From Cupriavidus basilensis (GTDB lineage: Bacteria > Pseudomonadota > Gammaproteobacteria > Burkholderiales > Burkholderiaceae): a stretch of DNA of 64,000 bases. The number at the start of each line of letters is the position of its first letter. Positions within the stretch are counted from its first letter, which is position 1. Shown piece after piece: positions 1-64,000 of this stretch. The stretch covers positions 1,054,001-1,118,000 of the forward strand of contig NZ_CP062803.1 in the NCBI RefSeq assembly GCF_008801925.2. Direction: 5' to 3'. The translations under genes were made by a program, and so were the position numbers. The notes under the pieces are model-generated. The model worked only from the letters and a program-made list of their open reading frames with translations, ran no database searches and was not told the origin of the DNA.

Positions 1-36
1 CGGGGCGGCCAGGCCAATAAAAAAGGGAGCTGGACA

Positions 37-1353
37 ATGGGAAATAACGAGGACGCGGGATTCCTGCCCAAGTGGCGGCTAAAGACGCACGGCGTGATTG
101 CGCCCGATGAGCGCCTGCCCGCCGGCCAGACCCTGCTGGCAGGTATCCAGCACGTGGTTGCGATGTTTGGCTCGACCGCGATCGCGCCGATCCTGATGGG
201 CTTCAATCCCAATATCGCCATCCTGTTTTCCGGCATCGGCACGCTGATTTTCTTCCTGTGCGTGCGCGGCAGGGTGCCGAGCTACCTGGGCTCCAGCTTT
301 GCCTTCATCGCGGTGGTGATCGCGGCGACCGGCTACGCCGGCAGCGGCCCCAACCCGAATATCCCGGTGGCGCTTGGCGGCATCATCGCCGCAGGCGTGT
401 TGTACCTGCTGATCGGGCTGGTGGTGCAGGCGGTGGGGTATCGCTGGGTGGAGCGGCTGATGCCGCCGGTGGTGACGGGCGCCATCGTCGCGGCCATCGG
501 CCTGAACCTCGCGCCGGTGGCGGTCAAGGCCGTGAGCGGCGCGCCGTTGGATACCTGGGTGGGCCTGGCGACCGTGCTGGCAGTGGGCGTGGTGGCGGTG
601 CACGCGCCGGGCATGCTGCGTCGGCTGCCGGTACTGGTAGGCGGGCTGTTCGGCTACGTGCTGTACTACGTTTGCACCAACGGGCTGGGCATGGGCAAAG
701 GCATCGACTTCTCCGGCGTGGCCGCCGCGGCCTGGTTCGGGCTGCCGGTCTTCTCCACGCCGGTGTTCCAGGCCAGCGCCATGCTGCTGATCGCGCCGGT
801 GGCCATCGTGCTGGTGGCGGAAAACCTCGGGCACATCAAGGCCATCAGCGTGATGACCGGCCGCAATCTCGATCCATATATCGGTCGCGCCTTCATCGGC
901 GACGGCATTGCCACCATCATTTCCGCCGGCGGCGGCGGCACGGGCGTGACCACTTACGCCGAGAACATGGGCGTGATGGCGGTGACCAAGATCTACTCCA
1001 CGCTGATCTTCGTGGTGGCGGCGGTGGTGGCGCTGGTGCTGGGCTTTTCGCCCAAGTTCGGTGCGCTGATCCTGACCATCCCGGGCCCGGTGATCGGTGG
1101 CCTGACCATTGTGGTGTTCGGCCTGATCGCCGCCACTGCCGGGCGTATCTGGGTGCAGAACAAGGTCGATTTCTCCAGTTCGCGCAACCTGATCACGGTC
1201 GGCGCCACGCTGACCGTGGCGGCTGGCGACCTGACGCTGAAGCTGGGCGGCATGACGCTGGGCGGCATCGGTACCGCCACTTTTGGCGCGATCTTGCTGT
1301 ATCACCTGCTGGGCAGCCGCAAGGCTGACGCCGGAATCGAGGCCGAAGCCTGA
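37..1353 (+). CDS. uraA: uracil/xanthine-type nucleobase:cation symporter
   Basis: This 438-residue polytopic inner membrane protein belongs to the NCS2 (nucleobase:cation symporter 2, UraA/RutG/xanthine permease) family, which imports uracil or other nucleobases with protons. Family signatures are visible: an AENLGH motif (Glu262, His266) and a Gly-rich loop leading into TTYAENMG (Glu309). Their spacing matches the substrate-binding Glu/His/Glu of E. coli UraA. The ATG at 37 follows an AAAGGGAGC ribosome site about 8 bases upstream. The next gene, cysM, starts 70 bases downstream and is functionally unrelated. Uracil is the likely substrate, but xanthine or another base cannot be excluded from sequence. 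The upp gene for salvaging uracil lies 44 kb away. Confidence 0.9.
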   Translation: MGNNEDAGFLPKWRLKTHGVIAPDERLPAGQTLLAGIQHVVAMFGSTAIAPILMGFNPNIAILFSGIGTLIFFLCVRGRVPSYLGSSFAFIAVVIAATGYAGSGPNPNIPVALGGIIAAGVLYLLIGLVVQAVGYRWVERLMPPVVTGAIVAAIGLNLAPVAVKAVSGAPLDTWVGLATVLAVGVVAVHAPGMLRRLPVLVGGLFGYVLYYVCTNGLGMGKGIDFSGVAAAAWFGLPVFSTPVFQASAMLLIAPVAIVLVAENLGHIKAISVMTGRNLDPYIGRAFIGDGIATIISAGGGGTGVTTYAENMGVMAVTKIYSTLIFVVAAVVALVLGFSPKFGALILTIPGPVIGGLTIVVFGLIAATAGRIWVQNKVDFSSSRNLITVGATLTVAAGDLTLKLGGMTLGGIGTATFGAILLYHLLGSRKADAGIEAEA

Positions 1354-1423
1354 CACGCCACGCCGGCAACGCAGGCTTTGCGACTGGATTACAATGTCCG
1401 CCGACATTGGAATCCCGCTCACC

Positions 1424-2326
1424 ATGGCCTACAAGACGATTGAAGACACCATCGGCAATACGCCGCTGGTGCAACTGCAGCGCATCCCCGGCGCCGCCGG
1501 CACTCCGCGCGGCAACGTAATCCTCGGCAAGCTCGAGGGCAACAACCCGGCGGGCTCGGTCAAGGACCGGCCGGCGGTCTCGATGATTGCCCGCGCCGAG
1601 TCGCGCGGGCGCATCAAGCCGGGCGATACGCTGATCGAGGCTACCTCGGGCAATACCGGCATCGCGCTGGCCATGGCAGCCGCCATCCGCGGCTACAAGA
1701 TGGTGCTGATCATGCCGGAAGACCTGAGCATGGAGCGCCGCCAGAGCATGGCTGCCTACGGCGCGGAGATCATCCTGACACCGGTCAAGGGCGGCATGGA
1801 ATACGCGCGTGACCTCGCGGACTCCATGGAGCGCGACGGCCGCGGCGTGATCCTGGACCAGTTCGCCAACCCGGACAATCCGCTGGCGCACTACGAGACC
1901 ACCGGCCCGGAGATCTGGCGCGACACCGAAGGGCGCATTACTCACTTCGTCTCTGCCATGGGCACCACGGGCACCATCACCGGTGTCTCGCGCTACCTGA
2001 AGGAACAGAACGCAGGGATCCAGATCGTGGGTGCGCAGCCGGCCGAAGGCTCGCGTATTCCCGGCATCCGCAAGTGGCCCGAGGCGTACATGCCGAAGAT
2101 CTACGATCCGAAATTCATTGACCGTACCGAGCCTGTCAGCCAGGGCGATGCCGAGCACATGGCGCGTCGCATGGCGCGCGAGGAAGGGATCTTCTGCGGC
2201 ATCTCGGCTGCCGGTGCGCTGTGTGTCGCGCTGCGTATCGCCGAGGAAGTGGAGAATGCCACCATCGTGTTCGTGGTGTGCGATCGCGGTGATCGCTACC
2301 TTTCGACCGGGGTGTTCCCGGCCTGA
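1424..2326 (+). CDS. cysM: cysteine synthase B (O-acetylserine sulfhydrylase)
   Basis: This is a 300-residue PLP enzyme of the cysteine synthase/cystathionine beta-synthase family. It makes cysteine from O-acetylserine and sulfide, and CysM-type enzymes also accept thiosulfate. The N-terminal NTPLVQLQR and NNPAGSVKDRP motifs are present, the latter carrying the PLP lysine (Lys47). TSGNTGIALAMAAA is the substrate/phosphate loop and GTTGTITG the PLP-phosphate loop. The length equals the usual CysM length. I chose the ATG at 1424 (start MAYKTIEDTIG) over the in-frame ATG at 1394 because family alignments begin there. The gene ends at a strong bidirectional terminator shared with the convergent mltB. 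Confidence 0.93.
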   Translation: MAYKTIEDTIGNTPLVQLQRIPGAAGTPRGNVILGKLEGNNPAGSVKDRPAVSMIARAESRGRIKPGDTLIEATSGNTGIALAMAAAIRGYKMVLIMPEDLSMERRQSMAAYGAEIILTPVKGGMEYARDLADSMERDGRGVILDQFANPDNPLAHYETTGPEIWRDTEGRITHFVSAMGTTGTITGVSRYLKEQNAGIQIVGAQPAEGSRIPGIRKWPEAYMPKIYDPKFIDRTEPVSQGDAEHMARRMAREEGIFCGISAAGALCVALRIAEEVENATIVFVVCDRGDRYLSTGVFPA

Positions 2327-2348
2327 TGCTGCCTTGCACCGCGCATTG

Positions 2349-2386
2349 AAAAAGCCCCCGCGAGTTTAGTCTTGCGGGGGCTTTTT
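2349..2386. terminator. bidirectional intrinsic terminator between cysM and mltB
   Basis: A perfect 13-bp stem (2349-2361 with 2374-2386) made of AAAAAGCCCCCGC and its complement encloses a 12-base loop. The A-run on one side and T-run on the other let it work in both directions, serving the convergent genes cysM (+) and mltB (-). Confidence 0.92.
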
Positions 2387-2410
2387 GCTTATCGCGCAGC
2401 GGATACCAGA

Positions 2411-3517
2411 TCAGCCCATCGCCGCCTTGACTGCCTCGCCCAGCTGGTACACGGCCAGCGCGTAGAAGAAGCTGCGGTTGTAGCGCGTCAGCACATAAAA
2501 GTTGCGCAGGCCGAGCATGTAGTCGGTGGTTTCGCCGGGCGTGGGCAGGTCCACCACCAGCACGCCGGTTTCGCCTTCGCGTGCCGGGTCGATCGGCTCG
2601 TCCACGCGCAGGCCGGCCTTGAGCAACTGGTTGAGCGTGCGGGTGGGCCATGGCTCGCCATCCGCAGCCGCGGCGGCGATGCCGCGGCTGCCCTCGTCGG
2701 CGGCGATGCGCCAGACCACCGGGCGGCCCGGTTCCCAGCCGTGCAGTTGCAGGAAACGCGCCACGCTGCCGATCGCGTCGGTGGCGCTGCTGCGCAGGTC
2801 GATGCGACCGTCGCCGTCGTAGTCGATGGCGTATTCGCGCAGGCTTGTGGGCATGAACTGCGGAATGCCCACGGCACCCGCGAAGGAGCCCAGCACCGAG
2901 AACACATCGGTGTTGGTGTCGCGGCACCACAGCAGGTAGTCGGTCAGCTGGTTGCGGAACAGCGTGGTGCGCGCTTCGCGGTTAGGCACGTCCGGATAGT
3001 CAAAGGCCAGCGTGGAAAGCGAGTCGATCACGCGGAAGGTACCCATGTCGCGGCCATAGATGGTCTCGACACCGATGATGCCGACGATCACCGAGGCCGG
3101 CACGCCGAACTCGGCTTCCGCGCGGCGCAGTGTTTCGCGATTTTGCTGCCAGAAGCGCACGCCCGCGTTGATGCGGATCGGCTCGATAAAGCGCGAGCGG
3201 TAGGTGCGCCAGCTTTTGCGTCCCGGCGTGGCGGGCGGCATGATCAGGCGCACCACCGTGGATGAATACACGGCCTGGCCGAACCAGCCTTCCAGCGTCT
3301 GGCGGGCAAAGCCGTGGCGCGCCACCATCTCGTCGATGAAGGCACGGCTCTTGGGATTGTCACGGTAGCGGCCCGGCTCGATTTCTTCTTCGCGCATGCT
3401 CACGCGGCGCTTGCCGGCTGCAAGCAGGGCGGGGGAGACGCCGCACAAGCTCAATGCGGCAGCGGAAAGTGCAGCGCCCAGAAACGGGCGGCGCAGGGAG
3501 CGCTGGGAGTCGGTCAT
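2411..3517 (-). CDS. mltB: lytic murein transglycosylase B
   Basis: This 368-residue periplasmic enzyme cleaves peptidoglycan glycan strands with formation of 1,6-anhydro-muramic ends. The catalytic Glu is Glu151 in the motif IIGVETIYGRDMG, as in Slt35/MltB. The following GAVGIPQFMPTSLREYAIDYDGDG stretch carries the SLT-like fold and an EF-hand-like Asp-rich loop. Residues 1-35 form a basic, then hydrophobic signal sequence (RRPFLGAALSAAALSLCG) that could be Tat-like or a lipoprotein signal. The ATG at 3517 is preferred over an upstream in-frame start at 3592 because it places the signal peptide at the N-terminus. It is convergent with cysM and divergent from the deacetylase gene. Confidence 0.9.
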   Translation of the reverse strand: MTDSQRSLRRPFLGAALSAAALSLCGVSPALLAAGKRRVSMREEEIEPGRYRDNPKSRAFIDEMVARHGFARQTLEGWFGQAVYSSTVVRLIMPPATPGRKSWRTYRSRFIEPIRINAGVRFWQQNRETLRRAEAEFGVPASVIVGIIGVETIYGRDMGTFRVIDSLSTLAFDYPDVPNREARTTLFRNQLTDYLLWCRDTNTDVFSVLGSFAGAVGIPQFMPTSLREYAIDYDGDGRIDLRSSATDAIGSVARFLQLHGWEPGRPVVWRIAADEGSRGIAAAAADGEPWPTRTLNQLLKAGLRVDEPIDPAREGETGVLVVDLPTPGETTDYMLGLRNFYVLTRYNRSFFYALAVYQLGEAVKAAMG

Positions 3518-3635
3518 GGTGTCCTTTGCAAGTCGCTGCGAGTATAGCGGATGGTGCCCGCGCGGCAGCTCGCTGGGTGGCTGGCGCGGCATGTGCTAAC
3601 GTAACGAATGGAGACCACGATTAAAGCAATAAGAC

Positions 3636-4559
3636 ATGCCCACAGGCTATTACACGCATCCCGAGTTCCTGCTGCACGAGATGGGGCCATTCCATCCGGA
3701 GTGCCCTGAGCGCCTGCAGGCCATTGAGGATCACCTGATTTCGCACGGCATGGATGGCCTGCTTGACCGGCGCGAGGCGAGCGCCGCCACCGCCGAGCAG
3801 ATCGGGCGCGTGCATCTTCCGCAGTACATCGCCTCGCTGGCCGCGGCCAGCCCGGCAAGCGGCTACCACCCGATCGATCCCGACACCCTGATGAACCCGC
3901 ACACGCTCGCCGCCGCCACCCATGCGGCGGGCGCCGCGGTGGCTGCTACCGATGCGGTGATGGCGGGCGAGATCGAGAATGCGTTCTGCTGCGTGCGCCC
4001 GCCGGGCCACCATGCCGAGCCGGACCGGGCAATGGGTTTCTGCTTCTACAACAATGTGGCGATCGCCGCGCGTCATGCGCTCGCCGCGCACGGGCTGGAG
4101 CGCGTGGCCATCGTCGATTTCGACGTGCATCACGGCAATGGCACCGAAGCCGCATTCCGTGGCGACGCCCAGGTGCTGATGTGCAGCTTCTTCCAGCATC
4201 CGTTTTATCCCTACAGCGGCACCGAGCACATTGCCACCAATATGTCGAACATCCCGCTGCCGGCCTATACCAACGGCCTGGCGGTGCGCGAAGTGGTGGA
4301 GACGATCTGGCTGCCGCGCCTGAATGAGTTCAAGCCGCAGATGTTGTTTATCTCGGCTGGCTTCGACGCCCATCGAGAGGATGACCTCGGGCAGATGGGG
4401 CTGATCGAGCAAGACTATGCCTGGATCACCGCCCAACTGGTCGACGTCGCCCGCGCCCATGCAAAGGGGCGCATCGTCAGTTGCCTGGAAGGCGGCTATA
4501 ACCTGAGCGCGCTGAGCCGTAGCGTGTATGTGCACCTCAAGGTGCTGCTCGAACGATAG
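3636..4559 (+). CDS. histone deacetylase family protein (AcuC/APAH-like)
   Basis: This is a 307-residue zinc amidohydrolase of the arginase/deacetylase fold, in the class that contains acetoin utilisation protein AcuC and acetylpolyamine amidohydrolases. The signature PPGHHAEP gives the catalytic His125-His126 pair. FDVHHGNGT supplies zinc ligands Asp163 and His165, SAGFDAH supplies Asp244, and LEGGY contributes the transition-state Tyr288, so every catalytic residue is present. It is cytosolic, with no signal peptide. The crotonase gene follows 11 bases downstream with an AGGAGG ribosome site, so the two probably share a transcript. The substrate (acetylated protein, polyamine or other amide) cannot be told from sequence. 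Confidence 0.9.
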   Translation: MPTGYYTHPEFLLHEMGPFHPECPERLQAIEDHLISHGMDGLLDRREASAATAEQIGRVHLPQYIASLAAASPASGYHPIDPDTLMNPHTLAAATHAAGAAVAATDAVMAGEIENAFCCVRPPGHHAEPDRAMGFCFYNNVAIAARHALAAHGLERVAIVDFDVHHGNGTEAAFRGDAQVLMCSFFQHPFYPYSGTEHIATNMSNIPLPAYTNGLAVREVVETIWLPRLNEFKPQMLFISAGFDAHREDDLGQMGLIEQDYAWITAQLVDVARAHAKGRIVSCLEGGYNLSALSRSVYVHLKVLLER

Positions 4560-4570
4560 GAGGCCCTTGC

Positions 4571-5374
4571 ATGGCTGAAACCGATAACCGCGCCGTGACC
4601 CCGCTGGTGAGCGAAAGCCTCGACGCCCCGGGCGTGCTGCGCCTGACGATGAACCGCCCGGAGGCGTTCAACGCGCTGTCGGAGGACCTGCTGGATGCGC
4701 TGTGCGCGGCGTTTGCCCGCGCCGGCGCCGATGCCTCGGTCCGCGTCGTGGTGCTGGCCGCCGCCGGCCGCGCGTTCTGCGCGGGACATGATCTGCGCGA
4801 AATGCGCGCCAGCCCGTCGCACGACTACTACCGCCGCCTGTTCGACCGCTGCACCCGCATGATGATGGCGATGCAGAAGATGCCGCAGCCGGTGATTGCC
4901 CGCGTGCAGGGCATTGCCACGGCGGCCGGCTGCCAGCTGGTGGCGATGTGCGATCTGGCGGTGGCCGCCGATGTGGCTCGCTTTGCGGTATCGGGCGTCA
5001 ACCTTGGCCTGTTCTGCGCCACGCCAGGCGTGGCGCTGTCGCGCAACCTGTCGCGCAAGCACGCCATGGAGATGCTGCTGACCGGCGACATGATCGACGC
5101 GCTGCAAGCCCGCGACCGCGGGCTGGTCAACCGCGTGGTGCCCGCCGATGCCCTCGATGCCGAGGTTGCACGCCTGGCGGCCAGCATCTGCGCCAAGCCG
5201 GCCGCCGCCGTGGCCGCCGGCAAGGGCCTGTTCTACCGCCAGCTGGAGATGGGCATCGAAGCGGCCTACCAGCTCGCCGGGCAGACCATGGCCTGCAATA
5301 TGATGGATCCGACGGCGCTCGAAGGCGTGCAGGCCTTCCTCGACAAGCGCCCACCTTCGTGGAGTGTCTTGTAA
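4571..5374 (+). CDS. enoyl-CoA hydratase/isomerase family protein, ECHDC3-like
   Basis: This is a 267-residue crotonase-fold protein. The oxyanion-hole segment AFCAGHDLREM and the GIATAAGCQLVAMCD helix are clear. The closest match I recognise is the ECHDC3 subgroup, which shares the GCQLV and GLFCATPGVALSR motifs. Both catalytic glutamates of classical enoyl-CoA hydratase are absent: the Glu144 position is Gln122 and the Glu164 position is Gly142. Ordinary hydratase activity is therefore doubtful. An AGGAGG ribosome site lies just upstream of the ATG and overlaps the end of the deacetylase gene, indicating co-transcription. Role unknown; an acyl-CoA-binding or thioesterase/decarboxylase-like function is possible. 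Confidence 0.85.
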   Translation: MAETDNRAVTPLVSESLDAPGVLRLTMNRPEAFNALSEDLLDALCAAFARAGADASVRVVVLAAAGRAFCAGHDLREMRASPSHDYYRRLFDRCTRMMMAMQKMPQPVIARVQGIATAAGCQLVAMCDLAVAADVARFAVSGVNLGLFCATPGVALSRNLSRKHAMEMLLTGDMIDALQARDRGLVNRVVPADALDAEVARLAASICAKPAAAVAAGKGLFYRQLEMGIEAAYQLAGQTMACNMMDPTALEGVQAFLDKRPPSWSVL

Positions 5375-5496
5375 GTACTTTTTTTGTGGTTTTTGTTGGG
5401 CTATATGCCCTCAGTGCATAAAGACATCGGCAAAAAGTCGTTTCTGGTATGAAGCGGATCGCTTAAAATGCGCGCTTCGCCCAAAAAAATAAAATG

Positions 5497-5541
5497 CGGC
5501 AACAGTGCTAGAGACAAACTCGCCTGTTGCCGTTTTCTTTT
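5497..5541 (+). terminator. terminator-like hairpin in the metN leader
   Basis: A perfect 9-bp stem CGGCAACAG (5497-5505) with CTGTTGCCG (5524-5532) encloses an 18-base loop. It is followed at once by TTTTCTTTT (5533-5541), the form of an intrinsic terminator. The U-tract ends three bases before the metN ATG at 5545. It may end transcription from the upstream crotonase gene, act as an attenuator of metNIQ, or both. Upstream, AAGCG/CGCTT (5452-5464) and GAAGCG/CGCTTC (5451-5478) are mutually exclusive pairings. Confidence 0.65.
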
Positions 5542-5544
5542 CAC

Positions 5545-6579
5545 ATGATCGAACTGCAAGGTCTTTCGCAGCGCTTCCCCGGCGGGTCGGGTGAGGTGCA
5601 TGCGCTGCGGGACGTCAACCTGTCGATTGCGGCAGGTGAGGTCTTCGGCATCATCGGCCGCAGCGGCGCTGGCAAGAGCACGCTGGTGCGCGCCATCAAT
5701 CTGCTTAACCGCCCCAGCGCCGGCCGCGTCTTCGTCGCCGGCCAGGATCTGACCGCGCTCGACAGCGGCGCGTTGCGCCGGGCACGTCGCGACATCGGCA
5801 TGATCTTCCAGCATTTCAACCTGCTGTCGTCGCGCACCGTCTTTGACAATGTGGCGCTGCCGCTGGAGCTGGCTGGCAAATCCCGCAGTGAGATCTCCGA
5901 CACGGTGCTGCCGCTGCTGGAGCTGGTTGGCCTGACGGCACTCAAGGATCGCTATCCCGCCCAGATCAGCGGCGGGCAGAAGCAGCGCGTGGGGATTGCA
6001 CGGGCGCTGGCCAGCAAGCCCAAGGTGCTGCTGTCGGACGAGGCCACTTCCGCCCTCGATCCGGAGACCACGCGCTCCATCCTGGAACTGCTCAAGCAGA
6101 TCAATCGCGAGCTGGGCCTGACCATCGTCATGATCACGCACCAGATGGAAGTGATCAAGCAGGTCTGCGACCGCGTGGCCGTGCTTGAAGCTGGCCAGGT
6201 GGTGGAAACCGGCCGGGTGATCGACGTCTTCCTGCGTCCGCAGCATGCGGTCACGCGCGCCATGATCGGCGACGTGATTGCGCAGGAACTGCCGCAAAGC
6301 GTGCTCAAGCGCGTGGAGAGCCGCCTCGGCAACGGGCGCGACCACGTCTATCGCCTGGCCTTCACCGGTGCGGGCGTGGACCAGCCGGTGCTGGCCCAGG
6401 CGATTCGCCGCTACGGGCTGGACTTCAACATCCTGCACGGGCATATCGACGAAATCCAGGGCCAGGCCTTCGGCTCGCTGGCCATCATGGCCACCGGCGA
6501 CCTGGCCGACGTGAAGGCGGCAATGGAGTATCTGCAACAAGAAGGCGTGGTGGTGGAGGAGATCGAGCATGTGGTCTGA
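5545..6579 (+). CDS. metN: D-methionine ABC transporter ATP-binding protein
   Basis: This 344-residue ATPase powers methionine import with MetI and MetQ. Walker A is GRSGAGKST, the ABC signature [15 protein letters not shown], and Walker [12 protein letters not shown] followed by the H-loop ITHQ. The C-terminal ~80 residues form the NIL (ACT-like) domain that binds methionine and mediates trans-inhibition in this family. Length matches E. coli MetN (343). The ATG at 5545 gives the family N-terminus [15 protein letters not shown] at 5527 in the same frame lies inside the leader hairpin. No Shine-Dalgarno sequence precedes the ATG because a U-tract occupies that place. It overlaps metI by 11 bases. 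Confidence 0.93.
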
Positions 6580-7222
6580 AATGTTTGACCTGTTCCTGAC
6601 CTCGTTCAACGAGACGCTGCTGATGGTGAGCATCTCGGGCGTGGTCGGCGCGCTGTTTGGCGTGCCGCTGGGCGTGCTGCTGCACCTGACCAACCGCGGC
6701 GGCGTGCTGTCGCACCCGCTGTTCAACCGCACCATCGGCGTGGTGGTCAACGCCGTGCGCTCGATCCCCTTCATCATCCTGCTGGTGGTGGTGATTCCGT
6801 TCACGCGCTTTATCGTGGGCTCGTCGATCGGCACGACCGCGGCCGTGGTGCCGCTGACCATCGCCGCGATCCCGTTTATCGCACGGCTGGTGGAAAGCGC
6901 GCTGCGCGAAGTCGACAAAGGCCTGGTAGAGGCCGCCCAGTCGATGGGCGCGAGCACCGGCCAGATCGTGATGAAGGTGCTGCTGCCCGAGGCCATGCCC
7001 GGCATCGTGGCCGGCCTGACCATCACCTTTGTCAGCCTCGTGGGCTACTCGGCCATGGCAGGCGCCATCGGCGGCGGCGGCCTGGGCGACCTCGGCATCC
7101 GCTACGGTTACCAGCGCTACATCACCGAGGTGATGGTGGCGGTGGTGCTGATCCTGATCGTCTTCGTGCAAGCGGTGCAAAGCTTCGGCGACTGGCTGGT
7201 GCGGCGCATCAGCCACAAGTAA
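6569..7222 (+). CDS. metI: D-methionine ABC transporter permease
   Basis: This 217-residue inner membrane permease has about five hydrophobic segments. The cytoplasmic EAA coupling motif reads [23 protein letters not shown], which contacts MetN. The length equals that of E. coli MetI. It overlaps the end of metN by 11 bases, so translation is probably coupled. It is followed 68 bases later by metQ. Confidence 0.93.
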
Positions 7223-7290
7223 CAAGTTAGCCCGGCGATCCGCCCGGCTATCTGCAAAGACATAGAGCCATCGAGAAAAAGGAAGTCAAC

Positions 7291-8088
7291 ATGCAACGTC
7301 GTAACTTGCTGCAATGGATTGTCGGCGCCGCCCTGGGCGCCACCCTGGCCACTGGCGCCATGGCGCAGGAAAAGCCGATCAAGATCGGCGTCACCGGCGG
7401 CCCGCACGCCCAGATCATGGAGCAGGTGAAGAAGGTCGCGGCCAAGGACGGCCTGAATATCCAGCTGGTGGAGTTCAGTGACTATGTCCAGCCGAACGCC
7501 GCGCTGGCCGCTGGCGACCTGGACGCCAACAGCTACCAGCACCTGCCGTACCTGGAAGCGCAGATCAAGGACCGTGGCTACAAGTTCACCCACATCGCCT
7601 TCACCGTGACCTTCCCGATGGGCGTGTACTCCAAGAAGATCAAGTCGCTCGACCAGCTCAAGGACGGCGCGCGCGTTGGCGTGCCGAACGACCCCACCAA
7701 TGGCGGCCGTGGCTTGCTGTTGCTGCAAAGCAAGGGCCTGATCAAGCTGCGCCCGGATGCTGGCCTGAAGGCCACGCCGCTGGACATCGTCTCCAACCCG
7801 AAGAAGATCCGAATCGTCGAACTGGACGCCGCGCAGCTGCCGCGTTCGCTGGATGACCTCGACGCCGCCGCCATTAACGGTAACTACGCTGAATCGGCTG
7901 GCCTGTCGCCTACCAAGGACGCGATTGCCATGGAAGGCCCCAAGGGTCCCTATGCCAACCTGATCGCCATCCGCGAAGCCGACAAGAACAAGCCCTGGGT
8001 AGCCAAGCTGGTCAAGGCCTATCATTCGCCGGAGATCAAGCAGTACGTCCAGAGCACCTTCAAGGATTCGGTGATTACCGCCTGGTAA
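7291..8088 (+). CDS. metQ: methionine-binding periplasmic protein, NlpA family
   Basis: This 265-residue NlpA/MetQ-family substrate receptor delivers methionine to MetNI. The core motif IKIGVTGGPHAQIMEQVKK opens the mature protein, and DYVQPNAALAAGDLDANSYQH carries family-typical ligand-site residues. The signal peptide (about residues 1-25, ending TGAMAQ) has an AxA signal peptidase I site and no lipobox cysteine. The protein therefore appears soluble in the periplasm rather than a lipoprotein like many MetQ proteins. A GAAAAAGGAAGT ribosome site precedes the ATG. Two hairpins follow the gene. Confidence 0.93.
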   Translation: MQRRNLLQWIVGAALGATLATGAMAQEKPIKIGVTGGPHAQIMEQVKKVAAKDGLNIQLVEFSDYVQPNAALAAGDLDANSYQHLPYLEAQIKDRGYKFTHIAFTVTFPMGVYSKKIKSLDQLKDGARVGVPNDPTNGGRGLLLLQSKGLIKLRPDAGLKATPLDIVSNPKKIRIVELDAAQLPRSLDDLDAAAINGNYAESAGLSPTKDAIAMEGPKGPYANLIAIREADKNKPWVAKLVKAYHSPEIKQYVQSTFKDSVITAW

Positions 8089-8113
8089 GTTTGAAAAAAC
8101 CCTCAAAAACCGT

Positions 8114-8137
8114 GTGCCGCAGGGCATCCTGCGGCAC
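8114..8137 (+). repeat. perfect hairpin downstream of metQ
   Basis: GTGCCGCAGG (8114-8123) pairs perfectly with CCTGCGGCAC (8128-8137) around a GCAT loop. It lacks a following T-run, so it is more likely a 3'-end stabiliser or the first of two tandem stop structures than a stand-alone terminator. Confidence 0.6.
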
Positions 8138-8156
8138 AATACGGCGAGGTTTTCAC

Positions 8157-8184
8157 ATTGCCGGGCTATGCCCGGCAATTCTTT
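8157..8184 (+). terminator. probable terminator of metNIQ
   Basis: ATTGCCGGGC (8157-8166) pairs with GCCCGGCAAT (8170-8179) around a TAT loop and is followed by TCTTTG. The stem is strong but the T-tract is short. It lies 69 bases after the metQ stop. Confidence 0.6.
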
Positions 8185-8238
8185 GCCGATAAAATAGTAC
8201 GACCGTTCGAAAAATAAGAGTGCCACCCACGCGGTGGT

Positions 8239-8244
8239 TATAAT
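8239..8244 (+). promoter_or_regulatory. candidate -10 element for etfBA
   Basis: A consensus TATAAT lies 48 bases upstream of the etfB ATG, in an AT-richer stretch after the metQ terminator. No convincing -35 hexamer is visible at 16-18 bases, so this is only a partial promoter call. Confidence 0.4.
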
Positions 8245-8292
8245 GGCGGGCGAACCAAATTTCTGACTATCGACTATCAGTGGAGTGAGCGC

Positions 8293-9042
8293 ATGAAAGT
8301 ACTCGTCGCAGTCAAGCGCGTGGTGGATTACAACGTCAAGGTCCGGGTGAAGTCGGACGGCACGGGCGTGGATCTGGCTAACGTCAAGATGAGCATGAAC
8401 CCGTTTGACGAAATCGCCGTGGAAGAAGCGGTGCGCCTGCGGGAAGCCGGGGTGGTCACCGAGGTGATCGCCGTGTCCTGCGGCGTGACCCAGTGCCAGG
8501 AAACCCTGCGTACGGCGATGGCCATCGGTGCCGACCGCGGCATCCTGGTGGAATCGAACGAAGACCTGCAGCCGCTGGCCGTGGCCAAGCTGCTCAAGGC
8601 CCTGGTCGACAAGGAACAGCCGCAACTGGTGATCCTGGGCAAGCAGGCCATTGACGACGACTCCAACCAGACTGGCCAGATGCTGGCTGCGCTGGCGGGC
8701 CTGCCGCAAGCTACCTTCGCCTCGAAGGTGGTGGTGGCCGATGGCCGTGCATCGGTGACGCGTGAAGTGGATGGCGGCCTGGAGACCCTGTCGCTCAAGC
8801 TGCCGGCGGTGGTGACCACCGACCTGCGCCTGAACGAGCCGCGTTATGTCACGCTGCCGAACATCATGAAGGCCAAGAAGAAGCCGCTCGACATCGTCAA
8901 GCCGGAAGATCTCGGCGTGGACGTGGCGCCGCGTCTGAAGACCGTCAAGGTCGTTGAGCCGCCCAAGCGTAGCGCGGGTGTGATGGTGCCGGACGTTGCG
9001 ACGCTGGTGCAAAAGCTGAAGAACGAAGCCAAGGTCATCTAA
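8293..9042 (+). CDS. etfB: electron transfer flavoprotein beta subunit
   Basis: This is a 249-residue ETF beta subunit. With EtfA it forms the soluble flavoprotein that takes electrons from acyl-CoA and other dehydrogenases and passes them to ETF:quinone oxidoreductase. It opens with [19 protein letters not shown] and contains the AMP-binding loop region [21 protein letters not shown] and the ETF-beta recognition segment around AKKKPLD. The length is as expected. A GGAGTGAGC ribosome site precedes the ATG. etfA follows after 19 bases and an acyl-CoA dehydrogenase gene lies further downstream, consistent with fatty acid oxidation. Confidence 0.95.
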
Positions 9043-9061
9043 GCGCGCCAGGAGATAAAAC

Positions 9062-9997
9062 ATGACTGCACTCGTCATTTCTGAACACGACAACCAATCC
9101 ATCAAGGCCGCCACGCTGAACACCGTGACGGCAGCCGCCCAGTGCGGTGGCGATGTCCACGTGCTGGTGGCCGGCGCCAATGCCGCAGCCGCCGCTGCTG
9201 CCGCTGCGAAGATCGCCGGCGTGTCCAAGGTACTGCTGGCCGACGCGCCGCAGTTCGCCGACGGCCTGGCCGAAAACGTGGCCGAGCAAGTGCTGGCCAT
9301 CGCCAGCGACTACAGCCACATCCTGGCGCCCGCATCGGCCTACGGCAAGAACATCCTGCCGCGCGTCGCGGCCAAGCTGGACGTAGCCCAGCTGTCGGAT
9401 ATCACCAAGGTCGACAGCCCGGACACGTTCGAGCGCCCGATCTACGCCGGCAACGCGATCTCGATCGTGCAATCGTCGGACAAGGTCAAGATCATCACCG
9501 TGCGCGGTACCGGCTTTGACGCTGCCGCAGCCGAAGGTGGTTCGGCCGCCGTGGAAAACCTGCCCGCCGTGGCCGACGCTGGCATCTCGCAATTCGTTTC
9601 GCGCGAAGTCACCAAGAGCGACCGCCCCGAGCTGACCGCCGCCAAGATCATCGTGTCCGGTGGCCGTGGCGTGGGTTCCGGCGAGAACTACACCAAGGTG
9701 CTGACGCCGCTGGCCGACAAGCTGAACGCCGCGATGGGCGCGTCCCGCGCTGCTGTCGATGCCGGCTTCGTGCCCAACGATTACCAGGTCGGCCAGACCG
9801 GCAAGATCGTCGCGCCGCAGCTGTATATCGCCGTCGGCATCTCCGGTGCGATCCAGCATCTGGCCGGCATGAAGGACTCCAAGGTGATCGTGGCGATCAA
9901 CAAGGATGCCGAAGCCCCGATCTTCTCGGTGGCCGACTACGGCCTGGTTGGCGATCTGAACACCGTCGTGCCCGAACTGGTGGCCGCGCTGGGCTGA
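9062..9997 (+). CDS. etfA: electron transfer flavoprotein alpha subunit
   Basis: This 311-residue alpha subunit carries the FAD-binding C-terminal domain. [12 protein letters not shown] and the signature [30 protein letters not shown] are both present. The N-terminal half is the Ala-rich ETF domain ([21 protein letters not shown]). The gene has an AGGAGAT ribosome site and follows etfB by 19 bases. It is closed by a terminator at 10050-10083, so the acyl-CoA dehydrogenase downstream is probably a separate or read-through unit. Confidence 0.95.
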
Positions 9998-10049
9998 TCC
10001 CCACCGTCCGGCACGGCGTTTGAGGCGCCGGGCTCGATCAGCAAGTACT

Positions 10050-10083
10050 AGCCGTTCCGGGCCCGCCCGAGAACGGCTTTTTT
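10050..10083 (+). terminator. intrinsic terminator after etfA
   Basis: AGCCGTTC (10050-10057) pairs with GAACGGCT (10071-10078). A smaller CGGG/CCCG pairing sits inside the loop, and the stem runs into TTTTTT (10078-10083). It sits 52 bases after the etfA stop and 20 bases before the next ATG. Confidence 0.8.
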
Positions 10084-10102
10084 ATACCTACCGGAGACAT
10101 CG

Positions 10103-11887
10103 ATGACCTACCGTGCCCCGCTCAAGGACATGCTGTTCGTGATGAACGAACTGGCCGATCTTGACGCAGTCAGCAAGCTGCCCGGCTTCGAGGACGCCAC
10201 GCCGGAGACGGCGCAGGCGGTGCTCGACGAGGCGGCCAAATTCAACGAACAAGTGGTGGCGCCGCTCAACCGCATCGGTGACACCAATCCCAGCAGCTGG
10301 AAGGACGGCGTGGTTACCACCACGCCCGGTTTCAAGGACGCGTTCCGCCAGTTTGGCGAGGGTGGCTGGCAGGGCGTGCTGCATCCGCAGGAATTTGGCG
10401 GCCAGGGCTTGCCCAAGTTGATCGCCACCGCCTGCAACGAGATGCTGAACACGGCGAACCTGTCGTTCGCGCTGTGCCCGCTGCTGACGGACGGCGCCAT
10501 CGAAGCCCTGCTGACGGCGGGCAGCGACGCGCAAAAGGCCACCTTCCTGCCCAAGCTGATCTCCGGCGAGTGGACCGGCACCATGAACCTGACCGAGCCG
10601 CAGGCCGGCTCGGACCTGGCGGCCGTGCGCACGCGCGCCGAGCCGCAGGGTGACGGTACCTACAAGGTGTTCGGCACCAAGATCTTCATCACCTACGGTG
10701 AGCACGATATGGCGCAGAACATCGTCCATCTCGTTCTTGCGCGCACGCCCACGGCACCCGAGGGCGTCAAGGGCATCTCGCTGTTCATCGTGCCCAAGTT
10801 CCTGGTGAATGAGGACGGTTCGCTGGGCGCGCGCAATGATGCGCACTGCGTGTCGATCGAGCACAAGCTGGGCATCAAGGCCAGCCCCACGGCCGTGCTG
10901 CAGTTCGGCGATCACGGTGGCGCCATCGGCACGCTGGTCGGCGAGGAGAACCGCGGCCTGGAATACATGTTCATCATGATGAACTCGGCGCGTTTCTCCG
11001 TCGGCATGCAAGGCATCGCCGTGTCGGAGCGGGCCTACCAGCAGGCTGTGAATTTTGCCCGCGAGCGCGTGCAAAGCCGTCCGGTCGATGGTTCCGCACG
11101 CGAGGCCGTGACCATCATTCATCACCCGGACGTCAAGCGCATGCTGATGACCATGCGCTCGCTGATCGAAGGCGCGCGCGCGGTAGCGTATGTGGCCGCG
11201 GCCATGTGCGACACGGCGCACCAGCATGCCGACGACGCGGTGCGCAAGCAAAGCCAGGCGTTCTACGAGTTCATGGTGCCCATCGTCAAGGGCTGGAGCA
11301 CCGAGTTGTCGATCGATGTGACCAGCCTGGGCGTGCAGGTACACGGCGGCATGGGCTTCATCGAGGAGACCGGCGCGGCCCAGCATTATCGCGATGCCCG
11401 CATCCTGCCGATCTACGAAGGCACGACCGCGATCCAGGCGAACGACCTCGTCGGCCGTAAGACGCTGCGCGACGGTGGCGCGGTGGCCCGTGCGATCTGC
11501 GCGCAGATCGCCGAGACCGAGGCGGCGCTGGGCAAGCATGGTGGCGCGGCATTCACCGCGGTGCAGGCGCAACTGGCCAAGGGGCGCGCCGCGCTGGAGA
11601 CCGTCGTGGCGTTCGTCGTGGCCAATGCCAAGTCGGACCCGAATGCCGTGTTTGCCGGCAGCGTGCCTTACCTGAAGCTCTGCGGCATCGTGTTTTCAGG
11701 CTGGCAGCTTGGCCGCGCGATGCTCGCGGCGGATGCGAAGCGTGGCGAGGATCCGTCCTTCCACGACGCCAAGATCTCGACGGCGCATTTCTACGCGGAA
11801 CACATCCTGTCGCAGGCATCGGGTTTGCGCGATGCCATCGTGGCAGGCGCGGTGCCGGTCAATGCGTTGAGCGAAGCGCAGTTCTGA
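10103..11887 (+). CDS. acyl-CoA dehydrogenase, long DmdC/FadE-like form
   Basis: This 594-residue flavoenzyme introduces the alpha-beta double bond into acyl-CoA and passes electrons to ETF. Domains in order: an N-terminal helical lid (1-80), the acyl-CoA dehydrogenase N and middle domains (LTEPQAGSDLAAVRT, then GTKIFITYGEHD), the FAD C-terminal domain with LGVQVHGGMGFIEETGAAQHYRD, and the catalytic glutamate in IYEGTTAIQAND. An extra C-terminal segment of ~120 residues is typical of the ~590-600-residue class that includes methylmercaptopropionyl-CoA dehydrogenase DmdC. The exact chain-length or substrate specificity cannot be assigned. The neighbouring etfBA genes encode its likely electron acceptor. 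Confidence 0.9.
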   Translation: MTYRAPLKDMLFVMNELADLDAVSKLPGFEDATPETAQAVLDEAAKFNEQVVAPLNRIGDTNPSSWKDGVVTTTPGFKDAFRQFGEGGWQGVLHPQEFGGQGLPKLIATACNEMLNTANLSFALCPLLTDGAIEALLTAGSDAQKATFLPKLISGEWTGTMNLTEPQAGSDLAAVRTRAEPQGDGTYKVFGTKIFITYGEHDMAQNIVHLVLARTPTAPEGVKGISLFIVPKFLVNEDGSLGARNDAHCVSIEHKLGIKASPTAVLQFGDHGGAIGTLVGEENRGLEYMFIMMNSARFSVGMQGIAVSERAYQQAVNFARERVQSRPVDGSAREAVTIIHHPDVKRMLMTMRSLIEGARAVAYVAAAMCDTAHQHADDAVRKQSQAFYEFMVPIVKGWSTELSIDVTSLGVQVHGGMGFIEETGAAQHYRDARILPIYEGTTAIQANDLVGRKTLRDGGAVARAICAQIAETEAALGKHGGAAFTAVQAQLAKGRAALETVVAFVVANAKSDPNAVFAGSVPYLKLCGIVFSGWQLGRAMLAADAKRGEDPSFHDAKISTAHFYAEHILSQASGLRDAIVAGAVPVNALSEAQF

Positions 11888-11908
11888 GGTCTTCCTGGTC
11901 CAGGCAAG

Positions 11909-11937
11909 AAAAAGGCGACCCGCGGGTCGCCTTTTTT
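11909..11937. terminator. bidirectional terminator between acyl-CoA dehydrogenase and dadA
   Basis: AAAAAGGCGACCC (11909-11921) pairs with GGGTCGCCTTTTT (11924-11936), with almost no loop in the fully zipped form. A-run and T-run flanks allow use by both convergent genes. Confidence 0.9.
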
Positions 11938-11961
11938 ACTTCCTCGAAACCGATGTGCGGA

Positions 11962-13266
11962 TCAGGCCGCCGCGTGGCGCGGGGCGGCGTGCGTTCTCGC
12001 TGGCTTGAGATAGCGAGCCACCGAGAGGTCGTCCGCGCGGATCGCCGGCGAGGTGCCGGACACCAGGTCCGACAGCAGCTTGCCCGAGCCGCAGGCCATG
12101 GTCCAGCCCAGCGTGCCATGGCCGGTATTGAGCCACAGGCCCTTGACCTTCGTGGGGCCGACGATGGGCGTGCCATCCGGCGTCATCGGGCGCAGTCCGG
12201 TCCAGAAGCTGGCACGGCTGACATCGCCCGCGCCCGGGAACAGGTCTGTGACCACATGCTCCAGGGTGCGGCGCTTGGCCGGGTCGAGCGTGCGGTCATA
12301 ACCCACGATCTGCGCCATGCCGCCCACGCGGATGCGATCGTCGAAGCGGGTGATTGCCACCTTGAAGGTTTCGTCGAGCACCGTGGAAACGGGGCTGCGA
12401 TCGGCATTGGTCATCGGCACCGTGAGCGAAAATCCCTTAAGTGGGTACACCGGCAGGTTCGACAGGCCCGGCAGGAAGTTTTTCACGAACGGTGTCGACC
12501 AGCTGCCCAACGCTACCACGACCACGTCGGCCATGACAGGCTCGCCGCCCACCACGGCGCCGGTAACGGCATCACCCTTGGTCAGCAGCCCGTCGATGGA
12601 GCGGTTGTATTGGAACTGCACGCCCAGGCCTTCGGCCATGGCGGCGAGTTGCCGGGTGAACAGCTGGCAGTCGCCGGTTTCATCGTTGGGTAGCCGCAGG
12701 CCGCCGGTCAGCTTGTGGCTGACGGCGGCCAGGGCCGGTTCGCTGGCGGCGAGTTCCTCGCGCGATAGCAACTGGTAGGGCACGCCGGCTTGCTCCAGCA
12801 CGGCAATGTCCTTGGCGGCGCCGTCGAGCTGCTCGGCGGTGCGGAAGAGTTGCAGCGTGCCTTGCTGGCGGCCCTCGTAGGCGATGCCGGTATCGGCGCG
12901 CAGGGCGACGATGCAGTCGCGGCTGTACTCGGCCAGGCGCACCATGCGTTCCTTGTTGACGGCATAGCGCTCAGCGCTGCAGTTCATCAGCATCTGCCAC
13001 ATCCATTGCAGCTGGAACAGCGTGCCGTCCGGTTTGATGGACAGCGGTGCGTGCTCCTGGAACATCCACTTGATGGCTTTGAGCGGCACGCCGGGTGCGG
13101 CCCAGGGCGATGCATACCCCGGGGAGATCTGGCCGGCGTTGGCGAAACTGGTCCCCAGCGCGGGTGCGGCCTCCCGGTCGATCACGGTGACCTCATGGCC
13201 GGCACGGGCCAGGTACCAGGCGCTGGTAACGCCAATTACGCCACTGCCAAGAACGAGAACGCGCAT
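11962..13266 (-). CDS. dadA: D-amino acid dehydrogenase, small subunit
   Basis: This 434-residue FAD enzyme of the DAO family deaminates D-amino acids (chiefly D-alanine) to 2-oxo acids and feeds electrons to the respiratory chain at the inner membrane. The N-terminal dinucleotide-binding motif is [19 protein letters not shown] followed by the acidic end of the second strand (VIDRE). [16 protein letters not shown] stretch, characteristic of DadA, follows. C-terminal [14 protein letters not shown] and [16 protein letters not shown] motifs complete the FAD fold. The length matches E. coli DadA (432). It is divergent from an Lrp/AsnC-type gene across an AT-rich 109-base gap, the usual arrangement for a regulator controlling dadA. 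Confidence 0.93.
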
Positions 13267-13375
13267 AGTCGGGGGCTCGCAACCAAGAAATAGAGTGGAT
13301 AAAGTATTTACATCTATACTATTTAAATATGAGCAGTCATAGTTATCGTAATTTTCAGGGAAACAGGAATAACTA
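13267..13375. promoter_or_regulatory. AT-rich divergent promoter region, dadA / Lrp-type regulator
   Basis: The 109-base gap between the two divergent start codons is strikingly AT-rich for this genome, notably TATACTATTTAAATATGA at about 13314-13331. That suits Lrp-family binding and two opposed promoters. No single -35/-10 pair is clear enough to place. Confidence 0.5.
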
Positions 13376-13879
13376 ATGAGAACGAGTCGTCAGCCCGTGC
13401 GCAGCCTGGACCGGCTGGATCGGAAGATCCTGGCCTTGCTCCAGGCGGACGGGCGTATGTCGATGAAGGAACTGGCGGAAGCGGTTGGCCTGACCATCAC
13501 GCCATGCATCGAGCGGGTCAAGCGCATGGAGCGTGACGGCGTGATCATGGGCTACTACGCGCGCCTGAATCCCGCGCTGCTCGGCAGCGGCTTGCTGGTG
13601 TTTGTCGAGATCTCGCTGGGCAACAAGTCCGGCAATATGTTCGAGCAGTTCCGCCGCGAGGTGTCGCGCATTCCGGAAGTGCTGGAGTGCCATCTGGTCT
13701 CGGGCGATTTCGACTACCTGATCAAGGCGCGCATCCGCGAGATCGGCGAGTACCGCCGTTTGCTGGGCGATATCCTGTTGCAGCTGCCGGGCGCCGCTCA
13801 GTCCAAGAGCTACGTGGTGATGGAAGAGATCAAGGAAACGCTGGCGATCGCGGTCGACGAGAAGGCGCCGCACGCGTGA
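13376..13879 (+). CDS. Lrp/AsnC family transcriptional regulator
   Basis: This 167-residue regulator has an N-terminal winged helix-turn-helix ([19 protein letters not shown], then [20 protein letters not shown]) and a C-terminal RAM/ACT-like ligand domain (residues ~75-150, with [18 protein letters not shown]). Such proteins bind amino acids and form octameric discs. Divergence from dadA suggests it senses an amino acid, probably alanine, and activates dadA, like Pseudomonas DadR or Lrp. The name is left open because the Lrp subfamily cannot be fixed. The start is preceded by AACAGGAATAACTA. Confidence 0.9.
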
Positions 13880-13904
13880 AGCCGTGCTGTCCTGCGCATC
13901 CGGC

Positions 13905-14987
13905 CTAGAACAGCGACATCTGCGGCGCGGCGCTCGCCTGGGAGAAATGTTCGATGGTGAGCGGGTGGCGCTCGGCATTGAGCCCGAAGCGCTGGCAGGC
14001 CAGCTTGAAGCGCTTGCGCAGCAGTTCGGCAAAGATGCCCGTGCCGGTCATGCGCGTGCCGAACCGTGAGTCGTAGGCCTGGCCCCCGCGCATTTGCGCG
14101 ACCAGGCTTTCGACGTGCCGGGCGCGCAGCGGATGGTAGGTGGCCAGCCACTCTGAGAACAGCTGCTCCACCTCGCGCGGCAGGCGCAGCAGGATATACG
14201 CCGCGGTTTTCGCGCCGGCCCTGGCGCCGGCCTCAAGGATGGACTCCATTTCCGGATCGGTCAGGCTCGGAATGACCGGCGCCACCATCACCCCCACCGG
14301 TATGCCGGCCTCGCTCAGGGAAGCGATGGCGGCAAGGCGGCGCGCCGGCGCGCTTGCGCGGGGCTCCAGCGTGCGGGCGATCTCGTTCTTGAGCGACGTC
14401 ACCGACATATGGACCCGGACCAGGTTCTTGGCCGCCATGCGCTGCAGGATGTCGATGTCGCGCGTGACCACGCCCGACTTCGTCGTGATGGCCACCGGGT
14501 GGTTGAATCGCTCCAGCACTTCCAGGATGCCGCGCGTGATCTTGAGATCCCGCTCGATGGGCTGGTAAGGATCCGTATTGGCCCCCAGCGCGATCACCGT
14601 CGGTACATAGTTGCGGTGAGCCAGTTCGGCCTCGAGCAAGGCGGCGGCATTGTCTTTTGCGTACAGACGGGTTTCGAAGTCGAGGCCTGGCGAAAGCCCC
14701 AGATAGGCGTGGCTGGGCCGGGCATAGCAATAGATGCAGCCATGCTCGCACCCGCGGTACGGGTTGATGGACGCGTCGAACGGCAGGTCTGGCGACTGGT
14801 TGCGCGAGACGATGCGTTTGGCCTTCTCCGTGAAGACAATGGTCTGGATTTGGGGTGTCTCTGGCTCATCGAAGGCTTGGGACTCGTCGGCGACCCGTTC
14901 GCGGGTCCAGGCGTCGAACCGGCTGACGTCGTTCGAACGCGCCGCCCGGCCTTTCAGCGGGCTGGAGGAGGGTGGTCGGGTTGGCAC
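13905..14987 (-). CDS. PA0069-family radical SAM protein (spore photoproduct lyase-related)
   Basis: This 360-residue radical SAM enzyme has the [4Fe-4S] motif CEHGCIYC, i.e. Cys80-x3-Cys84-x2-Cys87. A family stretch YRGCEHGCIYCYARPSH and a SAM-site GANTDPYQPIE follow. It belongs to the family named after P. aeruginosa PA0069, related to spore photoproduct lyase (SplB); its reaction is unknown. The start is GTG at 14987 with a CAGGA ribosome site. Two features point to DNA repair. A near-perfect LexA box sits in its promoter. The last five residues, QMSLF (356-360), resemble the beta-clamp-binding consensus QL[SD]LF. It converges with the Lrp-type gene, 25 bases between the stops. Confidence 0.9.
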   Translation of the reverse strand: MPTRPPSSSPLKGRAARSNDVSRFDAWTRERVADESQAFDEPETPQIQTIVFTEKAKRIVSRNQSPDLPFDASINPYRGCEHGCIYCYARPSHAYLGLSPGLDFETRLYAKDNAAALLEAELAHRNYVPTVIALGANTDPYQPIERDLKITRGILEVLERFNHPVAITTKSGVVTRDIDILQRMAAKNLVRVHMSVTSLKNEIARTLEPRASAPARRLAAIASLSEAGIPVGVMVAPVIPSLTDPEMESILEAGARAGAKTAAYILLRLPREVEQLFSEWLATYHPLRARHVESLVAQMRGGQAYDSRFGTRMTGTGIFAELLRKRFKLACQRFGLNAERHPLTIEHFSQASAAPQMSLF

Positions 14988-15013
14988 GTTGGCGGTCCTG
15001 CGGCTACAGTTGA

Positions 15014-15033
15014 TACTGTATATTTATACAGTA
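15014..15033 (-). promoter_or_regulatory. LexA (SOS) box upstream of the radical SAM gene
   Basis: TACTGTATATTTATACAGTA is a near-perfect palindrome and differs from the E. coli SOS consensus (CTGT-N8-ACAG core, TACTGTATATATATACAGTA) at one position. It lies 26 bases upstream of the GTG start and contains the -10 element of the minus-strand promoter, so bound LexA would block transcription. Confidence 0.93.
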
Positions 15034-15051
15034 CTTTGAGTAGGCAGCCAA
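15023..15051 (-). promoter_or_regulatory. sigma70 promoter of the radical SAM gene
   Basis: On the minus strand, TTGGCT (15051-15046) and TATAAA (15028-15023) are separated by exactly 17 bases. The -10 lies inside the LexA box. Transcription would start near 15016, giving a leader of roughly 30 bases. Confidence 0.7.
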
Positions 15052-15072
15052 GCGGTGTTTATAGCGGTGTCT

Positions 15073-15996
15073 TTATTGGGCGGGAGGCGCGGCATCGGGG
15101 CTATCCCAGTAGGGCGGGGAGCCGAAGCGCGCAGCAAAGAAATCGATAAAGGCGTGTGTCTTCGCGGGCACCTGGTGGCGGCTGGGATAGACCGCCCAGA
15201 TCGACACGACCGGCAGCACCGGGTAATCGGGCAGCACGCGGACCAGCGCGCCGCTGCGCAAGTAAGGGCCAACGTCCCAGGTCGATTTGAGCGCCAGCCC
15301 CATGCCAGCCAGGATTGCATCCCGGATGACTTCGCCGTTGTCCGTGCGCAGGTTGCCGGTGACCGCTACCGCTGTCTTGCCCAGCGCCGTGTCGAACTGC
15401 CAGGATGACTGGTCTCCCAGCACGATGCAATTGTGGTTGCGCAACTCATCCGGATGCCGGGGGGTGCCGTGCGCGGCAAGATAGCCCGGCGAAGCGCAAA
15501 CGGCGCGATGGCTGGGGCACAGGGGGCGCGCCACCAGGGATGAGTCCGGCAACGCCCCCATGCGTAATGCGACATCGACGCCGGCCTCGACCAGGCCGAT
15601 CACCTGATCGGTCAGGCGCAGGTCCAGCGTCAGGCCTGGGTAGGCGGCGAGAAAGGCGGGGATGGCTGGCGAGACGTGCTGGCGGCCGAAAGAGGCGGGC
15701 ACCGTGACCCGCAGCTGCCCTTGGGGCGCCTGCGCGCCGCGCCCCACCGATTGCGCGGCCTGGCCGGCCGTGTCGAGCAATTGCGCGGCATGTTCGAGGA
15801 AACGCTCGCCTTCGCCGGTCAGGGAGATGCGGCGCGTGGTCCGGTGCAGCAGCCGCGTGCCTAGCTGCTGCTCGAGCTGCGCCAGGCGGCTGCTGGCCGA
15901 GGAGGTGGATAACCCGAGATCGCGCGCCGCGGCCGAGAGGTTGCCCAGCGACGCTGCGCGCACGAACACGGCGATGTCCAGCAGGTCGAAGTGCAT
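15073..15996 (-). CDS. LysR family transcriptional regulator
   Basis: This 307-residue LysR-type regulator has an N-terminal winged helix-turn-helix (residues 1-60, LSAAARDLGLSTSSASSRLAQLEQQLGTRLLHRTTRRISLT) and a type-2 periplasmic-binding-like effector domain. The subgroup is that of CrgA/DsdC-unlike LysR proteins with VPASFGRQHVSPAIPAFL. No divergent target gene is apparent: the gene upstream encodes a TM2 protein on the same strand and the one downstream is the radical SAM gene. Its regulon and inducer are unknown. Its 3' end lies 40 bases from the LexA box of the next gene. Confidence 0.9.
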   Translation of the reverse strand: MHFDLLDIAVFVRAASLGNLSAAARDLGLSTSSASSRLAQLEQQLGTRLLHRTTRRISLTGEGERFLEHAAQLLDTAGQAAQSVGRGAQAPQGQLRVTVPASFGRQHVSPAIPAFLAAYPGLTLDLRLTDQVIGLVEAGVDVALRMGALPDSSLVARPLCPSHRAVCASPGYLAAHGTPRHPDELRNHNCIVLGDQSSWQFDTALGKTAVAVTGNLRTDNGEVIRDAILAGMGLALKSTWDVGPYLRSGALVRVLPDYPVLPVVSIWAVYPSRHQVPAKTHAFIDFFAARFGSPPYWDSPDAAPPAQ

Positions 15997-16021
15997 CGGC
16001 GCCGGGCCTGGGACCTGGGGC

Positions 16022-16507
16022 TTACTGCGACAAGGCGCGCGCGGCTTCGACCTGGGATTCGAAGAATGTCTGGAAACTGATGGCCAGGCCCGCCATCAAC
16101 AGGCCGGTGCCGATCAGCAGCGACAGGATCACCAGGATCACGACGGGCCAGCCCGAACGGGTAGGCGTGCCATGCGGGTTGAAGCGGGCATCCCACTTGT
16201 CGTCGGGGCGCAGGCCATACACGATGGCCGCCAGGAAGGCGCTGGTCACCGACGTGCCGCCGGCAATGGCAAAGGTCCAGTTCAGGGCGGGCGAGCCGGC
16301 GCCCGTCTGCATCGACATGACGCCGATGACCCCGGCGAGTGCCGCCAGCAGGTGCGCCCAGGCAAATTTATCGCGCAAGCCACCCAGGTAGAAGCGATGC
16401 AGGCCCACCGTGCCGAACAGGAAGGCCAGTGCGACCGTGATCAGTTTGGATTTGCCCTGAAGCGCTTTGGGGGCAGCGGTGGCTGAAACTTGGGTAGCGG
16501 CGGGCAT
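16022..16507 (-). CDS. TM2 domain-containing membrane protein
   Basis: This 161-residue inner membrane protein has an N-terminal TM2 domain carrying the family motif FGTVGLHRFYLG. About four hydrophobic segments are visible: residues ~23-37, ~50-66, ~78-95 and ~122-145. TM2 proteins are widespread and lack a defined biochemical function in bacteria. It lies upstream of the LysR gene on the same strand with a 25-base gap and could share its transcript. On the minus strand a TACAAT -10-like element occurs in the upstream gap. Confidence 0.75.
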   Translation of the reverse strand: MPAATQVSATAAPKALQGKSKLITVALAFLFGTVGLHRFYLGGLRDKFAWAHLLAALAGVIGVMSMQTGAGSPALNWTFAIAGGTSVTSAFLAAIVYGLRPDDKWDARFNPHGTPTRSGWPVVILVILSLLIGTGLLMAGLAISFQTFFESQVEAARALSQ

Positions 16508-16779
16508 GGGGCGACAGCTAGGTTAATGGCCGGCAGGGGCGGCCGGCAGGCGCAAATCAGGTAAGTGCCAGCCGGGCTGGCGCCGGCGCTCATTGTACGC
16601 TGGCATCAACCGCGGGCGAACACCGCCGGAGCAGGGCAGGAAGCTCCGCGGGTCTGGCGAGAATGCCCGCGAGAGTTCCTTTCGCGGCACATCGTCGAGG
16701 AGGGGGCAAGTAGAAAATTGAGCGTGATTGCCGCGGGCACGGCAATCAGCCTGGGAACGCAGTAAGGAGGCGGGGGAGG

Positions 16780-17187
16780 CTAGCGGCCGCCGTCTCGTCC
16801 GCGCGCTTGCCAGCCCGGGCCCATGCCGGAACCGCGCTGCTCGCCGCGCCCGTTGTCTCCTTGCATATTGCGATCCGACTGCCGGTTGCGTTCATCGTCG
16901 CGTTCCTGAGGCGGCAGGGGGCGGCCATTCAGGCGGTCATCGGCGCGCGCGCGGGCTTCCATTCGTTCGATCTGGGCGCGCACATGGTCTTGCCGTTCCG
17001 CGCGCACACTCGCCATTTCCCATGCGCCCTGGCCGGGCTGGCCATGCGCATTGCTCACAATCCGGCCTTCGGGCCGGCTATGTTGCCAAAACGCGACCTG
17101 AGCATGGCTGACAGCATTGAGGCCGAGCAGGGAAACGGCCAACAGGATGCCAGCCACCGAGTCGCGCAGGAGGGTGCGGGGGAGCAT
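16780..17187 (-). CDS. hypothetical secreted Arg/Gln-rich protein
   Basis: This is a 135-residue protein I do not recognise. A convincing signal peptide covers residues 1-30 (basic MLPRTLLRD, hydrophobic SVAGILLAVSLLGL, then AVSHAQ with an AxA site). The mature part is hydrophilic and rich in Arg, Gln, Glu and Gly, with a predicted helical section (VRAERQDHVRAQIERMEARARADD) and a disordered Gly/Arg C-terminus. The ATG at 17187 was preferred over the open frame from 17328 because only it gives an N-terminal signal. The opposite strand is also open but shows no signal or family. Likely periplasmic; function unknown. Confidence 0.6.
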   Translation of the reverse strand: MLPRTLLRDSVAGILLAVSLLGLNAVSHAQVAFWQHSRPEGRIVSNAHGQPGQGAWEMASVRAERQDHVRAQIERMEARARADDRLNGRPLPPQERDDERNRQSDRNMQGDNGRGEQRGSGMGPGWQARGRDGGR

Positions 17188-17346
17188 GCGGAATCCCAGT
17201 ATCCTGTCGCGTGGTGAGGTTGTTCGAGATATGGGTCCATGGTACGCACGCGTCTTCGGCGCGCCTATGCTAAAGCCGTTACCGGTGTAACGGATTGTTT
17301 CTCCACTGTCCCGGGAGCCGGGCTGCATCCGGCGTGCGGCAAGGGA

Positions 17347-18480
17347 TCAGGGTGCGTAGCGGATGCGATAGACCGCGCCCGCCATATCGTCGCTGACCAG
17401 TAGTGAACCGTCCGGGGCAACCTGGACATCGGCGGGCCGGCCCCAGGGTTTATCGCCCTGCAGCCAGCCTTGCGCGAACACCTCCTGGCGCACCGCCTGG
17501 CCGCGCTCGTTCAGCACCACCCGGACGACGCGGTAGCCGACCGGCTTGGTCCGGTTCCAGCTGCCGTGCTCGGCAATGAAAATGCTGTTGCGGTATTCGG
17601 CGGGAAATTGCGTGCCGGTATAAAAGCGCATGCCGAGCGCGGCGACGTGAGCGCCCAGCTTTGCCGCCGGTGGCTCGAACTCGGAGCAGGCGCGCTGCTT
17701 GCCAAACTCGGGGTCGGCGACGCTGCCGGCGTGGCAGTAAGGGTAGCCGAAATGCTGGCCCGCCCGGGTCAGCCGGTTGAGCTCGTCGTCGGGCACATCA
17801 TCGCCCAGCATGTCGCGCCCGTTGTCGGTGAACCAGAGCTGGCGGGTGGCCGGGTGCCAGTCAAAGCCCACCGAATTACGCACCCCCTTGGCCACGACCT
17901 GCAAGTCGGTGCCGTCCGGCTTCATCTTCATGATGTTGGCGTAACGGTTTTCATCGGGCGCGCAGATATTGCAGGGCGCGCCGACCGGCACATACAGATA
18001 GCCATCCGGGCCAAAGGCGATAAACTTCCACCCGTGATGCGTCTCGGAGGGAAAGCGATCACTTACCACGACGGGTTTGGGTGGGTTGTCCAGGCGGGCA
18101 TCGATATCATCCAGCCGGACGATCTGCGAGGTCGAGGAGGCGTACAGTGCGCCATCGCGGAAGGCTACGCCCACCGGCATGTTCAGGCCGGTGGCGACGA
18201 CCCTGACCTTCGGGGCGGGCGCCAGCGGGTTGCGGATCGCATACACCTTGCCCTCGCCGCGGGTGCCGATGAAGAGCGTGCCTTCCGGCGACAGGGTCAT
18301 GCCACGCGCTTCCGGTACCTCCGCGCTCAGCAATTCGATGCGAAAGCCTGGCGGCAGCTGGATCTGATCCAGCGGCAGGGCGGCGTTGGCATTGGGGCTG
18401 AACCAGATCGCGGCTGCGAACGCCGAGAAAGTGCTCGCGAGCAGGGTCCGGAAGCTGCGAATGTGAAGGTGAAACCGCAT
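17347..18480 (-). CDS. PQQ-dependent sugar (sorbosone/glucose) dehydrogenase-like protein
   Basis: This is a 377-residue periplasmic six-bladed beta-propeller of the glucose/sorbosone dehydrogenase family. After a signal peptide (residues 1-33, ending SPNANA), family motifs include HHGWKFIAFGPDGYLYVPVGAPCNIC, a VRNSVGFDWHP segment and FTDNGRDMLGDDVPDDELN, the region that binds PQQ and calcium in relatives. Conserved Cys pairs (NIC, then CHAG with a later AC) may form disulfides. The ATG at 18480 has a clear AGGAGA ribosome site, so it was chosen over 18537. Whether it oxidises a sugar, and whether PQQ is its cofactor, cannot be told from sequence. Confidence 0.82.
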   Translation of the reverse strand: MRFHLHIRSFRTLLASTFSAFAAAIWFSPNANAALPLDQIQLPPGFRIELLSAEVPEARGMTLSPEGTLFIGTRGEGKVYAIRNPLAPAPKVRVVATGLNMPVGVAFRDGALYASSTSQIVRLDDIDARLDNPPKPVVVSDRFPSETHHGWKFIAFGPDGYLYVPVGAPCNICAPDENRYANIMKMKPDGTDLQVVAKGVRNSVGFDWHPATRQLWFTDNGRDMLGDDVPDDELNRLTRAGQHFGYPYCHAGSVADPEFGKQRACSEFEPPAAKLGAHVAALGMRFYTGTQFPAEYRNSIFIAEHGSWNRTKPVGYRVVRVVLNERGQAVRQEVFAQGWLQGDKPWGRPADVQVAPDGSLLVSDDMAGAVYRIRYAP

Positions 18481-18550
18481 GGCGAGCTCTCCTGTCGGGG
18501 TTTTCACCACGATGCCTGTGGCCGGGTGTCGCGTCAATCGCTCTAAGTGT

Positions 18551-18579
18551 TTGTTTGGCCTCGGAATTTGGTCTATACT
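18551..18579 (+). promoter_or_regulatory. sigma70 promoter of the rpsP operon
   Basis: TTGTTT (18551-18556) and TATACT (18574-18579) are separated by 17 bases, 46 bases before the rpsP ATG. This is one of the best promoter matches in the window, fitting a ribosomal protein operon. Confidence 0.8.
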
Positions 18580-18625
18580 CTTGCGTTTCGTGTTCGAACA
18601 TCAAGTTTTCTGAGGAATCAAACCC

Positions 18626-18880
18626 ATGGTCGTAATCCGTCTGGCTCGCGGTGGCAGCAAGAAGCGCCCCTTCTTCAATATCGTCGCTGCTGACTCGCGT
18701 AATCGTCGCGATGGCCGTTTCATCGAGCGTATTGGTTTCTACAACCCCCTGGCTTCGGCAAGCGAAGAAGGCCTGCGTCTGGTGCAAGACCGTCTGACGT
18801 ACTGGACCGGCGTTGGCGCCCAGCTGTCGCCGACGGTTGCCCGTCTGGTCAAGCAGAACGCCGCCAAGGCTGCAGTCTGA
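18626..18880 (+). CDS. rpsP: 30S ribosomal protein S16
   Basis: This 84-residue small-subunit protein begins [17 protein letters not shown], the classical S16 signature, followed by [19 protein letters not shown]. Length is typical (82-90). It is the first gene of rpsP-rimM-trmD-rplS, the conserved order in proteobacteria. A TGAGGAAT ribosome site precedes the ATG. Confidence 0.97.
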
Positions 18881-18920
18881 TTGTTGTGACGCGCGTTTCG
18901 CGACGCGTGGCAAACGACAC

Positions 18921-19628
18921 GTGACAGAACGCAAGCAAGGCGCCCCGGCGCGGCGGCCACTCAATGTGCCGCTCGAGCCCTCGGCCCGGCGCGAGGCCGG
19001 TGAGCAGGAAAAGCCCAGTCTCAAGCGCGGTGCAACCGGGTTGCCGGCTGCGCTGGCGTATACCGATAAGCTGCCGGACGACCTGATCGAGGTCGGTTAT
19101 ATCGGTGCGGCTTATGGCATACGGGGCTGGATCAAGGTCCAGCCGCATGCCGACGATGCAAGCGCGCTGTTGCACGCGCGCCGCTGGTGGCTGCTCAAAC
19201 CGCCGCCAACCGGCTTGGTTGGCGCGGCAGATGCCGTGGCCTCCGAGGCCTTGTGCGTGAAGATCGTGCAGTCCCGCGAGCACAGCGGTACCGTAGTGGC
19301 CCAGGCGAGCGGCGTGTCCGAGCGCAACCACTCGGAGGCGCTCAAGGGACGCCGTGTCTGGATTCGGCGCGAGGATTTCCCCGCGCCGGATGAGAACGAA
19401 TTCTACTGGGTCGATCTGATTGGCTGCGCCGTGTTCAATGAGCAGGGCGAGTCGCTGGGCGAAGTGTCCGGGCTGATCGACAACGGTGCGCACCAGATCC
19501 TGCAGGTGGCGCATGCCTTGCCCGATGGCAAGGCGGGTGAGCGCCTGATTCCCTTTGTCGACGCATTCCTGCGCTCGGTCGATATCTCGGCCCGGCGCGT
19601 GGTGGTGGACTGGGGCCTGGATTACTGA
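18921..19628 (+). CDS. rimM: ribosome maturation factor RimM
   Basis: This 235-residue factor binds S19 and helps mature the 30S head and 16S 3' domain. The RimM N domain starts at LIEVGYIGAAYGIRGWIKVQPHAD, and the PRC-barrel follows (FYWVDLIGCAVFNEQGESLGEVSGLIDNGAHQIL). The ~50 residues before the domain are a basic, low-complexity extension typical of this bacterial group. The start is taken as GTG at 18921 (VTERKQG), 40 bases after rpsP. It is less certain than the body of the gene because the frame is open further upstream. Confidence 0.92.
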   Translation: MTERKQGAPARRPLNVPLEPSARREAGEQEKPSLKRGATGLPAALAYTDKLPDDLIEVGYIGAAYGIRGWIKVQPHADDASALLHARRWWLLKPPPTGLVGAADAVASEALCVKIVQSREHSGTVVAQASGVSERNHSEALKGRRVWIRREDFPAPDENEFYWVDLIGCAVFNEQGESLGEVSGLIDNGAHQILQVAHALPDGKAGERLIPFVDAFLRSVDISARRVVVDWGLDY

Positions 19629-19709
19629 GCGGCCCGAGCAGCTAAAGGCAAGGGGGCTTGGCCGGCGATAGCCGGTGGGCAAGTGGTGGGCAAGTAAAGG
19701 GAGAGGCGG

Positions 19710-20528
19710 ATGCAGTTCGACGTGATCACGCTGTTTCCCGAGATGTTTCGCGCGCTGACCGACTGGGGCATTACCAGCCGGGCGGCAAAGCAGCAGCGCT
19801 ACACGCTGCGCACCTGGAATCCACGCGACTTCACCAGCGACAACTACCGTACCATCGACGACCGTCCCTACGGCGGCGGCCCTGGCATGGTGATGCTGGC
19901 CAAGCCGCTGGAAGATGCCATCGACGCGGCGTGTTCCGCCCAGCAGGCGGCGCAGGCCAGGCCGGAGGGCCAGGAGGAGTCGGTAAGGGAGCCGGTGAGG
20001 CCGCACGTGGTGCTGATGTCGCCGCAAGGCGCGCCGCTGACGCATCAAAAAGTGATGTCACTGGCGCAGCGTCCCGGCCTGGTGATGCTGTGTGGGCGTT
20101 ACGAAGCGATTGACCAGCGGTTGATCGAGCGGCGGGTCGATGAGGAAATCAGCCTCGGCGATTTCGTGCTGTCCGGTGGCGAGTTGCCTGCCATGGCCGT
20201 GATCGACGCGGTGGTCAGGCATTTGCCGGGTGTGTTGGGCGATGCCCAGTCGGCAGTTCAGGACAGCTTCGTCAACGGGCTGCTGGATTGTCCGCACTAC
20301 ACGCGGCCGGAAGAATACGAAGGTGTGCGGGTGCCCGATATCTTGCTCGGGGGCCATCATGCCGAGATCGAGAAGTGGCGGCGCCAGCAGGCGCTGGCAA
20401 ATACTGCGAAGAAGCGCCCCGATCTGATCGAGGCAGCGCGCAGTCAAGGGTTGCTGAGCCGGGTCGACGAGAAATTCCTGTCGACATGGCTGGCGAAAGA
20501 AGGGCGGGAGCTCGCTCCCGCCAAGTGA
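19710..20528 (+). CDS. trmD: tRNA (guanine37-N1)-methyltransferase
   Basis: This 272-residue SPOUT-class enzyme methylates G37 of tRNAs reading CNN codons and prevents frameshifting. N-terminal [11 protein letters not shown] and [17 protein letters not shown], the [12 protein letters not shown] loop, and [16 protein letters not shown] of the trefoil knot are all present. A low-complexity insert of roughly 20 residues (about 75-93, [15 protein letters not shown]) accounts for the extra length over E. coli TrmD. It lies between rimM and rplS. Confidence 0.96.
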
Positions 20529-20603
20529 AACCCCATCCTCTGCCGGGGCCCAGGCCATGCCTGGGGCATACAACGTCGGCATGATGGACAAGGAGAAGAA
20601 ACG

Positions 20604-21011
20604 ATGAACATCATCGAGCTGATCGAGAAAGACGAAATCGCGCGTCTGACCGCGAACAAGACCATCCCCGCATTCGCACCCGGCGACACCGTGATCGTCA
20701 GCGTGAACGTGGTGGAAGGTAACCGCAAGCGCGTCCAGGCTTATGAAGGCGTCGTGATTGCCAAGCGCAATCGTGGCCTGAATTCGTCCTTCATCGTGCG
20801 CAAGATTTCGTCGGGTGAAGGCGTGGAACGTACGTTCCAGCTGTACTCGCCGCTGATCGCAGCGATCGAAGTGAAGCGCCGTGGTGACGTCCGCCGCGCC
20901 AAGCTGTACTACCTGCGTCAGCGTTCGGGCAAGTCCGCGCGGATCAAGGAAAAGCTGGCATACAAGTCGGCACCGGCCAAGGCTGCTGCCAAGGCTGCTG
21001 CTGCTCAGTAA
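20604..21011 (+). CDS. rplS: 50S ribosomal protein L19
   Basis: This 135-residue large-subunit protein sits near the subunit interface. It begins [19 protein letters not shown] and carries the signature [35 protein letters not shown]-terminal Ala/Lys extension ([14 protein letters not shown]) makes it ~20 residues longer than E. coli L19. It is the last gene of the operon, closed by a very strong terminator. Confidence 0.97.
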
Positions 21012-21050
21012 GCCGCCAGTCGCCTCGATCGGCTTGCCGGTCGGGGCTGC

Positions 21051-21082
21051 GCAAAAAGGGCACCTTCGGGTGCCCTTTTTGC
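21051..21082 (+). terminator. terminator of the rpsP operon
   Basis: GCAAAAAGGGCACC (21051-21064) pairs perfectly with GGTGCCCTTTTTGC (21069-21082) around the extra-stable tetraloop TTCG. The T5 tract lies within the 3' arm. Confidence 0.95.
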
Positions 21083-21148
21083 ATCTCCGCGCGCCAGCTT
21101 TGCCGCGTCGCAGCACAAACGGTTTGGCCGGCTTCTGTCATACTCGCA

Positions 21149-21835
21149 ATGATTATGCGTCCTGCCTTTGATCCCGAATCCCTCCCCATCGTCGCCACCG
21201 ATACCCGGCACCCGCCGCTGGCCGGCGCGCGCCTGCGCCCGCACTTCATCCGCCATCGGCTCCAGTCACCGCCTGCCTGGGACCCCGAGCTGACTGATGA
21301 GTCGCGCGTCTATGACCGCAGCCTGAAGCTGCGCGATGCCGCTGTGCTGGTACCGTTGGTGGAGCGCGAGGATGGGCTGACCGTGCTGCTGACTGAGCGC
21401 AACGCCAACCTGAGCGCGCATGCCGGGCAAATCAGTTTCCCTGGCGGCCGTCACGAAGCGTTCGATATCGACCGGACGGCGACGGCGCTGCGCGAAACCG
21501 AGGAAGAGGTGGGGCTGGCGCGCGAGTATGTGGAAGTGCTGGGTAGCTTGCCCGACTACATCACCGGCACCGGCTTCCATGTGAGCCCGGTAGTGGGCCT
21601 GGTCCGCGACGGATTCACGCTGCGGCCCGATGCGCGCGAGGTTGCCGATGTGTTTGAAGTGCCGCTAGGTTTCCTGATGGACCCGTCGCATCACGAGCAG
21701 CGCCTGTTCCGCTGGGTGGACGGCGAGCGGCTGTTCTACGCCATGCCGTTCCCTCGCGAGGATGGCGGCCACCGGTTTATCTGGGGCGCCACCGCCGGCA
21801 TGCTGCGCAACCTCTACCACTTGCTGGCAGCCTGA
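21149..21835 (+). CDS. CoA pyrophosphatase, Nudix family (NudL-like)
   Basis: This 228-residue Nudix hydrolase is of the type that splits coenzyme A into 3',5'-ADP and phosphopantetheine. The CoA-type motif LLTERNANLSAHAGQISFPGG immediately precedes the Nudix box (about residues 99-123), which ends in ALRETEEEVGL with the metal-binding glutamates. An Asp takes the place of the first Glu of the general box, as in other members of this subgroup. The start codon (ATG at 21149 or 21155) is uncertain. It is convergent with trhO, whose stop lies 21 bases away. Confidence 0.87.
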   Translation: MIMRPAFDPESLPIVATDTRHPPLAGARLRPHFIRHRLQSPPAWDPELTDESRVYDRSLKLRDAAVLVPLVEREDGLTVLLTERNANLSAHAGQISFPGGRHEAFDIDRTATALRETEEEVGLAREYVEVLGSLPDYITGTGFHVSPVVGLVRDGFTLRPDAREVADVFEVPLGFLMDPSHHEQRLFRWVDGERLFYAMPFPREDGGHRFIWGATAGMLRNLYHLLAA

Positions 21836-21856
21836 GCCTGAGGGCCGCCAGCGCTC

Positions 21857-22714
21857 TCAGGCGGCAGCCGCCGCCGTCCCGGCGCCGTCCCCGATGCAGT
21901 GCGGGCAGCTCTGGCCCACTACGTAGTGCGGGCTTTGCTGCTCTTCGGCGGTGACCACGGCGCGGCAGGCAAAACACTGCTTGGGGCCAGCCGGCTCCAG
22001 GTTGGGGTTCAGCGCGGTGCGGTAGTCGAAGACGAAGCAGTCGCCCTGGTAGTGGCTGCCACCCACTTCCTCGAAATACTTCAGGATGCCCCCTTCCAGC
22101 TGGTAGACGTGCTCGATGCCGGCTTCCTGCATGTGAATGGCGGCCTTCTCGCAGCGAATGCCGCCGGTGCAGAACGACACGATGGTCTTGCCCTCGAATT
22201 CCGCCTTGTGCGCGGCAATGGCCGGCGGGAAATCGCTGAACTTGGCGATGTCGTAGTCGACCGCCTGCTCGAATGTGCCGACGGCGACCTCAAAGGCATT
22301 GCGTGTATCCAGCATCACCACAGGGCGGCCGGTATCGTCGTGGCCCTGATCCAGCCAGCGCTTGAGCTCGACTGGCGTCACCGCCGGCGCCCGACCGGCT
22401 TCGGGGCGGATCAGCGGCATCTTCATGGTGATGATTTCCTTCTTCTCGCGCACCAGCATGCGCTTGAAGGGCTGGCTTTCCGACAGGCTTTCCTTGGGCG
22501 CGATATCGGCAAAGCGCGGGTCGGCATGCAGCCAGCCGAGGAAGCCGTCGATGGCCTCGCGCACGCCGGCGAGGAACAGGTTGATGCCTTCCGGCGCGAG
22601 CAGGATCGTGCCCTTGAGCCCGTGTGCTTCGCAGCGCGCGCGCATTTCCGGGCGCAAGACCGGGATGTCGTCCAGCGAGACGAACTTGTAAGCGGAGATG
22701 TTTACGATCTGCAT
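21857..22714 (-). CDS. trhO: tRNA uridine(34) hydroxylase, rhodanese-like
   Basis: This 285-residue YceA/TrhO protein uses oxygen to make 5-hydroxyuridine at the tRNA wobble position. An N-terminal acylphosphatase-like domain ([11 protein letters not shown], then [16 protein letters not shown]) is followed by a rhodanese domain with [17 protein letters not shown] and the active-site loop FCTGGIRC (Cys182). The C-terminus carries [14 protein letters not shown] and CPHC cysteine pairs that may bind a metal. The length fits the family. The gene is divergent from dnaE. Confidence 0.92.
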
Positions 22715-22883
22715 AGGTGGCGCGCGACGGGACCGCGCCTTGCGAGCACGCGGTAACTGCCTGATTGGAAAGGCGAAATTATAGCGCCTCGCAGGCTTCC
22801 TGCCGGGCTTTTCCGAGCGCCTGGCTCAATCTTGCCATCGGGCACGTAGCGCAAAGAAGGCAGGCGCGGATATGCCGAGCCGG

Positions 22884-22889
22884 TACAAT
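22884..22889 (+). promoter_or_regulatory. candidate -10 element for dnaE
   Basis: TACAAT lies 7 bases before the dnaE ATG. If used, it would give a nearly leaderless transcript. No good -35 match is seen, so confidence is low. Confidence 0.25.
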
Positions 22890-22896
22890 TACGGCC

Positions 22897-25800
22897 ATGT
22901 CTGCACCTCGCTTCGTTCATCTCCGTCTTCATTCCGAATACTCCGTCGTCGACGGCATCGTGCGCCTGGACGATGCCGTCAAGGCCGCGGCCGCCGATGG
23001 CATGGGCGCGCTCGCCCTGACCGACCTGGCCAATGCCTTCGGCCTGATCCGCTTCTACAAGGAAGCGCGCGGCGGCGGCGTCAAGCCCGTGGTCGGCGCC
23101 GACGTCTGGCTGACCAACGCCGACGATCGCGACAAGCCGACGCGCTTGCTGCTGCTGGTCCGGGATCGGATTGGCTACCTCAATCTCTGCGTGCTGCTGT
23201 CGCGCGCGTGGCTTTCCAACCAGTACCGCGGCCGCGCCGAGATCGACCCTGCCTGGTTCGACGAAGCCGGCGAAGAGGGCCAGCCGCTGGCCACCGGCTT
23301 GATTGCGCTGTCTGGCGCGATGGGCGGCGACATCGGCATGGCGCTGGCCAATGGCAACGATGCGGCCGCGGCGCAGGCCGCCGCGCATTGGGCGAAGGTG
23401 TTTCCGCAGCGCTTCTACATCGAGCTGCAGCGCGCAGGCCTGCCCGGCACCGATGCCTATGTGCAGCAAGCGGTGCAGCTTGCGGCCAGGATGGGCTTGC
23501 CGGTGGTGGCGACGCACCCGGTGCAGTTCATGACGCCCGACGATTTCACCGCGCACGAGGCTCGCACCTGCATCGCCGAAGGGGAGTTGCTGGCCAACCC
23601 CCGCCGCGTGCGGCGCTTCACCACCGACCAGTATTTCAAGACCCAGGACGAGATGTGCGCGCTGTTCGCCGACATCCCGTCCGCGCTGGAAAACGCGGTG
23701 CAGATCGCGCGCCGTTGCAACCTCACGCTAGAACTGGGCAAGCCGCGCCTGCCGCTGTTTCCGACGCCCGACGGCATGTCGCTCGACGACTACCTCGTGC
23801 ACCTGGCCAAGGAAGGCCTGGAAAAGCGCATGGCGGTGCTGTTCCCCGACGAAGCCGTGCGCGAGGCCAAGCGCCCCGAGTACTACGCGAGGCTGGAGTT
23901 CGAGACCGGCACCATCATCAAGATGGGCTTCCCCGGCTACTTCCTGATCGTGGCGGACTTTATCAACTGGGCTAAGAACAACGGCGTGCCGGTCGGGCCG
24001 GGACGGGGTTCCGGCGCGGGTTCGCTGGTGGCCTATGCGCTCGGCATTACCGATCTGGACCCGCTCAAGTACGCGCTGCTGTTCGAGCGGTTCCTGAACC
24101 CGGAACGGGTTTCGATGCCCGACTTCGACATCGACTTCTGCCAGCAGGGACGCGATCGCGTTATCACGTACGTGAAGGAGAAGTACGGCCACGCCGCGGT
24201 ATCGCAGATCGCCACCTTCGGCACCATGGCCGCCAAGGCCGCGGTGCGCGACGTGGGCCGCGTGCTCGATCTGGGCTATGGCTTTGTCGACGGCATCGCC
24301 AAGCTGATTCCTTTCAAGCCGGGCAAGCTCGTCACCATCGAGGAAGCCAAGAAGGAAGAGCCGCTCCTGACCGAGCGCGAGAAGAACGAAGAAGAAGTGC
24401 GCCAGCTGCTGGAGCTGGCCCAGCGCGTGGAAGGCATGACACGTAACGTCGGCATGCACGCCGGCGGCGTGCTGATCGCCCCGGGCAAGCTGACGGATTT
24501 CTGCCCGCTCTACACCCAGGGCGCGCAGAACGACGGCATGAGCGGCGTGGTCAGCCAGTACGACAAGGACGACGTGGAAGCCGCCGGCCTGGTCAAGTTC
24601 GACTTCTTGGGACTGACCACGCTGACCATCCTGGACTGGGCCGAGCGCTATATCCGCAGGCTCGATCCGTCCATGGCGGACTGGAACTGCAGCCATATCC
24701 CGCTCGACGACAGCAAGGCATTCGACATCCTCAAGACGGCCAACACGGTCGCCGTGTTCCAGCTGGAAAGCCGCGGCATGCAGGGCATGCTGAAGGACGC
24801 CAAGCCTGACCGCTTTGAGGACATCATCGCGCTGGTGGCACTCTACCGCCCGGGCCCGATGGACCTGATCCCCAGCTTCTGCGCCCGCAAGCACGGCCGC
24901 GAGAAGGTGGAGTACCCGGACCCGCGTGTCGAGCCGGTGCTCAAGGAGACCTACGGCATCATGGTCTACCAGGAGCAGGTGATGCAGATGGCGCAGATCA
25001 TCGGCGGCTACTCGCTGGGCGGCGCCGACTTGCTGCGCCGCGCCATGGGCAAGAAGAAGGCCGAGGAAATGGCCCAGCACCGCGAACTGTTCCGCGAGGG
25101 TGCGGCCAAGAACGGCCTGACCGCCGAGAAGGCGGACGAGACCTTCGACCTGATGGAAAAGTTCGCGGGCTACGGCTTCAACAAATCTCACGCGGCCGCT
25201 TATGCATTGCTGGCCTACTACACGGCCTGGCTCAAGGCGCACCATCCAGCCGCGTTCATGGCAGCGAATATGTCGCTCGCCATGGACGACACCGACAAGG
25301 TCAAGATCCTCTTTGACGATTGCAAGCTCAACAAGCTCCAGGTGCTGCCGCCCGATGTCAACGCCAGCGAATACCGCTTCGCGCCGACCGATGCCAAGAC
25401 CATCCGCTACGGCCTTGGCGGCATCAAGGGCTCGGGGCAGGGCGCCATCGAGGACATCCTGCGCGCCCGCGAGGAAAAGCCCTTCGTCGACCTGTTCGAT
25501 TTCTGCGAGCGCGTCGACCGCCGACAGGTCAACCGCCGCACCATCGAGGCGCTGATTCGCGCCGGCGCCTTCGACAGCCTCAACGCCAATCGCGGCCAAC
25601 TGCTGGCCTCGGTGTCGCGCGCGATGGAAGCCGCCGAGCAGAAGGCCGAGTCGGCCAACCAGGTGTCGCTGTTCGACCTGATGGCTGACGCCGGCGAATC
25701 GCACCGCCCCTCGCTGGTCGACGAACCAGCCTGGGCGCCCAAGCGCATGCTGCAGGAAGAAAAGCAGGCGCTGGGTTATTACTTCTCCGGTCACCTGTTC

Positions 25801-26409
25801 GACGCCTACCGGGACGAAGTCGGGCGCTTCATCAAGGGCACGTTGGCCGGCCTGGAAAAGGAAGTGCAAGGCAATGGCGGCGGCTACGGCCGCGACGTGC
25901 GTGGCAAGGTCATCGCCGGTGTCATCACCGGCATGCGCACCCAGATGACGCAGCGCGGCAAGATGCTGATCGTCTTGCTTGATGACGGCACCGGGCAGGT
26001 CGAGATGACGGTGTTCAACGAATTGTTCGATGCCAACCGCCACATGTTCCGCGAGGACGAGATGGTGATCGTGCAAGGCAATGCCCGTCACGATACCTTT
26101 ACCGGTGGCGTGCGCTTCACCGCTGAATCGGTGATGGACCTGGTGGCGGCGCGCGCCAAGTACGCCGAGGCGGTCGGCCTGGCGTTCAACGGCAATGCCT
26201 CCACGGAACTGCTGCGCGAGTTGCTCACGCCCTACCTGGCGAGTGTGACCAATGCGCCAGGCGTGCCGGTGCGCGTGAGCTACGCCACCACCGGCGCGCG
26301 CTGCGAGGCGGAGTTGGGCCGGCAGTGGCTGGTCACGCCATCTGACGATGCCCTGGCAAGCTTCCGCGCGGCCCTGTCGGGCGAGAATGTCCGCATGCTC
26401 TACGGCTGA
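22897..26409 (+). CDS. dnaE: DNA polymerase III subunit alpha
   Basis: This 1170-residue replicative polymerase has, in order, a PHP domain (FVHLRLHSEYSVVDGIVRLDDAV), the C-family palm with PDFDIDFCQQGRDR (catalytic Asp411 and Asp413), and a fingers/thumb region including KSHAAAYALLAYYTAWLKAHHP. A helix-hairpin-helix region and an OB domain (GVITGMRTQMTQRGKM) follow. The internal beta-clamp motif is QVSLF (922-926), at the same place as QADMF in E. coli. The ATG at 22897 gives the family N-terminus MSAPRFVHLRLHSEY. A long antisense open frame across this gene is a composition artefact. Confidence 0.97.
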   Translation: MSAPRFVHLRLHSEYSVVDGIVRLDDAVKAAAADGMGALALTDLANAFGLIRFYKEARGGGVKPVVGADVWLTNADDRDKPTRLLLLVRDRIGYLNLCVLLSRAWLSNQYRGRAEIDPAWFDEAGEEGQPLATGLIALSGAMGGDIGMALANGNDAAAAQAAAHWAKVFPQRFYIELQRAGLPGTDAYVQQAVQLAARMGLPVVATHPVQFMTPDDFTAHEARTCIAEGELLANPRRVRRFTTDQYFKTQDEMCALFADIPSALENAVQIARRCNLTLELGKPRLPLFPTPDGMSLDDYLVHLAKEGLEKRMAVLFPDEAVREAKRPEYYARLEFETGTIIKMGFPGYFLIVADFINWAKNNGVPVGPGRGSGAGSLVAYALGITDLDPLKYALLFERFLNPERVSMPDFDIDFCQQGRDRVITYVKEKYGHAAVSQIATFGTMAAKAAVRDVGRVLDLGYGFVDGIAKLIPFKPGKLVTIEEAKKEEPLLTEREKNEEEVRQLLELAQRVEGMTRNVGMHAGGVLIAPGKLTDFCPLYTQGAQNDGMSGVVSQYDKDDVEAAGLVKFDFLGLTTLTILDWAERYIRRLDPSMADWNCSHIPLDDSKAFDILKTANTVAVFQLESRGMQGMLKDAKPDRFEDIIALVALYRPGPMDLIPSFCARKHGREKVEYPDPRVEPVLKETYGIMVYQEQVMQMAQIIGGYSLGGADLLRRAMGKKKAEEMAQHRELFREGAAKNGLTAEKADETFDLMEKFAGYGFNKSHAAAYALLAYYTAWLKAHHPAAFMAANMSLAMDDTDKVKILFDDCKLNKLQVLPPDVNASEYRFAPTDAKTIRYGLGGIKGSGQGAIEDILRAREEKPFVDLFDFCERVDRRQVNRRTIEALIRAGAFDSLNANRGQLLASVSRAMEAAEQKAESANQVSLFDLMADAGESHRPSLVDEPAWAPKRMLQEEKQALGYYFSGHLFDAYRDEVGRFIKGTLAGLEKEVQGNGGGYGRDVRGKVIAGVITGMRTQMTQRGKMLIVLLDDGTGQVEMTVFNELFDANRHMFREDEMVIVQGNARHDTFTGGVRFTAESVMDLVAARAKYAEAVGLAFNGNASTELLRELLTPYLASVTNAPGVPVRVSYATTGARCEAELGRQWLVTPSDDALASFRAALSGENVRMLYG

Positions 26410-26503
26410 CCCGGGCTTGCCGGCAGGGCGGCCCGGCATGGCGCCGCCCCGACCGGCACTGCTGCCGTCCATCCCGTCTTTTCATGGATTACACAAGCCC
26501 CGC

Positions 26504-27760
26504 ATGGCCAAGCAACGCATCCTCTTCCACCTCACCCACTTCCTGCGTGGCGGCATCGAGACCTCGCTGGTGTCGCTGCTGGCTTCGCTGGATCGAGAGC
26601 GCTTTGAGATCGGCCTGACGCTGACCTATCCGACCGAAGCGCTGGAGACGCATTTCCGCGCCATGCTGCCGCCGGACGTCAAGATCCATATCCTTGCGCC
26701 GGAGGCCTGGCTCTCCCGTTGCCGGCAGCTGAAAAAAGCCGGCAAGCTGGGGCCGTTGGGCAAGATCTATGAAGAAGTGCTGTTGCCGCCGCTGCGCAAG
26801 CCGCTGGTCAACCGGCGCTTTCGTGGCATCGCGCGGGACTATGACCTGGTGATCGACTACGACATGTCGCTGTCGCGGCTGACCGGTCGCCTGCCGGTGC
26901 CGATGATCGGCTACCAGCATTTCAGCGTGGCACACCTGGAGCGCGAGAACCGCCGCAAGCTGCGCAAGCTGCGACGCCAGTGCCGGGAGCACTATGACCG
27001 CATCGTGGTGCTCAACGACAGCATGCTGGCCGACGCGCGGGCGCTGATTCCCGAGGCCGCCGACAAATTCATCCGCCTGTACAACGCCACCGACCTCGAT
27101 CGCATCCGCGCGCTTGGCAAGGCGCCTTTCACGCCACCGGCGCATCCCTACATTGTTTCGGTGGGGCGGCTGGAAGAAAGCCAGAAGGATTTCACCACGC
27201 TGCTGCGGGCCTACGCGGCGCTGGTCAGGGGCACGGGCTTGTGCGAGCGGCTGGTGCTGGTGGGCGACGGCGCTTCGCGCGGCCGGCTCGAAGCGCTCGC
27301 GCGCGAGCTCGGCATCAGCGAGCGTGTCAGCTTTGCCGGTTTCCAGGCCAATCCCTATGCATGGATCCAGCATGCGCGGCTGATGGCGTTCAGCTCCAAG
27401 ATGGAGGGACTGCCCAATGTGCTGCTTGAAGGCATGGCGCTGGGCCAGTTGGTGGTGAGCACCGATTGCCCGGTGGGTCCGCGCGAGATCCTGGCCGAGG
27501 GCAAGGCCGGCCTGCTGACGCCGGTTGGCGATGTGCCCGCGCTGGCGGAGGCGATCCGCCGCGGGCTCGAGGAGGTGCCGCTGCGCGCCCGGCTGCTGGC
27601 CTATGCGGCGGTCCACATCGAGCAGATGGGCTTTGGCCCCACCTCGGCGGCCTTCAGTGCTTGCGTCGAGGACTTGCTGGGCGCGCCTCAAACAGGGGCG
27701 GCAGCCCCTACCGTGGGGGCACCTGCTGCTCGCTCTTCTGCTGCAGGTACCATAGCTTGA
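26504..27760 (+). CDS. glycosyltransferase family 4 protein
   Basis: This 418-residue GT-B enzyme is probably a lipopolysaccharide-core or O-antigen sugar transferase. It opens with KQRILFHLTHFLRGGIETSLVSLL. The C-terminal Rossmann half shows SVGRLEESQKDFTTLLRAY, then GDGASRGRLEALARELGI and the donor-binding EX7E region around SSKMEGLPNVLLEGMALG. The donor sugar and acceptor cannot be predicted. The ATG at 26504 was chosen because the family N-terminus begins there. Its last 53 bases overlap the 3' end of the convergent family-2 glycosyltransferase. Confidence 0.85.
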   Translation: MAKQRILFHLTHFLRGGIETSLVSLLASLDRERFEIGLTLTYPTEALETHFRAMLPPDVKIHILAPEAWLSRCRQLKKAGKLGPLGKIYEEVLLPPLRKPLVNRRFRGIARDYDLVIDYDMSLSRLTGRLPVPMIGYQHFSVAHLERENRRKLRKLRRQCREHYDRIVVLNDSMLADARALIPEAADKFIRLYNATDLDRIRALGKAPFTPPAHPYIVSVGRLEESQKDFTTLLRAYAALVRGTGLCERLVLVGDGASRGRLEALARELGISERVSFAGFQANPYAWIQHARLMAFSSKMEGLPNVLLEGMALGQLVVSTDCPVGPREILAEGKAGLLTPVGDVPALAEAIRRGLEEVPLRARLLAYAAVHIEQMGFGPTSAAFSACVEDLLGAPQTGAAAPTVGAPAARSSAAGTIA

Positions 27761-28475
27761 TGTACTTGTAGTAGCTGGCCTGGCCATTCATCAGCGCCAC
27801 ACCGAGCCCCTGCGCGCCGTCCAGGAATCCGCGGCGCAGCAGGTAGGTGCGCAGGAAGGCCCAGGCGCCATGCAGCACGGCGCCGGCGGGCGACGCTGTC
27901 TTGCCGCGCGCGAAGCCCTGCTGGGCGCCGAGGCTGGAATATTTGTCGATCTTTTGCAGCACCTGCGAGAAATCGTCGTAGGTGTAATGCAGCAATGCTG
28001 AATTGAGCCTGCCGACTGGTGTATCGGCTACCACGCGCTCGTGCACGAGATCGTCGGTGAAGCGGGCGTGGCCACGGCGGAACAGTCGTGTGACGTAATC
28101 GGGGTACCAGCCGCCGTGACGGATGAAGCGGCCGCAAAAGCGCGACAGCCTAGGTACCTCGTACGCATCGGACTGGCCAGACGCCACTGCGGCGAGAATC
28201 TCGTCGCGCAGCTCGGGGGTGACCCGTTCGTCCGCGTCGATGGAGAAGATCCAGTCGCCGTCGGCCTTGGATACCGCCAGGTTTTTCTGGGCGCCGAAGC
28301 CAGGCCAGTGCTCGGTTTCGAAGACCTCCGCGCCCAGGCTGCGGGCCAGCTCGACCGTGCCGTCCCGGCTACCTGAATCCACTATAATCGCGCGGTCGCA
28401 CCAGGACACGCTTTCCAGGCACTCCCGGATGTTGTGTGCCTCGTTTTTTGTAATCAGTACGACTGAGATTTTCAT
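27708..28475 (-). CDS. glycosyltransferase family 2 protein (WaaE/KdtX-like)
   Basis: This 255-residue GT-A enzyme begins MKISVVLITKNEAHNIRECLESVSW, with the nucleotide-binding VDSGSRDGT and the metal-binding IDADERVTPEL (Asp-x-Asp type). This is the pattern of the lipopolysaccharide core beta-glycosyltransferase WaaE/KdtX group. A C-terminal basic/aromatic region (RTYLLRRGFLDGAQGLGVA) suits peripheral membrane attachment. It is convergent with the family-4 gene, overlapping by 53 bases, and divergent from the O-antigen ligase gene with only 11 bases between start codons. Confidence 0.85.
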   Translation of the reverse strand: MKISVVLITKNEAHNIRECLESVSWCDRAIIVDSGSRDGTVELARSLGAEVFETEHWPGFGAQKNLAVSKADGDWIFSIDADERVTPELRDEILAAVASGQSDAYEVPRLSRFCGRFIRHGGWYPDYVTRLFRRGHARFTDDLVHERVVADTPVGRLNSALLHYTYDDFSQVLQKIDKYSSLGAQQGFARGKTASPAGAVLHGAWAFLRTYLLRRGFLDGAQGLGVALMNGQASYYKYIKLWYLQQKSEQQVPPR

Positions 28476-28486
28476 AGAGCTTGTTT

Positions 28487-29737
28487 ATGGTACTTCGTGC
28501 GGCAAAACTGACTTCGATCGCAAGCGCCCTTGTCCTGGCGTTTCCGATCCTGTTGCTATGCATACCGAGGGGGGCAGGGATATTCCTGGCAGGCGTTGTG
28601 TTCCTGGCGCTTATCGCTAGCGACGGCATGCGCAAGACATGGGGCGCATACCGCAACCTGCTGAACCCCCTGGGGCTCGCTATTCTAGCCCTGGTGATCG
28701 TTTGTCTAGCGTCGAAGCTTTACTTCGACGTGCCGTGGAACGTGCTCGATAATCCTTCGAGAATTCTGCTTGCCCTGTTGACCTTACTGGTGGTCCTGCA
28801 TAGCGCGCCCGATCCTCGGGCGATGTGGCTTGGCATTTCGATCGCACTGGCGGCCAGCCTCGTGCTGGTGGCTTACCAGTATGTGGCGCTTGGCGACACC
28901 AGGCCCGCTGCATGGACCCAGCCTATCGCCTTCGCCAATATGGTAGCCGCGCTTGGCTTGATCGGCTTTGTCAGGCCGGGAACCAGCCGTCGCGCGCACG
29001 CGCTTGCTTGGACAAACCTGGCGTTGGCCGCAATGATACTGGCGTTGAACGGCACGCGAGGCGCAATGCTTGCCATGTTGATTACGATGCTGCCGCTGCT
29101 ATTTGTCCGGTATCGCGGGTTGAGGCCGGCAAGATTCTGCATCGCGCTTGCATTGTTTGCCTTGTTGGGGACTGGCTCGTATCTCATTCCTGGCAGTCCG
29201 GTGGCGAAGCGGATTGACCAAGTGCGCCACGAAATCGACCGGTTCGAGGCCGGGGATACGGAAACGTCCATCGGTTCGCGTCTGGAAATCTGGCAGCTCG
29301 CCGTGCACTCGATCCGTCTGCATCCCTGGATGGGCGTCGGTATTGGCCAGTTTGCCCGCATTACACAGTCGTCCGCATTTTGCCGGCAGAACGACTCTCC
29401 CGCGTGCGTTCTCGAGCACGCACACAACGACGTCCTGGAGGCTGCTTCGACCACCGGCGTTCCAGGGGTGCTGGCGCTGCTGGGACTATTTCTGGTTCCC
29501 GCTGCCATGTTCTGGCGGATGCTGCGCCAATGCAGCCGCAATGCCAACGGGCTTGGCCTCAGCCTCAGTGGTGCCGGCCTGGGCGTCGTCATGGCCAGCC
29601 TGATCAGCGGCCTGACCCAGGTGACGATGGCGCACCAGGCAAATATTGTTTTTTATGCCGGCATCATCGGGCTGTTGCTCGGGCTGGCCGCGGTACAAGC
29701 AAAGTATCCCCGCGCCGACGGGGTGGAGAAAACGTGA
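28487..29737 (+). CDS. O-antigen ligase family (WaaL-like) membrane protein
   Basis: This 416-residue polytopic membrane protein has about ten to twelve hydrophobic segments. The family's large periplasmic loop contains [26 protein letters not shown] and the catalytic-type His in [18 protein letters not shown]. Relatives join undecaprenyl-linked O-antigen to lipid A-core on the periplasmic face. The ATG at 28487 is preferred over a TTG two codons earlier. It overlaps the msbA start by four bases (GTGA). Its bases look clearly less GC-rich than the neighbours, as often seen in exchanged surface-polysaccharide genes. Confidence 0.82.
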
Positions 29738-31503
29738 AAGTCCAAGAACAAAATGCGCCCCCGGCACAGGAAGCCGACACCCTGAAGCGAGTCTGGTCCT
29801 ACCTGCGTCCGGAAATGCGCGTCTTCATCGTTGCCATTATCGCGATGGCGGCTGTGGCTGGCGCCGAAGGGATCATGCCCAAGGTCGTCAATGACCTGCT
29901 CGACAACGGTTTCGGCGGCGCATATGCCGGCAAGCTCTGGCATGTGCCGGCCTTGCTGATTGGCGTGGCACTGATACGTGGGGTGGCGCAGTTCGCTTCC
30001 GGCTACCTGCTCGCCCTGATCTCCAACCGGGTGCTGCTGAAGATGCGCATGCAGATGTTCGCGCGCATGCTGCATGCGCCCGCGCTGTTCTACCACCGCA
30101 ATACCGCGGCCTCGCTGATCAATGCGGTGATCTTCGAGGTCAACCAGGTCATGCAGATCCTGACCGGCGTGCTGATCACCCTGGTGCGCGATTCGCTCAC
30201 CGTGCTCGCGCTGCTGGTCTACCTGTTCTATACCAACTGGAGCCTGACGCTGGTGGTGGCGGTGATCCTGCCGGTGATCGGTTTCGTCATGGCCAAGGTC
30301 AATCGCCGCCTGCGGCGCCTTAATCGCGATCATCAGGCGCTGACCAACACCGCGGCCTACGTGGTCGAGGAGGCGGCGGGTGGCTACAAGGTGGTCAAGC
30401 TGCATGGCGGCGAGGCTTACGAGACGTCGCGTTTCGCGGCCATGGCCGAGCGCCTGCGTGGCTATTCCATGCGCATGGCGGTGGCAGGCGGGCTGAACCA
30501 GCCTGTCACGGCATTCCTGGCGGCGCTGGCGCTGTCTGTCATCCTGACCATCGCGATGATCCAGTCGCAGACCAACCACACCACGGTGGGCAGCTTCACC
30601 GGCTTTGTGATGGCGATGCTGCTGCTGGTCTCGCCGCTCAAGCACCTGACCGACCTGAACCAGCCGCTGCAGCGCGGCCTTACCGCGGCCGAGATGATCT
30701 TCGGCCTGATCGACGAGCCGATCGAGCCGCAGGACGGCGGCCTGCCGCTCGAGCGCGCGCGTGGCGAACTGGTATTCGAGAAGGTGGGCTTTCGCTACGG
30801 CGAGGGCGCCCGCCCGGCATTGGACAACATCAACTTCAACGTCAGCGCCGGTGAAGTCGTGGCGCTGGTGGGGCCGTCGGGCAGTGGCAAGACCACGCTG
30901 GTCAATCTGGTGCCGCGCTTCTTCGACCCGACCGAGGGCCGCATCCTGCTGGACGGAAAGACCATCGACGCGTTCTCGCTGCATGACCTGCGTCGCCAGA
31001 TCGCCTTTGTCAGCCAGGACGTGGTGCTGTTCAACGACACGGTTGCTGCCAACGTGGCCTATGGCGTGCATCCGGCGGCCGAAATCGACATGGCGCGCGT
31101 CGAGCGCGCGCTGGCAGCCGCTTACCTGACCGATGTGATCAAGGGCCTGCCGCAAGGGCTCGAGACCAATATCGGCGACAACGGCATGAAGCTGTCCGGC
31201 GGCCAGCGCCAGCGCATGGCGATCGCGCGCGCGCTGTACAAGGACGCGCCGATCCTGATTCTCGACGAGGCCACCTCGGCGCTCGACTCCGAATCGGAGC
31301 GCCAGGTGCAGGCCGCGCTGGAAGCCCTGATGGTTGGCCGAACCACGCTGGTCATCGCGCACCGCCTGTCCACCATCGAGAACGCCGATCGCATCGTGGT
31401 GCTCGACCACGGACGGGTGGCGGAGCATGGCACCCACGACGAACTGCTCTTGGCCGAGGGACTCTACGCCGGGCTGCACAAGATCCAGTTCGCCACCCAG
31501 TAG
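29734..31503 (+). CDS. msbA: lipid A export ABC transporter MsbA
   Basis: This 589-residue half-transporter flips lipid A-core across the inner membrane. Six transmembrane helices occupy residues ~25-310. The nucleotide-binding domain has Walker [10 protein letters not shown] (about 379-387), the signature [16 protein letters not shown], Walker [13 protein letters not shown] and the H-loop IAHRLST. It starts at a GTG whose bases overlap the upstream TGA stop, with GGAGAAAAC as ribosome site, implying translational coupling to the ligase gene. Length is close to E. coli MsbA (582). Neighbours are lipopolysaccharide genes. Confidence 0.9.
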
Positions 31504-31599
31504 GCTGGCACGGCCGGCCAGATTCCCGCTGCCCGCGGCAGCTAGCGCGGGCGGTTCATGCGCAGTGCAAAGAGGGGTGTACCCCCGAAGGAGACCACC

Positions 31600-32187
31600 A
31601 TGACCGCATCGCCGCCACTGAGCCGTTACCCGGTTCCCGCCATCGCTGAGCTGCCCGAGGACATCCGGGCTCGCATCCTGGAAGTCCAGGACAAGGCCGG
31701 CTTCGTGCCGAACGTGTTCCTGACGCTGGCCCACCGGCCGGATGAATTCCGCGCCTTCTTTGCCTACCACGATGCGCTGATGCTCAAGGAGGGCGGCCTC
31801 TCCAAGGGCGAGCGCGAGATGATCGTGGTGGCCACTTCGGGCGCCAACCAGTGCCTGTATTGCGTGGTGGCGCACGGCGCCATCCTGCGCATCTACGAGA
31901 AAAAGCCGACGCTGGCCGACCAGGTGGCCGTCAACTACCGCAAGGCCGACATCACGCCGCGCCAGCGCGCCATGCTCGACTTCGCCCTCAAGGTCTGCGA
32001 GGCCTCGGCCGAGGTTGGCGATGCCGATTTCGCGGCGTTGGCCAAGCATGGGTTCAGCCACGAGGACGCCTGGGATATCGCGGCCATCACCGCCTTCTTC
32101 GGCCTGTCCAACCGCATGGCGAACACCATCAGCATGCGGCCGAACGAGGAGTTCTACCTGATGGGACGAGTGCCGAAGGCTAAGTAG
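31600..32187 (+). CDS. AhpD-like peroxidase-related protein
   Basis: This 195-residue carboxymuconolactone decarboxylase/AhpD-fold protein has a redox CxxC motif, Cys85-Leu-Tyr-Cys88, followed by His92 (GANQCLYCVVAH), as in the peroxidase-related subfamily. These proteins are cytosolic all-helical oligomers that may reduce peroxides through the two cysteines with a partner reductant. A GAAGGAGACC ribosome site precedes the ATG at 31600. No partner gene is adjacent, so the physiological role is open. Confidence 0.85.
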   Translation: MTASPPLSRYPVPAIAELPEDIRARILEVQDKAGFVPNVFLTLAHRPDEFRAFFAYHDALMLKEGGLSKGEREMIVVATSGANQCLYCVVAHGAILRIYEKKPTLADQVAVNYRKADITPRQRAMLDFALKVCEASAEVGDADFAALAKHGFSHEDAWDIAAITAFFGLSNRMANTISMRPNEEFYLMGRVPKAK

Positions 32188-32263
32188 CGCCGCTGGACGC
32201 TCGCCCGGTGGGCGCCCGGAGCGCCCACCTCCTTGTTCCACTTCTCTCGATCCGCCCGTCGCC

Positions 32264-33478
32264 TTGAATCCCGTCTCGCTCTTTTTTGCCCAGGCCTGCC
32301 TGGTGGTCGGTACACCGTTCATCCTGTGGCGCGGGCTGCGCATCGGCAGCATCGTGCCGCTGGTGGCCATGCAGATCGTGGGCGGCATCCTGCTTGGGCC
32401 GTCCCTGCTTGGCGCACTGTGGCCGCAAGGCTGGCAGGCCCTGTTCGGCCCGGCGCAGCTATCCGCGCTCTCCGGGCTGCAATGGCTGGCGGTGGTGCTG
32501 TTTGCCTTTCTCTCCGGCTTGCACATCGGCAGCGCACAGCAGCCAGGGATACGGCGCATAGCGATGGCGGCCGCGCTGGGCAGCGTGCTGGTGCCGTTCG
32601 CGCTCGGCACGGCAGCCGGCGCCTGGCTGGCCTATGCCACGCCGGGTGCCGTGGGGCATGCGGCATCCGCCTGGCAATTTGCTTTCGCCGTGGGGGTTTC
32701 CATGGCGGTGACGGCGCTGCCGGTGCTGGGGGCCATCCTGCGGGAAATGAAGCTGTCCGACTCCGTGCCCGGCCAGCTGGCGCTCGGCTGCGCCGCCTTC
32801 AGCGATGCGGCCATCTGGGTGGTGCTGTCGGCCATCCTCGCCAGCGCGGGCCGTTCCTCTACCTATGACTTCCTGCGGCTGGCTTGCCTGGGCCTTGCCT
32901 ACGTCGGTGCGATGCTGTGGCTGGTACGCCCGCTGCTGGCGCGCATGCTGCCGCGGATGGCCGCCAACGACGCGCGCCTGGCGCTGGTCGCGGTGCTGAT
33001 CTTCGGCTCGGCGCTGATTTCCGAGTCGATCGGCCTGCACTATATCCTTGGCGGCTTCCTCGCGGGCGTCGTGCTGCCGCGCGATGCGGCGGGCGAACTC
33101 CGGCGCCAGCTCGAGCCCGCCACCGTGGTGGTCCTGATGCCGTTCTTCTTCCTGATGACCGGGCTGCGTACCGACATCGCCATCGGCGGTCAGGCGACGC
33201 TTTTGGTGTTCGGCCTGAGCACCATGGTCGCGGTGGCCGGCAAGGTGGTTGGAACTGCATTGCCGGCGCGCCTGGCCGGCCTGCCGCGGCGCGAGGCCTG
33301 GATGCTGGGCGCGCTGGTCCAGACCAAGGGGCTGATGGAGGTGGTCGTGCTGGGAATCTTGTTCGAAGCCGGGCTGATCGGCATGACGGCCTTCTCCGGC
33401 CTGCTGCTGATGGCGCTGGCCACCACCGTGCTGGCCAAGCCGCTGACGCGCGCGGCCGCGCGCCTGCGCGAGCGCTGA
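32264..33478 (+). CDS. cation:proton antiporter (CPA2, KefB/NapA-like)
   Basis: This 404-residue inner membrane protein has about twelve hydrophobic segments and GGILLGPSLLG near the N-terminus, a hallmark of the CPA2 exchanger family. SDAAIWVVLSAILAS carries a likely ion-site Asp, and HYILGGFLAGVVLPR is another family stretch. There is no C-terminal NAD-binding (RCK) domain, so it is a bare exchanger rather than a KefB-type channel. Na+ or K+ against H+ cannot be decided. The start is a TTG at 32264, needed to keep the first helix; its ribosome site is weak, so the start is uncertain. Confidence 0.8.
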   Translation: MNPVSLFFAQACLVVGTPFILWRGLRIGSIVPLVAMQIVGGILLGPSLLGALWPQGWQALFGPAQLSALSGLQWLAVVLFAFLSGLHIGSAQQPGIRRIAMAAALGSVLVPFALGTAAGAWLAYATPGAVGHAASAWQFAFAVGVSMAVTALPVLGAILREMKLSDSVPGQLALGCAAFSDAAIWVVLSAILASAGRSSTYDFLRLACLGLAYVGAMLWLVRPLLARMLPRMAANDARLALVAVLIFGSALISESIGLHYILGGFLAGVVLPRDAAGELRRQLEPATVVVLMPFFFLMTGLRTDIAIGGQATLLVFGLSTMVAVAGKVVGTALPARLAGLPRREAWMLGALVQTKGLMEVVVLGILFEAGLIGMTAFSGLLLMALATTVLAKPLTRAAARLRER

Positions 33479-33508
33479 GCCGCGCTTGCCGTCAACATCC
33501 CGGCAGCG

Positions 33509-34018
33509 CTAGCGGATCTGCGCGCAGGTGCCGCTGCGCGGATCGAACAGCACCGGCCACGCCTGCTCGTAGATACCCGGGGTGCAATGCTGCTCGCAAT
33601 GCGCATGCGCCAGCGTGACGCGCCGCGGGTCCTGCCAGACCATCAGCGTGCAGCCGCTGCCATCGATCGCCTGCAGTTCGATGTGCGGGGTCTTGCGCAC
33701 CTGGCGGAATTCGGTGAGATCAAAGTGGCAGGAGCCATGCCGGCCCACCCACAGCTTCCAGCTCAGGCTGCGCACATCGTTGCTGGCCACCCGCATATGG
33801 GCATCCTCGCGAAAGCCGTCCTCTTCCGTGCGCTGGCAATCGGCGGCGATATCGATGTCGTGCGGGGGAATAGGCGTGGCGCGTTCCCGCGCCACGGGGG
33901 CGGGGGCCTTTTGTGTCTCGGGTAAGCGCGCAGCCGGTGGGGAGGGGGGAGGCAATGTCACCGTGCATGCCGCCAATGCGGCAGCTAACGGCCACAGCAG
34001 CAAGCGCTTCTTCTTCAT
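33509..34018 (-). CDS. hypothetical lipoprotein
   Basis: This 169-residue protein has a lipoprotein signal: MKKKRLLLWPLAAALAAC, with the lipobox Cys at position 18. A Pro/Ala-rich linker (PPPSPPAARLPETQKAPAP) is followed by a compact domain with five cysteines. These include CQRTEEDGF, HGSCHFDLTEF, SGCTLMVW and CEQHC. I recognise no family. The even, spaced cysteines suggest disulfides in the periplasm. The ATG at 34018 has an AAGGAGTCACC ribosome site. Confidence 0.7.
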   Translation of the reverse strand: MKKKRLLLWPLAAALAACTVTLPPPSPPAARLPETQKAPAPVARERATPIPPHDIDIAADCQRTEEDGFREDAHMRVASNDVRSLSWKLWVGRHGSCHFDLTEFRQVRKTPHIELQAIDGSGCTLMVWQDPRRVTLAHAHCEQHCTPGIYEQAWPVLFDPRSGTCAQIR

Positions 34019-34136
34019 GGTGACTCCTTGCGCCCGGTGCCCGCGAGGCAATCTGAATGCGGGCACCTGTCTCCATATTTATAGAGGATGGGGCAAGGAA
34101 GGCGAGAGGAAAGCGTGCGGACGCGCACCGCTGTCG

Positions 34137-35057
34137 CTACTTCGGCGCGGCGCCGCTGCCCTCCGAGGCAAGGGAGCCGGCAAGCGCGCGCTGACGGCGA
34201 AGCGCTTCCGTGGTGTGGCCCTGTCCGTCGGGGCGCCAGCCGGGCGGCAGGAAGAGAAAGCCGAGCATCGCGCCCAGGCTGCGTGCTTGCGCCAAGTCCC
34301 GTCCAAGGTCGAGCCACTGCTGGAACTCGACACGCAGCGGATTGCGCGAGCGCATCGGGGTGACCAGCCCATAGCGGCACGGCACGTCGTCGCGCTCTGC
34401 CACGTAGGTGCCGAAGAGCCTGTCGAAGACGATCAGCACGCCGCCGAAGTTGGCATCCAGGTATTCGATATTGGCGGCGTGATGAACCCGATGCGCGGAC
34501 GGCGTATTCAGGACATATTCCAGCCAGCCGAGCCGCGGGATCCAGGTCGCGTGAATCCAGAATTGATAGAGCAGGTTCAGCGACAAGGTCGCGATCACCA
34601 CCTCGGGCGGAAAGCCCAGCCACACCAGGGGCGTGAAGAACAGCGTGGTGCCTGTCAGCTTGCCGGTCCAGCCAAGGCGGTAAGCCGTCGACAAGGTGAG
34701 CTGGTTGGGCGAGTGATGGACGGCATGCGTGGCCCAGAAGAAGCGCACGCGGTGCGCCGCGCGATGGTACCAGTAGTAGCAGAACTCCTGGCCGACGAAC
34801 AAGGCCACGCCCAGCAGCCAGCTGTTGAGCACGATGGTTTGCAGGCGGTGTTCCCAGGCTAGCGCGAACACGGGTGCCGCCAGTGACAAGGGCAGGAAGA
34901 CCAGGATCTTGCGCCCGGCCAGGTCTACCAGCGACAGCCACGCCTCGTGCCAGTCGAACGTGCCGGGCTTGCGCCAGTGCAGCACCAGCGCTTCCAACAG
35001 GGACGCGCCGACTACTACCGGCAAGGCATAGAGCTGAAGGATTTCCAGACGGGTCAT
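34137..35057 (-). CDS. fatty acid hydroxylase / sterol desaturase family protein
   Basis: This 306-residue di-iron membrane oxygenase has the histidine clusters YYWYHRAAHRVRFFWATHAVHHS and, later, SAHRVHHA. These are the HxxxH and HxxHH motifs of the fatty acid hydroxylase superfamily. Four or so membrane segments surround them. It probably hydroxylates or desaturates a lipid; the substrate is unknown. The gene is divergent from a TetR-family regulator with 89 bases between them, so the regulator probably controls it. Confidence 0.85.
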   Translation of the reverse strand: MTRLEILQLYALPVVVGASLLEALVLHWRKPGTFDWHEAWLSLVDLAGRKILVFLPLSLAAPVFALAWEHRLQTIVLNSWLLGVALFVGQEFCYYWYHRAAHRVRFFWATHAVHHSPNQLTLSTAYRLGWTGKLTGTTLFFTPLVWLGFPPEVVIATLSLNLLYQFWIHATWIPRLGWLEYVLNTPSAHRVHHAANIEYLDANFGGVLIVFDRLFGTYVAERDDVPCRYGLVTPMRSRNPLRVEFQQWLDLGRDLAQARSLGAMLGFLFLPPGWRPDGQGHTTEALRRQRALAGSLASEGSGAAPK

Positions 35058-35146
35058 GACCGCTCCCGGAGCATGAAGGGGATAGTATGCGGATGATTAT
35101 ATGAGCTAATATCAGGTTTGCTTACTCGCGTTCCGGAGCCCATGCC

Positions 35147-35809
35147 ATGACCCTGCAAACCCCTGAAGACAACGGCCCGAAGCGGCGCCGGCCGATGCAA
35201 GCGCGGTCCCTGGAGAAGCTGGAACTCATATTTGAGTCGACCATCCGCCTCCTGGACAAGGAGGGACTGGAGGGTTTGAGCACCAACCGGATCGCCGAGG
35301 TGGCCGGCATCAGCATCGGCACGCTCTACCAGTATTTCTCGAACAAGCAGGAAGTGATGGAAGCACTGGGGCGCAGGGAGATCGAGAGCGTGATGGGGCG
35401 CCTGGGCCTCTTGCTCAGCACGCCCGGCACGCCCGACCCCACGGCGCGCGCCAGGCTATTGGTGCGTGCATTGCTAAGTGCATTTGGCGGCCGTCACCGC
35501 GTGCGCAAGCTCTTGCTGGAGGTAGCGCTGGCCTCGGGTAGCAGGCAGGCGCTGGAAGGCTCCGCGGCGCAGGTCGCGCAGTGGCTCAGTTCGGGCCACG
35601 CCGTGGACGCCGAGAACCGCGCGCTTGTCATGCGGCCGATGGCCGCCTTCGTCCTGACGCAGGCCGTCATGGGTGTGATGCGCAGCGCGCTGGCGGCGGA
35701 CGAAACCCTGCTGGCCGATCCTGAACTGGAGGACAACCTGGTGCGCTTGATCCGGGGATTCCTGAATGAGGGTGCCGCGCAGCATCAGGCAGCCGCGAGG
35801 GGCGCCTGA
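35147..35809 (+). CDS. TetR family transcriptional regulator
   Basis: This 220-residue regulator has an N-terminal TetR helix-turn-helix (about residues 25-72, LDKEGLEGLSTNRIAEVAGISIGTLYQYFSNKQEVMEAL) and a helical ligand/dimer domain. It is divergent from the fatty acid hydroxylase gene, the usual arrangement for a local repressor. An imperfect inverted repeat GATTATATGAGCTAATATC lies in the shared gap at 35094-35112 and is a candidate operator. It converges with rng at a 12-base gap. Confidence 0.9.
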   Translation: MTLQTPEDNGPKRRRPMQARSLEKLELIFESTIRLLDKEGLEGLSTNRIAEVAGISIGTLYQYFSNKQEVMEALGRREIESVMGRLGLLLSTPGTPDPTARARLLVRALLSAFGGRHRVRKLLLEVALASGSRQALEGSAAQVAQWLSSGHAVDAENRALVMRPMAAFVLTQAVMGVMRSALAADETLLADPELEDNLVRLIRGFLNEGAAQHQAAARGA

Positions 35810-35821
35810 TGCCGTTCCTGA

Positions 35822-37288
35822 TCACATCAAAATAATGTCGTACTGTTCCTGGTGGAACGTCGATTCCACCTGCAGCGAGATTGGCTTGCCGATGAAGTCG
35901 CCGAGCATGGCCAGATGCTGGCTTTCTTCCTCCAGGAACAAATCGATCACATGCTGCGAGCCAAGGATGCGGAACTCGCGCGGGTTGAACTGGCGCGATT
36001 CGCGCATGATCTCGCGCAGGATGTCGTAGCAGACCGTGCGCGGCGTCTTGACCTGGCCCTTGCCCGTGCATACCGGGCACTGCTCGCATAGCACGTGCGC
36101 GAGAGACTCGCGCGTGCGTTTGCGGGTCATCTCCACCAGCCCGAGCTGCGAGAAGCTGTTGACGGTGATGCGGGTGCGGTCGCGCGACAGCGCGCGCTTG
36201 AGTTCCGAGAGCACCTGGTCGCGGTGCTCGGTGTTTTCCATATCGATGAAATCGATGATGATGATGCCGCCCAGGTTGCGCAGCCGCAGCTGGCGCGCAA
36301 TGGTATGCGCCGCTTCCAGGTTGGTCTTGAAGATCGTGTCGTCGAAGTTGCGCGCGCCGACGTAGCCACCGGTGTTGACGTCGATGGTGGTCATGGCCTC
36401 CGTCTGGTCGATCATCAGGTAGCCGCCGGACTTCAGGTCGACCCGGCGCGACAGCGCCTTCTCGATCTCGGCGTCGATATTGAAGAGGTCGAAGACCGGG
36501 CGCTCGCCGGTGTAGTGCGACAGGCGTGGCAGCACCGCGGGGGTGTACTCCTGGGCGAACTCGACCAGCTTCTGGAAGTTCTCGCGCGAGTCCACCTGGA
36601 TCACGTTGGTGGCGTCGTTGACGAAGTCGCGCAGCACGCGCTGGGCCAGGTTGAGGTCCTGGTAAAGCAGGTTGGGCGCGGGCAGCGTAGTGGCGTTCTG
36701 GCGGATCGAAGCCCAGATCTTGCGCAGGTAGGCAATGTCGTTGCCGAGTTCTTCGTTGCTGGATTCCTCGGCGATGGTGCGCACGATGAAGCCGCCGCGC
36801 TCATCTGCCGGCACCAGTCCCTGCACGCGGGCGCGCAGGGCTTCGCGGTCGACCTCGCCCTCGATGCGCTGGGAGATGCCGATGTGCGGGTCCTGCGGCA
36901 GGTAGACCAGGGTGCGCCCGGCAATGCTGACCTGCGTGGACAGCCGCGCGCCCTTGGTGCCGATCGGGTCCTTGATGACTTGGACCATCAGGGCCTGGCC
37001 TTCGTAGAGTGTCTTCTCGATGGCCAGCTGCGCGGCGTTGGCGTTCTTGTCCGGATCGCGCGGGTGCCAGATGTCGGCGACGTGGAGGAAGGCGGCGCGC
37101 TCCAGTCCGATATCGATGAAGGCGGACTGCATGCCGGGCAGCACGCGCACGACCTTGCCAAGGTAGATATTGCCGACGAGCCCGCGCGACAGCGTGCGCT
37201 CGACGTGGAGTTCCTGCACGGCGGCCTGCTGCACGATGGCCACGCGTGTTTCCTGCGGTGTGATGTTGACGAGGATGTCTTCAGTCAT
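35822..37288 (-). CDS. rng: ribonuclease G
   Basis: This 488-residue RNase E/G-family endonuclease processes the 5' end of 16S rRNA and participates in mRNA decay. It has an N-terminal S1 domain (GNIYLGKVVRVLPGMQSAFIDIGLERAAFLHVADI) and the catalytic core with metal-binding aspartates in MTTIDVNTGGYVG and IIIIDFIDM. The zinc-link CEQCPVCTGKGQ is also present. It lacks the long C-terminal scaffold of RNase E, matching RNase G. It is the last gene of a minus-strand series that begins with yebC; maf precedes it by 132 bases. Confidence 0.95.
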   Translation of the reverse strand: MTEDILVNITPQETRVAIVQQAAVQELHVERTLSRGLVGNIYLGKVVRVLPGMQSAFIDIGLERAAFLHVADIWHPRDPDKNANAAQLAIEKTLYEGQALMVQVIKDPIGTKGARLSTQVSIAGRTLVYLPQDPHIGISQRIEGEVDREALRARVQGLVPADERGGFIVRTIAEESSNEELGNDIAYLRKIWASIRQNATTLPAPNLLYQDLNLAQRVLRDFVNDATNVIQVDSRENFQKLVEFAQEYTPAVLPRLSHYTGERPVFDLFNIDAEIEKALSRRVDLKSGGYLMIDQTEAMTTIDVNTGGYVGARNFDDTIFKTNLEAAHTIARQLRLRNLGGIIIIDFIDMENTEHRDQVLSELKRALSRDRTRITVNSFSQLGLVEMTRKRTRESLAHVLCEQCPVCTGKGQVKTPRTVCYDILREIMRESRQFNPREFRILGSQHVIDLFLEEESQHLAMLGDFIGKPISLQVESTFHQEQYDIILM

Positions 37289-37420
37289 AGTGGATGAAAC
37301 TCGTCGCCGGCTGACCGGCCAGGTGGTTGTCCGCAGTGTGCTGCCATGCTGCCCGCGGACGCTGCCGTGGCCAGGGTGGCAGCAGCTTGAAGCGCGAACG
37401 GATGGGCGGCGGCGGGGTTT

Positions 37421-38050
37421 TCAGAACCGCAGATGGGCCTGTCTGAGCAGCGAAGCCGTCTCGAACAGGGGCAAACCCATGATACCCGAATAGCTGCCGT
37501 CGATTCGCGCGACGAACTCGGCGGCGCGGCCCTGGATGCCATAGGCACCGGCCTTGCCGGCTGGTTCACCACTGGCAACGTAGGCGGCAATCTCGTCGGC
37601 GGTCATGATGCGAAAGCTCACCTCGGAAACCGACAGCGCGTGGCGCTGGCCGAGCGCGGAAACCACGGTTACCGCGGTCAGCACGCGGTGGGTGCGCCCG
37701 GACAGGGCGGCCAGCATGCGGGCGGCATCGGCATCGTCGGCGGGCTTGCCGAGGATTTCGCCGCCCAGGCAGACGGTGGTGTCCGAGGTCAGGATGGGGG
37801 CGTCGGGCAGGGCGCGCCGCTCGCGCCGGCGCAGTGCGGCTTCGGCCTTGAGCGCGCATACGCGCTGCACATAGTCGTCCGGGCTTTCACCTGGCAATAC
37901 GACTTCCAGCGCCTCGGCGTCTTCGTCGTCGTCGGCCAGCAGCAGTTCGTAGGCAACGCCAAGCTGGGTCAACAGTTCGCGCCGGCGCGGGCTCTGGGAG
38001 GCGAGATAGAGGAAGGTATGGGTCACGGCAGGGCAGTGGGGGTAGGGCAA
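37421..38050 (-). CDS. maf: Maf family nucleotide pyrophosphatase
   Basis: This 209-residue house-cleaning enzyme hydrolyses non-canonical or pyrimidine nucleoside triphosphates and is linked historically to septum inhibition. The motif [18 protein letters not shown] opens the fold, [17 protein letters not shown] is the phosphate/metal site, and [26 protein letters not shown] is the C-terminal signature. The start residue is uncertain by up to ~8 codons. It lies between rlmH and rng. Confidence 0.93.
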
Positions 38051-38141
38051 GCCAGATGCGGCTGCAGCTGCAGCGCATGCGCCGCTTCGGCCGCATTGTA
38101 CCCTCGGCCTCGCCCGGCGCGCGACACGGGCGCGCCTGGTT

Positions 38142-38612
38142 TCAGGCGCGGTGGTAGGGGTGGTTCTGCGTGACCGACCAGGCGCGGTAGAGCTGCTCAG
38201 CCAGCAGCACGCGCACCATGCCGTGCGGCATGGTCAGGCTGGACAGGCGCAGCAGGGTTTGCGCGCGGGCCTTCAGGGCAGGGTCGAGGCCGTCGGCGCC
38301 GCCGATCAGGAAGGCAACATCGCCGCCTTCGCGCTGCCAGTCGCCCAGCTGGGCGGCGAGCTGCACCGTGGTGAGGTCGCGCCCGCGCTCGTCCAGCGCC
38401 ACGATGCGGCATTGCTTGGGCAGCGCCGCCTCGATGCGGGCCGCTTCGCGTTGCATCACGGTGGTGGCGTTATTGCTCGACGAGCGTGTCTCGGGCTTGA
38501 TCTCGCGCAGCTCGATGCGCAGCTCGGGCGGCATGCGCTTCGCGTACTCCGCGAATCCGGTTTCGATCCAGCCGGGCATCTTGTGGCCAACGGCCACGAT
38601 CAGCAATTGCAT
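38142..38612 (-). CDS. rlmH: 23S rRNA (pseudouridine1915-N3)-methyltransferase
   Basis: This 156-residue SPOUT-fold homodimer methylates pseudouridine 1915 in helix 69. The SAM-binding [16 protein letters not shown] and the C-terminal [34 protein letters not shown] match the family throughout, and the length equals E. coli RlmH (155). It follows rsfS by 23 bases, the common bacterial arrangement. Confidence 0.96.
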
Positions 38613-38635
38613 GGCGGGAAGCGGACCGGTCCGGC

Positions 38636-39394
38636 TCAGGCCGGGCGGGTGGTGCGCTTGCGCGCCACCGGTGCCTTGGCGGCCGCCGTCTTGGCCGGCG
38701 CCTTGGCGGCAGTCTTGGTCGCAGCCGTCTTGGTGGCGGTCTTGCGTGCCACGCCGGTGCCGGCCGCGGTCTTGCGCGGCGCGGCCGTCTTGGCCGGTGC
38801 CTTGCGCGCCGGTGCCGAGCCCAGCGCGCTGGTCAGGCGTTTTTGCACGGTCGGGGCGCGGTTGGTGGCGATGGCGTCCGGGTCCGTATCTTCGTGGCCA
38901 AGCGGCGGCGAAGGCTCTTTCATGCCTTCCGGCAGACGGGCCAGCGCCGGGCGCAGGCCGGTGGCGCGGCGGGCAGTGCGCACGACCGGAGCGTCGTCTT
39001 CATCTTCGCCGTCGATCGGCTCGCTGGCCTTGGCCAGGCCCTTCTTGGCCGTGGACAGCTTCAGGCGCACCGGCTTGTCACCCCAGAGTTCTTCCAGGTT
39101 GTAGTACATGCGCAGCTGCGGCTGCATGATGTGGACGACGGCGTCGCCGCAGTCGACCAGCACCCATTCGCCCGTTTCCAGCCCTTCCACCGCAACGATA
39201 TGGCCGCCGGCTTCCTTGACGGTATCGCGGACCGAGGCGGCCAGCGCCTTGGTCTGGCGGTTCGAGCTCCCGCTGGCGATCACCACCCGGTCGAACAGCT
39301 CGGTCAGGTGGGTGGTGTCGTACACCTTGATGTCCTGCGCTTTGACATCTTCGAGGCCGTCGACGATGGCGCGTTGCAGTTTGCGAATATCCAT
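38636..39394 (-). CDS. rsfS: ribosome silencing factor RsfS with histone-H1-like C-terminal tail
   Basis: This 252-residue protein starts with a standard RsfS/DUF143 domain (residues 1-~112: [38 protein letters not shown] and [12 protein letters not shown]). RsfS binds L14 and blocks 30S/50S joining in slow growth. Most family members are ~105-130 residues long. Here a linker (113-193) with an acidic patch is followed by a 59-residue Ala/Lys/Thr/Pro tail (194-252). That tail has ten lysines and no acidic residues and resembles histone H1 or AlgP repeats. The ATG at 39394 gives the family start. The tail may bind rRNA or nucleic acid. Confidence 0.92.
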
Positions 39395-39410
39395 GGTGCT
39401 TTTTTTCAGT

Positions 39411-40190
39411 TCAGCTGAGATCGGTTTGGGGGCGGGCCGGGATGGGCAGATCCGACTGCGTCGGCCGATACAGGCCGCGGCTCGCGATGTAGTGTGCCAC
39501 GCCGGACGGCAGCTGGTCATCTGCCGGTTGTCCGGCAGCCAGGCGTTGGCGTAGGGCGGTGGAGGAGAGGTCGACGGCGAGCGTCTGGTCGATCCACATG
39601 CGGCCGGAGGGCATGGATTGTATCAGGTCGGTGGACGCACGCCGTTGCGCGAGCTCCTGGCGCACCGGACCGTCCAGTTCCGCGAGGTCGAAACCGGGCC
39701 GCGTCGCCACGCAAAGATGGACGTGCGCAAACAGTTCTTGCCAGCCATGCCAGGTGTGCAGGCGCAGCAACTGGTCGGCGCCCATGAGCCACGCCAGCGA
39801 GGCATCGGGGCCATAGTGCTCGCGCAGCTCATGCACGGTATCGACGGTGTAGCTGGGGCCGGCGCGGTCGACTTCCATGCGGCTGGCATGCACCAGCGCG
39901 CGCGTGTCGGACAATGCCTGCGCGGCCAGTTCGGTCATGGCGAGGCGGTCGGCGGCAGGGGTGACGTCGTCGCCTTTTTGCCACGATTGGCCGGTCGGGA
40001 TCCAAACCAGCTCGTCGAGCTCGAGATGTTCGATGCAGAGGCGGGCGAGTGCCACGTGGCCGATGTGGGGCGGATCGAAGGTGCCGCCGAGAATGCCAAG
40101 GCGGTAGGGGCGGTGGCTCTTGGTCAAGCCTGCTGGGTCTGCTGCGTCTGCCGCGTTGGCGGTGAGCGATCGTGCGATGTTGTGTGCCAT
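39411..40190 (-). CDS. nadD: nicotinate-nucleotide adenylyltransferase
   Basis: This 259-residue enzyme adenylates nicotinate mononucleotide in NAD synthesis. The nucleotidyltransferase motif GILGGTFDPPHIGHVALARL and the C-terminal SSTALRQRL (ISSTxxR) loop are clear. The first ~28 residues precede the domain and look unstructured. It precedes rsfS by 16 bases and follows hemF by 10, so the three are probably co-transcribed. Confidence 0.95.
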   Translation of the reverse strand: MAHNIARSLTANAADAADPAGLTKSHRPYRLGILGGTFDPPHIGHVALARLCIEHLELDELVWIPTGQSWQKGDDVTPAADRLAMTELAAQALSDTRALVHASRMEVDRAGPSYTVDTVHELREHYGPDASLAWLMGADQLLRLHTWHGWQELFAHVHLCVATRPGFDLAELDGPVRQELAQRRASTDLIQSMPSGRMWIDQTLAVDLSSTALRQRLAAGQPADDQLPSGVAHYIASRGLYRPTQSDLPIPARPQTDLS

Positions 40191-40200
40191 GGGGTTGCCG

Positions 40201-41112
40201 TCAGGCCCACTCGCGCACGGGCAGGAAGTCCGTGTACAGCGCGGCCTCCGCGCTGCCCGGTTCCGGTTGCCAGTCGTAGCGCCAGCTGGCCAGCGGCGGC
40301 ATCGACATCAGGATCGACTCGCTGCGGCCGCCCGATTGCAGCCCGAAGTGCGTGCCGCGGTCGAACACCAGGTTGAACTCGACATAGCGGCCGCGCCGGT
40401 AGGCCTGGAACTCGCGCTCGCGCTCGCCGTAGGCCGTGTCCTTGCGCGCCTGCAGGATCGGCAGGTAGGCGTCCAGGAAGGCGTCGCCTACCGATTGCAT
40501 CATGGCAAAGCTGCGCTCGAAGCCGAGCGCGGAGAAGTCATCGAAGAAGATGCCGCCAATGCCGCGCGCCTCGCCGCGGTGCTTGAGGAAGAAATACTCG
40601 TCGCACCATTGCTTGAAACGCGGGTAGAGGTCATCGCCGTACGGGGCGAGGGCGTCGCGGCAGGTGGCGTGGAAGTGTGCGCAGTCGCCAGCGTTGCCGT
40701 AGTACGGCGTCAGGTCCATGCCGCCGCCGAACCACCACACCGGCTCGGCGCCCTCTTTCACCGCCATCAGGCAGCGCACGTTCATATGCACGGTGGGGAC
40801 AAAGGGGTTGCGCGGGTGGAACACCAGCGACACGCCCATTGCCTCGAAGCCCCGCCCGGCCAGCTCCGGCCGGTTGGCGCTCGCCGACGGCGGCAGCGCA
40901 TCGCCCCGCACATGCGAGAAGCCCACGCCGGCCCGCTCCATCACGGCGCCGCCCTCCAGGATACGGGTGCGGCCGCTGCCGCGCAGGCGCTCGGTGGGCG
41001 GCTTCTCCCAGGCATCGGTCGAAAACGCCTTGCCGTCGATGGCGGCGACAGCGTCGGTGATACGGTCTTGCAGACCGAGCAGATAGGCACGGACTGCCTG
41101 GGAATCGATCAT
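40201..41112 (-). CDS. hemF: aerobic coproporphyrinogen III oxidase
   Basis: This 303-residue oxygen-dependent enzyme converts coproporphyrinogen III to protoporphyrinogen IX in heme synthesis. The family signature [17 protein letters not shown] is present, with [14 protein letters not shown] and [10 protein letters not shown]. The C-terminus [32 protein letters not shown] completes the signature. The length matches E. coli HemF (299). A long hairpin lies 29-64 bases upstream of the start. Confidence 0.96.
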
Positions 41113-41140
41113 GGTATGCGGGCGGGTGAGCCGGAGCGGT

Positions 41141-41176
41141 GACGGCCGGGCAGGTCAGTCAACCTGCCCGGCCGTC
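41141..41176. repeat. long perfect hairpin upstream of hemF
   Basis: GACGGCCGGGCAGGT (41141-41155) pairs perfectly over 15 bp with ACCTGCCCGGCCGTC (41162-41176) around a six-base loop CAGTCA. No T-run follows on either strand. It could end purD read-through by a less usual mechanism, or act as an mRNA processing or stability element in the hemF leader. Confidence 0.6.
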
Positions 41177-41275
41177 ATGGCGATGTCATGATTGTACTGG
41201 CTGAGGCAACGCCTGGCCGGATTCGGCTAATTCAGCACGAACCGTCTTAAAAGGCGAAGAAACCGGAGCGAGCGT

Positions 41276-41341
41276 CCCATGGCGGGTCCGGGAAGCGCAG
41301 CCGTACATGGGTACGGCTAGCGCCACAGGGCGGGCCATGGG
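41276..41341. repeat. two-tier structured element behind purD
   Basis: The outer stem CCCATGGC (41276-41283) pairs with GCCATGGG (41334-41341). The inner stem is GCGC plus AGCCGTAC (41295-41306) with GTACGGCT, a bulged A, and GCGC (41311-41323), capped by ATGG. It lies just after the purD stop. It may be a copy of a dispersed intergenic repeat or an RNA 3' structure; I cannot name a family. Confidence 0.5.
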
Positions 41342-41353
41342 CCGCGCGGTCCC

Positions 41354-42622
41354 TTACCGCTTGATGGCGCGGTAGCCGATGTCGGTGCGGTACTGCATGC
41401 CGTCGAAGTGGATCTTCTCGGCCGCGCCATAAGCCGCGCGCTGTGCCGCCTTGACGGTATCGGCCAGCCCGACCACGCACAATACGCGTCCGCCCGTGGT
41501 CAGCAGCGTGCCGTCCGTGAGCGTGGTGCCGGCGTGGAAGGTCACGCTGTCGTCGGTCTCGGCCGGGATGCCGGTAATGGCGTCGCCCTTGCGCGGCGCA
41601 TCGGGGTAGCCGAAGGCGGCCATCACCACGCCCAGCGCGGTGCGGCGGTCCCAGTCCAGTTCGATCTCGTCGAGCTTGCCGTTGACGGCGTGCTCCATCA
41701 CATCGACCAGGTCGGTTTTCAGGCGCGCCAGGATCGGCTGGGTCTCCGGGTCGCCCATGCGGCAGTTGAACTCCAGCGTCTTCAGGTTGCCGTCGGCGTC
41801 GATCATCAGGCCGGCGTAGAGGAAGCCGGTGTAGGTGATGCCGTCCTTTTCCATGCCGCGCACGGTCGGCATGATGATCTCGCGCAGCGCGCGGGCATGC
41901 AGCGCGGGCGTGACCACCGGGGCCGGCGAGTACGCGCCCATGCCGCCGGTATTGGGGCCGGCGTCGTGGTCTAGCAGGCGCTTGTGGTCCTGGCTGGTGG
42001 CGAGTGCCAGGACGTTCTTGCCGTCCACCAGCACAATGAAGCTGGCCTCCTCGCCCTCGAGGAATTCCTCGATCACCACGCGTGCGCCGGCATCGCCAAG
42101 GCGGTTGTCGGCCAGCATCATGTCGACCGCGGCGTGCGCTTCTTCCAGCGTGGCCGCAACCACCACGCCCTTGCCGGCGGCCAGGCCGTCGGCCTTGATC
42201 ACGATCGGCGCGCCTTGCGCATCGATATACGCGTGCGCGGCGGCTGCGTCGTTGAAGGTCTGGTAGGCGGCGGTCGGAATGCCGTGGCGCTGCATGAAGG
42301 CCTTGGCGAAATCCTTGGAGGATTCCAGCTGGGCTGCCGCCTGCGTCGGGCCGAAGATGCGCAGGCCCTTGGCACGGAAGATATCGACGATGCCGGCCGC
42401 CAGCGGCGCCTCGGGGCCGACCACCGTGAAGCTCACGCCTTCGCGCTCGGCGAAGGCAGCGAGCACTTCCGGATCGGTCAGGGGAACGTTCTGCAGCCGC
42501 TTGTCGAGCGCGGTGCCGCCATTGCCCGGCGCCACGTACACCACCTGCACCTTGGGCGACTGGGCCAATTTCCAGGCCATCGCGTGTTCACGACCACCCG
42601 AGCCGACAACCAATACTTTCAT
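41354..42622 (-). CDS. purD: phosphoribosylamine--glycine ligase
   Basis: This 422-residue ATP-grasp enzyme catalyses the second step of purine synthesis. It begins MKVLVVGSGGREHAMAWKLAQSP, the family signature. The ATP-grasp core includes KADGLAAGKGVVVA and VVIEEFLEGEEASFIVLVDG, and LEFNCRMGDPETQPIL carries the metal-binding residues. The length matches E. coli PurD (429). It follows yebC by 105 bases and is separated from hemF by a structured 241-base gap. Confidence 0.96.
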   Translation of the reverse strand: MKVLVVGSGGREHAMAWKLAQSPKVQVVYVAPGNGGTALDKRLQNVPLTDPEVLAAFAEREGVSFTVVGPEAPLAAGIVDIFRAKGLRIFGPTQAAAQLESSKDFAKAFMQRHGIPTAAYQTFNDAAAAHAYIDAQGAPIVIKADGLAAGKGVVVAATLEEAHAAVDMMLADNRLGDAGARVVIEEFLEGEEASFIVLVDGKNVLALATSQDHKRLLDHDAGPNTGGMGAYSPAPVVTPALHARALREIIMPTVRGMEKDGITYTGFLYAGLMIDADGNLKTLEFNCRMGDPETQPILARLKTDLVDVMEHAVNGKLDEIELDWDRRTALGVVMAAFGYPDAPRKGDAITGIPAETDDSVTFHAGTTLTDGTLLTTGGRVLCVVGLADTVKAAQRAAYGAAEKIHFDGMQYRTDIGYRAIKR

Positions 42623-42727
42623 GATCTACTGCCAGAAAAAATGACGCATGCGAAATGCGAAAAGCGGCAGCCATGGCTCATCGAACCGCGCTGCCGCCGT
42701 GAGGCGAGGTCTTGCCCGATCCGCGCC

Positions 42728-43453
42728 TTACTCCTCGATCACCGCGTTGGTGAAGACTTCCTGCACGTCGTCCAGGTTTTCCAGGGCGTCGAGCAGCTTT
42801 TGCATCTTGATGGCGTCGTCGCCGGCAAAGCTGACTTCATTCTGCGGCTTCATCGTGACGTCGGCCATCTCGGCCTTGAAGCCCGCGGCTTCCAGCGCGG
42901 CCTTGACCGTGCCGAAATCATTGGGCGGGCACAGCACTTCGATCGAGCCGTCGTCGTTGGTGACCACGTCGTCGGCGCCGGCTTCCAGCGCGGCTTCCAT
43001 CAGCTTGTCCTCGGGCGTGCCGGGGGCAAACAGGAACTGGCCGCAATGGGTGAACATGAACGCCACCGAGCCTTCCGCGCCCATGTTGCCGCCGTTCTTG
43101 GAAAAGGCATGGCGCACTTCGGCGACGGTACGGGTACGGTTGTCGGTCAGGCAGTCGACGATGATCGCCGCACCGGCAAGGCCGTAGCCCTCGTAGCGGA
43201 TTTCTTCGTAGTTGACGCCTTCCAGGCCACCCACGCCGCGCTGGATGGCGCGCTGGATGTTGTCCTTGGGCATGTTCGCATCCATTGCCTTGTCCATGGA
43301 CAGGCGCAGGCGCGGGTTGGAGTCGGGATCAGCGCCGCCGAGCTTCGCGGCGACGGTGATTTCCTTGATCAGGCGGGTCCAGACCTTGCCGCGCTTGGAG
43401 TCAGCCGCGGCCTTCTTGTGTTTGATATTGGCCCATTTTGAGTGACCGGCCAT
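42728..43453 (-). CDS. YebC/PmpR family DNA-binding regulatory protein (TACO1-like)
   Basis: This is a 241-residue protein of the YebC/TACO1 family. It starts at [18 protein letters not shown] (ATG at 43453), the invariant family N-terminus. [43 protein letters not shown] and the later GSVAFMF are also family hallmarks. Members have been described both as transcription factors and as translation factors that help ribosomes at proline-rich stretches. It heads the minus-strand series leading to purD and is divergent from the HerA-like ATPase gene. Confidence 0.93.
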
Positions 43454-43711
43454 GATTCTCTCCGAAGCGGAAAATGTTTGACGCGCGCGCCTTGGCTTTG
43501 CGCGCCGGCTGTGCCGGGCGGGCAAAGGGTGCTCGCTGGCGGCGCGCCGGGTGGTTTATGTGTCTGTGAGCCGGCCTTGGGGGCTGGCATAATCAGCCCA
43601 GCATTTTATCACGCGGTCCCGCCGCCGCTGGCCTGCCGATCACGGGGGCCGCCGGGAAGGGCGGGGACGGTCGCGGCGAAAGCGCCGCGTGGCTTGCCAA
43701 CCAGAGAGACC

Positions 43712-45265
43712 ATGGCCGAACCCATCATCATCGCCAAGAACGCCGAGCTGGAACTTGCCCTGCTGCCCGAGATGGGCAACCGGCACGGCCTGATCACCGG
43801 CGCCACCGGCACCGGCAAGACCGTGACCCTGCAAAGCCTGGCCCAGGGTTTCTCCCGGCTGGGCGTGCCGGTCTTCATGGCCGACGTCAAAGGTGACCTG
43901 ACCGGCATTTCCCAGCCGGGCAAGCTCTCCGACAAGCTCAAGGCCCGCCTGGCCGAGCTCGGCTTGCCCGAGCCGGTGTGGGGCGCCTGCCCCACCACCC
44001 TGTGGGACGTGTTCGGGCAAAAGGGTCATCCCGTGCGCGCCACGGTCTCCCATATGGGGCCGCTGCTGCTGTCGCGCATGCTGGAACTCAACGACACCCA
44101 GCAAGGCGTGCTCAACCTGGTTTTCCGCATCGCCGACGCCAACGGGCTGCTGCTGCTCGACGCCAAGGACCTGCGCGCCATGCTGCAGTACGTGGGCGAC
44201 AACGCCGGGCAGTTCACCACCGAATACGGCAATATCTCCGCGGCCTCGATCGGGGCCATCCAGCGCGGGCTGATGGCGCTGGAGTCGCAAGGCGCCGACG
44301 TGTTCTTCGGCGAACCCATGCTCAACCTGGACGACTTCATCCAGACCGAGAACGGGCAGGGCGTGGTGAATATCCTGGCCGCCGACAAGCTGCTGAATTC
44401 GCCCAAGCTCTACGCCACTTTCCTGCTCTGGCTGTTGTCGGAGCTGTTCGAGAAACTGCCCGAGGCGGGCGATCTCGACAAGCCCAAGCTGGTGTTCTTT
44501 TTCGACGAGGCGCACCTGCTGTTCAACGACGCGCCCAAGGCCCTGCTCGACAAGATCGAGCAGGTGGTGCGGCTGATCCGCTCCAAGGGCGTTGGCGTGT
44601 ATTTCGTGACGCAGAATCCTGTCGACATCCCCGATACCGTCCTGGGCCAGCTCGGCAACCGCGTGCAGCACGCGCTGCGCGCCTTCACGCCGCGTGACCA
44701 GAAAGCCGTCAAGGTGGCGGCCACCACCATGCGGGCCAAGCCGGGGCTGGACCTGGAGAAGGCCATCGGGGAACTCGGCGTGGGCGAGGCGCTGGTGTCT
44801 TTGCTGGACGCCAAGGGCATCCCCGGCGTCACGGAGCGCGCCTGGGTGCTGGCGCCTGGCAGCCGGATCGGCCCGATCACCGACGACGAGCGCAAACAGT
44901 TGCTGGCGAACTCGCTGGTGGCTGGCACCTATGAGCAGACCATCGATCGCGAGTCGGCCTACGAGAAGCTCAAGGGCCGTGCCGCCACGCCTGGGTCTGC
45001 TCCCGCCGCTGGCGGCAGCGGCGCACCCGCGCCCGTGCCCACGGCCGGCCAGCCCGAAGCCCCGCCCGCGCAGGGCGGCGGCTGGCTGGAACAGGCGGGC
45101 GAGATCTTCGGCGGGCTGACCAAGGGCACGGGCAAGACCGGGCGCGGCGATTCCATCCTGGAGTCGATGGCCAAGTCGGCCGCGCGCACGGTCGGCTCGC
45201 AGGTCGGGCGCGAGCTGATTCGCGGCGTGCTGGGCAGCTTGCTGGGCTCGGGCAAGAAGAAGTAG
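43712..45265 (+). CDS. HerA-like helicase/ATPase, DUF853 (YjgR-like)
   Basis: This is a 517-residue FtsK/HerA-clan ATPase. Walker A is [13 protein letters not shown] (about residues 30-42) and Walker [23 protein letters not shown] motif and [34 protein letters not shown] near the arginine-finger region follow. The last ~120 residues are a Pro/Ala/Gly-rich linker and a Gly/Lys-rich tail ([11 protein letters not shown]). The whole matches the YjgR/DUF853 family, whose role is unknown and may involve DNA translocation or membrane-linked processing. The ATG at 43712 has an AGAGAGAC ribosome site. Confidence 0.87.
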
Positions 45266-45281
45266 GCGGCGCTGCCCCTAG

Positions 45282-45329
45282 GTCGCGCCGGTGTGCCACA
45301 CCCGGCGAGACGGGCGCGACTTGTCTCTT
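45282..45329 (+). terminator. probable terminator after the HerA-like gene
   Basis: GTCGCGCC (45282-45289) pairs with GGCGCGAC (45313-45320), with a second small hairpin GGTGT/ACACC inside. It is followed by the weak T-rich tract TTGTCTCTT. It also overlaps the 3' end of the minus-strand DUF3149 gene. Confidence 0.45.
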
Positions 45330-45474
45330 AGCGGCGTTGCGCCGCTGCCTCGTCTTCCCGCATCTTGCGCAGGAACAGCCGGGTGAAGAACCAGCCCATG
45401 CCGATGATGAAGGCGATGACGGCCAGGCTCATCAGCCCGGTGGGGGTCGAAAACAGGATCTTCAAGGCTGCCAT
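45328..45474 (-). CDS. small DUF3149 membrane protein
   Basis: This is a 48-residue single-span membrane protein. It reads MAALKILFSTPTGLMSLAVI, then a hydrophobic stretch through AFIIGMGWFF, and ends in a charged tail FLRKMREDEAAAQRR. This matches the short DUF3149 family of beta-proteobacteria. A GGGAG ribosome site lies 6-10 bases before the ATG. The gene is easily missed by length filters. Function unknown; the N-terminus-out, charged-tail-in pattern suggests a membrane anchor or partner peptide. Confidence 0.75.
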   Translation of the reverse strand: MAALKILFSTPTGLMSLAVIAFIIGMGWFFTRLFLRKMREDEAAAQRR

Positions 45475-45645
45475 GTGGGTCTCCCAGGTCAGGTGCGGCA
45501 CACCGTCCGGTGTGCCTCTGCAGATAGTCTAGGGAGCGCTGGGGCCAGGGAGATTGAGGCCGGTCAAGCCGGGCGCAGACAGCGTCCGTATTGATCCCGC
45601 ATTGGTCCCGGATCCTGGGATTGGCCCCGGGGCGGGCAGTAAAAC

Positions 45646-46296
45646 TCAGTTCTTGGTGCCGAACAGCCGGTCGCCCGCATCGCCGAGGCCGGGGATGATG
45701 TAGGCGTGCTCGTCCAGGTGGCTGTCCAGGGAGGCCACGAACAGCTTGACGCCCGGATGTGCCTTCTGAAACACCTCCACGCCTTCCGGCGCTGCTACCA
45801 GCGCCACGAACGTAATCGCATCATCCTTGACGCCGCGGCGCTTGAGCACATCCACCGCATGCGCGGCGGAGTAGCCGGTGGCGACCATCGGGTCGCACAG
45901 GATAAAGCTGCGGTCTTCCACGTCTGGCAGGCGCACCAGGTATTCTACCGGGCGGTGCTGGTCGTCGCGGTAGACGCCGATATGGCCGATGCGGGCCGAG
46001 GGAATCAGCTCGACCAGGCCGTCGCTCATGCCCACGCCGGCGCGCAGCACCGGCACGATGGTGAGTTTCTTGCCGGCGATCACCGGCGCGTCCAGCTCCA
46101 CCAGGGGCGTCTCGATGCGGCGCGTGGTCAGCGGCAGGTCGCGCGTGATTTCATAGCCCATCAGCAGCGTGATCTCCCGCAGCAGCTCGCGGAACGTGCG
46201 CGTGGAGGTGTCCTTGTCGCGCATATGGGAGAGCTTGTGCTGGATCAGCGGGTGATCGAGGATATACAGCTTGGGGAAACGCGGATCTTGCTTCAT
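45646..46296 (-). CDS. upp: uracil phosphoribosyltransferase
   Basis: This 216-residue salvage enzyme makes UMP from uracil and PRPP. The family signatures [27 protein letters not shown] and the PRPP loop [23 protein letters not shown] are present, with the C-terminal [18 protein letters not shown]. The length is close to E. coli Upp (208). It functionally complements the uracil permease at the left end of the window but is not linked in operon. Confidence 0.97.
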
Positions 46297-46410
46297 GGCG
46301 GGTAGTCGGCGGGAGTGGGCGCGGGGGCCCGTTGCAGCCGGATTGTAATGGATGCGGAGCCGCGCGCCCCCGGCGATCGTCCCGCCGCAAGCGCGCAGCC
46401 CCGCCTGCGC

Positions 46411-47448
46411 TCAATCCACCGAGATGCTGGCGCTCTTGGCGACCTTGCCGAATTTCTCGTACTCGGACAGCGTCAGCGACTGCAGGTCAGCCGCGCTCGA
46501 GCCCTTGGGGTTGAAGCCCGCCTGCCCGAGTTTGTCCTTCACGTCCGCATTGCCCAGCGCCGCTGTGAAGGCGGCATTGAGTGCCTGCACCACCGGCGCG
46601 GGCAGCCCTGCCGGGCCGTACACGCCGAACCACGGCTCGACGGCGTAGCCCGCCAGGCCGGCCTCGGTCAGCGTAGGCACGTTCGGCAGCGCTGGCGAGC
46701 GGCTCTTGCCGGCCACCGCCAGCGCGCGCAGCTTGCCGCCCTGGATGTGCGGCAGCGAGGCGGGCAGGTTGTCGAACATCACCTGCACGTGGCCGCCCAG
46801 CATGTCGTTGATGGCCGGGCTGCTGCCCTTGTACGGGACATGGGTCAGGCCCGTTTGCGTCATTTGCGAGAACATCGCGCCCGCCAGGTGCATGGACGTG
46901 CCGGTGCCCGCGGTGGCGTAGGTCAGGCCGGGATGGGCCTTGGCGTAGCTGATCAGTTCGGCCACATTCTTCACCGGCAGGCTGTTGCTGACTTCCAGCA
47001 CGATGGTCGAGGTGCCAAGCAGGCTGACCGCGGTGAAATCCTTGCGCGGGTCGAACGGCACGTGCTTGTAGATATGCGGGTTCAACGCATTGGTCGAGAT
47101 GGCGCCGAAGCCAATGGTGTAGCCGTCCGGCGCGGCCTTGGCGACCGCCTCCATGCCGATATTGCCACCGGCGCCCGGGCGGTTCTCCACGACCACGGGC
47201 TGGCCGAGTTTCTCCGCCACCTTCTGGCCGACCGTGCGCGCCACGAGGTCGGTGGTGCCGCCAGCGGCGTAAGGCACGATGAAGCGGATTGGCTTGACGG
47301 GGTAATCGGCCGCGCGGGCGGCCGAGGGCAGCCAGCCGCTTGCGAGCATGGCAGTCGCGGCGGCGATCAGCAGCGGGCGGGCGGCGGTTTGCTTTTTGAC
47401 CGGAACGGGAATGCGCGAGGAAAGATTAGCGAGGGGTGCTGCCGTCAT
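46411..47448 (-). CDS. Bug/TctC family tripartite transporter substrate-binding protein
   Basis: This is a 345-residue periplasmic receptor of the Bug (Bordetella uptake gene) family. Residues 1-46 are a long signal peptide ending in SAARAADYP. The family motif follows: YPVKPIRFIVPYAAGGTTDLVARTVGQK, then VVENRPGAGGNIGMEAVAKAAPDGYT, the ligand-binding loops. Bug proteins bind carboxylates or small metabolites, and many are orphans without TctAB partners, as here. The ligand is unknown. Such receptors are greatly expanded in Cupriavidus and Bordetella. Confidence 0.9.
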   Translation of the reverse strand: MTAAPLANLSSRIPVPVKKQTAARPLLIAAATAMLASGWLPSAARAADYPVKPIRFIVPYAAGGTTDLVARTVGQKVAEKLGQPVVVENRPGAGGNIGMEAVAKAAPDGYTIGFGAISTNALNPHIYKHVPFDPRKDFTAVSLLGTSTIVLEVSNSLPVKNVAELISYAKAHPGLTYATAGTGTSMHLAGAMFSQMTQTGLTHVPYKGSSPAINDMLGGHVQVMFDNLPASLPHIQGGKLRALAVAGKSRSPALPNVPTLTEAGLAGYAVEPWFGVYGPAGLPAPVVQALNAAFTAALGNADVKDKLGQAGFNPKGSSAADLQSLTLSEYEKFGKVAKSASISVD

Positions 47449-47574
47449 GAATGCTCCTGGTTTTTCTTATGCGGCGCGCGTTTGACGCGCCGACCGGCGA
47501 GCTTACGGCAGTTTCAGGCTGGCTGCCAGGGGTGCCATCCAGGCAGGCTGGCTAGCCAGGCAACGGCATGGCGG

Positions 47575-48729
47575 CTAGATATTCTGCCCGCGCTGCGCCG
47601 CCGGCAGCGCCGCGCGCCCGAGCAGGCCGCGCACGCGCTGGGTATTGCGCTCGAACACCCAGTAGACGGCAAAGGCATAGGCATAGCAGCCCAGCAGGAT
47701 CAGCGCGGCCAGGGCCAGGCTGGCGGCGCTGACAGGCAGGCGGGCCTTGACCAGGGCCGCGGCGATGAACAGCGCCAGCGGGAAATGCGTCAGGTAGAGC
47801 GAGTACGAAAACCCGGACGCCAACGTAGCCAGGCGCGACAAGCCAGCGTGGCCGATGCGGATGCGGGTCGATAGCACGGTCAGCAACAGCACGAAGAAGC
47901 CCAGCGCGACAGCGGCATCGGCGTACGGCTTGTGCTTGGTCAGTGCAATGGCGGCCAGGAACACCAGCAGCGCTGGCAGCACCAGCCACTTGCGCCGCGC
48001 GATTGGCGCGATCTGCGCCAGCCGCGCTTCCAGGGCTTGCGCCAGCACGCCCAGCAGCCAGAACAAGAAGCCTTCGACCAGGCCGTGGAACAGGCCCATC
48101 GTGACCAGCGCCGCCAATACGCACAGCAACACCTGCGGCGTGCGGCGCAGGTGCCAGGCGCCGTATAGCGCAGGGAACCAGAGGTAGTACCAGAATTCGT
48201 TGGCCAGGCTCCACAACGGCCCGTTGGAGCCATAGGTCTGGCAGGCAAGGGTTTGCAGGAACGCCGCGTTGCAAACCAATCCCGCGACGCCGAGGTTATG
48301 CGAGATATCGATCTGCTGGGCCGCGTTGCCCTCGGTGCCCTGGTAGAACGGCCCCCATGCCAGGTGGATCCCGGCACTGTCCCAGAACAGCCCGAGCAGC
48401 AGCGCGGGCAGCAGCACGATCCATAGCCGCGTCATGCGGTCGGCCAGATAACTGCGCCAGGACCAGTCGCCACGCGTCATCTTTCGGCGCACGGTGCCGC
48501 CTACCAGATAGCCCGAGAGCAGGAAGAACACGATCACGCATTCGTGTCCGACGCTGCATAGCGCATAGAACAACTGCAGCGCCACGCCAGCCGCGCCGCC
48601 ATGCGGCCCGGTCGCCGCGTAGTCGACGATGACCAGCGCCCGGACATGGCCAAGGCAGACCAGGCCCGCGGCCAGCGCCCGGATCAGGTCCAGTACATCG
48701 TATTGCTTGCTTCGGTCCGTGCCATCCAC
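47575..48729 (-). CDS. acyltransferase 3 family membrane protein
   Basis: This is a 384-residue integral membrane acyltransferase (OafA/YrhL type) with about ten membrane segments. DLIRALAAGLVCLGHVRAL carries the catalytic-type His, and FFLLSGYLVGG and WSLANEFWYYLWFP are further family motifs. These enzymes O-acylate surface sugars or other exported compounds. The start is taken as GTG at 48729, preceded by GGGAGA, because the domain begins about ten residues later. The frame stays open for a further 180 codons without family similarity. A surface polysaccharide acceptor is plausible given the lipopolysaccharide genes 17 kb away. Confidence 0.82.
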   Translation of the reverse strand: MDGTDRSKQYDVLDLIRALAAGLVCLGHVRALVIVDYAATGPHGGAAGVALQLFYALCSVGHECVIVFFLLSGYLVGGTVRRKMTRGDWSWRSYLADRMTRLWIVLLPALLLGLFWDSAGIHLAWGPFYQGTEGNAAQQIDISHNLGVAGLVCNAAFLQTLACQTYGSNGPLWSLANEFWYYLWFPALYGAWHLRRTPQVLLCVLAALVTMGLFHGLVEGFLFWLLGVLAQALEARLAQIAPIARRKWLVLPALLVFLAAIALTKHKPYADAAVALGFFVLLLTVLSTRIRIGHAGLSRLATLASGFSYSLYLTHFPLALFIAAALVKARLPVSAASLALAALILLGCYAYAFAVYWVFERNTQRVRGLLGRAALPAAQRGQNI

Positions 48730-48908
48730 GACCAGTCTCCCGGTGCCGGCTCGCCAGGGCTGCGGTTGGCACAAGGCGGCACGCAGCGCGGGACTCTCCT
48801 TGGCAGAGCTTAGCCGGGCGGTTACGGCGTGAAGGTGCGCCGTCCCACATAGCGCAGGCCGGGGCAAGGGAAGCGGGCGGCGCCACGCCGGCGCCGCCAT
48901 CGTCGGGA

Positions 48909-49475
48909 CTACATGGATGCCACGGTATAGAAGACGTAGTCGGCACGGTAGGGCACTTGCTGCTTGCTGCCGCGGCTGGCGACATTGCAGGCCGCGGCGG
49001 GGGCGACGCCGCCCTCGGTTTTCAGGCGCTGGATATACGTGACACCGTTCATGGCGCCGGCACCCATGGCAGGATCGGCCTTGACCAGCTGCAGCGGGAT
49101 GTTGCCGCTGCCGTTGGGCGCGACCGCCACTTGCTTGCCGCCGACCTTGGAGCCGTCGGCGGCTTCCCAGGTGGGGCCGCCATAGTATTTGCCGACGATC
49201 TTGCCGGAGCGGTCGGCCAGCGTGGCCACCGGTCCCACGAAGGCCCATTCGAACTGGCCGGCCGTGTCTTTCTTCTCGCGGCATTCGTAGGTGATTTCAC
49301 CGGCGCCGGTGGTGACCATCGAGACCTTGTGCCCGGCCGGGGCGCGCACCGGTTCGGGCAGGGGAGTGTTGTCCACACTGGCCTGCATGGCCGGCATGGT
49401 GCCGGCGCAGGCGGCCAGGACAAGGGCGGAGATCGCAGCAAGGGGGGCAGCAAGAGAGCGGAGGGTGCGTTGCAT
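48909..49475 (-). CDS. DUF3455 domain-containing lipoprotein
   Basis: This is a 188-residue protein with a lipobox signal (ISALVLAAC, Cys23). The mature part matches the DUF3455 family: PLPEPVRAPAGHKVSMVTTGAGEITYECRE near the start, GGPTWEAADGSKVGGKQVA in the middle and a conserved AACN/PYRADYVFY end. The family is found in proteobacteria and fungi and its role is unknown. Two further cysteines could form a disulfide. It is divergent from the DMT exporter gene. Confidence 0.82.
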   Translation of the reverse strand: MQRTLRSLAAPLAAISALVLAACAGTMPAMQASVDNTPLPEPVRAPAGHKVSMVTTGAGEITYECREKKDTAGQFEWAFVGPVATLADRSGKIVGKYYGGPTWEAADGSKVGGKQVAVAPNGSGNIPLQLVKADPAMGAGAMNGVTYIQRLKTEGGVAPAAACNVASRGSKQQVPYRADYVFYTVASM

Positions 49476-49567
49476 GATGGTTCCTCAAAGGGAAGGTTGG
49501 GGCACATCGCCCAACACCTGTACGCAGCACAATGAGCATCGGATGCAGTTGCCTCTTTTCGAATACA

Positions 49568-50671
49568 ATGGCTCGCGTTCCTGGCGGGCCGCCCGCGTCC
49601 AGCGGCGCGTGGCCCCACTATCCGGCTTCTCCCTTGTCTGCATCCCAACTTTCCCGCACCGTGCCTGCCGCCGAGCCGGCATCGCAGCGCGCCGGCCTGG
49701 CCGTGGCTGCCGTTGGCGCCATCCTCTTTTCCGGCAAGGCGATCGTCGCCAAGCTGATGTACCGCTACCAGGTCGATGCGGTCATGGTCATCAGCCTGCG
49801 CATGCTGTTTGCCGTGCCGCTGTTCATGGCGATCGGCTGGTGGCAGTCGCGGCGCCTGCCGGCGCTGTCCTGGGCCGATCGCGGCCGCATCGTGTTCCTC
49901 GGCATCATCGGCTACTACCTGTCCAGCTTCCTCGACTTTCTCGGCCTGCAATACATCACGGCCGGGCTTGAGCGGCTGATCCTGTTCCTCACGCCGTCCT
50001 TCGTGCTGCTGGCCAGCGCGGTGCTGTTCAAGCGGCGCATCAGCTTGCGGCAGTGGCTGTCCCTGGCGCTGGCCTATATAGGCATCGTGCTGGTTTTCGC
50101 GCATGATCTCAACGTGAGCGGCGGCCAGGTGTGGCTTGGCGCCGCGCTGGTGCTCGGCAGCGCACTGACCTACGGCATTTACCTGATCGCGTCCGGCGAA
50201 TTGGTGCAGCGCATTGGTTCGCTGCGGCTGGTAGCCTATGCGATGTGCGTTTCCACCGCGTGCTGCGTGGTGCAATATCTGGTGCTGCGCCGCCCGCTGG
50301 CCGAGCTGCTGCAGCCGGCCCCCGTGATGTGGCTTTCGCTGGTCAATTCTGTGTTTTGCACGGTGCTGCCGGTGTCGCTGACGATGGTGGCGGTGGCGCG
50401 CATCGGCGCGCCGATGGCTTCGCAGGCGGGTATGCTCGGACCGGTATCCACCCTGTTCCTGGGCTTCTGGCTGCTGGGCGAGCCGATCACCGGCGTGCAG
50501 CTCGCCGGCAGCGCGCTGGTGATGGGCGGGATATATTTGCTGTCGGCGCGCAAGGTGGGCAAGAGCGGGGCCGCGGGCAAGGCCCAGGCTGCTCGTCGCG
50601 GCGGCAAGGCAATGGAAATGCAGGATAACAAGCAGGCGGGTGGCCGCCTCGATGACACAAGGAGTCGATGA
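49568..50671 (+). CDS. DMT superfamily (EamA) transporter
   Basis: This is a 367-residue membrane protein with ten predicted helices formed by two EamA repeats (about residues 40-170 and 185-320). GAILFSGKAIVAKLMYRYQVDA opens the first, and FLGFWLLGEPITGVQLAGSALVMGGIYLL closes the second. It is probably an exporter of amino acids or metabolites. The start is uncertain: ATG at 49568 is used, and an upstream ATG at 49532 is possible. A ~45-residue N-terminal extension precedes the first helix. The stop lies one base before the SDR start codon, so the two are one transcription unit. Confidence 0.82.
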   Translation: MARVPGGPPASSGAWPHYPASPLSASQLSRTVPAAEPASQRAGLAVAAVGAILFSGKAIVAKLMYRYQVDAVMVISLRMLFAVPLFMAIGWWQSRRLPALSWADRGRIVFLGIIGYYLSSFLDFLGLQYITAGLERLILFLTPSFVLLASAVLFKRRISLRQWLSLALAYIGIVLVFAHDLNVSGGQVWLGAALVLGSALTYGIYLIASGELVQRIGSLRLVAYAMCVSTACCVVQYLVLRRPLAELLQPAPVMWLSLVNSVFCTVLPVSLTMVAVARIGAPMASQAGMLGPVSTLFLGFWLLGEPITGVQLAGSALVMGGIYLLSARKVGKSGAAGKAQAARRGGKAMEMQDNKQAGGRLDDTRSR

Positions 50672-50672
50672 G

Positions 50673-51461
50673 ATGGATCTAGGATTGCGCGGCAAGCATG
50701 CGCTGGTGTGTGGCGCCAGCAAGGGCCTCGGTTTTGCCTGCGCCGACGCGCTGGCCGCCGAAGGCGTGGATGTGGTGATCGTGGCGCGCGGCGCCGAGGC
50801 GCTGGAAAAAGCCGCGGCGGACCTGCGCGCGCGCCACGGCCGGCGCGTGATGGCGGTCGCCACCGACATCACGACTCCGGCGGGGCGAAAGCTGGCGCTG
50901 GAAGCCGTCGCCAAGCTGGGCGACCTGGACATCCTGGTCAACAATGCCGGCGGCCCGCCTCCGGGCAATTTCCGCGACTGGGACCGCGACACCTGGCTGG
51001 CCGCGATCGACGCCAACATGCTGACCCCGATCGAGCTGATCAAGGCCACGGTGGACGGCATGATCGCGCGCAAATGGGGCCGCATCGTCAACATCACCAG
51101 CGGCGCCGTGAAGGCGCCGATCGATGTGCTCGGCCTGTCCAACGGCGCGCGCTCGGGCCTGACCGGCTTTGTCGCCGGCCTGGCGCGCGAAGTGGCGCAG
51201 CACGGCGTGACCGTGAACAACCTGCTGCCCGGCCCGTTCAATACGGATCGCCTCTACAAGACCATGGAGGGCGGCGCCAGGCAGGCCGGCCTGTCGATCG
51301 AGGAAGTCTCCAAGCGCCGCGCCGCGCAGAACCCGAGCCGCCGCTTTGGCGAGCCGGCCGAGTTTGGCGCCACCTGCGCTTTCCTGTGCAGCCGCCACGC
51401 CGCGTACATGACCGGGCAGAATGTGCTCCTCGACGGCGGTGCCTACCCCGGTACGTTCTAA
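50673..51461 (+). CDS. SDR family oxidoreductase lacking the Tyr-x3-Lys motif
   Basis: This is a 262-residue Rossmann-fold protein. CGASKGLGFACADALAAEG is the nucleotide-binding loop and ILVNNAGGPPPG the structural NNAG motif. The active site is unusual: Ser143 (NITSGAV) is present, but the Tyr-x-x-x-Lys pair is replaced by Ser156-x3-Arg160 (SNGAR). This is the pattern of a 3-oxoacyl-ACP reductase-like SDR subgroup without the usual catalytic tetrad. AAGGAG lies ahead of the ATG at 50673. Reaction unknown; it may bind NAD(P)H without classical chemistry or use a different acid. Confidence 0.85.
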   Translation: MDLGLRGKHALVCGASKGLGFACADALAAEGVDVVIVARGAEALEKAAADLRARHGRRVMAVATDITTPAGRKLALEAVAKLGDLDILVNNAGGPPPGNFRDWDRDTWLAAIDANMLTPIELIKATVDGMIARKWGRIVNITSGAVKAPIDVLGLSNGARSGLTGFVAGLAREVAQHGVTVNNLLPGPFNTDRLYKTMEGGARQAGLSIEEVSKRRAAQNPSRRFGEPAEFGATCAFLCSRHAAYMTGQNVLLDGGAYPGTF

Positions 51462-51533
51462 GCGACTGCCGTGGGCGTTTTCCGGCCGGGCCATGCCAGC
51501 CCGGCTTTTCCCTGACTGGCCAGGATGATGCCG

Positions 51534-51935
51534 ATGACTCCCCCGCGTATTGCGCTGATTGCGCACGACCACAAGAAAGATGACATCGTGGCTTTTGCTG
51601 GCCGCCATCGCGATTTCCTGTCACGTTGCGAACTGCTCGCCACCGGTACCACGGGTGGCCGCCTGAGCGACGAAATCGGCCTGACGGTGACACGCATGCT
51701 CTCCGGCCCCTGGGGCGGCGACCTGCAGATCGGCGCGCAACTGGCCGAAGGCCGCGTGGGCGTGGTGATTTTCCTGCGCGACCCCATGACGCCGCAACCG
51801 CACGAACCCGATATCAATGCCCTGGTGCGCGCCTGCGACGTGCACAACGTGCCCTGTGCCACCAACGTGGCCACCGCGGATCTGCTGATCGCGGAACTGC
51901 GGCGGATGTACCCGGAGTCAGCCGAGTCGGCCTGA
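51534..51935 (+). CDS. mgsA: methylglyoxal synthase
   Basis: This 133-residue enzyme turns dihydroxyacetone phosphate into methylglyoxal, a phosphate-releasing bypass of lower glycolysis. [16 protein letters not shown], the phosphate loop [20 protein letters not shown] with the catalytic Asp, and [18 protein letters not shown] fit the family from end to end. The ATG at 51534 is preferred among three close in-frame ATGs (51525, 51528, 51534). The downstream gap to the quinone oxidoreductase gene contains a tandem repeat. Confidence 0.93.
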
Positions 51936-51950
51936 TGTACTTCGGCATCA

Positions 51951-52020
51951 ACGCTTACCAATGCTTACCAACGCGTACCAACACGCACCAACACGCACCA
52001 ACACGCACCAACACGCAGCA
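51951..52020. repeat. seven-copy 10-bp tandem repeat between mgsA and qor
   Basis: Seven consecutive 10-base units run from 51951 to 52020. The first three are ACGCTTACCA, ATGCTTACCA and ACGCGTACCA. Three identical units ACACGCACCA follow, and the last is ACACGCAGCA. The identical central copies indicate recent slippage. The array ends 10 bases before the GGAGCGAGA ribosome site of the oxidoreductase gene. Confidence 0.95.
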
Positions 52021-52039
52021 ACTGGAAAAGGAGCGAGAC

Positions 52040-53014
52040 ATGAGCAAGGCCATCCGCATTTTCGAGACCGGCGGCCCGGAGGTGATGCAGTGGGTTGACG
52101 TCGAGGTGGGGGATCCCGGCCCCGGCGAGGTGCGTGTGCGGCACGAGGCGGTCGGCCTCAACTACATCGATGTGTATTTCCGTACCGGGCTGTACAAGCA
52201 GCCGCTGCCGGGTGGCCTCGGCATGGAAGGCGCCGGCGTGGTGGAGGCGGTTGGCGCCGGCGTGGGGCACCTGAGCGTGGGCGACCGTGTTGCTTATGCC
52301 GGCCGTCCCACGGGCGCCTATGCGCAGGTGCGGGTCATGCTGGCCGATATCGTGGTGCGCCTGCCGGACGCCATCTCGTTCGAGCAGGGCGCGGCGATGA
52401 TGTTGCAGGGCCTGACCACGCAGTACCTGCTGCGCGACAGCTACCGCGTCCAGGCAGGCGACACCGTGCTGCTGCACGCCGCCGCGGGCGGCGTTGGCCT
52501 GATTGCCAGCCAGTGGCTCAAGGCACTGGGCGCGACCGTGATCGGCACCGCCGGCAGCGATGAAAAAGCCGCGCTGGCGCGCGCGCATGGGTGCGACCAC
52601 ACCATCGTCTACACGCGTGAATCCTTCGTCGACAAGGTCAAGGAGATTACCGGCGGCAAGGGCGTCGCCGCGGTCTACGACTCGGTCGGCAAGGACACCT
52701 TCAACGGCTCGCTGGATTGCCTGAAGCCGCGCGGCACCATGGTGGTGTTTGGCAATGCATCCGGCCCGGTGCCGCCGTTCGATCTGTCCGTGCTGGGCAA
52801 CAAGGGCTCGCTGCGCATCACGCGGCCAACGCTGATGACCTATGTGGTGCATCGCGAACTGCTGGAGCCGATGGCTGCCGAGCTATTCGAGATGGTGACC
52901 AGTGGCCGGGTGAAGATCGAAGTCCGCCAACGCTACGCGCTGGCGGATGTGGCGCAGGCGCATCGCGACCTGGAAGGCCGCAAGACCACCGGCACGACTG
53001 TCCTGCTGCCCTGA
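52040..53014 (+). CDS. qor: NADPH:quinone oxidoreductase, zinc-free MDR family
   Basis: This 324-residue medium-chain dehydrogenase/reductase lacks zinc ligands, like QorA (zeta-crystallin). NYIDVYFRTGLYKQPLPGGLGMEGAGVVEAVG is the N-terminal catalytic domain. AAAGGVGLIASQWLKALGATVIGTAGSDEKA is the NADPH-binding AxxGGVG motif, and VVFGNASGPVPPFDLSVL is the family C-terminal segment. Enzymes of this type reduce quinones by one electron or reduce enones. The ATG at 52040 has a GGAGCGAGA ribosome site directly after a tandem repeat. Confidence 0.92.
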   Translation: MSKAIRIFETGGPEVMQWVDVEVGDPGPGEVRVRHEAVGLNYIDVYFRTGLYKQPLPGGLGMEGAGVVEAVGAGVGHLSVGDRVAYAGRPTGAYAQVRVMLADIVVRLPDAISFEQGAAMMLQGLTTQYLLRDSYRVQAGDTVLLHAAAGGVGLIASQWLKALGATVIGTAGSDEKAALARAHGCDHTIVYTRESFVDKVKEITGGKGVAAVYDSVGKDTFNGSLDCLKPRGTMVVFGNASGPVPPFDLSVLGNKGSLRITRPTLMTYVVHRELLEPMAAELFEMVTSGRVKIEVRQRYALADVAQAHRDLEGRKTTGTTVLLP

Positions 53015-53045
53015 AGCGCAAGCCTGGTGCGAGCCGCTGGGCCCG

Positions 53046-53339
53046 TTAGCGCGCTCGCACCGTCTGGGCGCCGGCACGCGCCTCGGCCTGCCGCAACACG
53101 TGCGCGGGCAGGCGCCTGAGGATGAAGTGCACCGCCAGCGGGATCAGCACCACATCGTCCATCAGGCCCAGGCCAGGGATGAAGTCGGGGATCAGGTCAA
53201 TGGGCGAAATGGCGTACAGCACCAGGCCCAGCGCGGCCGGCTTCAACCAGCGCGGGGCGTCGGGATGGCGCAGCGCGTACCACAGCAGGCGGCCGTCGCG
53301 GCGCACCAGGGTCCACAGTGCCGAAAATCGTTTCCACAT
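53046..53339 (-). CDS. YkvA family (DUF1232) membrane protein
   Basis: This is a 97-residue protein with the DUF1232/YkvA core KPAALGLVLYAISPIDLIPDFIPGLGLMDDVVLIPLAVHFIL (residues ~33-75). It carries the invariant SPIDLIPDFIP motif and probably two membrane-dipping helices. Function is not established. It is convergent with qor, with 31 bases between stops. Confidence 0.85.
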   Translation of the reverse strand: MWKRFSALWTLVRRDGRLLWYALRHPDAPRWLKPAALGLVLYAISPIDLIPDFIPGLGLMDDVVLIPLAVHFILRRLPAHVLRQAEARAGAQTVRAR

Positions 53340-53469
53340 GAGAGGTCTCCTTCACTTTCCACAAGCGCCAAGCGGCATGGCCGATTGCGCCACTTGCAGA
53401 TAGCTTGGGCCAATCCTCGGCGCTTCAAGTTCCGCGGGGCGTTCAGGTGGGGGAGAGGTGACCCGAAGG

Positions 53470-53497
53470 ACATCCAGTGACGAACATCCAGTGACGG
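53470..53497. repeat. 14-bp direct tandem duplication
   Basis: ACATCCAGTGACGA at 53470-53483 is repeated immediately as ACATCCAGTGACGG at 53484-53497, matching at 13 of 14 positions. It lies in the gene-poor gap between the YkvA gene and the BMP receptor gene, and looks like a slippage duplication. Confidence 0.85.
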
Positions 53498-53596
53498 GCG
53501 TGCAGGGCAGGTGGCGGGGCGCGGGAAGCACCACGCCACCGTGCCGGCAGCGCTGCGAGCGCAGGCTGCCGGCAACCGCTAAACCGGCGCTGGCGA

Positions 53597-54742
53597 TCAG
53601 CCCGGGATCTTGCCTTCCACGCCTTCGACGTAGAACTTGACGCCGTGCAGGAAGCCGTCGTCGGCTACCTGGTCCTTGGCCAGTTGTTCCTTGCCGGTGT
53701 TGTCCTTGATCGGACCCTTCCAGATCGGAGCCGAGCCGTCGGCGATGCCCTTCTTGCGCTCTTCCACCAGCGCCTTGACGTCATCCGGCACCACGGCGTT
53801 AAAGCCCTTCAGGTCGATCATGCCTTCCTTGACGCCCCACCACGTGGTGCCGTTCTTCCACTGGTTAGCCAGCACGTCGCCGACCACCTTGTTGTAGTAC
53901 ACGCCCCACGAGATCACCGAGGCGGCCAGGTGGGCCTTCTCGCCGAACTTGCTCATGTCGCTGTCCCAGCCGAATGCGTACACGCCCTTTTCCTGCGCGG
54001 TCTGCACCACGGCGGCGGAGTCGGTGTTCTGCATCAGCATGTCAACACCCTGGCCGATCAGCGTGGTGGCGGCTTCACGCTCCTTGCCCGGATCGAACCA
54101 CTTGTTCACCCACACCACCTTGACGGTGGCCTTGGGGTTGACGCTGCGCGCGCCGATGGTGAACGAGTCGATGTTGCGGATCACCTCGGGGATGGGCACC
54201 GATGCCACCACGCCCATCTTGCCGGTCTTGCTCATCTTGCCGGCGACGACACCAGCCAGGTAAGCGCCTTCATAGGTGCGCACGTCGTACTGGGCCAGGT
54301 TGTCGGCGGTCTTGAAGCCGGTGGCGTGCTCGAACTTCACGTCCGGGAATTCCTTGGCGACCTTGAGCATCGATTCCATGTAACCGAAGCTGGTGCCGAA
54401 GATGACCTTGTTGCCTTGCGCGGCGAGATCGCGGAACACGCGTTCTGCATCGGCGGCCGATTCGGGCACGTTCTCGACGAAGGACGTCTTCACCTTGTCG
54501 CCGTATTTTTCTTCCACGGCCTTGCGCCCGGCATCATGGGCGTAGGTCCAGCCTGCATCGCCGACCGGGCCGATGTAGACGAAGGCGACCTTGAGCGGTT
54601 CGGCCTTTTGCTCGGCGGCGGGAGCGGAGGCCGGAGCCGCGCTTTCCGCCGGCTTTTCGGCTTCTTTCTTGCCGCAGCCCGCGAGAGCCAGCACGGCGGT
54701 GGCAGCCAGGGCGGCAAGGGTTTTCCTGCGCGTGACGATCAT
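53597..54742 (-). CDS. BMP family ABC transporter substrate-binding lipoprotein
   Basis: This is a 381-residue receptor of the basic membrane protein (BMP/PnrA/BmpDES) family, whose characterised members bind purine nucleosides. The signal ends in the lipobox VLALAGC with GKKEAEK after it, and an Ala/Glu-rich linker follows. The ligand domain starts at LKVAFVYIGPVGDAGWTYAHDAGRKA, the family hallmark. ATGFKTADNLAQYDVRTYEGAYLAGVVAGKMSKTGKMG and FGWDSDMSKF are further conserved segments. It is the last gene of the transporter locus on this strand, 172 bases after the second permease gene, and may have its own promoter. Confidence 0.9.
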   Translation of the reverse strand: MIVTRRKTLAALAATAVLALAGCGKKEAEKPAESAAPASAPAAEQKAEPLKVAFVYIGPVGDAGWTYAHDAGRKAVEEKYGDKVKTSFVENVPESAADAERVFRDLAAQGNKVIFGTSFGYMESMLKVAKEFPDVKFEHATGFKTADNLAQYDVRTYEGAYLAGVVAGKMSKTGKMGVVASVPIPEVIRNIDSFTIGARSVNPKATVKVVWVNKWFDPGKEREAATTLIGQGVDMLMQNTDSAAVVQTAQEKGVYAFGWDSDMSKFGEKAHLAASVISWGVYYNKVVGDVLANQWKNGTTWWGVKEGMIDLKGFNAVVPDDVKALVEERKKGIADGSAPIWKGPIKDNTGKEQLAKDQVADDGFLHGVKFYVEGVEGKIPG

Positions 54743-54764
54743 GATTTCTCCTTGTTATGACCGG

Positions 54765-54777
54765 GGTACTGAGTACC
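54765..54777. promoter_or_regulatory. 13-bp palindrome upstream of the BMP receptor gene
   Basis: GGTACTGAGTACC is a perfect palindrome around a central base, 22-34 bases upstream of the receptor's ATG (minus strand). It overlaps where a leader or promoter would be and is a candidate operator or small RNA hairpin. Confidence 0.4.
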
Positions 54778-54914
54778 GATGTTTTGATTAAGGTTGCAAC
54801 TGTGGCTCTGAACAACGAGGGCTTTAAGCCTGAAGTCTCTGACGGACTTTATAAAAGCAAAACAAAAACAGAAAACACGGCGCAGCGCCGGGAGAGGCGC
54901 GGCGGCGGGATCGG

Positions 54915-55835
54915 TCAGGCGGCACCAGGGCGGAACGGCTTGCCCAGCGAGGCCGGCATGTTCAGGCGGATCCACGCCGGGTTGCGCGAGATCAGCGCCA
55001 GCACGACGATGGTCGCGGCATAGGGCAGCATCGACAGGATCTGCGACGGCACCGAGACACCAATGCCCTGCAGGTAGAACTGCAGGATGGTGACGCCGCC
55101 GAACAGCCAGGCGCCCGCCCAGACGCGGCCCGGGCGCCAGGTGGCGAAGGTGGTCAGCGCCAGCGCGATCCAGCCACGGCCGGCCACCAGGTTTTCCACC
55201 CACATCGGCGTGTACACCAGCGACAGGTAGGCGCCGGCCAGCCCGCAGCAGGCGCCGCCGAACAGCAGCGCGCCAAAGCGGATCAGGCGCACCGGATAGC
55301 CCAGCGCATGCGCGGATTCCGGCGATTCGCCGATCGCGCGCAGTGTCAGCCCGGCGCGCGTGCGAAACAGGAACCACATGATGGCGCAGCACAGGAACAG
55401 GCTGAAATACACCATCCAGTGCTGCTGGAAGAAGGCCGGCCCGAAGAACGGAATATCGGCCAGCCAGGGAATCGACTTGGCCTGCGACGGCATGGCAAAG
55501 CCGACAAAGCGCTGGCCCATGAATGCCGACAGCCCGGTGCCGAAGATCGACAGCGCCAGGCCGGTGGCGACCTGGTTGGTGGCCAGCACCAGCGCCAGCC
55601 ATGAGAACAGCGTGGCCATCAGCATGCCGGCCAGCGCACCGGCGGCAAAACCGATCAGCGGCGACTGGGTCTGGTAGCCGACCATGAAGCCGAACGCGGC
55701 GGCGACCAGCATCATGCCTTCGGCACCCAGGTTGAGCACGCCGGCGCGTTCGTTGATGAGCAAGCCAAGCGCCGCCAGCAGCAACGGCGTGCCGGCGTTG
55801 ATCGCGGTGGCGATAAGAGGGGCGAGTTGTTCCAT
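54915..55835 (-). CDS. ABC transporter permease (nucleoside/BMP-type)
   Basis: This is a 306-residue branched-chain-type permease with eight to nine helices. LGLLINERAGVLNLGAEGMMLVAAAFGFMVGY is the family N-terminus. GESPESAHALGYPVRLIRFGALLFGGACCGLAGAYLSL is the coupling region. It forms the heterodimeric channel with the adjacent permease. The two permease genes are separated by 16 bases. Confidence 0.9.
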   Translation of the reverse strand: MEQLAPLIATAINAGTPLLLAALGLLINERAGVLNLGAEGMMLVAAAFGFMVGYQTQSPLIGFAAGALAGMLMATLFSWLALVLATNQVATGLALSIFGTGLSAFMGQRFVGFAMPSQAKSIPWLADIPFFGPAFFQQHWMVYFSLFLCCAIMWFLFRTRAGLTLRAIGESPESAHALGYPVRLIRFGALLFGGACCGLAGAYLSLVYTPMWVENLVAGRGWIALALTTFATWRPGRVWAGAWLFGGVTILQFYLQGIGVSVPSQILSMLPYAATIVVLALISRNPAWIRLNMPASLGKPFRPGAA

Positions 55836-55851
55836 GTCTTGGGGGTTCCGC

Positions 55852-56952
55852 TCAGGCGGCCTTGGCGCGCCAGCGCAGGCGGTTGTCGATCAGCGTATCG
55901 CTGGCCAGCAGGAAGAACAGCAGCATGCCCTGGAACACCGAGCCCAGCGCAGAAGGCAGGCCCAGGCGCGACTGAGCCATTTCGCCGCCGATATAGAACA
56001 GCGACATGACGATGCCGCCGAACACGGTGCCCACCGGATGCAGGCGGCCCACGAAGGCCACGATGATCGCGGTGAAGCCGTAGCCGGGGGAGATCGAGGG
56101 CAGCAACTGGCCGATCGGGCCCGTGACTTCGAACGCGCCCGCCAGGCCGGCGGTGCCCCCGGAGATCATCAGCGCGCTCCACAGCGAACGGCGCGCCGAG
56201 AAGCCGGCATAGCGTGCCGCCGCCGGGGCGGTGCCGCCCACCTGCAGGCGGTAGCCCGCAAAGCTGCGGAAGATGAAGACGGTCATCAGCACCACCAGCA
56301 CCAGCATCACCACAAAGCCCGCATGCAGGCGCGAGCCCGACATCAGGTTGGGCAGCAGGAACTCGGAGGAGAATACCTTGGACTGCGGGAAGTTCATGCC
56401 GTTGGGATCCTTCAGCGGCCCGTTGACCACATACAGCATCAACTGCTGCGCGATATAGGTCAGCATCAGCGACACCAGGATCTCGTTGGCGTTGAACTTG
56501 TCCTTGAGCGCGGCGGTGAGCGACGCCCAGAACATGCCGCCGACCACGCCGGCCAGCGAGGCCAGCACCAGCACCACGGTGCCGTTCACGCCATTGCCAG
56601 GCACATCGAAGTACAACACGGTGGCGCCGGCGAAGATGCCGCCGACAATGAGCTGGCCATCCGCGCCGATGTTCCAGATATTGGCGCGATAGCACACCGA
56701 AAGCCCGAGCGCGCACAGTACCAGCGGCACGGTCTTGAGCAGCACCTCGCCGATGGCGCGGCGGTCCTTGAGCGGGTCGACCAGGAACACCTTGAGCGCG
56801 GCCACCGGATCCTTGCCGAGCAGCAGGAACAGCAGCGCGCCGAAGGCCAGCGTCAAGGCCAGCGCGATGAAGGGCGAGGCATAGGCCATGCGGCGCGAGG
56901 GCAGCCCGCGCGGTGCCAGCGACAGCGGTGAGCGAAGGAAGAAATCAGCCAT
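55852..56952 (-). CDS. ABC transporter permease (nucleoside/BMP-type)
   Basis: This is a 366-residue permease of the same family as its neighbour. GLSVCYRANIWNIGADGQLIVGGIFAG and a coupling stretch TAPAAARYAGFSARRSLWSALMISGGTAGLAGA are visible. The start is ATG at 56952 (MADFFLRSP), which overlaps the ATPase gene's last eight bases, so the genes are translationally linked. The first ~40 residues precede the first helix and are basic and Pro-rich. Confidence 0.9.
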   Translation of the reverse strand: MADFFLRSPLSLAPRGLPSRRMAYASPFIALALTLAFGALLFLLLGKDPVAALKVFLVDPLKDRRAIGEVLLKTVPLVLCALGLSVCYRANIWNIGADGQLIVGGIFAGATVLYFDVPGNGVNGTVVLVLASLAGVVGGMFWASLTAALKDKFNANEILVSLMLTYIAQQLMLYVVNGPLKDPNGMNFPQSKVFSSEFLLPNLMSGSRLHAGFVVMLVLVVLMTVFIFRSFAGYRLQVGGTAPAAARYAGFSARRSLWSALMISGGTAGLAGAFEVTGPIGQLLPSISPGYGFTAIIVAFVGRLHPVGTVFGGIVMSLFYIGGEMAQSRLGLPSALGSVFQGMLLFFLLASDTLIDNRLRWRAKAA

Positions 56953-58573
56953 GGTGCACGGCCTCCTCTTGTTCGCGCCGGCCGCCTGGCCCACCTTCCC
57001 AAAGACCGCTCATCCACAGGCCCACCTGCTCTCGGGTGGCGTCCTGGGTCGGAATCGACGGCGACAACCGGCCCTTGGCGATCACGTGCAGGCGATCGCA
57101 GATGGCGAACAGTTCGTCCAGTTCTTCCGACACCACCAGCAACGCGCAGCCGGTGGCCTTGAGCGCCAGCAGCTCGTTGTGGATCTGCGCCGCGGCGCCC
57201 ACATCCACGCCCCAGGTCGGCTGGGCCACGATCAGTACCTTCGGGCCGCTTTCGATCTCGCGGCCGACGATGAATTTCTGCAGGTTGCCGCCCGACAGGC
57301 TCTTGGCCAGCGCGTCGGGCCCGCTGGCCTTCACGCGGAAGCGGCCGATCACGGCCTGCGCGAGGCCGGCGGCGGCCCTGGGCGAAATCATGCCGCGCTG
57401 CACATAGGGCGCGGACTGGTGCGAAAGCAGGATATTCGCGGCCAGGCTCATGCCCGGCACGGCGCCACGGCCGAGGCGTTCCTCGGGCACGAAGGCCAGC
57501 CCGGCACGGCGCCGCTGGCGCGCGTCCAGCTTGCCCACCGGTTTGTTGTCCAGCGTGATGGCATCGCGTGCGGCGCGCACATCCTCGCCCGACAGCGCCG
57601 CCAGCAATTCCTGCTGGCCGTTGCCGGACACGCCGGCAATGCCAACGATCTCGCCGGCGCGCAGGTCCAGCGAGATGCCGGCAAGTTCCGTCGCGAACGC
57701 ATGCGAGCGCGGCAGCGAGAGTTCGCGCACCGCCAGCCGGCAGGCGCCGGGCTCGGTCTGCACGCGCGCCTCGCGCGGCGGCTCGCCGCCGATCATCAGG
57801 CGCGACAGCGAGGCCGCGCTTTCCTGGCGCGGATCGCACACGCCGGTGACACGGCCCATGCGCATCACGGTGGCGCTATGGCAAAGCTCGCGGATCTCGT
57901 CGAGCTTGTGGCTGATGTAGAGGATGCTGGTGCCTTCCGCCGCGAGCTGGCGCAGCGTGATGAAGAGGGTTTGCACCGCTTGCGGCGTCAGCACGGAAGT
58001 CGGCTCGTCCAGGATCAGCAGCTGCGGCTTGGCCAGCAGGGCCCGCACGATTTCCACGCGCTGGCGCTCGCCGACCGACAAGGTGTGCACATGGCGGTTC
58101 GGCTCCAGCGGCAGGCCATAGCGCTGGGCGGTCTCGCGGATCTGGTCGGCCAGCTGCTTCATATTGGTGCCCGCATGCGGGCTGCCGGCTGCCGTCTTGC
58201 TGCTCCGGGGCAGGCCAAGGGCGATGTTCTCGGTCACTGTCAGCGTATCGAACAGCGAAAAGTGCTGGAACACCATCGCGATGCCCAGGTTTCGTGCATC
58301 GTGCGGGTTGTGGATCGCGGCGCGCGCACCGTTGAAGTGCATGTCGCCGGCGTCCGGCTTGACCGCGCCGAAGATGATTTTCATCAGGGTGGACTTGCCG
58401 GCGCCGTTCTCGCCGAGCACGGCGTGGATTTCGCCGGGGGCGACAACGAGGGACACGTCGTCGTTGGCGGTCACGCCGGGGTAGCGCTTGCTGATATGGG
58501 CAAGCGCCAGCCTTGGGGTTGTGCTTAAGGTCACTGAGGCGGCTCGAGTTGTTATGGCAGCAACGTGGATCAA
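56945..58573 (-). CDS. double ABC ATPase of a nucleoside-type importer
   Basis: This 542-residue protein holds two ABC domains, as in nucleoside (RbsA/NupA-like) importers. The first has Walker A GENGAGKST, signature LSVGERQRVEI and Walker B LLILDEPTSVL. The second has degenerate GVSGNGQQE in place of Walker A, signature LSGGNLQKFIVGREI, and Walker B LIVAQPTWGVDVGA. With two permeases and the BMP receptor it makes a complete importer, probably for nucleosides. The start at 58573 is tentative; the domain itself begins near residue 20. Confidence 0.9.
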   Translation of the reverse strand: MIHVAAITTRAASVTLSTTPRLALAHISKRYPGVTANDDVSLVVAPGEIHAVLGENGAGKSTLMKIIFGAVKPDAGDMHFNGARAAIHNPHDARNLGIAMVFQHFSLFDTLTVTENIALGLPRSSKTAAGSPHAGTNMKQLADQIRETAQRYGLPLEPNRHVHTLSVGERQRVEIVRALLAKPQLLILDEPTSVLTPQAVQTLFITLRQLAAEGTSILYISHKLDEIRELCHSATVMRMGRVTGVCDPRQESAASLSRLMIGGEPPREARVQTEPGACRLAVRELSLPRSHAFATELAGISLDLRAGEIVGIAGVSGNGQQELLAALSGEDVRAARDAITLDNKPVGKLDARQRRRAGLAFVPEERLGRGAVPGMSLAANILLSHQSAPYVQRGMISPRAAAGLAQAVIGRFRVKASGPDALAKSLSGGNLQKFIVGREIESGPKVLIVAQPTWGVDVGAAAQIHNELLALKATGCALLVVSEELDELFAICDRLHVIAKGRLSPSIPTQDATREQVGLWMSGLWEGGPGGRREQEEAVHHG

Positions 58574-58960
58574 TGTTCGTTATGTATCGGGCAGCACCGG
58601 CGGCAGTGCGTGGGGCAGGATCGCCGTTACGCATTGCAGCAACCATCACTGGGTGGTGATGCCGTTTATTAACCGTGGATTATATAAGTGTGTGGGGTTC
58701 GGACGACCTGATCAGGCCAGTTTTCTCGGCCCCACAACGGATACAAGCAGGTTGCAAGTCGCATGCCGGGCATGTTGGGCGGGTGCGTGGGAGGCCGGGC
58801 CGCCGAGGGCGGCCAGCATGGCCGGTTGGCGCGAAACTGGCGTGCAGTTTGCGAAAAGCGTGGGGAGTAGCGCAGGGAGAGGACGGGGGCCGGGGCCGGG
58901 CGCCCCGGCCAATGCCGGAACGGGAGCGGCGCGATGCCGCCCCCGATGGGTCACAGCGTG
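58574..58960. other. 387-base gap between ABC ATPase and pirin genes
   Basis: No convincing gene is seen. The left part is probably the control region of the minus-strand transporter genes. A consensus TATAAT lies on the minus strand at 58684-58679, 106 bases before the ATPase start, with a weak -35. A hairpin CATCAC/GTGATG (58644-58649 with 58656-58661) lies in the would-be leader. The right part is GC-rich and featureless. Confidence 0.45.
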
Positions 58961-59899
58961 TCAGGCGCCGTTGCTGACCGCGATCTGGTTGAAGCGGCCT
59001 TCGCGGAAATCGGCCAGGGTCTGGTAGATCTCCTCCTGGGTGTTCATCACGAACGGCCCATATTGGGCGATCGGCTCGCCCAGCGGCTTGCCCGCGATCA
59101 GCAGGAAGCGTGCATCCGCCGTGGCCGTCACGGTGACCCCGTCAGCGCCGGCGGCGTTGTCCAGCACGCCCATGCGCTGCGCTTCCAGCACCGCGGCGTT
59201 GCTGCCCGCGCCGACCGCGATCTCGCCGCGATAGGTGTACAGGAAGGCGTTATGCCCTTGCGGCAGCGCTTGCGAGAAGCTCTGCCCCGCCGGCAGCGAG
59301 ACGTCCAGGTAGAGCGGCTCCGTGACCGGGCGCGTGACCGCGCCAGCCACCCCGTGCGAGGCGCCCGCCAGCACGCGCACCGTGGCGCCGCCCGGCAGCG
59401 CGACCGTGGGCACGGCGGCGGCCGGCAGGTCGCGGTACCAGGGCGCCGTCATCTTGTCCGCGGCGGGCAGGTTCAGCCACAGCTGGAAGCCTTCCATGCG
59501 GCCGTCTTCCTGCTCGGGCATCTCCGAGTGCACCACGCCGGCGCCGGCCACCATCCACTGGGCACCACCATTTTCCAGCAGGCCCTCGTTGCCGGCGCTG
59601 TCGCGATGGCGCATGCGGCCGGCCAGCATATAGGTGATGGTCTCGAAGCCGCGGTGCGGGTGGTCGGGGAAACCGCCGATATAGTCGTCGCGGCTATCGG
59701 TCCCAAACGCGTCCAGCATCAGGAACGGGTCCAGGCGGCGCTGCAGGTTCTGCGTGAGCACGCGGGTGAGCTTGACGCCGGCGCCGTCCGAGGTGGCGAT
59801 GCCGCGCACCACGCGGTCGACCGCGCGCGAGCGCTGCACGGTTTCCGTGGCGGTGGCCGGCACGGTGGGGGCGGTAGGGGTGGCAGTGCGTTGTTCCAT
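58961..59899 (-). CDS. pirin family protein
   Basis: This is a 312-residue bicupin protein. The pirin motif DHPHRGFETITYMLAG supplies metal ligands His80 and His82, and GAGVVHSEMPEQEDG supplies His124 and Glu126, spaced as in human pirin. Pirins bind Fe(II); some have quercetin 2,3-dioxygenase activity, others regulate metabolism. The C-terminal cupin lacks these ligands. The ATG at 59899 has a CAGGAGATCGATC ribosome site and was preferred to an upstream frame opening at 60022. It has no operon partner. Confidence 0.88.
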   Translation of the reverse strand: MEQRTATPTAPTVPATATETVQRSRAVDRVVRGIATSDGAGVKLTRVLTQNLQRRLDPFLMLDAFGTDSRDDYIGGFPDHPHRGFETITYMLAGRMRHRDSAGNEGLLENGGAQWMVAGAGVVHSEMPEQEDGRMEGFQLWLNLPAADKMTAPWYRDLPAAAVPTVALPGGATVRVLAGASHGVAGAVTRPVTEPLYLDVSLPAGQSFSQALPQGHNAFLYTYRGEIAVGAGSNAAVLEAQRMGVLDNAAGADGVTVTATADARFLLIAGKPLGEPIAQYGPFVMNTQEEIYQTLADFREGRFNQIAVSNGA

Positions 59900-60141
59900 G
59901 ATCGATCTCCTGTTGGCTGGGGATGGCGGCAATGGCGCGCGGCCCCAAAGGCTACCCCCGTAATTTAAGGGTTTGGGCCAGAACCGGTAGAGGCCATCCG
60001 GGCAAAAGATTGTTCTGCCCATGGTACGGCCGATCCCTTGTGATGCTTCAATTCTGGAACAACGCGAGTGGCGCCGGGATGCCAGGCGAAGCCTGATAAA
60101 TACGGCCAGAAAGTGGTGCGAAAGCGCCGAGATGGCGTAAT

Positions 60142-60189
60142 GATGACAAGATCGCTGTAGTTGGGTATAATAGCGCTCTCGTTGTCATC
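60142..60189. promoter_or_regulatory. inverted repeat framing the osmoprotectant promoter
   Basis: GATGACAA (60142-60149) is repeated in reverse complement as TTGTCATC (60182-60189). The arms are exactly 40 bases centre to centre, about four helical turns, and they bracket the -35/-10 and the likely start site. The left arm overlaps the -35 hexamer ATGACA. Confidence 0.55.
60143..60171 (+). promoter_or_regulatory. sigma70 promoter upstream of the osmoprotectant operon
   Basis: ATGACA (60143-60148; five of six match TTGACA) and TATAAT (60166-60171) are separated by 17 bases. The direction is toward the permease gene at 60595. Confidence 0.75.
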
Positions 60190-60594
60190 CGATGCTGCGT
60201 AATCAAGTCGGGCTGGCAGGGTCCGGGCAGGCGTTTTTGCGTGCCGCCCCAACCCCTTGCCTGCCCAAGCGTGGCACCGGCCGATTGATCCGGCGGCGCG
60301 TCGGAACCACCAAATTTGCGCTGCCACTGGCCTCCCGTTCCTGCATCTCGCAGCGGGTTGCGCCGCTCCCGGGACTCCCGCCCTTACCGGCACGGTGTCC
60401 TTTCAATTGGGTTTTCCGCTCTCCAGCGTGAAGCCCGGCGCCCGTCCACCGGCTCATCTGCCGGTCATGGCGGGCAAGGCAATCTAGTCAGGGCCGGCGG
60501 GCCCCCATTTGCACCCGCCTGAGCCCACTTTGTTCGTCCGTCAATCCGGATGTGGTTTCTCGTGCCCACATCTGGCATGCGGACAGAGGGGAAT

Positions 60595-61311
60595 ATGTCC
60601 AAGCAATCCGTACAGGCGCTGGCCTGGGGATGTCTCACGCTCGCTGCGCTGGCCGCTCTGGTCACCTGGATCGGCGTGGATGTCATCCTGCAATATCGGG
60701 ACCGCCTGTGGTACGACGTTGCCGACCACCTGCGTCTGGTGGCGTGGTCGATGGGGCTGGCGCTGGTCACCGGCATCCCGGCTGGCATCGGCCTGAGCCG
60801 TCCATGCATGCGCCGCTGGGCCGACCGCCTGATGCAGGTCTTCAATATCGGCAACACCGTGCCGTCGCTGGCGGTGCTGGCGCTGGCCCTGGCCGTGCTC
60901 GGCATTGGCGAGCGGCCCGCCATCCTGGCGCTGTGGCTGGCCTCGCTGCTGCCGATCGTGCGCAATACCTGCGAGGGCCTGCTCGGCGTTTCCCCGGCAC
61001 TGACCGAGGCCGCGCGCGGCCTTGGCATGACCGCCATGCAGCGCCTGTTCCGGGTCGAGCTGCCCAACGCGCTGCCGGTGATCCTGGCGGGCGTGCGCAT
61101 CAGCCTGGTGATCAATGTCGGCACGGTGCCGCTGTCCTTCCTGATCGGCGCCAACAGCCTGGGCGAATTGATTTTCCCCGGCATCTACCTGAACAACCAG
61201 CCCCTGCTGCTGCTGGGCGCTGCGGCCACCGCGCTGCTGGCACTCGCCCTCGATGGCCTGTTTGCCGCCGCCGGTTATTGCTACCTGCGCCGCCGCGGGC
61301 TGGCGCGCTAA
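60595..61311 (+). CDS. osmoprotectant ABC transporter permease (OsmU/OpuC-like)
   Basis: This is a 238-residue permease with five to six helices. The coupling motif is TEAARGLGMTAMQRLFRVELPNALPVILAGVR, and the preceding GNTVPSLAVLALALAVLGIG is typical of the quaternary-amine transporter (QAT) group. It is one of two permeases flanking the receptor gene. The ATG at 60595 has an AGAGGGGAAT ribosome site; in-frame ATGs at 60550 and 60577 are less likely. Confidence 0.88.
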   Translation: MSKQSVQALAWGCLTLAALAALVTWIGVDVILQYRDRLWYDVADHLRLVAWSMGLALVTGIPAGIGLSRPCMRRWADRLMQVFNIGNTVPSLAVLALALAVLGIGERPAILALWLASLLPIVRNTCEGLLGVSPALTEAARGLGMTAMQRLFRVELPNALPVILAGVRISLVINVGTVPLSFLIGANSLGELIFPGIYLNNQPLLLLGAAATALLALALDGLFAAAGYCYLRRRGLAR

Positions 61312-61348
61312 GGCGCGCAGGGGCGCACCGAACATGAAGGAGAAACCG

Positions 61349-62293
61349 ATGCATTTCATCACAAGCGCGCTGGCCCGCGCGGGCCGCGCGGCCCGTGGCC
61401 AGGCACGCCTGCTGGCGAGTGTCGCCGTGCTTGCCGCCGTGGCAGCCATGGCGCTGCCGGCGCACGCCGACACCGTTCGCGTAGGCGGCAAGAACTTTAC
61501 CGAGCAGCTGATCCTGTCGTCGATGACCACGCAGTACCTGCAGGCCAAAGGCTTCACCACCGAGCTCACCGCCGGCCTGGGCAGCACGCTGATGCGCCAG
61601 GCCATGGAAAGCGGCCAGCTCGACGTGGTGTGGGACTACACCGGCACGGCGCTGATCGTGTTCAACAAGGTTGAGGAAAAGCTCGGCGCCGGCGAGAGCT
61701 ACGAACGCGTCAAGACGCTCGACGCCGCGCGCGGCCTGATATGGCTCGACGCCTCCGGCATCAACAACACCTATGCGCTGGCGATGCCGCGAAAGCGTGC
61801 CGAAGCCGCTGGCGTGACCACGTTGTCGGCCTTTGCCGAAACGATGCGCGCCGCCGGCGAGGGCACCGCCCATCCGTTCGCGGTCGACATGGAGTTCGCC
61901 GCGCGCCCCGACGGGCTGGAGCCGCTCAAGGGGCTCTACAAGCTGCCGTTCTCGCGCCGCGACGTGATCCAGCTCGATCCCGGGCTGGTCTACACCGCGC
62001 TGAAGAACGACCAGGTCGAACTGGGTCTCGTCTACACCACCGATGGCCGTGTCAAGGGCTTCGACCTGGTGCTGCTGGAAGACGACCAGCACTTCTTCCC
62101 CGCCTATAACGCGGTGCCCGTGGTGCGCAAGGCAACGCTGGACGCGCATCCCGAGCTCGCGGGCCTGCTCAACGCGCTGGCGGCCCAGCTCGACAACGCG
62201 GCCATGACCGAGATGAACTACCAGGTCGATATCGACCAGCAGCCGGTCGACAAGGTGGCGCAGGAATTCCTGCGTGGCCACGGCCTGATCTGA
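61349..62293 (+). CDS. osmoprotectant ABC transporter substrate-binding protein
   Basis: This is a 314-residue periplasmic receptor of the OpuAC/OsmF (YehZ) group, which binds betaine-like quaternary amines. A signal peptide covers residues 1-41 (ending LPAHADT). VGGKNFTEQLILSSM is the family hallmark, with VVWDYTGTALIVFNKVEEKL and LVYTTDGRVKGFDLVLLEDD further on. Aromatic residues that would cage a quaternary ammonium (such as Tyr in DYTGT) are present. The ATG at 61349 has an AAGGAGA ribosome site. It sits between the two permease genes. Confidence 0.88.
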   Translation: MHFITSALARAGRAARGQARLLASVAVLAAVAAMALPAHADTVRVGGKNFTEQLILSSMTTQYLQAKGFTTELTAGLGSTLMRQAMESGQLDVVWDYTGTALIVFNKVEEKLGAGESYERVKTLDAARGLIWLDASGINNTYALAMPRKRAEAAGVTTLSAFAETMRAAGEGTAHPFAVDMEFAARPDGLEPLKGLYKLPFSRRDVIQLDPGLVYTALKNDQVELGLVYTTDGRVKGFDLVLLEDDQHFFPAYNAVPVVRKATLDAHPELAGLLNALAAQLDNAAMTEMNYQVDIDQQPVDKVAQEFLRGHGLI

Positions 62294-62303
62294 AGAGGGC
62301 CGC

Positions 62304-62951
62304 ATGGACTTGCTGACTTACCTCCAACACAGCTGGCCGACGCTGCTCAAGCTCACCGGCCAGCACCTGGCGCTGGTGGGGTCCGCGGTGGGCCTGGCGA
62401 TCGTCGTCGGCGTGCCGCTGGGCATCCTGTGCGCGCGCTTCCGCTTTCTCGCCACGCCGCTGCTGACGCTGGCCACCATCGTGCTGACCTTGCCCTCGAT
62501 CGCGCTGTTCGGGCTGATGATCCCGATCTTCGCGCGTTTCGGCCACGCGCTGGGCTACGTGCCGGCGGTGACCGCGGTGTTCCTGTATTCGCTGCTGCCG
62601 ATCATGCGCAATACCTGCGTGGCGCTCGCCAATGTCGACGACGGCATCCAGGAAGCCGGGCGCGGCATTGGCATGACCACCTGGCAGCGCATGCGGCTGG
62701 TGGACCTGCCGCTAGCCGTGCCGGTCATCCTCGGCGGCGTGCGTACCGCCGTGGTGATGAACATCGGCGTGGCCACCATTGCCGCCATCATTGGCGCGGG
62801 TGGCCTCGGGGTGCTGATCCTGCAAGCGATCAGCCAGAGCAACATGAGCAAGCTGGCGATCGGCGCGGTGCTGGTCAGCGTGCTCGCCATCGTGGCCGAT
62901 GCCTGCCTGCAGTGGTTGCAGCGGGCGCTGACACCGAAAGGAATTCGCTGA
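62304..62951 (+). CDS. osmoprotectant ABC transporter permease (OsmU/OpuC-like)
   Basis: This 215-residue permease is related to the first one. LPSIALFGLMIPIFARFG and the coupling motif QEAGRGIGMTTWQRMRLVDLPLAVPVILGGVR are present, followed by MNIGVATIAAIIGAGGLG, the usual QAT-family sequence. It starts 10 bases after the receptor gene and ends three bases before the ATPase start. Confidence 0.88.
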   Translation: MDLLTYLQHSWPTLLKLTGQHLALVGSAVGLAIVVGVPLGILCARFRFLATPLLTLATIVLTLPSIALFGLMIPIFARFGHALGYVPAVTAVFLYSLLPIMRNTCVALANVDDGIQEAGRGIGMTTWQRMRLVDLPLAVPVILGGVRTAVVMNIGVATIAAIIGAGGLGVLILQAISQSNMSKLAIGAVLVSVLAIVADACLQWLQRALTPKGIR

Positions 62952-62953
62952 AC

Positions 62954-64000
<1,047 letters not shown>

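Follow-up and report, generated by a model that had tools for sequence, protein, structure and literature searches.

Is the radical SAM gene of this locus under the control of LexA, and what would its product act upon in a damaged cell? The window (the whole stretch of Cupriavidus basilensis DNA that was analysed, 64,000 nucleotides) carries the following features around the gene.

11962..13266, minus strand: dadA (D-amino acid dehydrogenase), divergent from lrp (family profile, neighbourhood comparison)
13376..13879, plus strand: lrp-type regulator, in convergent orientation to the radical SAM gene, whose slot it borders on one side (family profiles, neighbourhood comparison)
13905..14987, minus strand: PA0069-family radical SAM gene (splB-like), 360 aa, GTG start (NF033668, PF04055)
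14996..14999, minus strand: Shine-Dalgarno-like AGGA, 8 nt before the GTG (AGGAC in all six closest copies)
15014..15033, no strand: LexA (SOS) box TACTGTATATTTATACAGTA, 19 of 20 consensus bases (direct sequence reading)
15023..15028, minus strand: -10-like hexamer TATAAA, within the LexA box (consensus match only)
15046..15051, minus strand: -35-like hexamer TTGGCT (sequence reading; TTGGC in five of the six closest copies)
15073..15996, minus strand: LysR-family regulator, upstream of the radical SAM gene and on the same strand, its end 39 nt short of the box (family profiles)
16022..16507, minus strand: TM2-domain protein, other border of the slot (domain profile, neighbourhood comparison)

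A LexA-type box upstream of a PA0069-family gene

The gene product scores 498.3 bits against NF033668 (cut-off 360) over residues 12-360, which bears out its original assignment to the PA0069 family. The cysteines C80, C84 and C87 of the CxxxCxxC cluster are kept in all 223 family rows. The nearest protein relative, among the 8000 candidates sharing most words, is 98% identical and carries the name Cupriavidus sp. D39. Part of the genome's second contig also aligns to two Cupriavidus records, at about 76% identity over 27 and 42% of the query.

The E. coli SOS consensus is TACTGTATATATATACAGTA. Direct reading of TACTGTATATTTATACAGTA at 15014-15033 gives a single mismatch to it, as the original prediction had said. 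This is the only site in the 64-kb window with three mismatches or fewer, and none appeared in 100 shuffles. The bare CTGT-N8-ACAG core occurs once in the 64 kb compared to 0.55 expected occurrences, and is weak evidence on its own.

On the minus strand TTGGCT and TATAAA are separated by 17 nt and the box edge lies 26 nt from the GTG at 14987; here too the coordinates that had been proposed are right. The -10-like hexamer lies inside the box by consensus match only and outside the list of the automated promoter scan, which omits the TTGGCT/TATAAA pair because its -10 rule demands a final T. The one pair that the scan reports is a different one, on the plus strand (14981-15010). The LysR gene was rejected as the owner of the box, since it lies on the same strand as the radical SAM gene and, as predicted, stops before the box, at a distance of 39 nt. 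The radical SAM gene is plausibly the sole target. We judge the plus-strand frames around the box to be mechanical frames antisense to LysR or to the radical SAM gene.

SOS boxes in the same genome

Genome-wide, CTGT-N8-ACAG was found at 52 sites compared to 31 for the reversed pattern. Fifty of the 52 were tabulated, the window's own included. Among the 49 others, 18 match the consensus at 15 or more of the 20 bases and 31 at 13 or fewer; the site of the window, with 19, is on a par with that of imuA. Six of the 18 strong sites are located at SOS-type genes recognised by Pfam or NCBIfam, namely recA, lexA (two boxes), dinB, a UvrD-type helicase gene and imuA. The genome thus contains a lexA gene, and both lexA and recA carry the same motif as the radical SAM gene. 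The genes at the remaining 12 strong sites could not be named as SOS genes; for nine of these sites the nearby frames were scanned and gave no named SOS family, one site lying near a gloB-type gene. A strong match is therefore not always located at a known SOS gene.

Some of the other sites in this genome deserve a description. Two small proteins (L100:3492-3851, plus strand, and L095:1590-1949, minus strand) are 64% identical over 119 residues and both start with MFAC. Each is encoded about 70 nt downstream of a strong box, has no Pfam match and is a possible SOS gene product. The sequence CTGTATGCGAAAACAG is present seven times, on either strand (L097, L101, L107, L108, L112, L121 and L128), each time within a 174-aa frame; they are probably not LexA sites but copies of a repeated element. 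At L119:2059-2097, on contig C2, two neighbouring strong boxes mark the beginning of a 121-aa frame that has no Pfam match.

Conservation of the box upstream of orthologues

NF033668 was exceeded at its cut-off in 56 of 60 genomes of the genus, 123 of 300 of the order and 93 of 276 of the class. We examined 350 nt of upstream sequence in three samples: 55 genus copies (that of the window not counted), 117 copies from the order beyond the genus and, from the class beyond the order, the 30 copies with the highest scores. The genus sample leaves out four of the 60 genomes, with split genes under the cut-off. Four genomes above the cut-off are missing from the order sample: one has an in-frame stop, two have intein-like inserts and one has the gene in pieces. 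Of the 93 class genomes over the cut-off, 30 were read, one is that of the window, one was counted with the order and 61 were left out.

The exact motif was found upstream of 21/55 genus copies, 41/117 order copies and 0/30 class copies, compared to 2, 0 and 0 in reversed sequences and to none in gene interiors of any of the three samples. When one mismatch was allowed the counts rose to 21, 55 and 4, with 3, 8 and 3 in reversed sequences and 2, 3 and 1 in gene interiors. The class sample counts against reading the box as an operator: none of its 30 best copies has the exact box, and with one mismatch 4 are found versus 3 in the reversed control.

Named genomes supplied at least 596 loci, of which the 80 best formed a second set, a few of them with less than 350 nt upstream. 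Among these 80, CTGT-N8-ACAG precedes the gene in 14/18 Betaproteobacteria and 2/10 Gammaproteobacteria, while GTTC-N7-GTTC precedes it in 38/43 Alphaproteobacteria. Five loci of the set placed as Pseudomonadota only carry the GTTC motif in two cases and the CTGT motif in one; the single Marinimicrobia-labelled locus carries the GTTC motif, and the Muproteobacteria, Acidobacteriota and Nitrospiria loci carry neither LexA motif upstream. The reversed control gave 0 for both motifs in the 80 loci. According to the accessible part of PMC3323433, GTTC-N7-GTTC is the LexA motif of the Alphaproteobacteria and CTGT-N8-ACAG that of most beta and gamma species. Two unrelated LexA motifs upheld at one gene constitute our strongest evidence for LexA control. 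The low gamma count, 2/10, weighs against an operator, as the class sample does. One of the two gammaproteobacterial sites belongs to Pseudomonas sp. (L286), where AACTGTATATTTAAACAGTA is located at -24 from the extrapolated start.

In 15 box-aligned copies the mean conservation is 0.92 within the box, 0.50 upstream and 0.51 downstream, and the inner eight bases of the box, which were not selected for, reach 0.88. The six closest copies give 0.95 in the box versus 0.69 upstream and 0.85 downstream. These values bear on whether the palindrome might be the site of another regulator, or a chance AT-rich palindrome, as the expectation of 0.55 bare cores per 64 kb would allow. The 19/20 match, the empty shuffles, a box kept while its flanks diverge, the presence of such boxes at the genome's own recA and lexA and the alpha LexA motif standing in for the box at alpha copies all argue against such an origin, which we regard as very improbable indeed. 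Chance was rejected on the shuffles, on the strong genome sites at SOS genes and on the conservation of the box above its flanks.

Two gene lineages in Cupriavidus

In a FastTree phylogeny of 203 proteins, the copy of the window and 14 further genus copies (foreign-type) separate from the 41 other genus copies (resident-type). The same split was recovered with IQ-TREE on 81 proteins, including 18 of the 41. There the 18 resident-type copies cluster with those of Paraburkholderia, Caballeronia and Burkholderia, and the foreign-type copies with those of Pusillimonas and Pandoraea. Constraining the 33 genus rows to one clade was rejected (log-likelihood 189 lower, p-AU 0.000139), with groups that had been defined after seeing the first tree. 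Since Pandoraea falls among the foreign-type copies, the gene may have been acquired more than once.

The box is present in all 15 foreign-type copies, i.e. in 14/14 besides that of the window, and in 7/41 resident-type copies. The 34 copies without it indicate that SOS control is dispensable for the radical SAM gene. On the 203-row tree, presence and absence of the box require 22 changes compared to 53.7 in shuffles, near-copies favouring this clustering. The original prediction had named absence of the box upstream of close orthologues as a ground for its refutation, and this ground applies in part. The box is present in the foreign-type genus copies and in 41/117 order copies, but is lacking in 34/41 resident-type copies and in all 30 top-scoring copies from the class beyond the order. 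LexA control itself, as it had been proposed, is well supported by comparison: the 14/14 boxed foreign-type copies, the alpha motif in 38/43 loci and the lexA and recA boxes all point to it.

The neighbourhoods of the two types differ. At resident-type loci lrp lies upstream in the direction of the gene (41/41) and, where wide flanks were available, the TM2 gene comes next, opposed, in 14/15. The arrangement of the window (LysR, gene, lrp opposed) is found in 8/15 foreign-type loci (L001, L035, L039, L040, L042, L043, L044 and L045). In three the gene runs in the direction of lrp (L032, L036 and L041), and in four there is no lrp within the available stretch (L033, L034, L037 and L038). Both lrp and TM2 flank the foreign-type gene in eight loci (L001, L032, L039, L040, L042, L043, L044 and L045), so at least those copies occupy the resident slot. 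Moreover, in L340 and L341 a boxed foreign-type gene is located head to head with a resident-type copy (L340:852-1643 and L341:833-1654), whose 89% match to L057 begins at residue 92 or 87, the part before it being unmatched. From their sequences, these two loci look like gene replacement caught midway.

Taking the first available start codon, which need not be the true one, and counting from the lrp stop, the 34 boxless resident-type copies start at -4 to +33 nt and the seven boxed ones at +3 to +78 nt. As these ranges overlap, closeness to lrp alone does not separate the two groups; the missing box does. No exact box was found in the approximately 560 to 1500 nt upstream of the 34 boxless copies, 10 of these stretches reaching dadA. 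The boxless state would reflect passage of the gene to the transcript of lrp. Deletion of the box interval was considered for these copies and dropped, the distance from the lrp stop to the aligned start being similar (medians 108 and 99 nt). A box kept, a box lost and a gene replaced within one genus amount to a natural experiment on the importance of SOS timing.

Earlier predictions and reports of LexA control at splB genes

For alpha- and beta-Proteobacteria, splB was predicted to be under LexA as early as 2012, under the heading photoreactivation (PMC3323433, accessible part), the beta species including Cupriavidus taiwanensis, Ralstonia eutropha and R. metallidurans. By the description given there, this splB is the same type of gene with the same class of LexA motif, and its product is predicted to be a photolyase, with homology to the lyase of B. 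subtilis. The sites were predicted in multi-chromosome genomes, and the EMSA of that paper was done on Vibrio promoters. The same part of the paper states that the trait was not observed in Gammaproteobacteria, whereas the box precedes 2/10 named gamma copies here. It makes no mention of two lineages in one genus or of box loss beside lrp, and the accessible text of the literature searched yielded no Cupriavidus gene replacement. LexA control of such a gene is thus already predicted in print; new are this copy and its history within the genus.

Other LexA regulons, too, have been described as including SplB or radical SAM genes, according to the accessible parts of the reports: in Bacteroidetes (PMC8565304), in Gram-positives and Balneolaeota (PMC7739468) and in Streptomyces, where the radical SAM gene vnz_31145 was assigned by ChIP-seq and mitomycin RNA-seq (PMC9380542). 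As proposed here, these are radical SAM genes of the broad SplB kind under LexA; their LexA motifs are others. SplB-like proteins have likewise been tied to SOS gene neighbourhoods (PMC3765255, accessible part). In the literature searched, no paper linked LexA with Rv2578c or with PA0069, whose place in the P. aeruginosa LexA regulon the original prediction had put forward.

Relation to spore photoproduct lyase and possible substrate

Among solved structures, the predicted fold of the product most resembles that of spore photoproduct lyase (PDB 4fhc, 4k9r and 4fhf), with 264 to 267 residues aligned at 4.0 Å and 15-17% identity. By structure comparison the predicted fold is that of the lyase. 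The sequence models give a different picture, with 21.7 bits for TIGR04070 (cut-off 400) and 24.2 bits for the second lyase model (cut-off 438). When solved structures were searched by sequence with an E limit of 1, spore photoproduct lyase was not among the matches, and hhalign of the family with three lyase-like proteins aligned a C-terminal stretch and nothing more. Across 299 genomes of the phylum, TIGR04070 has five matches at E 1e-20, none of which reaches the cut-off; the lyase-like sequences used for comparison are thus relatives and not proven lyases. The next best NCBIfam model is the Rv2578c family radical SAM model (NF038135; intein form NF038136), which the product matches with 225 bits, below the cut-off of 430.

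The hydrogen-donor cysteine of spore photoproduct lyase is C140/C141, and C140 mutants are named in PDB titles. In one MAFFT mode the lyase-like cysteine falls on residue 136, and a second mode leaves its placement unsettled. Residue 136 is A, V, T, S, I, G or M in the 223 family rows and Cys in none. The window's protein has the predicted fold and the radical SAM CxxxCxxC in common with the lyase, but the cysteine before TDP is apparently missing in one of the two alignments. The conserved lyase cysteine may thus be absent from the PA0069-family protein.

These data can be set against an SOS-controlled gene whose product is a true spore photoproduct lyase repairing 5-thyminyl-5,6-dihydrothymine, in keeping with the 2012 heading. 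Such an enzyme would agree with the nearest solved fold and with the predicted photolyase named in the accessible part of PMC3323433, and the Cys found at position 129 in 137/223 rows (P in the window's protein) might substitute for the donor. However, the family-model scores are far under their cut-offs, no phylum genome reaches that of TIGR04070, and the residue equivalent to the donor in one of the two alignments is never Cys. Moreover, spore photoproduct is typical of dry, spore-type DNA. Overall we find a true lyase improbable. An enzyme modifying a non-DNA target made in damaged cells, such as a tRNA, a compound of the nucleotide pool or a protein, would be compatible with SOS control. 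In the fold comparison, however, spore photoproduct lyase lies about 3 Z units above structures of that kind, and LexA wiring under two different motifs favours a role in the damage itself. A non-DNA target is accordingly unlikely, though it is the alternative that we take most seriously.

The explanation that we favour, with a probability of roughly 0.88, is that the box is a functional LexA operator, that the gene is derepressed in the SOS response and that a lyase-fold enzyme most likely acts on a DNA base lesion. The analysis itself shows the box, where it lies and how it recurs, another LexA motif at the alpha copies, the recA and lexA boxes, the family and the predicted fold, whereas LexA binding, induction and DNA as the substrate are inferred. 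In the undamaged cell, LexA dimers bound over the -10 would bar RNA polymerase from the radical SAM gene. RecA filaments would then trigger self-cleavage of LexA, and the gene would be derepressed along with the SOS regulon. The spore-photoproduct-lyase-fold radical SAM enzyme so produced would most likely reverse or process a lesion of a DNA base. Spore photoproduct handled via the classical mechanism is probably not its task.

A broader account can be proposed tentatively, at somewhat less than even odds. PA0069-type proteins would form a distinct and widespread class of LexA-controlled radical SAM repair enzymes, whose lesion would differ from spore photoproduct and whose chemistry would dispense with the lyase cysteine; in Cupriavidus, SOS control would have been lost beside lrp and regained through a foreign boxed copy replacing the resident gene. 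Regulation alone, through two unrelated LexA motifs, here connects an uncharacterised radical SAM family with DNA damage, and this link makes a test of its function worthwhile.

Finally, in two genomes of the order (L338:360-2447, minus strand, and L339:460-2547, plus strand) a 696-aa stretch contains a PA0069-family gene into which, close to the radical SAM motif, an intein-like insert is placed. In both inserts Intein_splicing is under its cut-off and LAGLIDADG_3 over it. The sister family Rv2578c has an intein form in NCBIfam.
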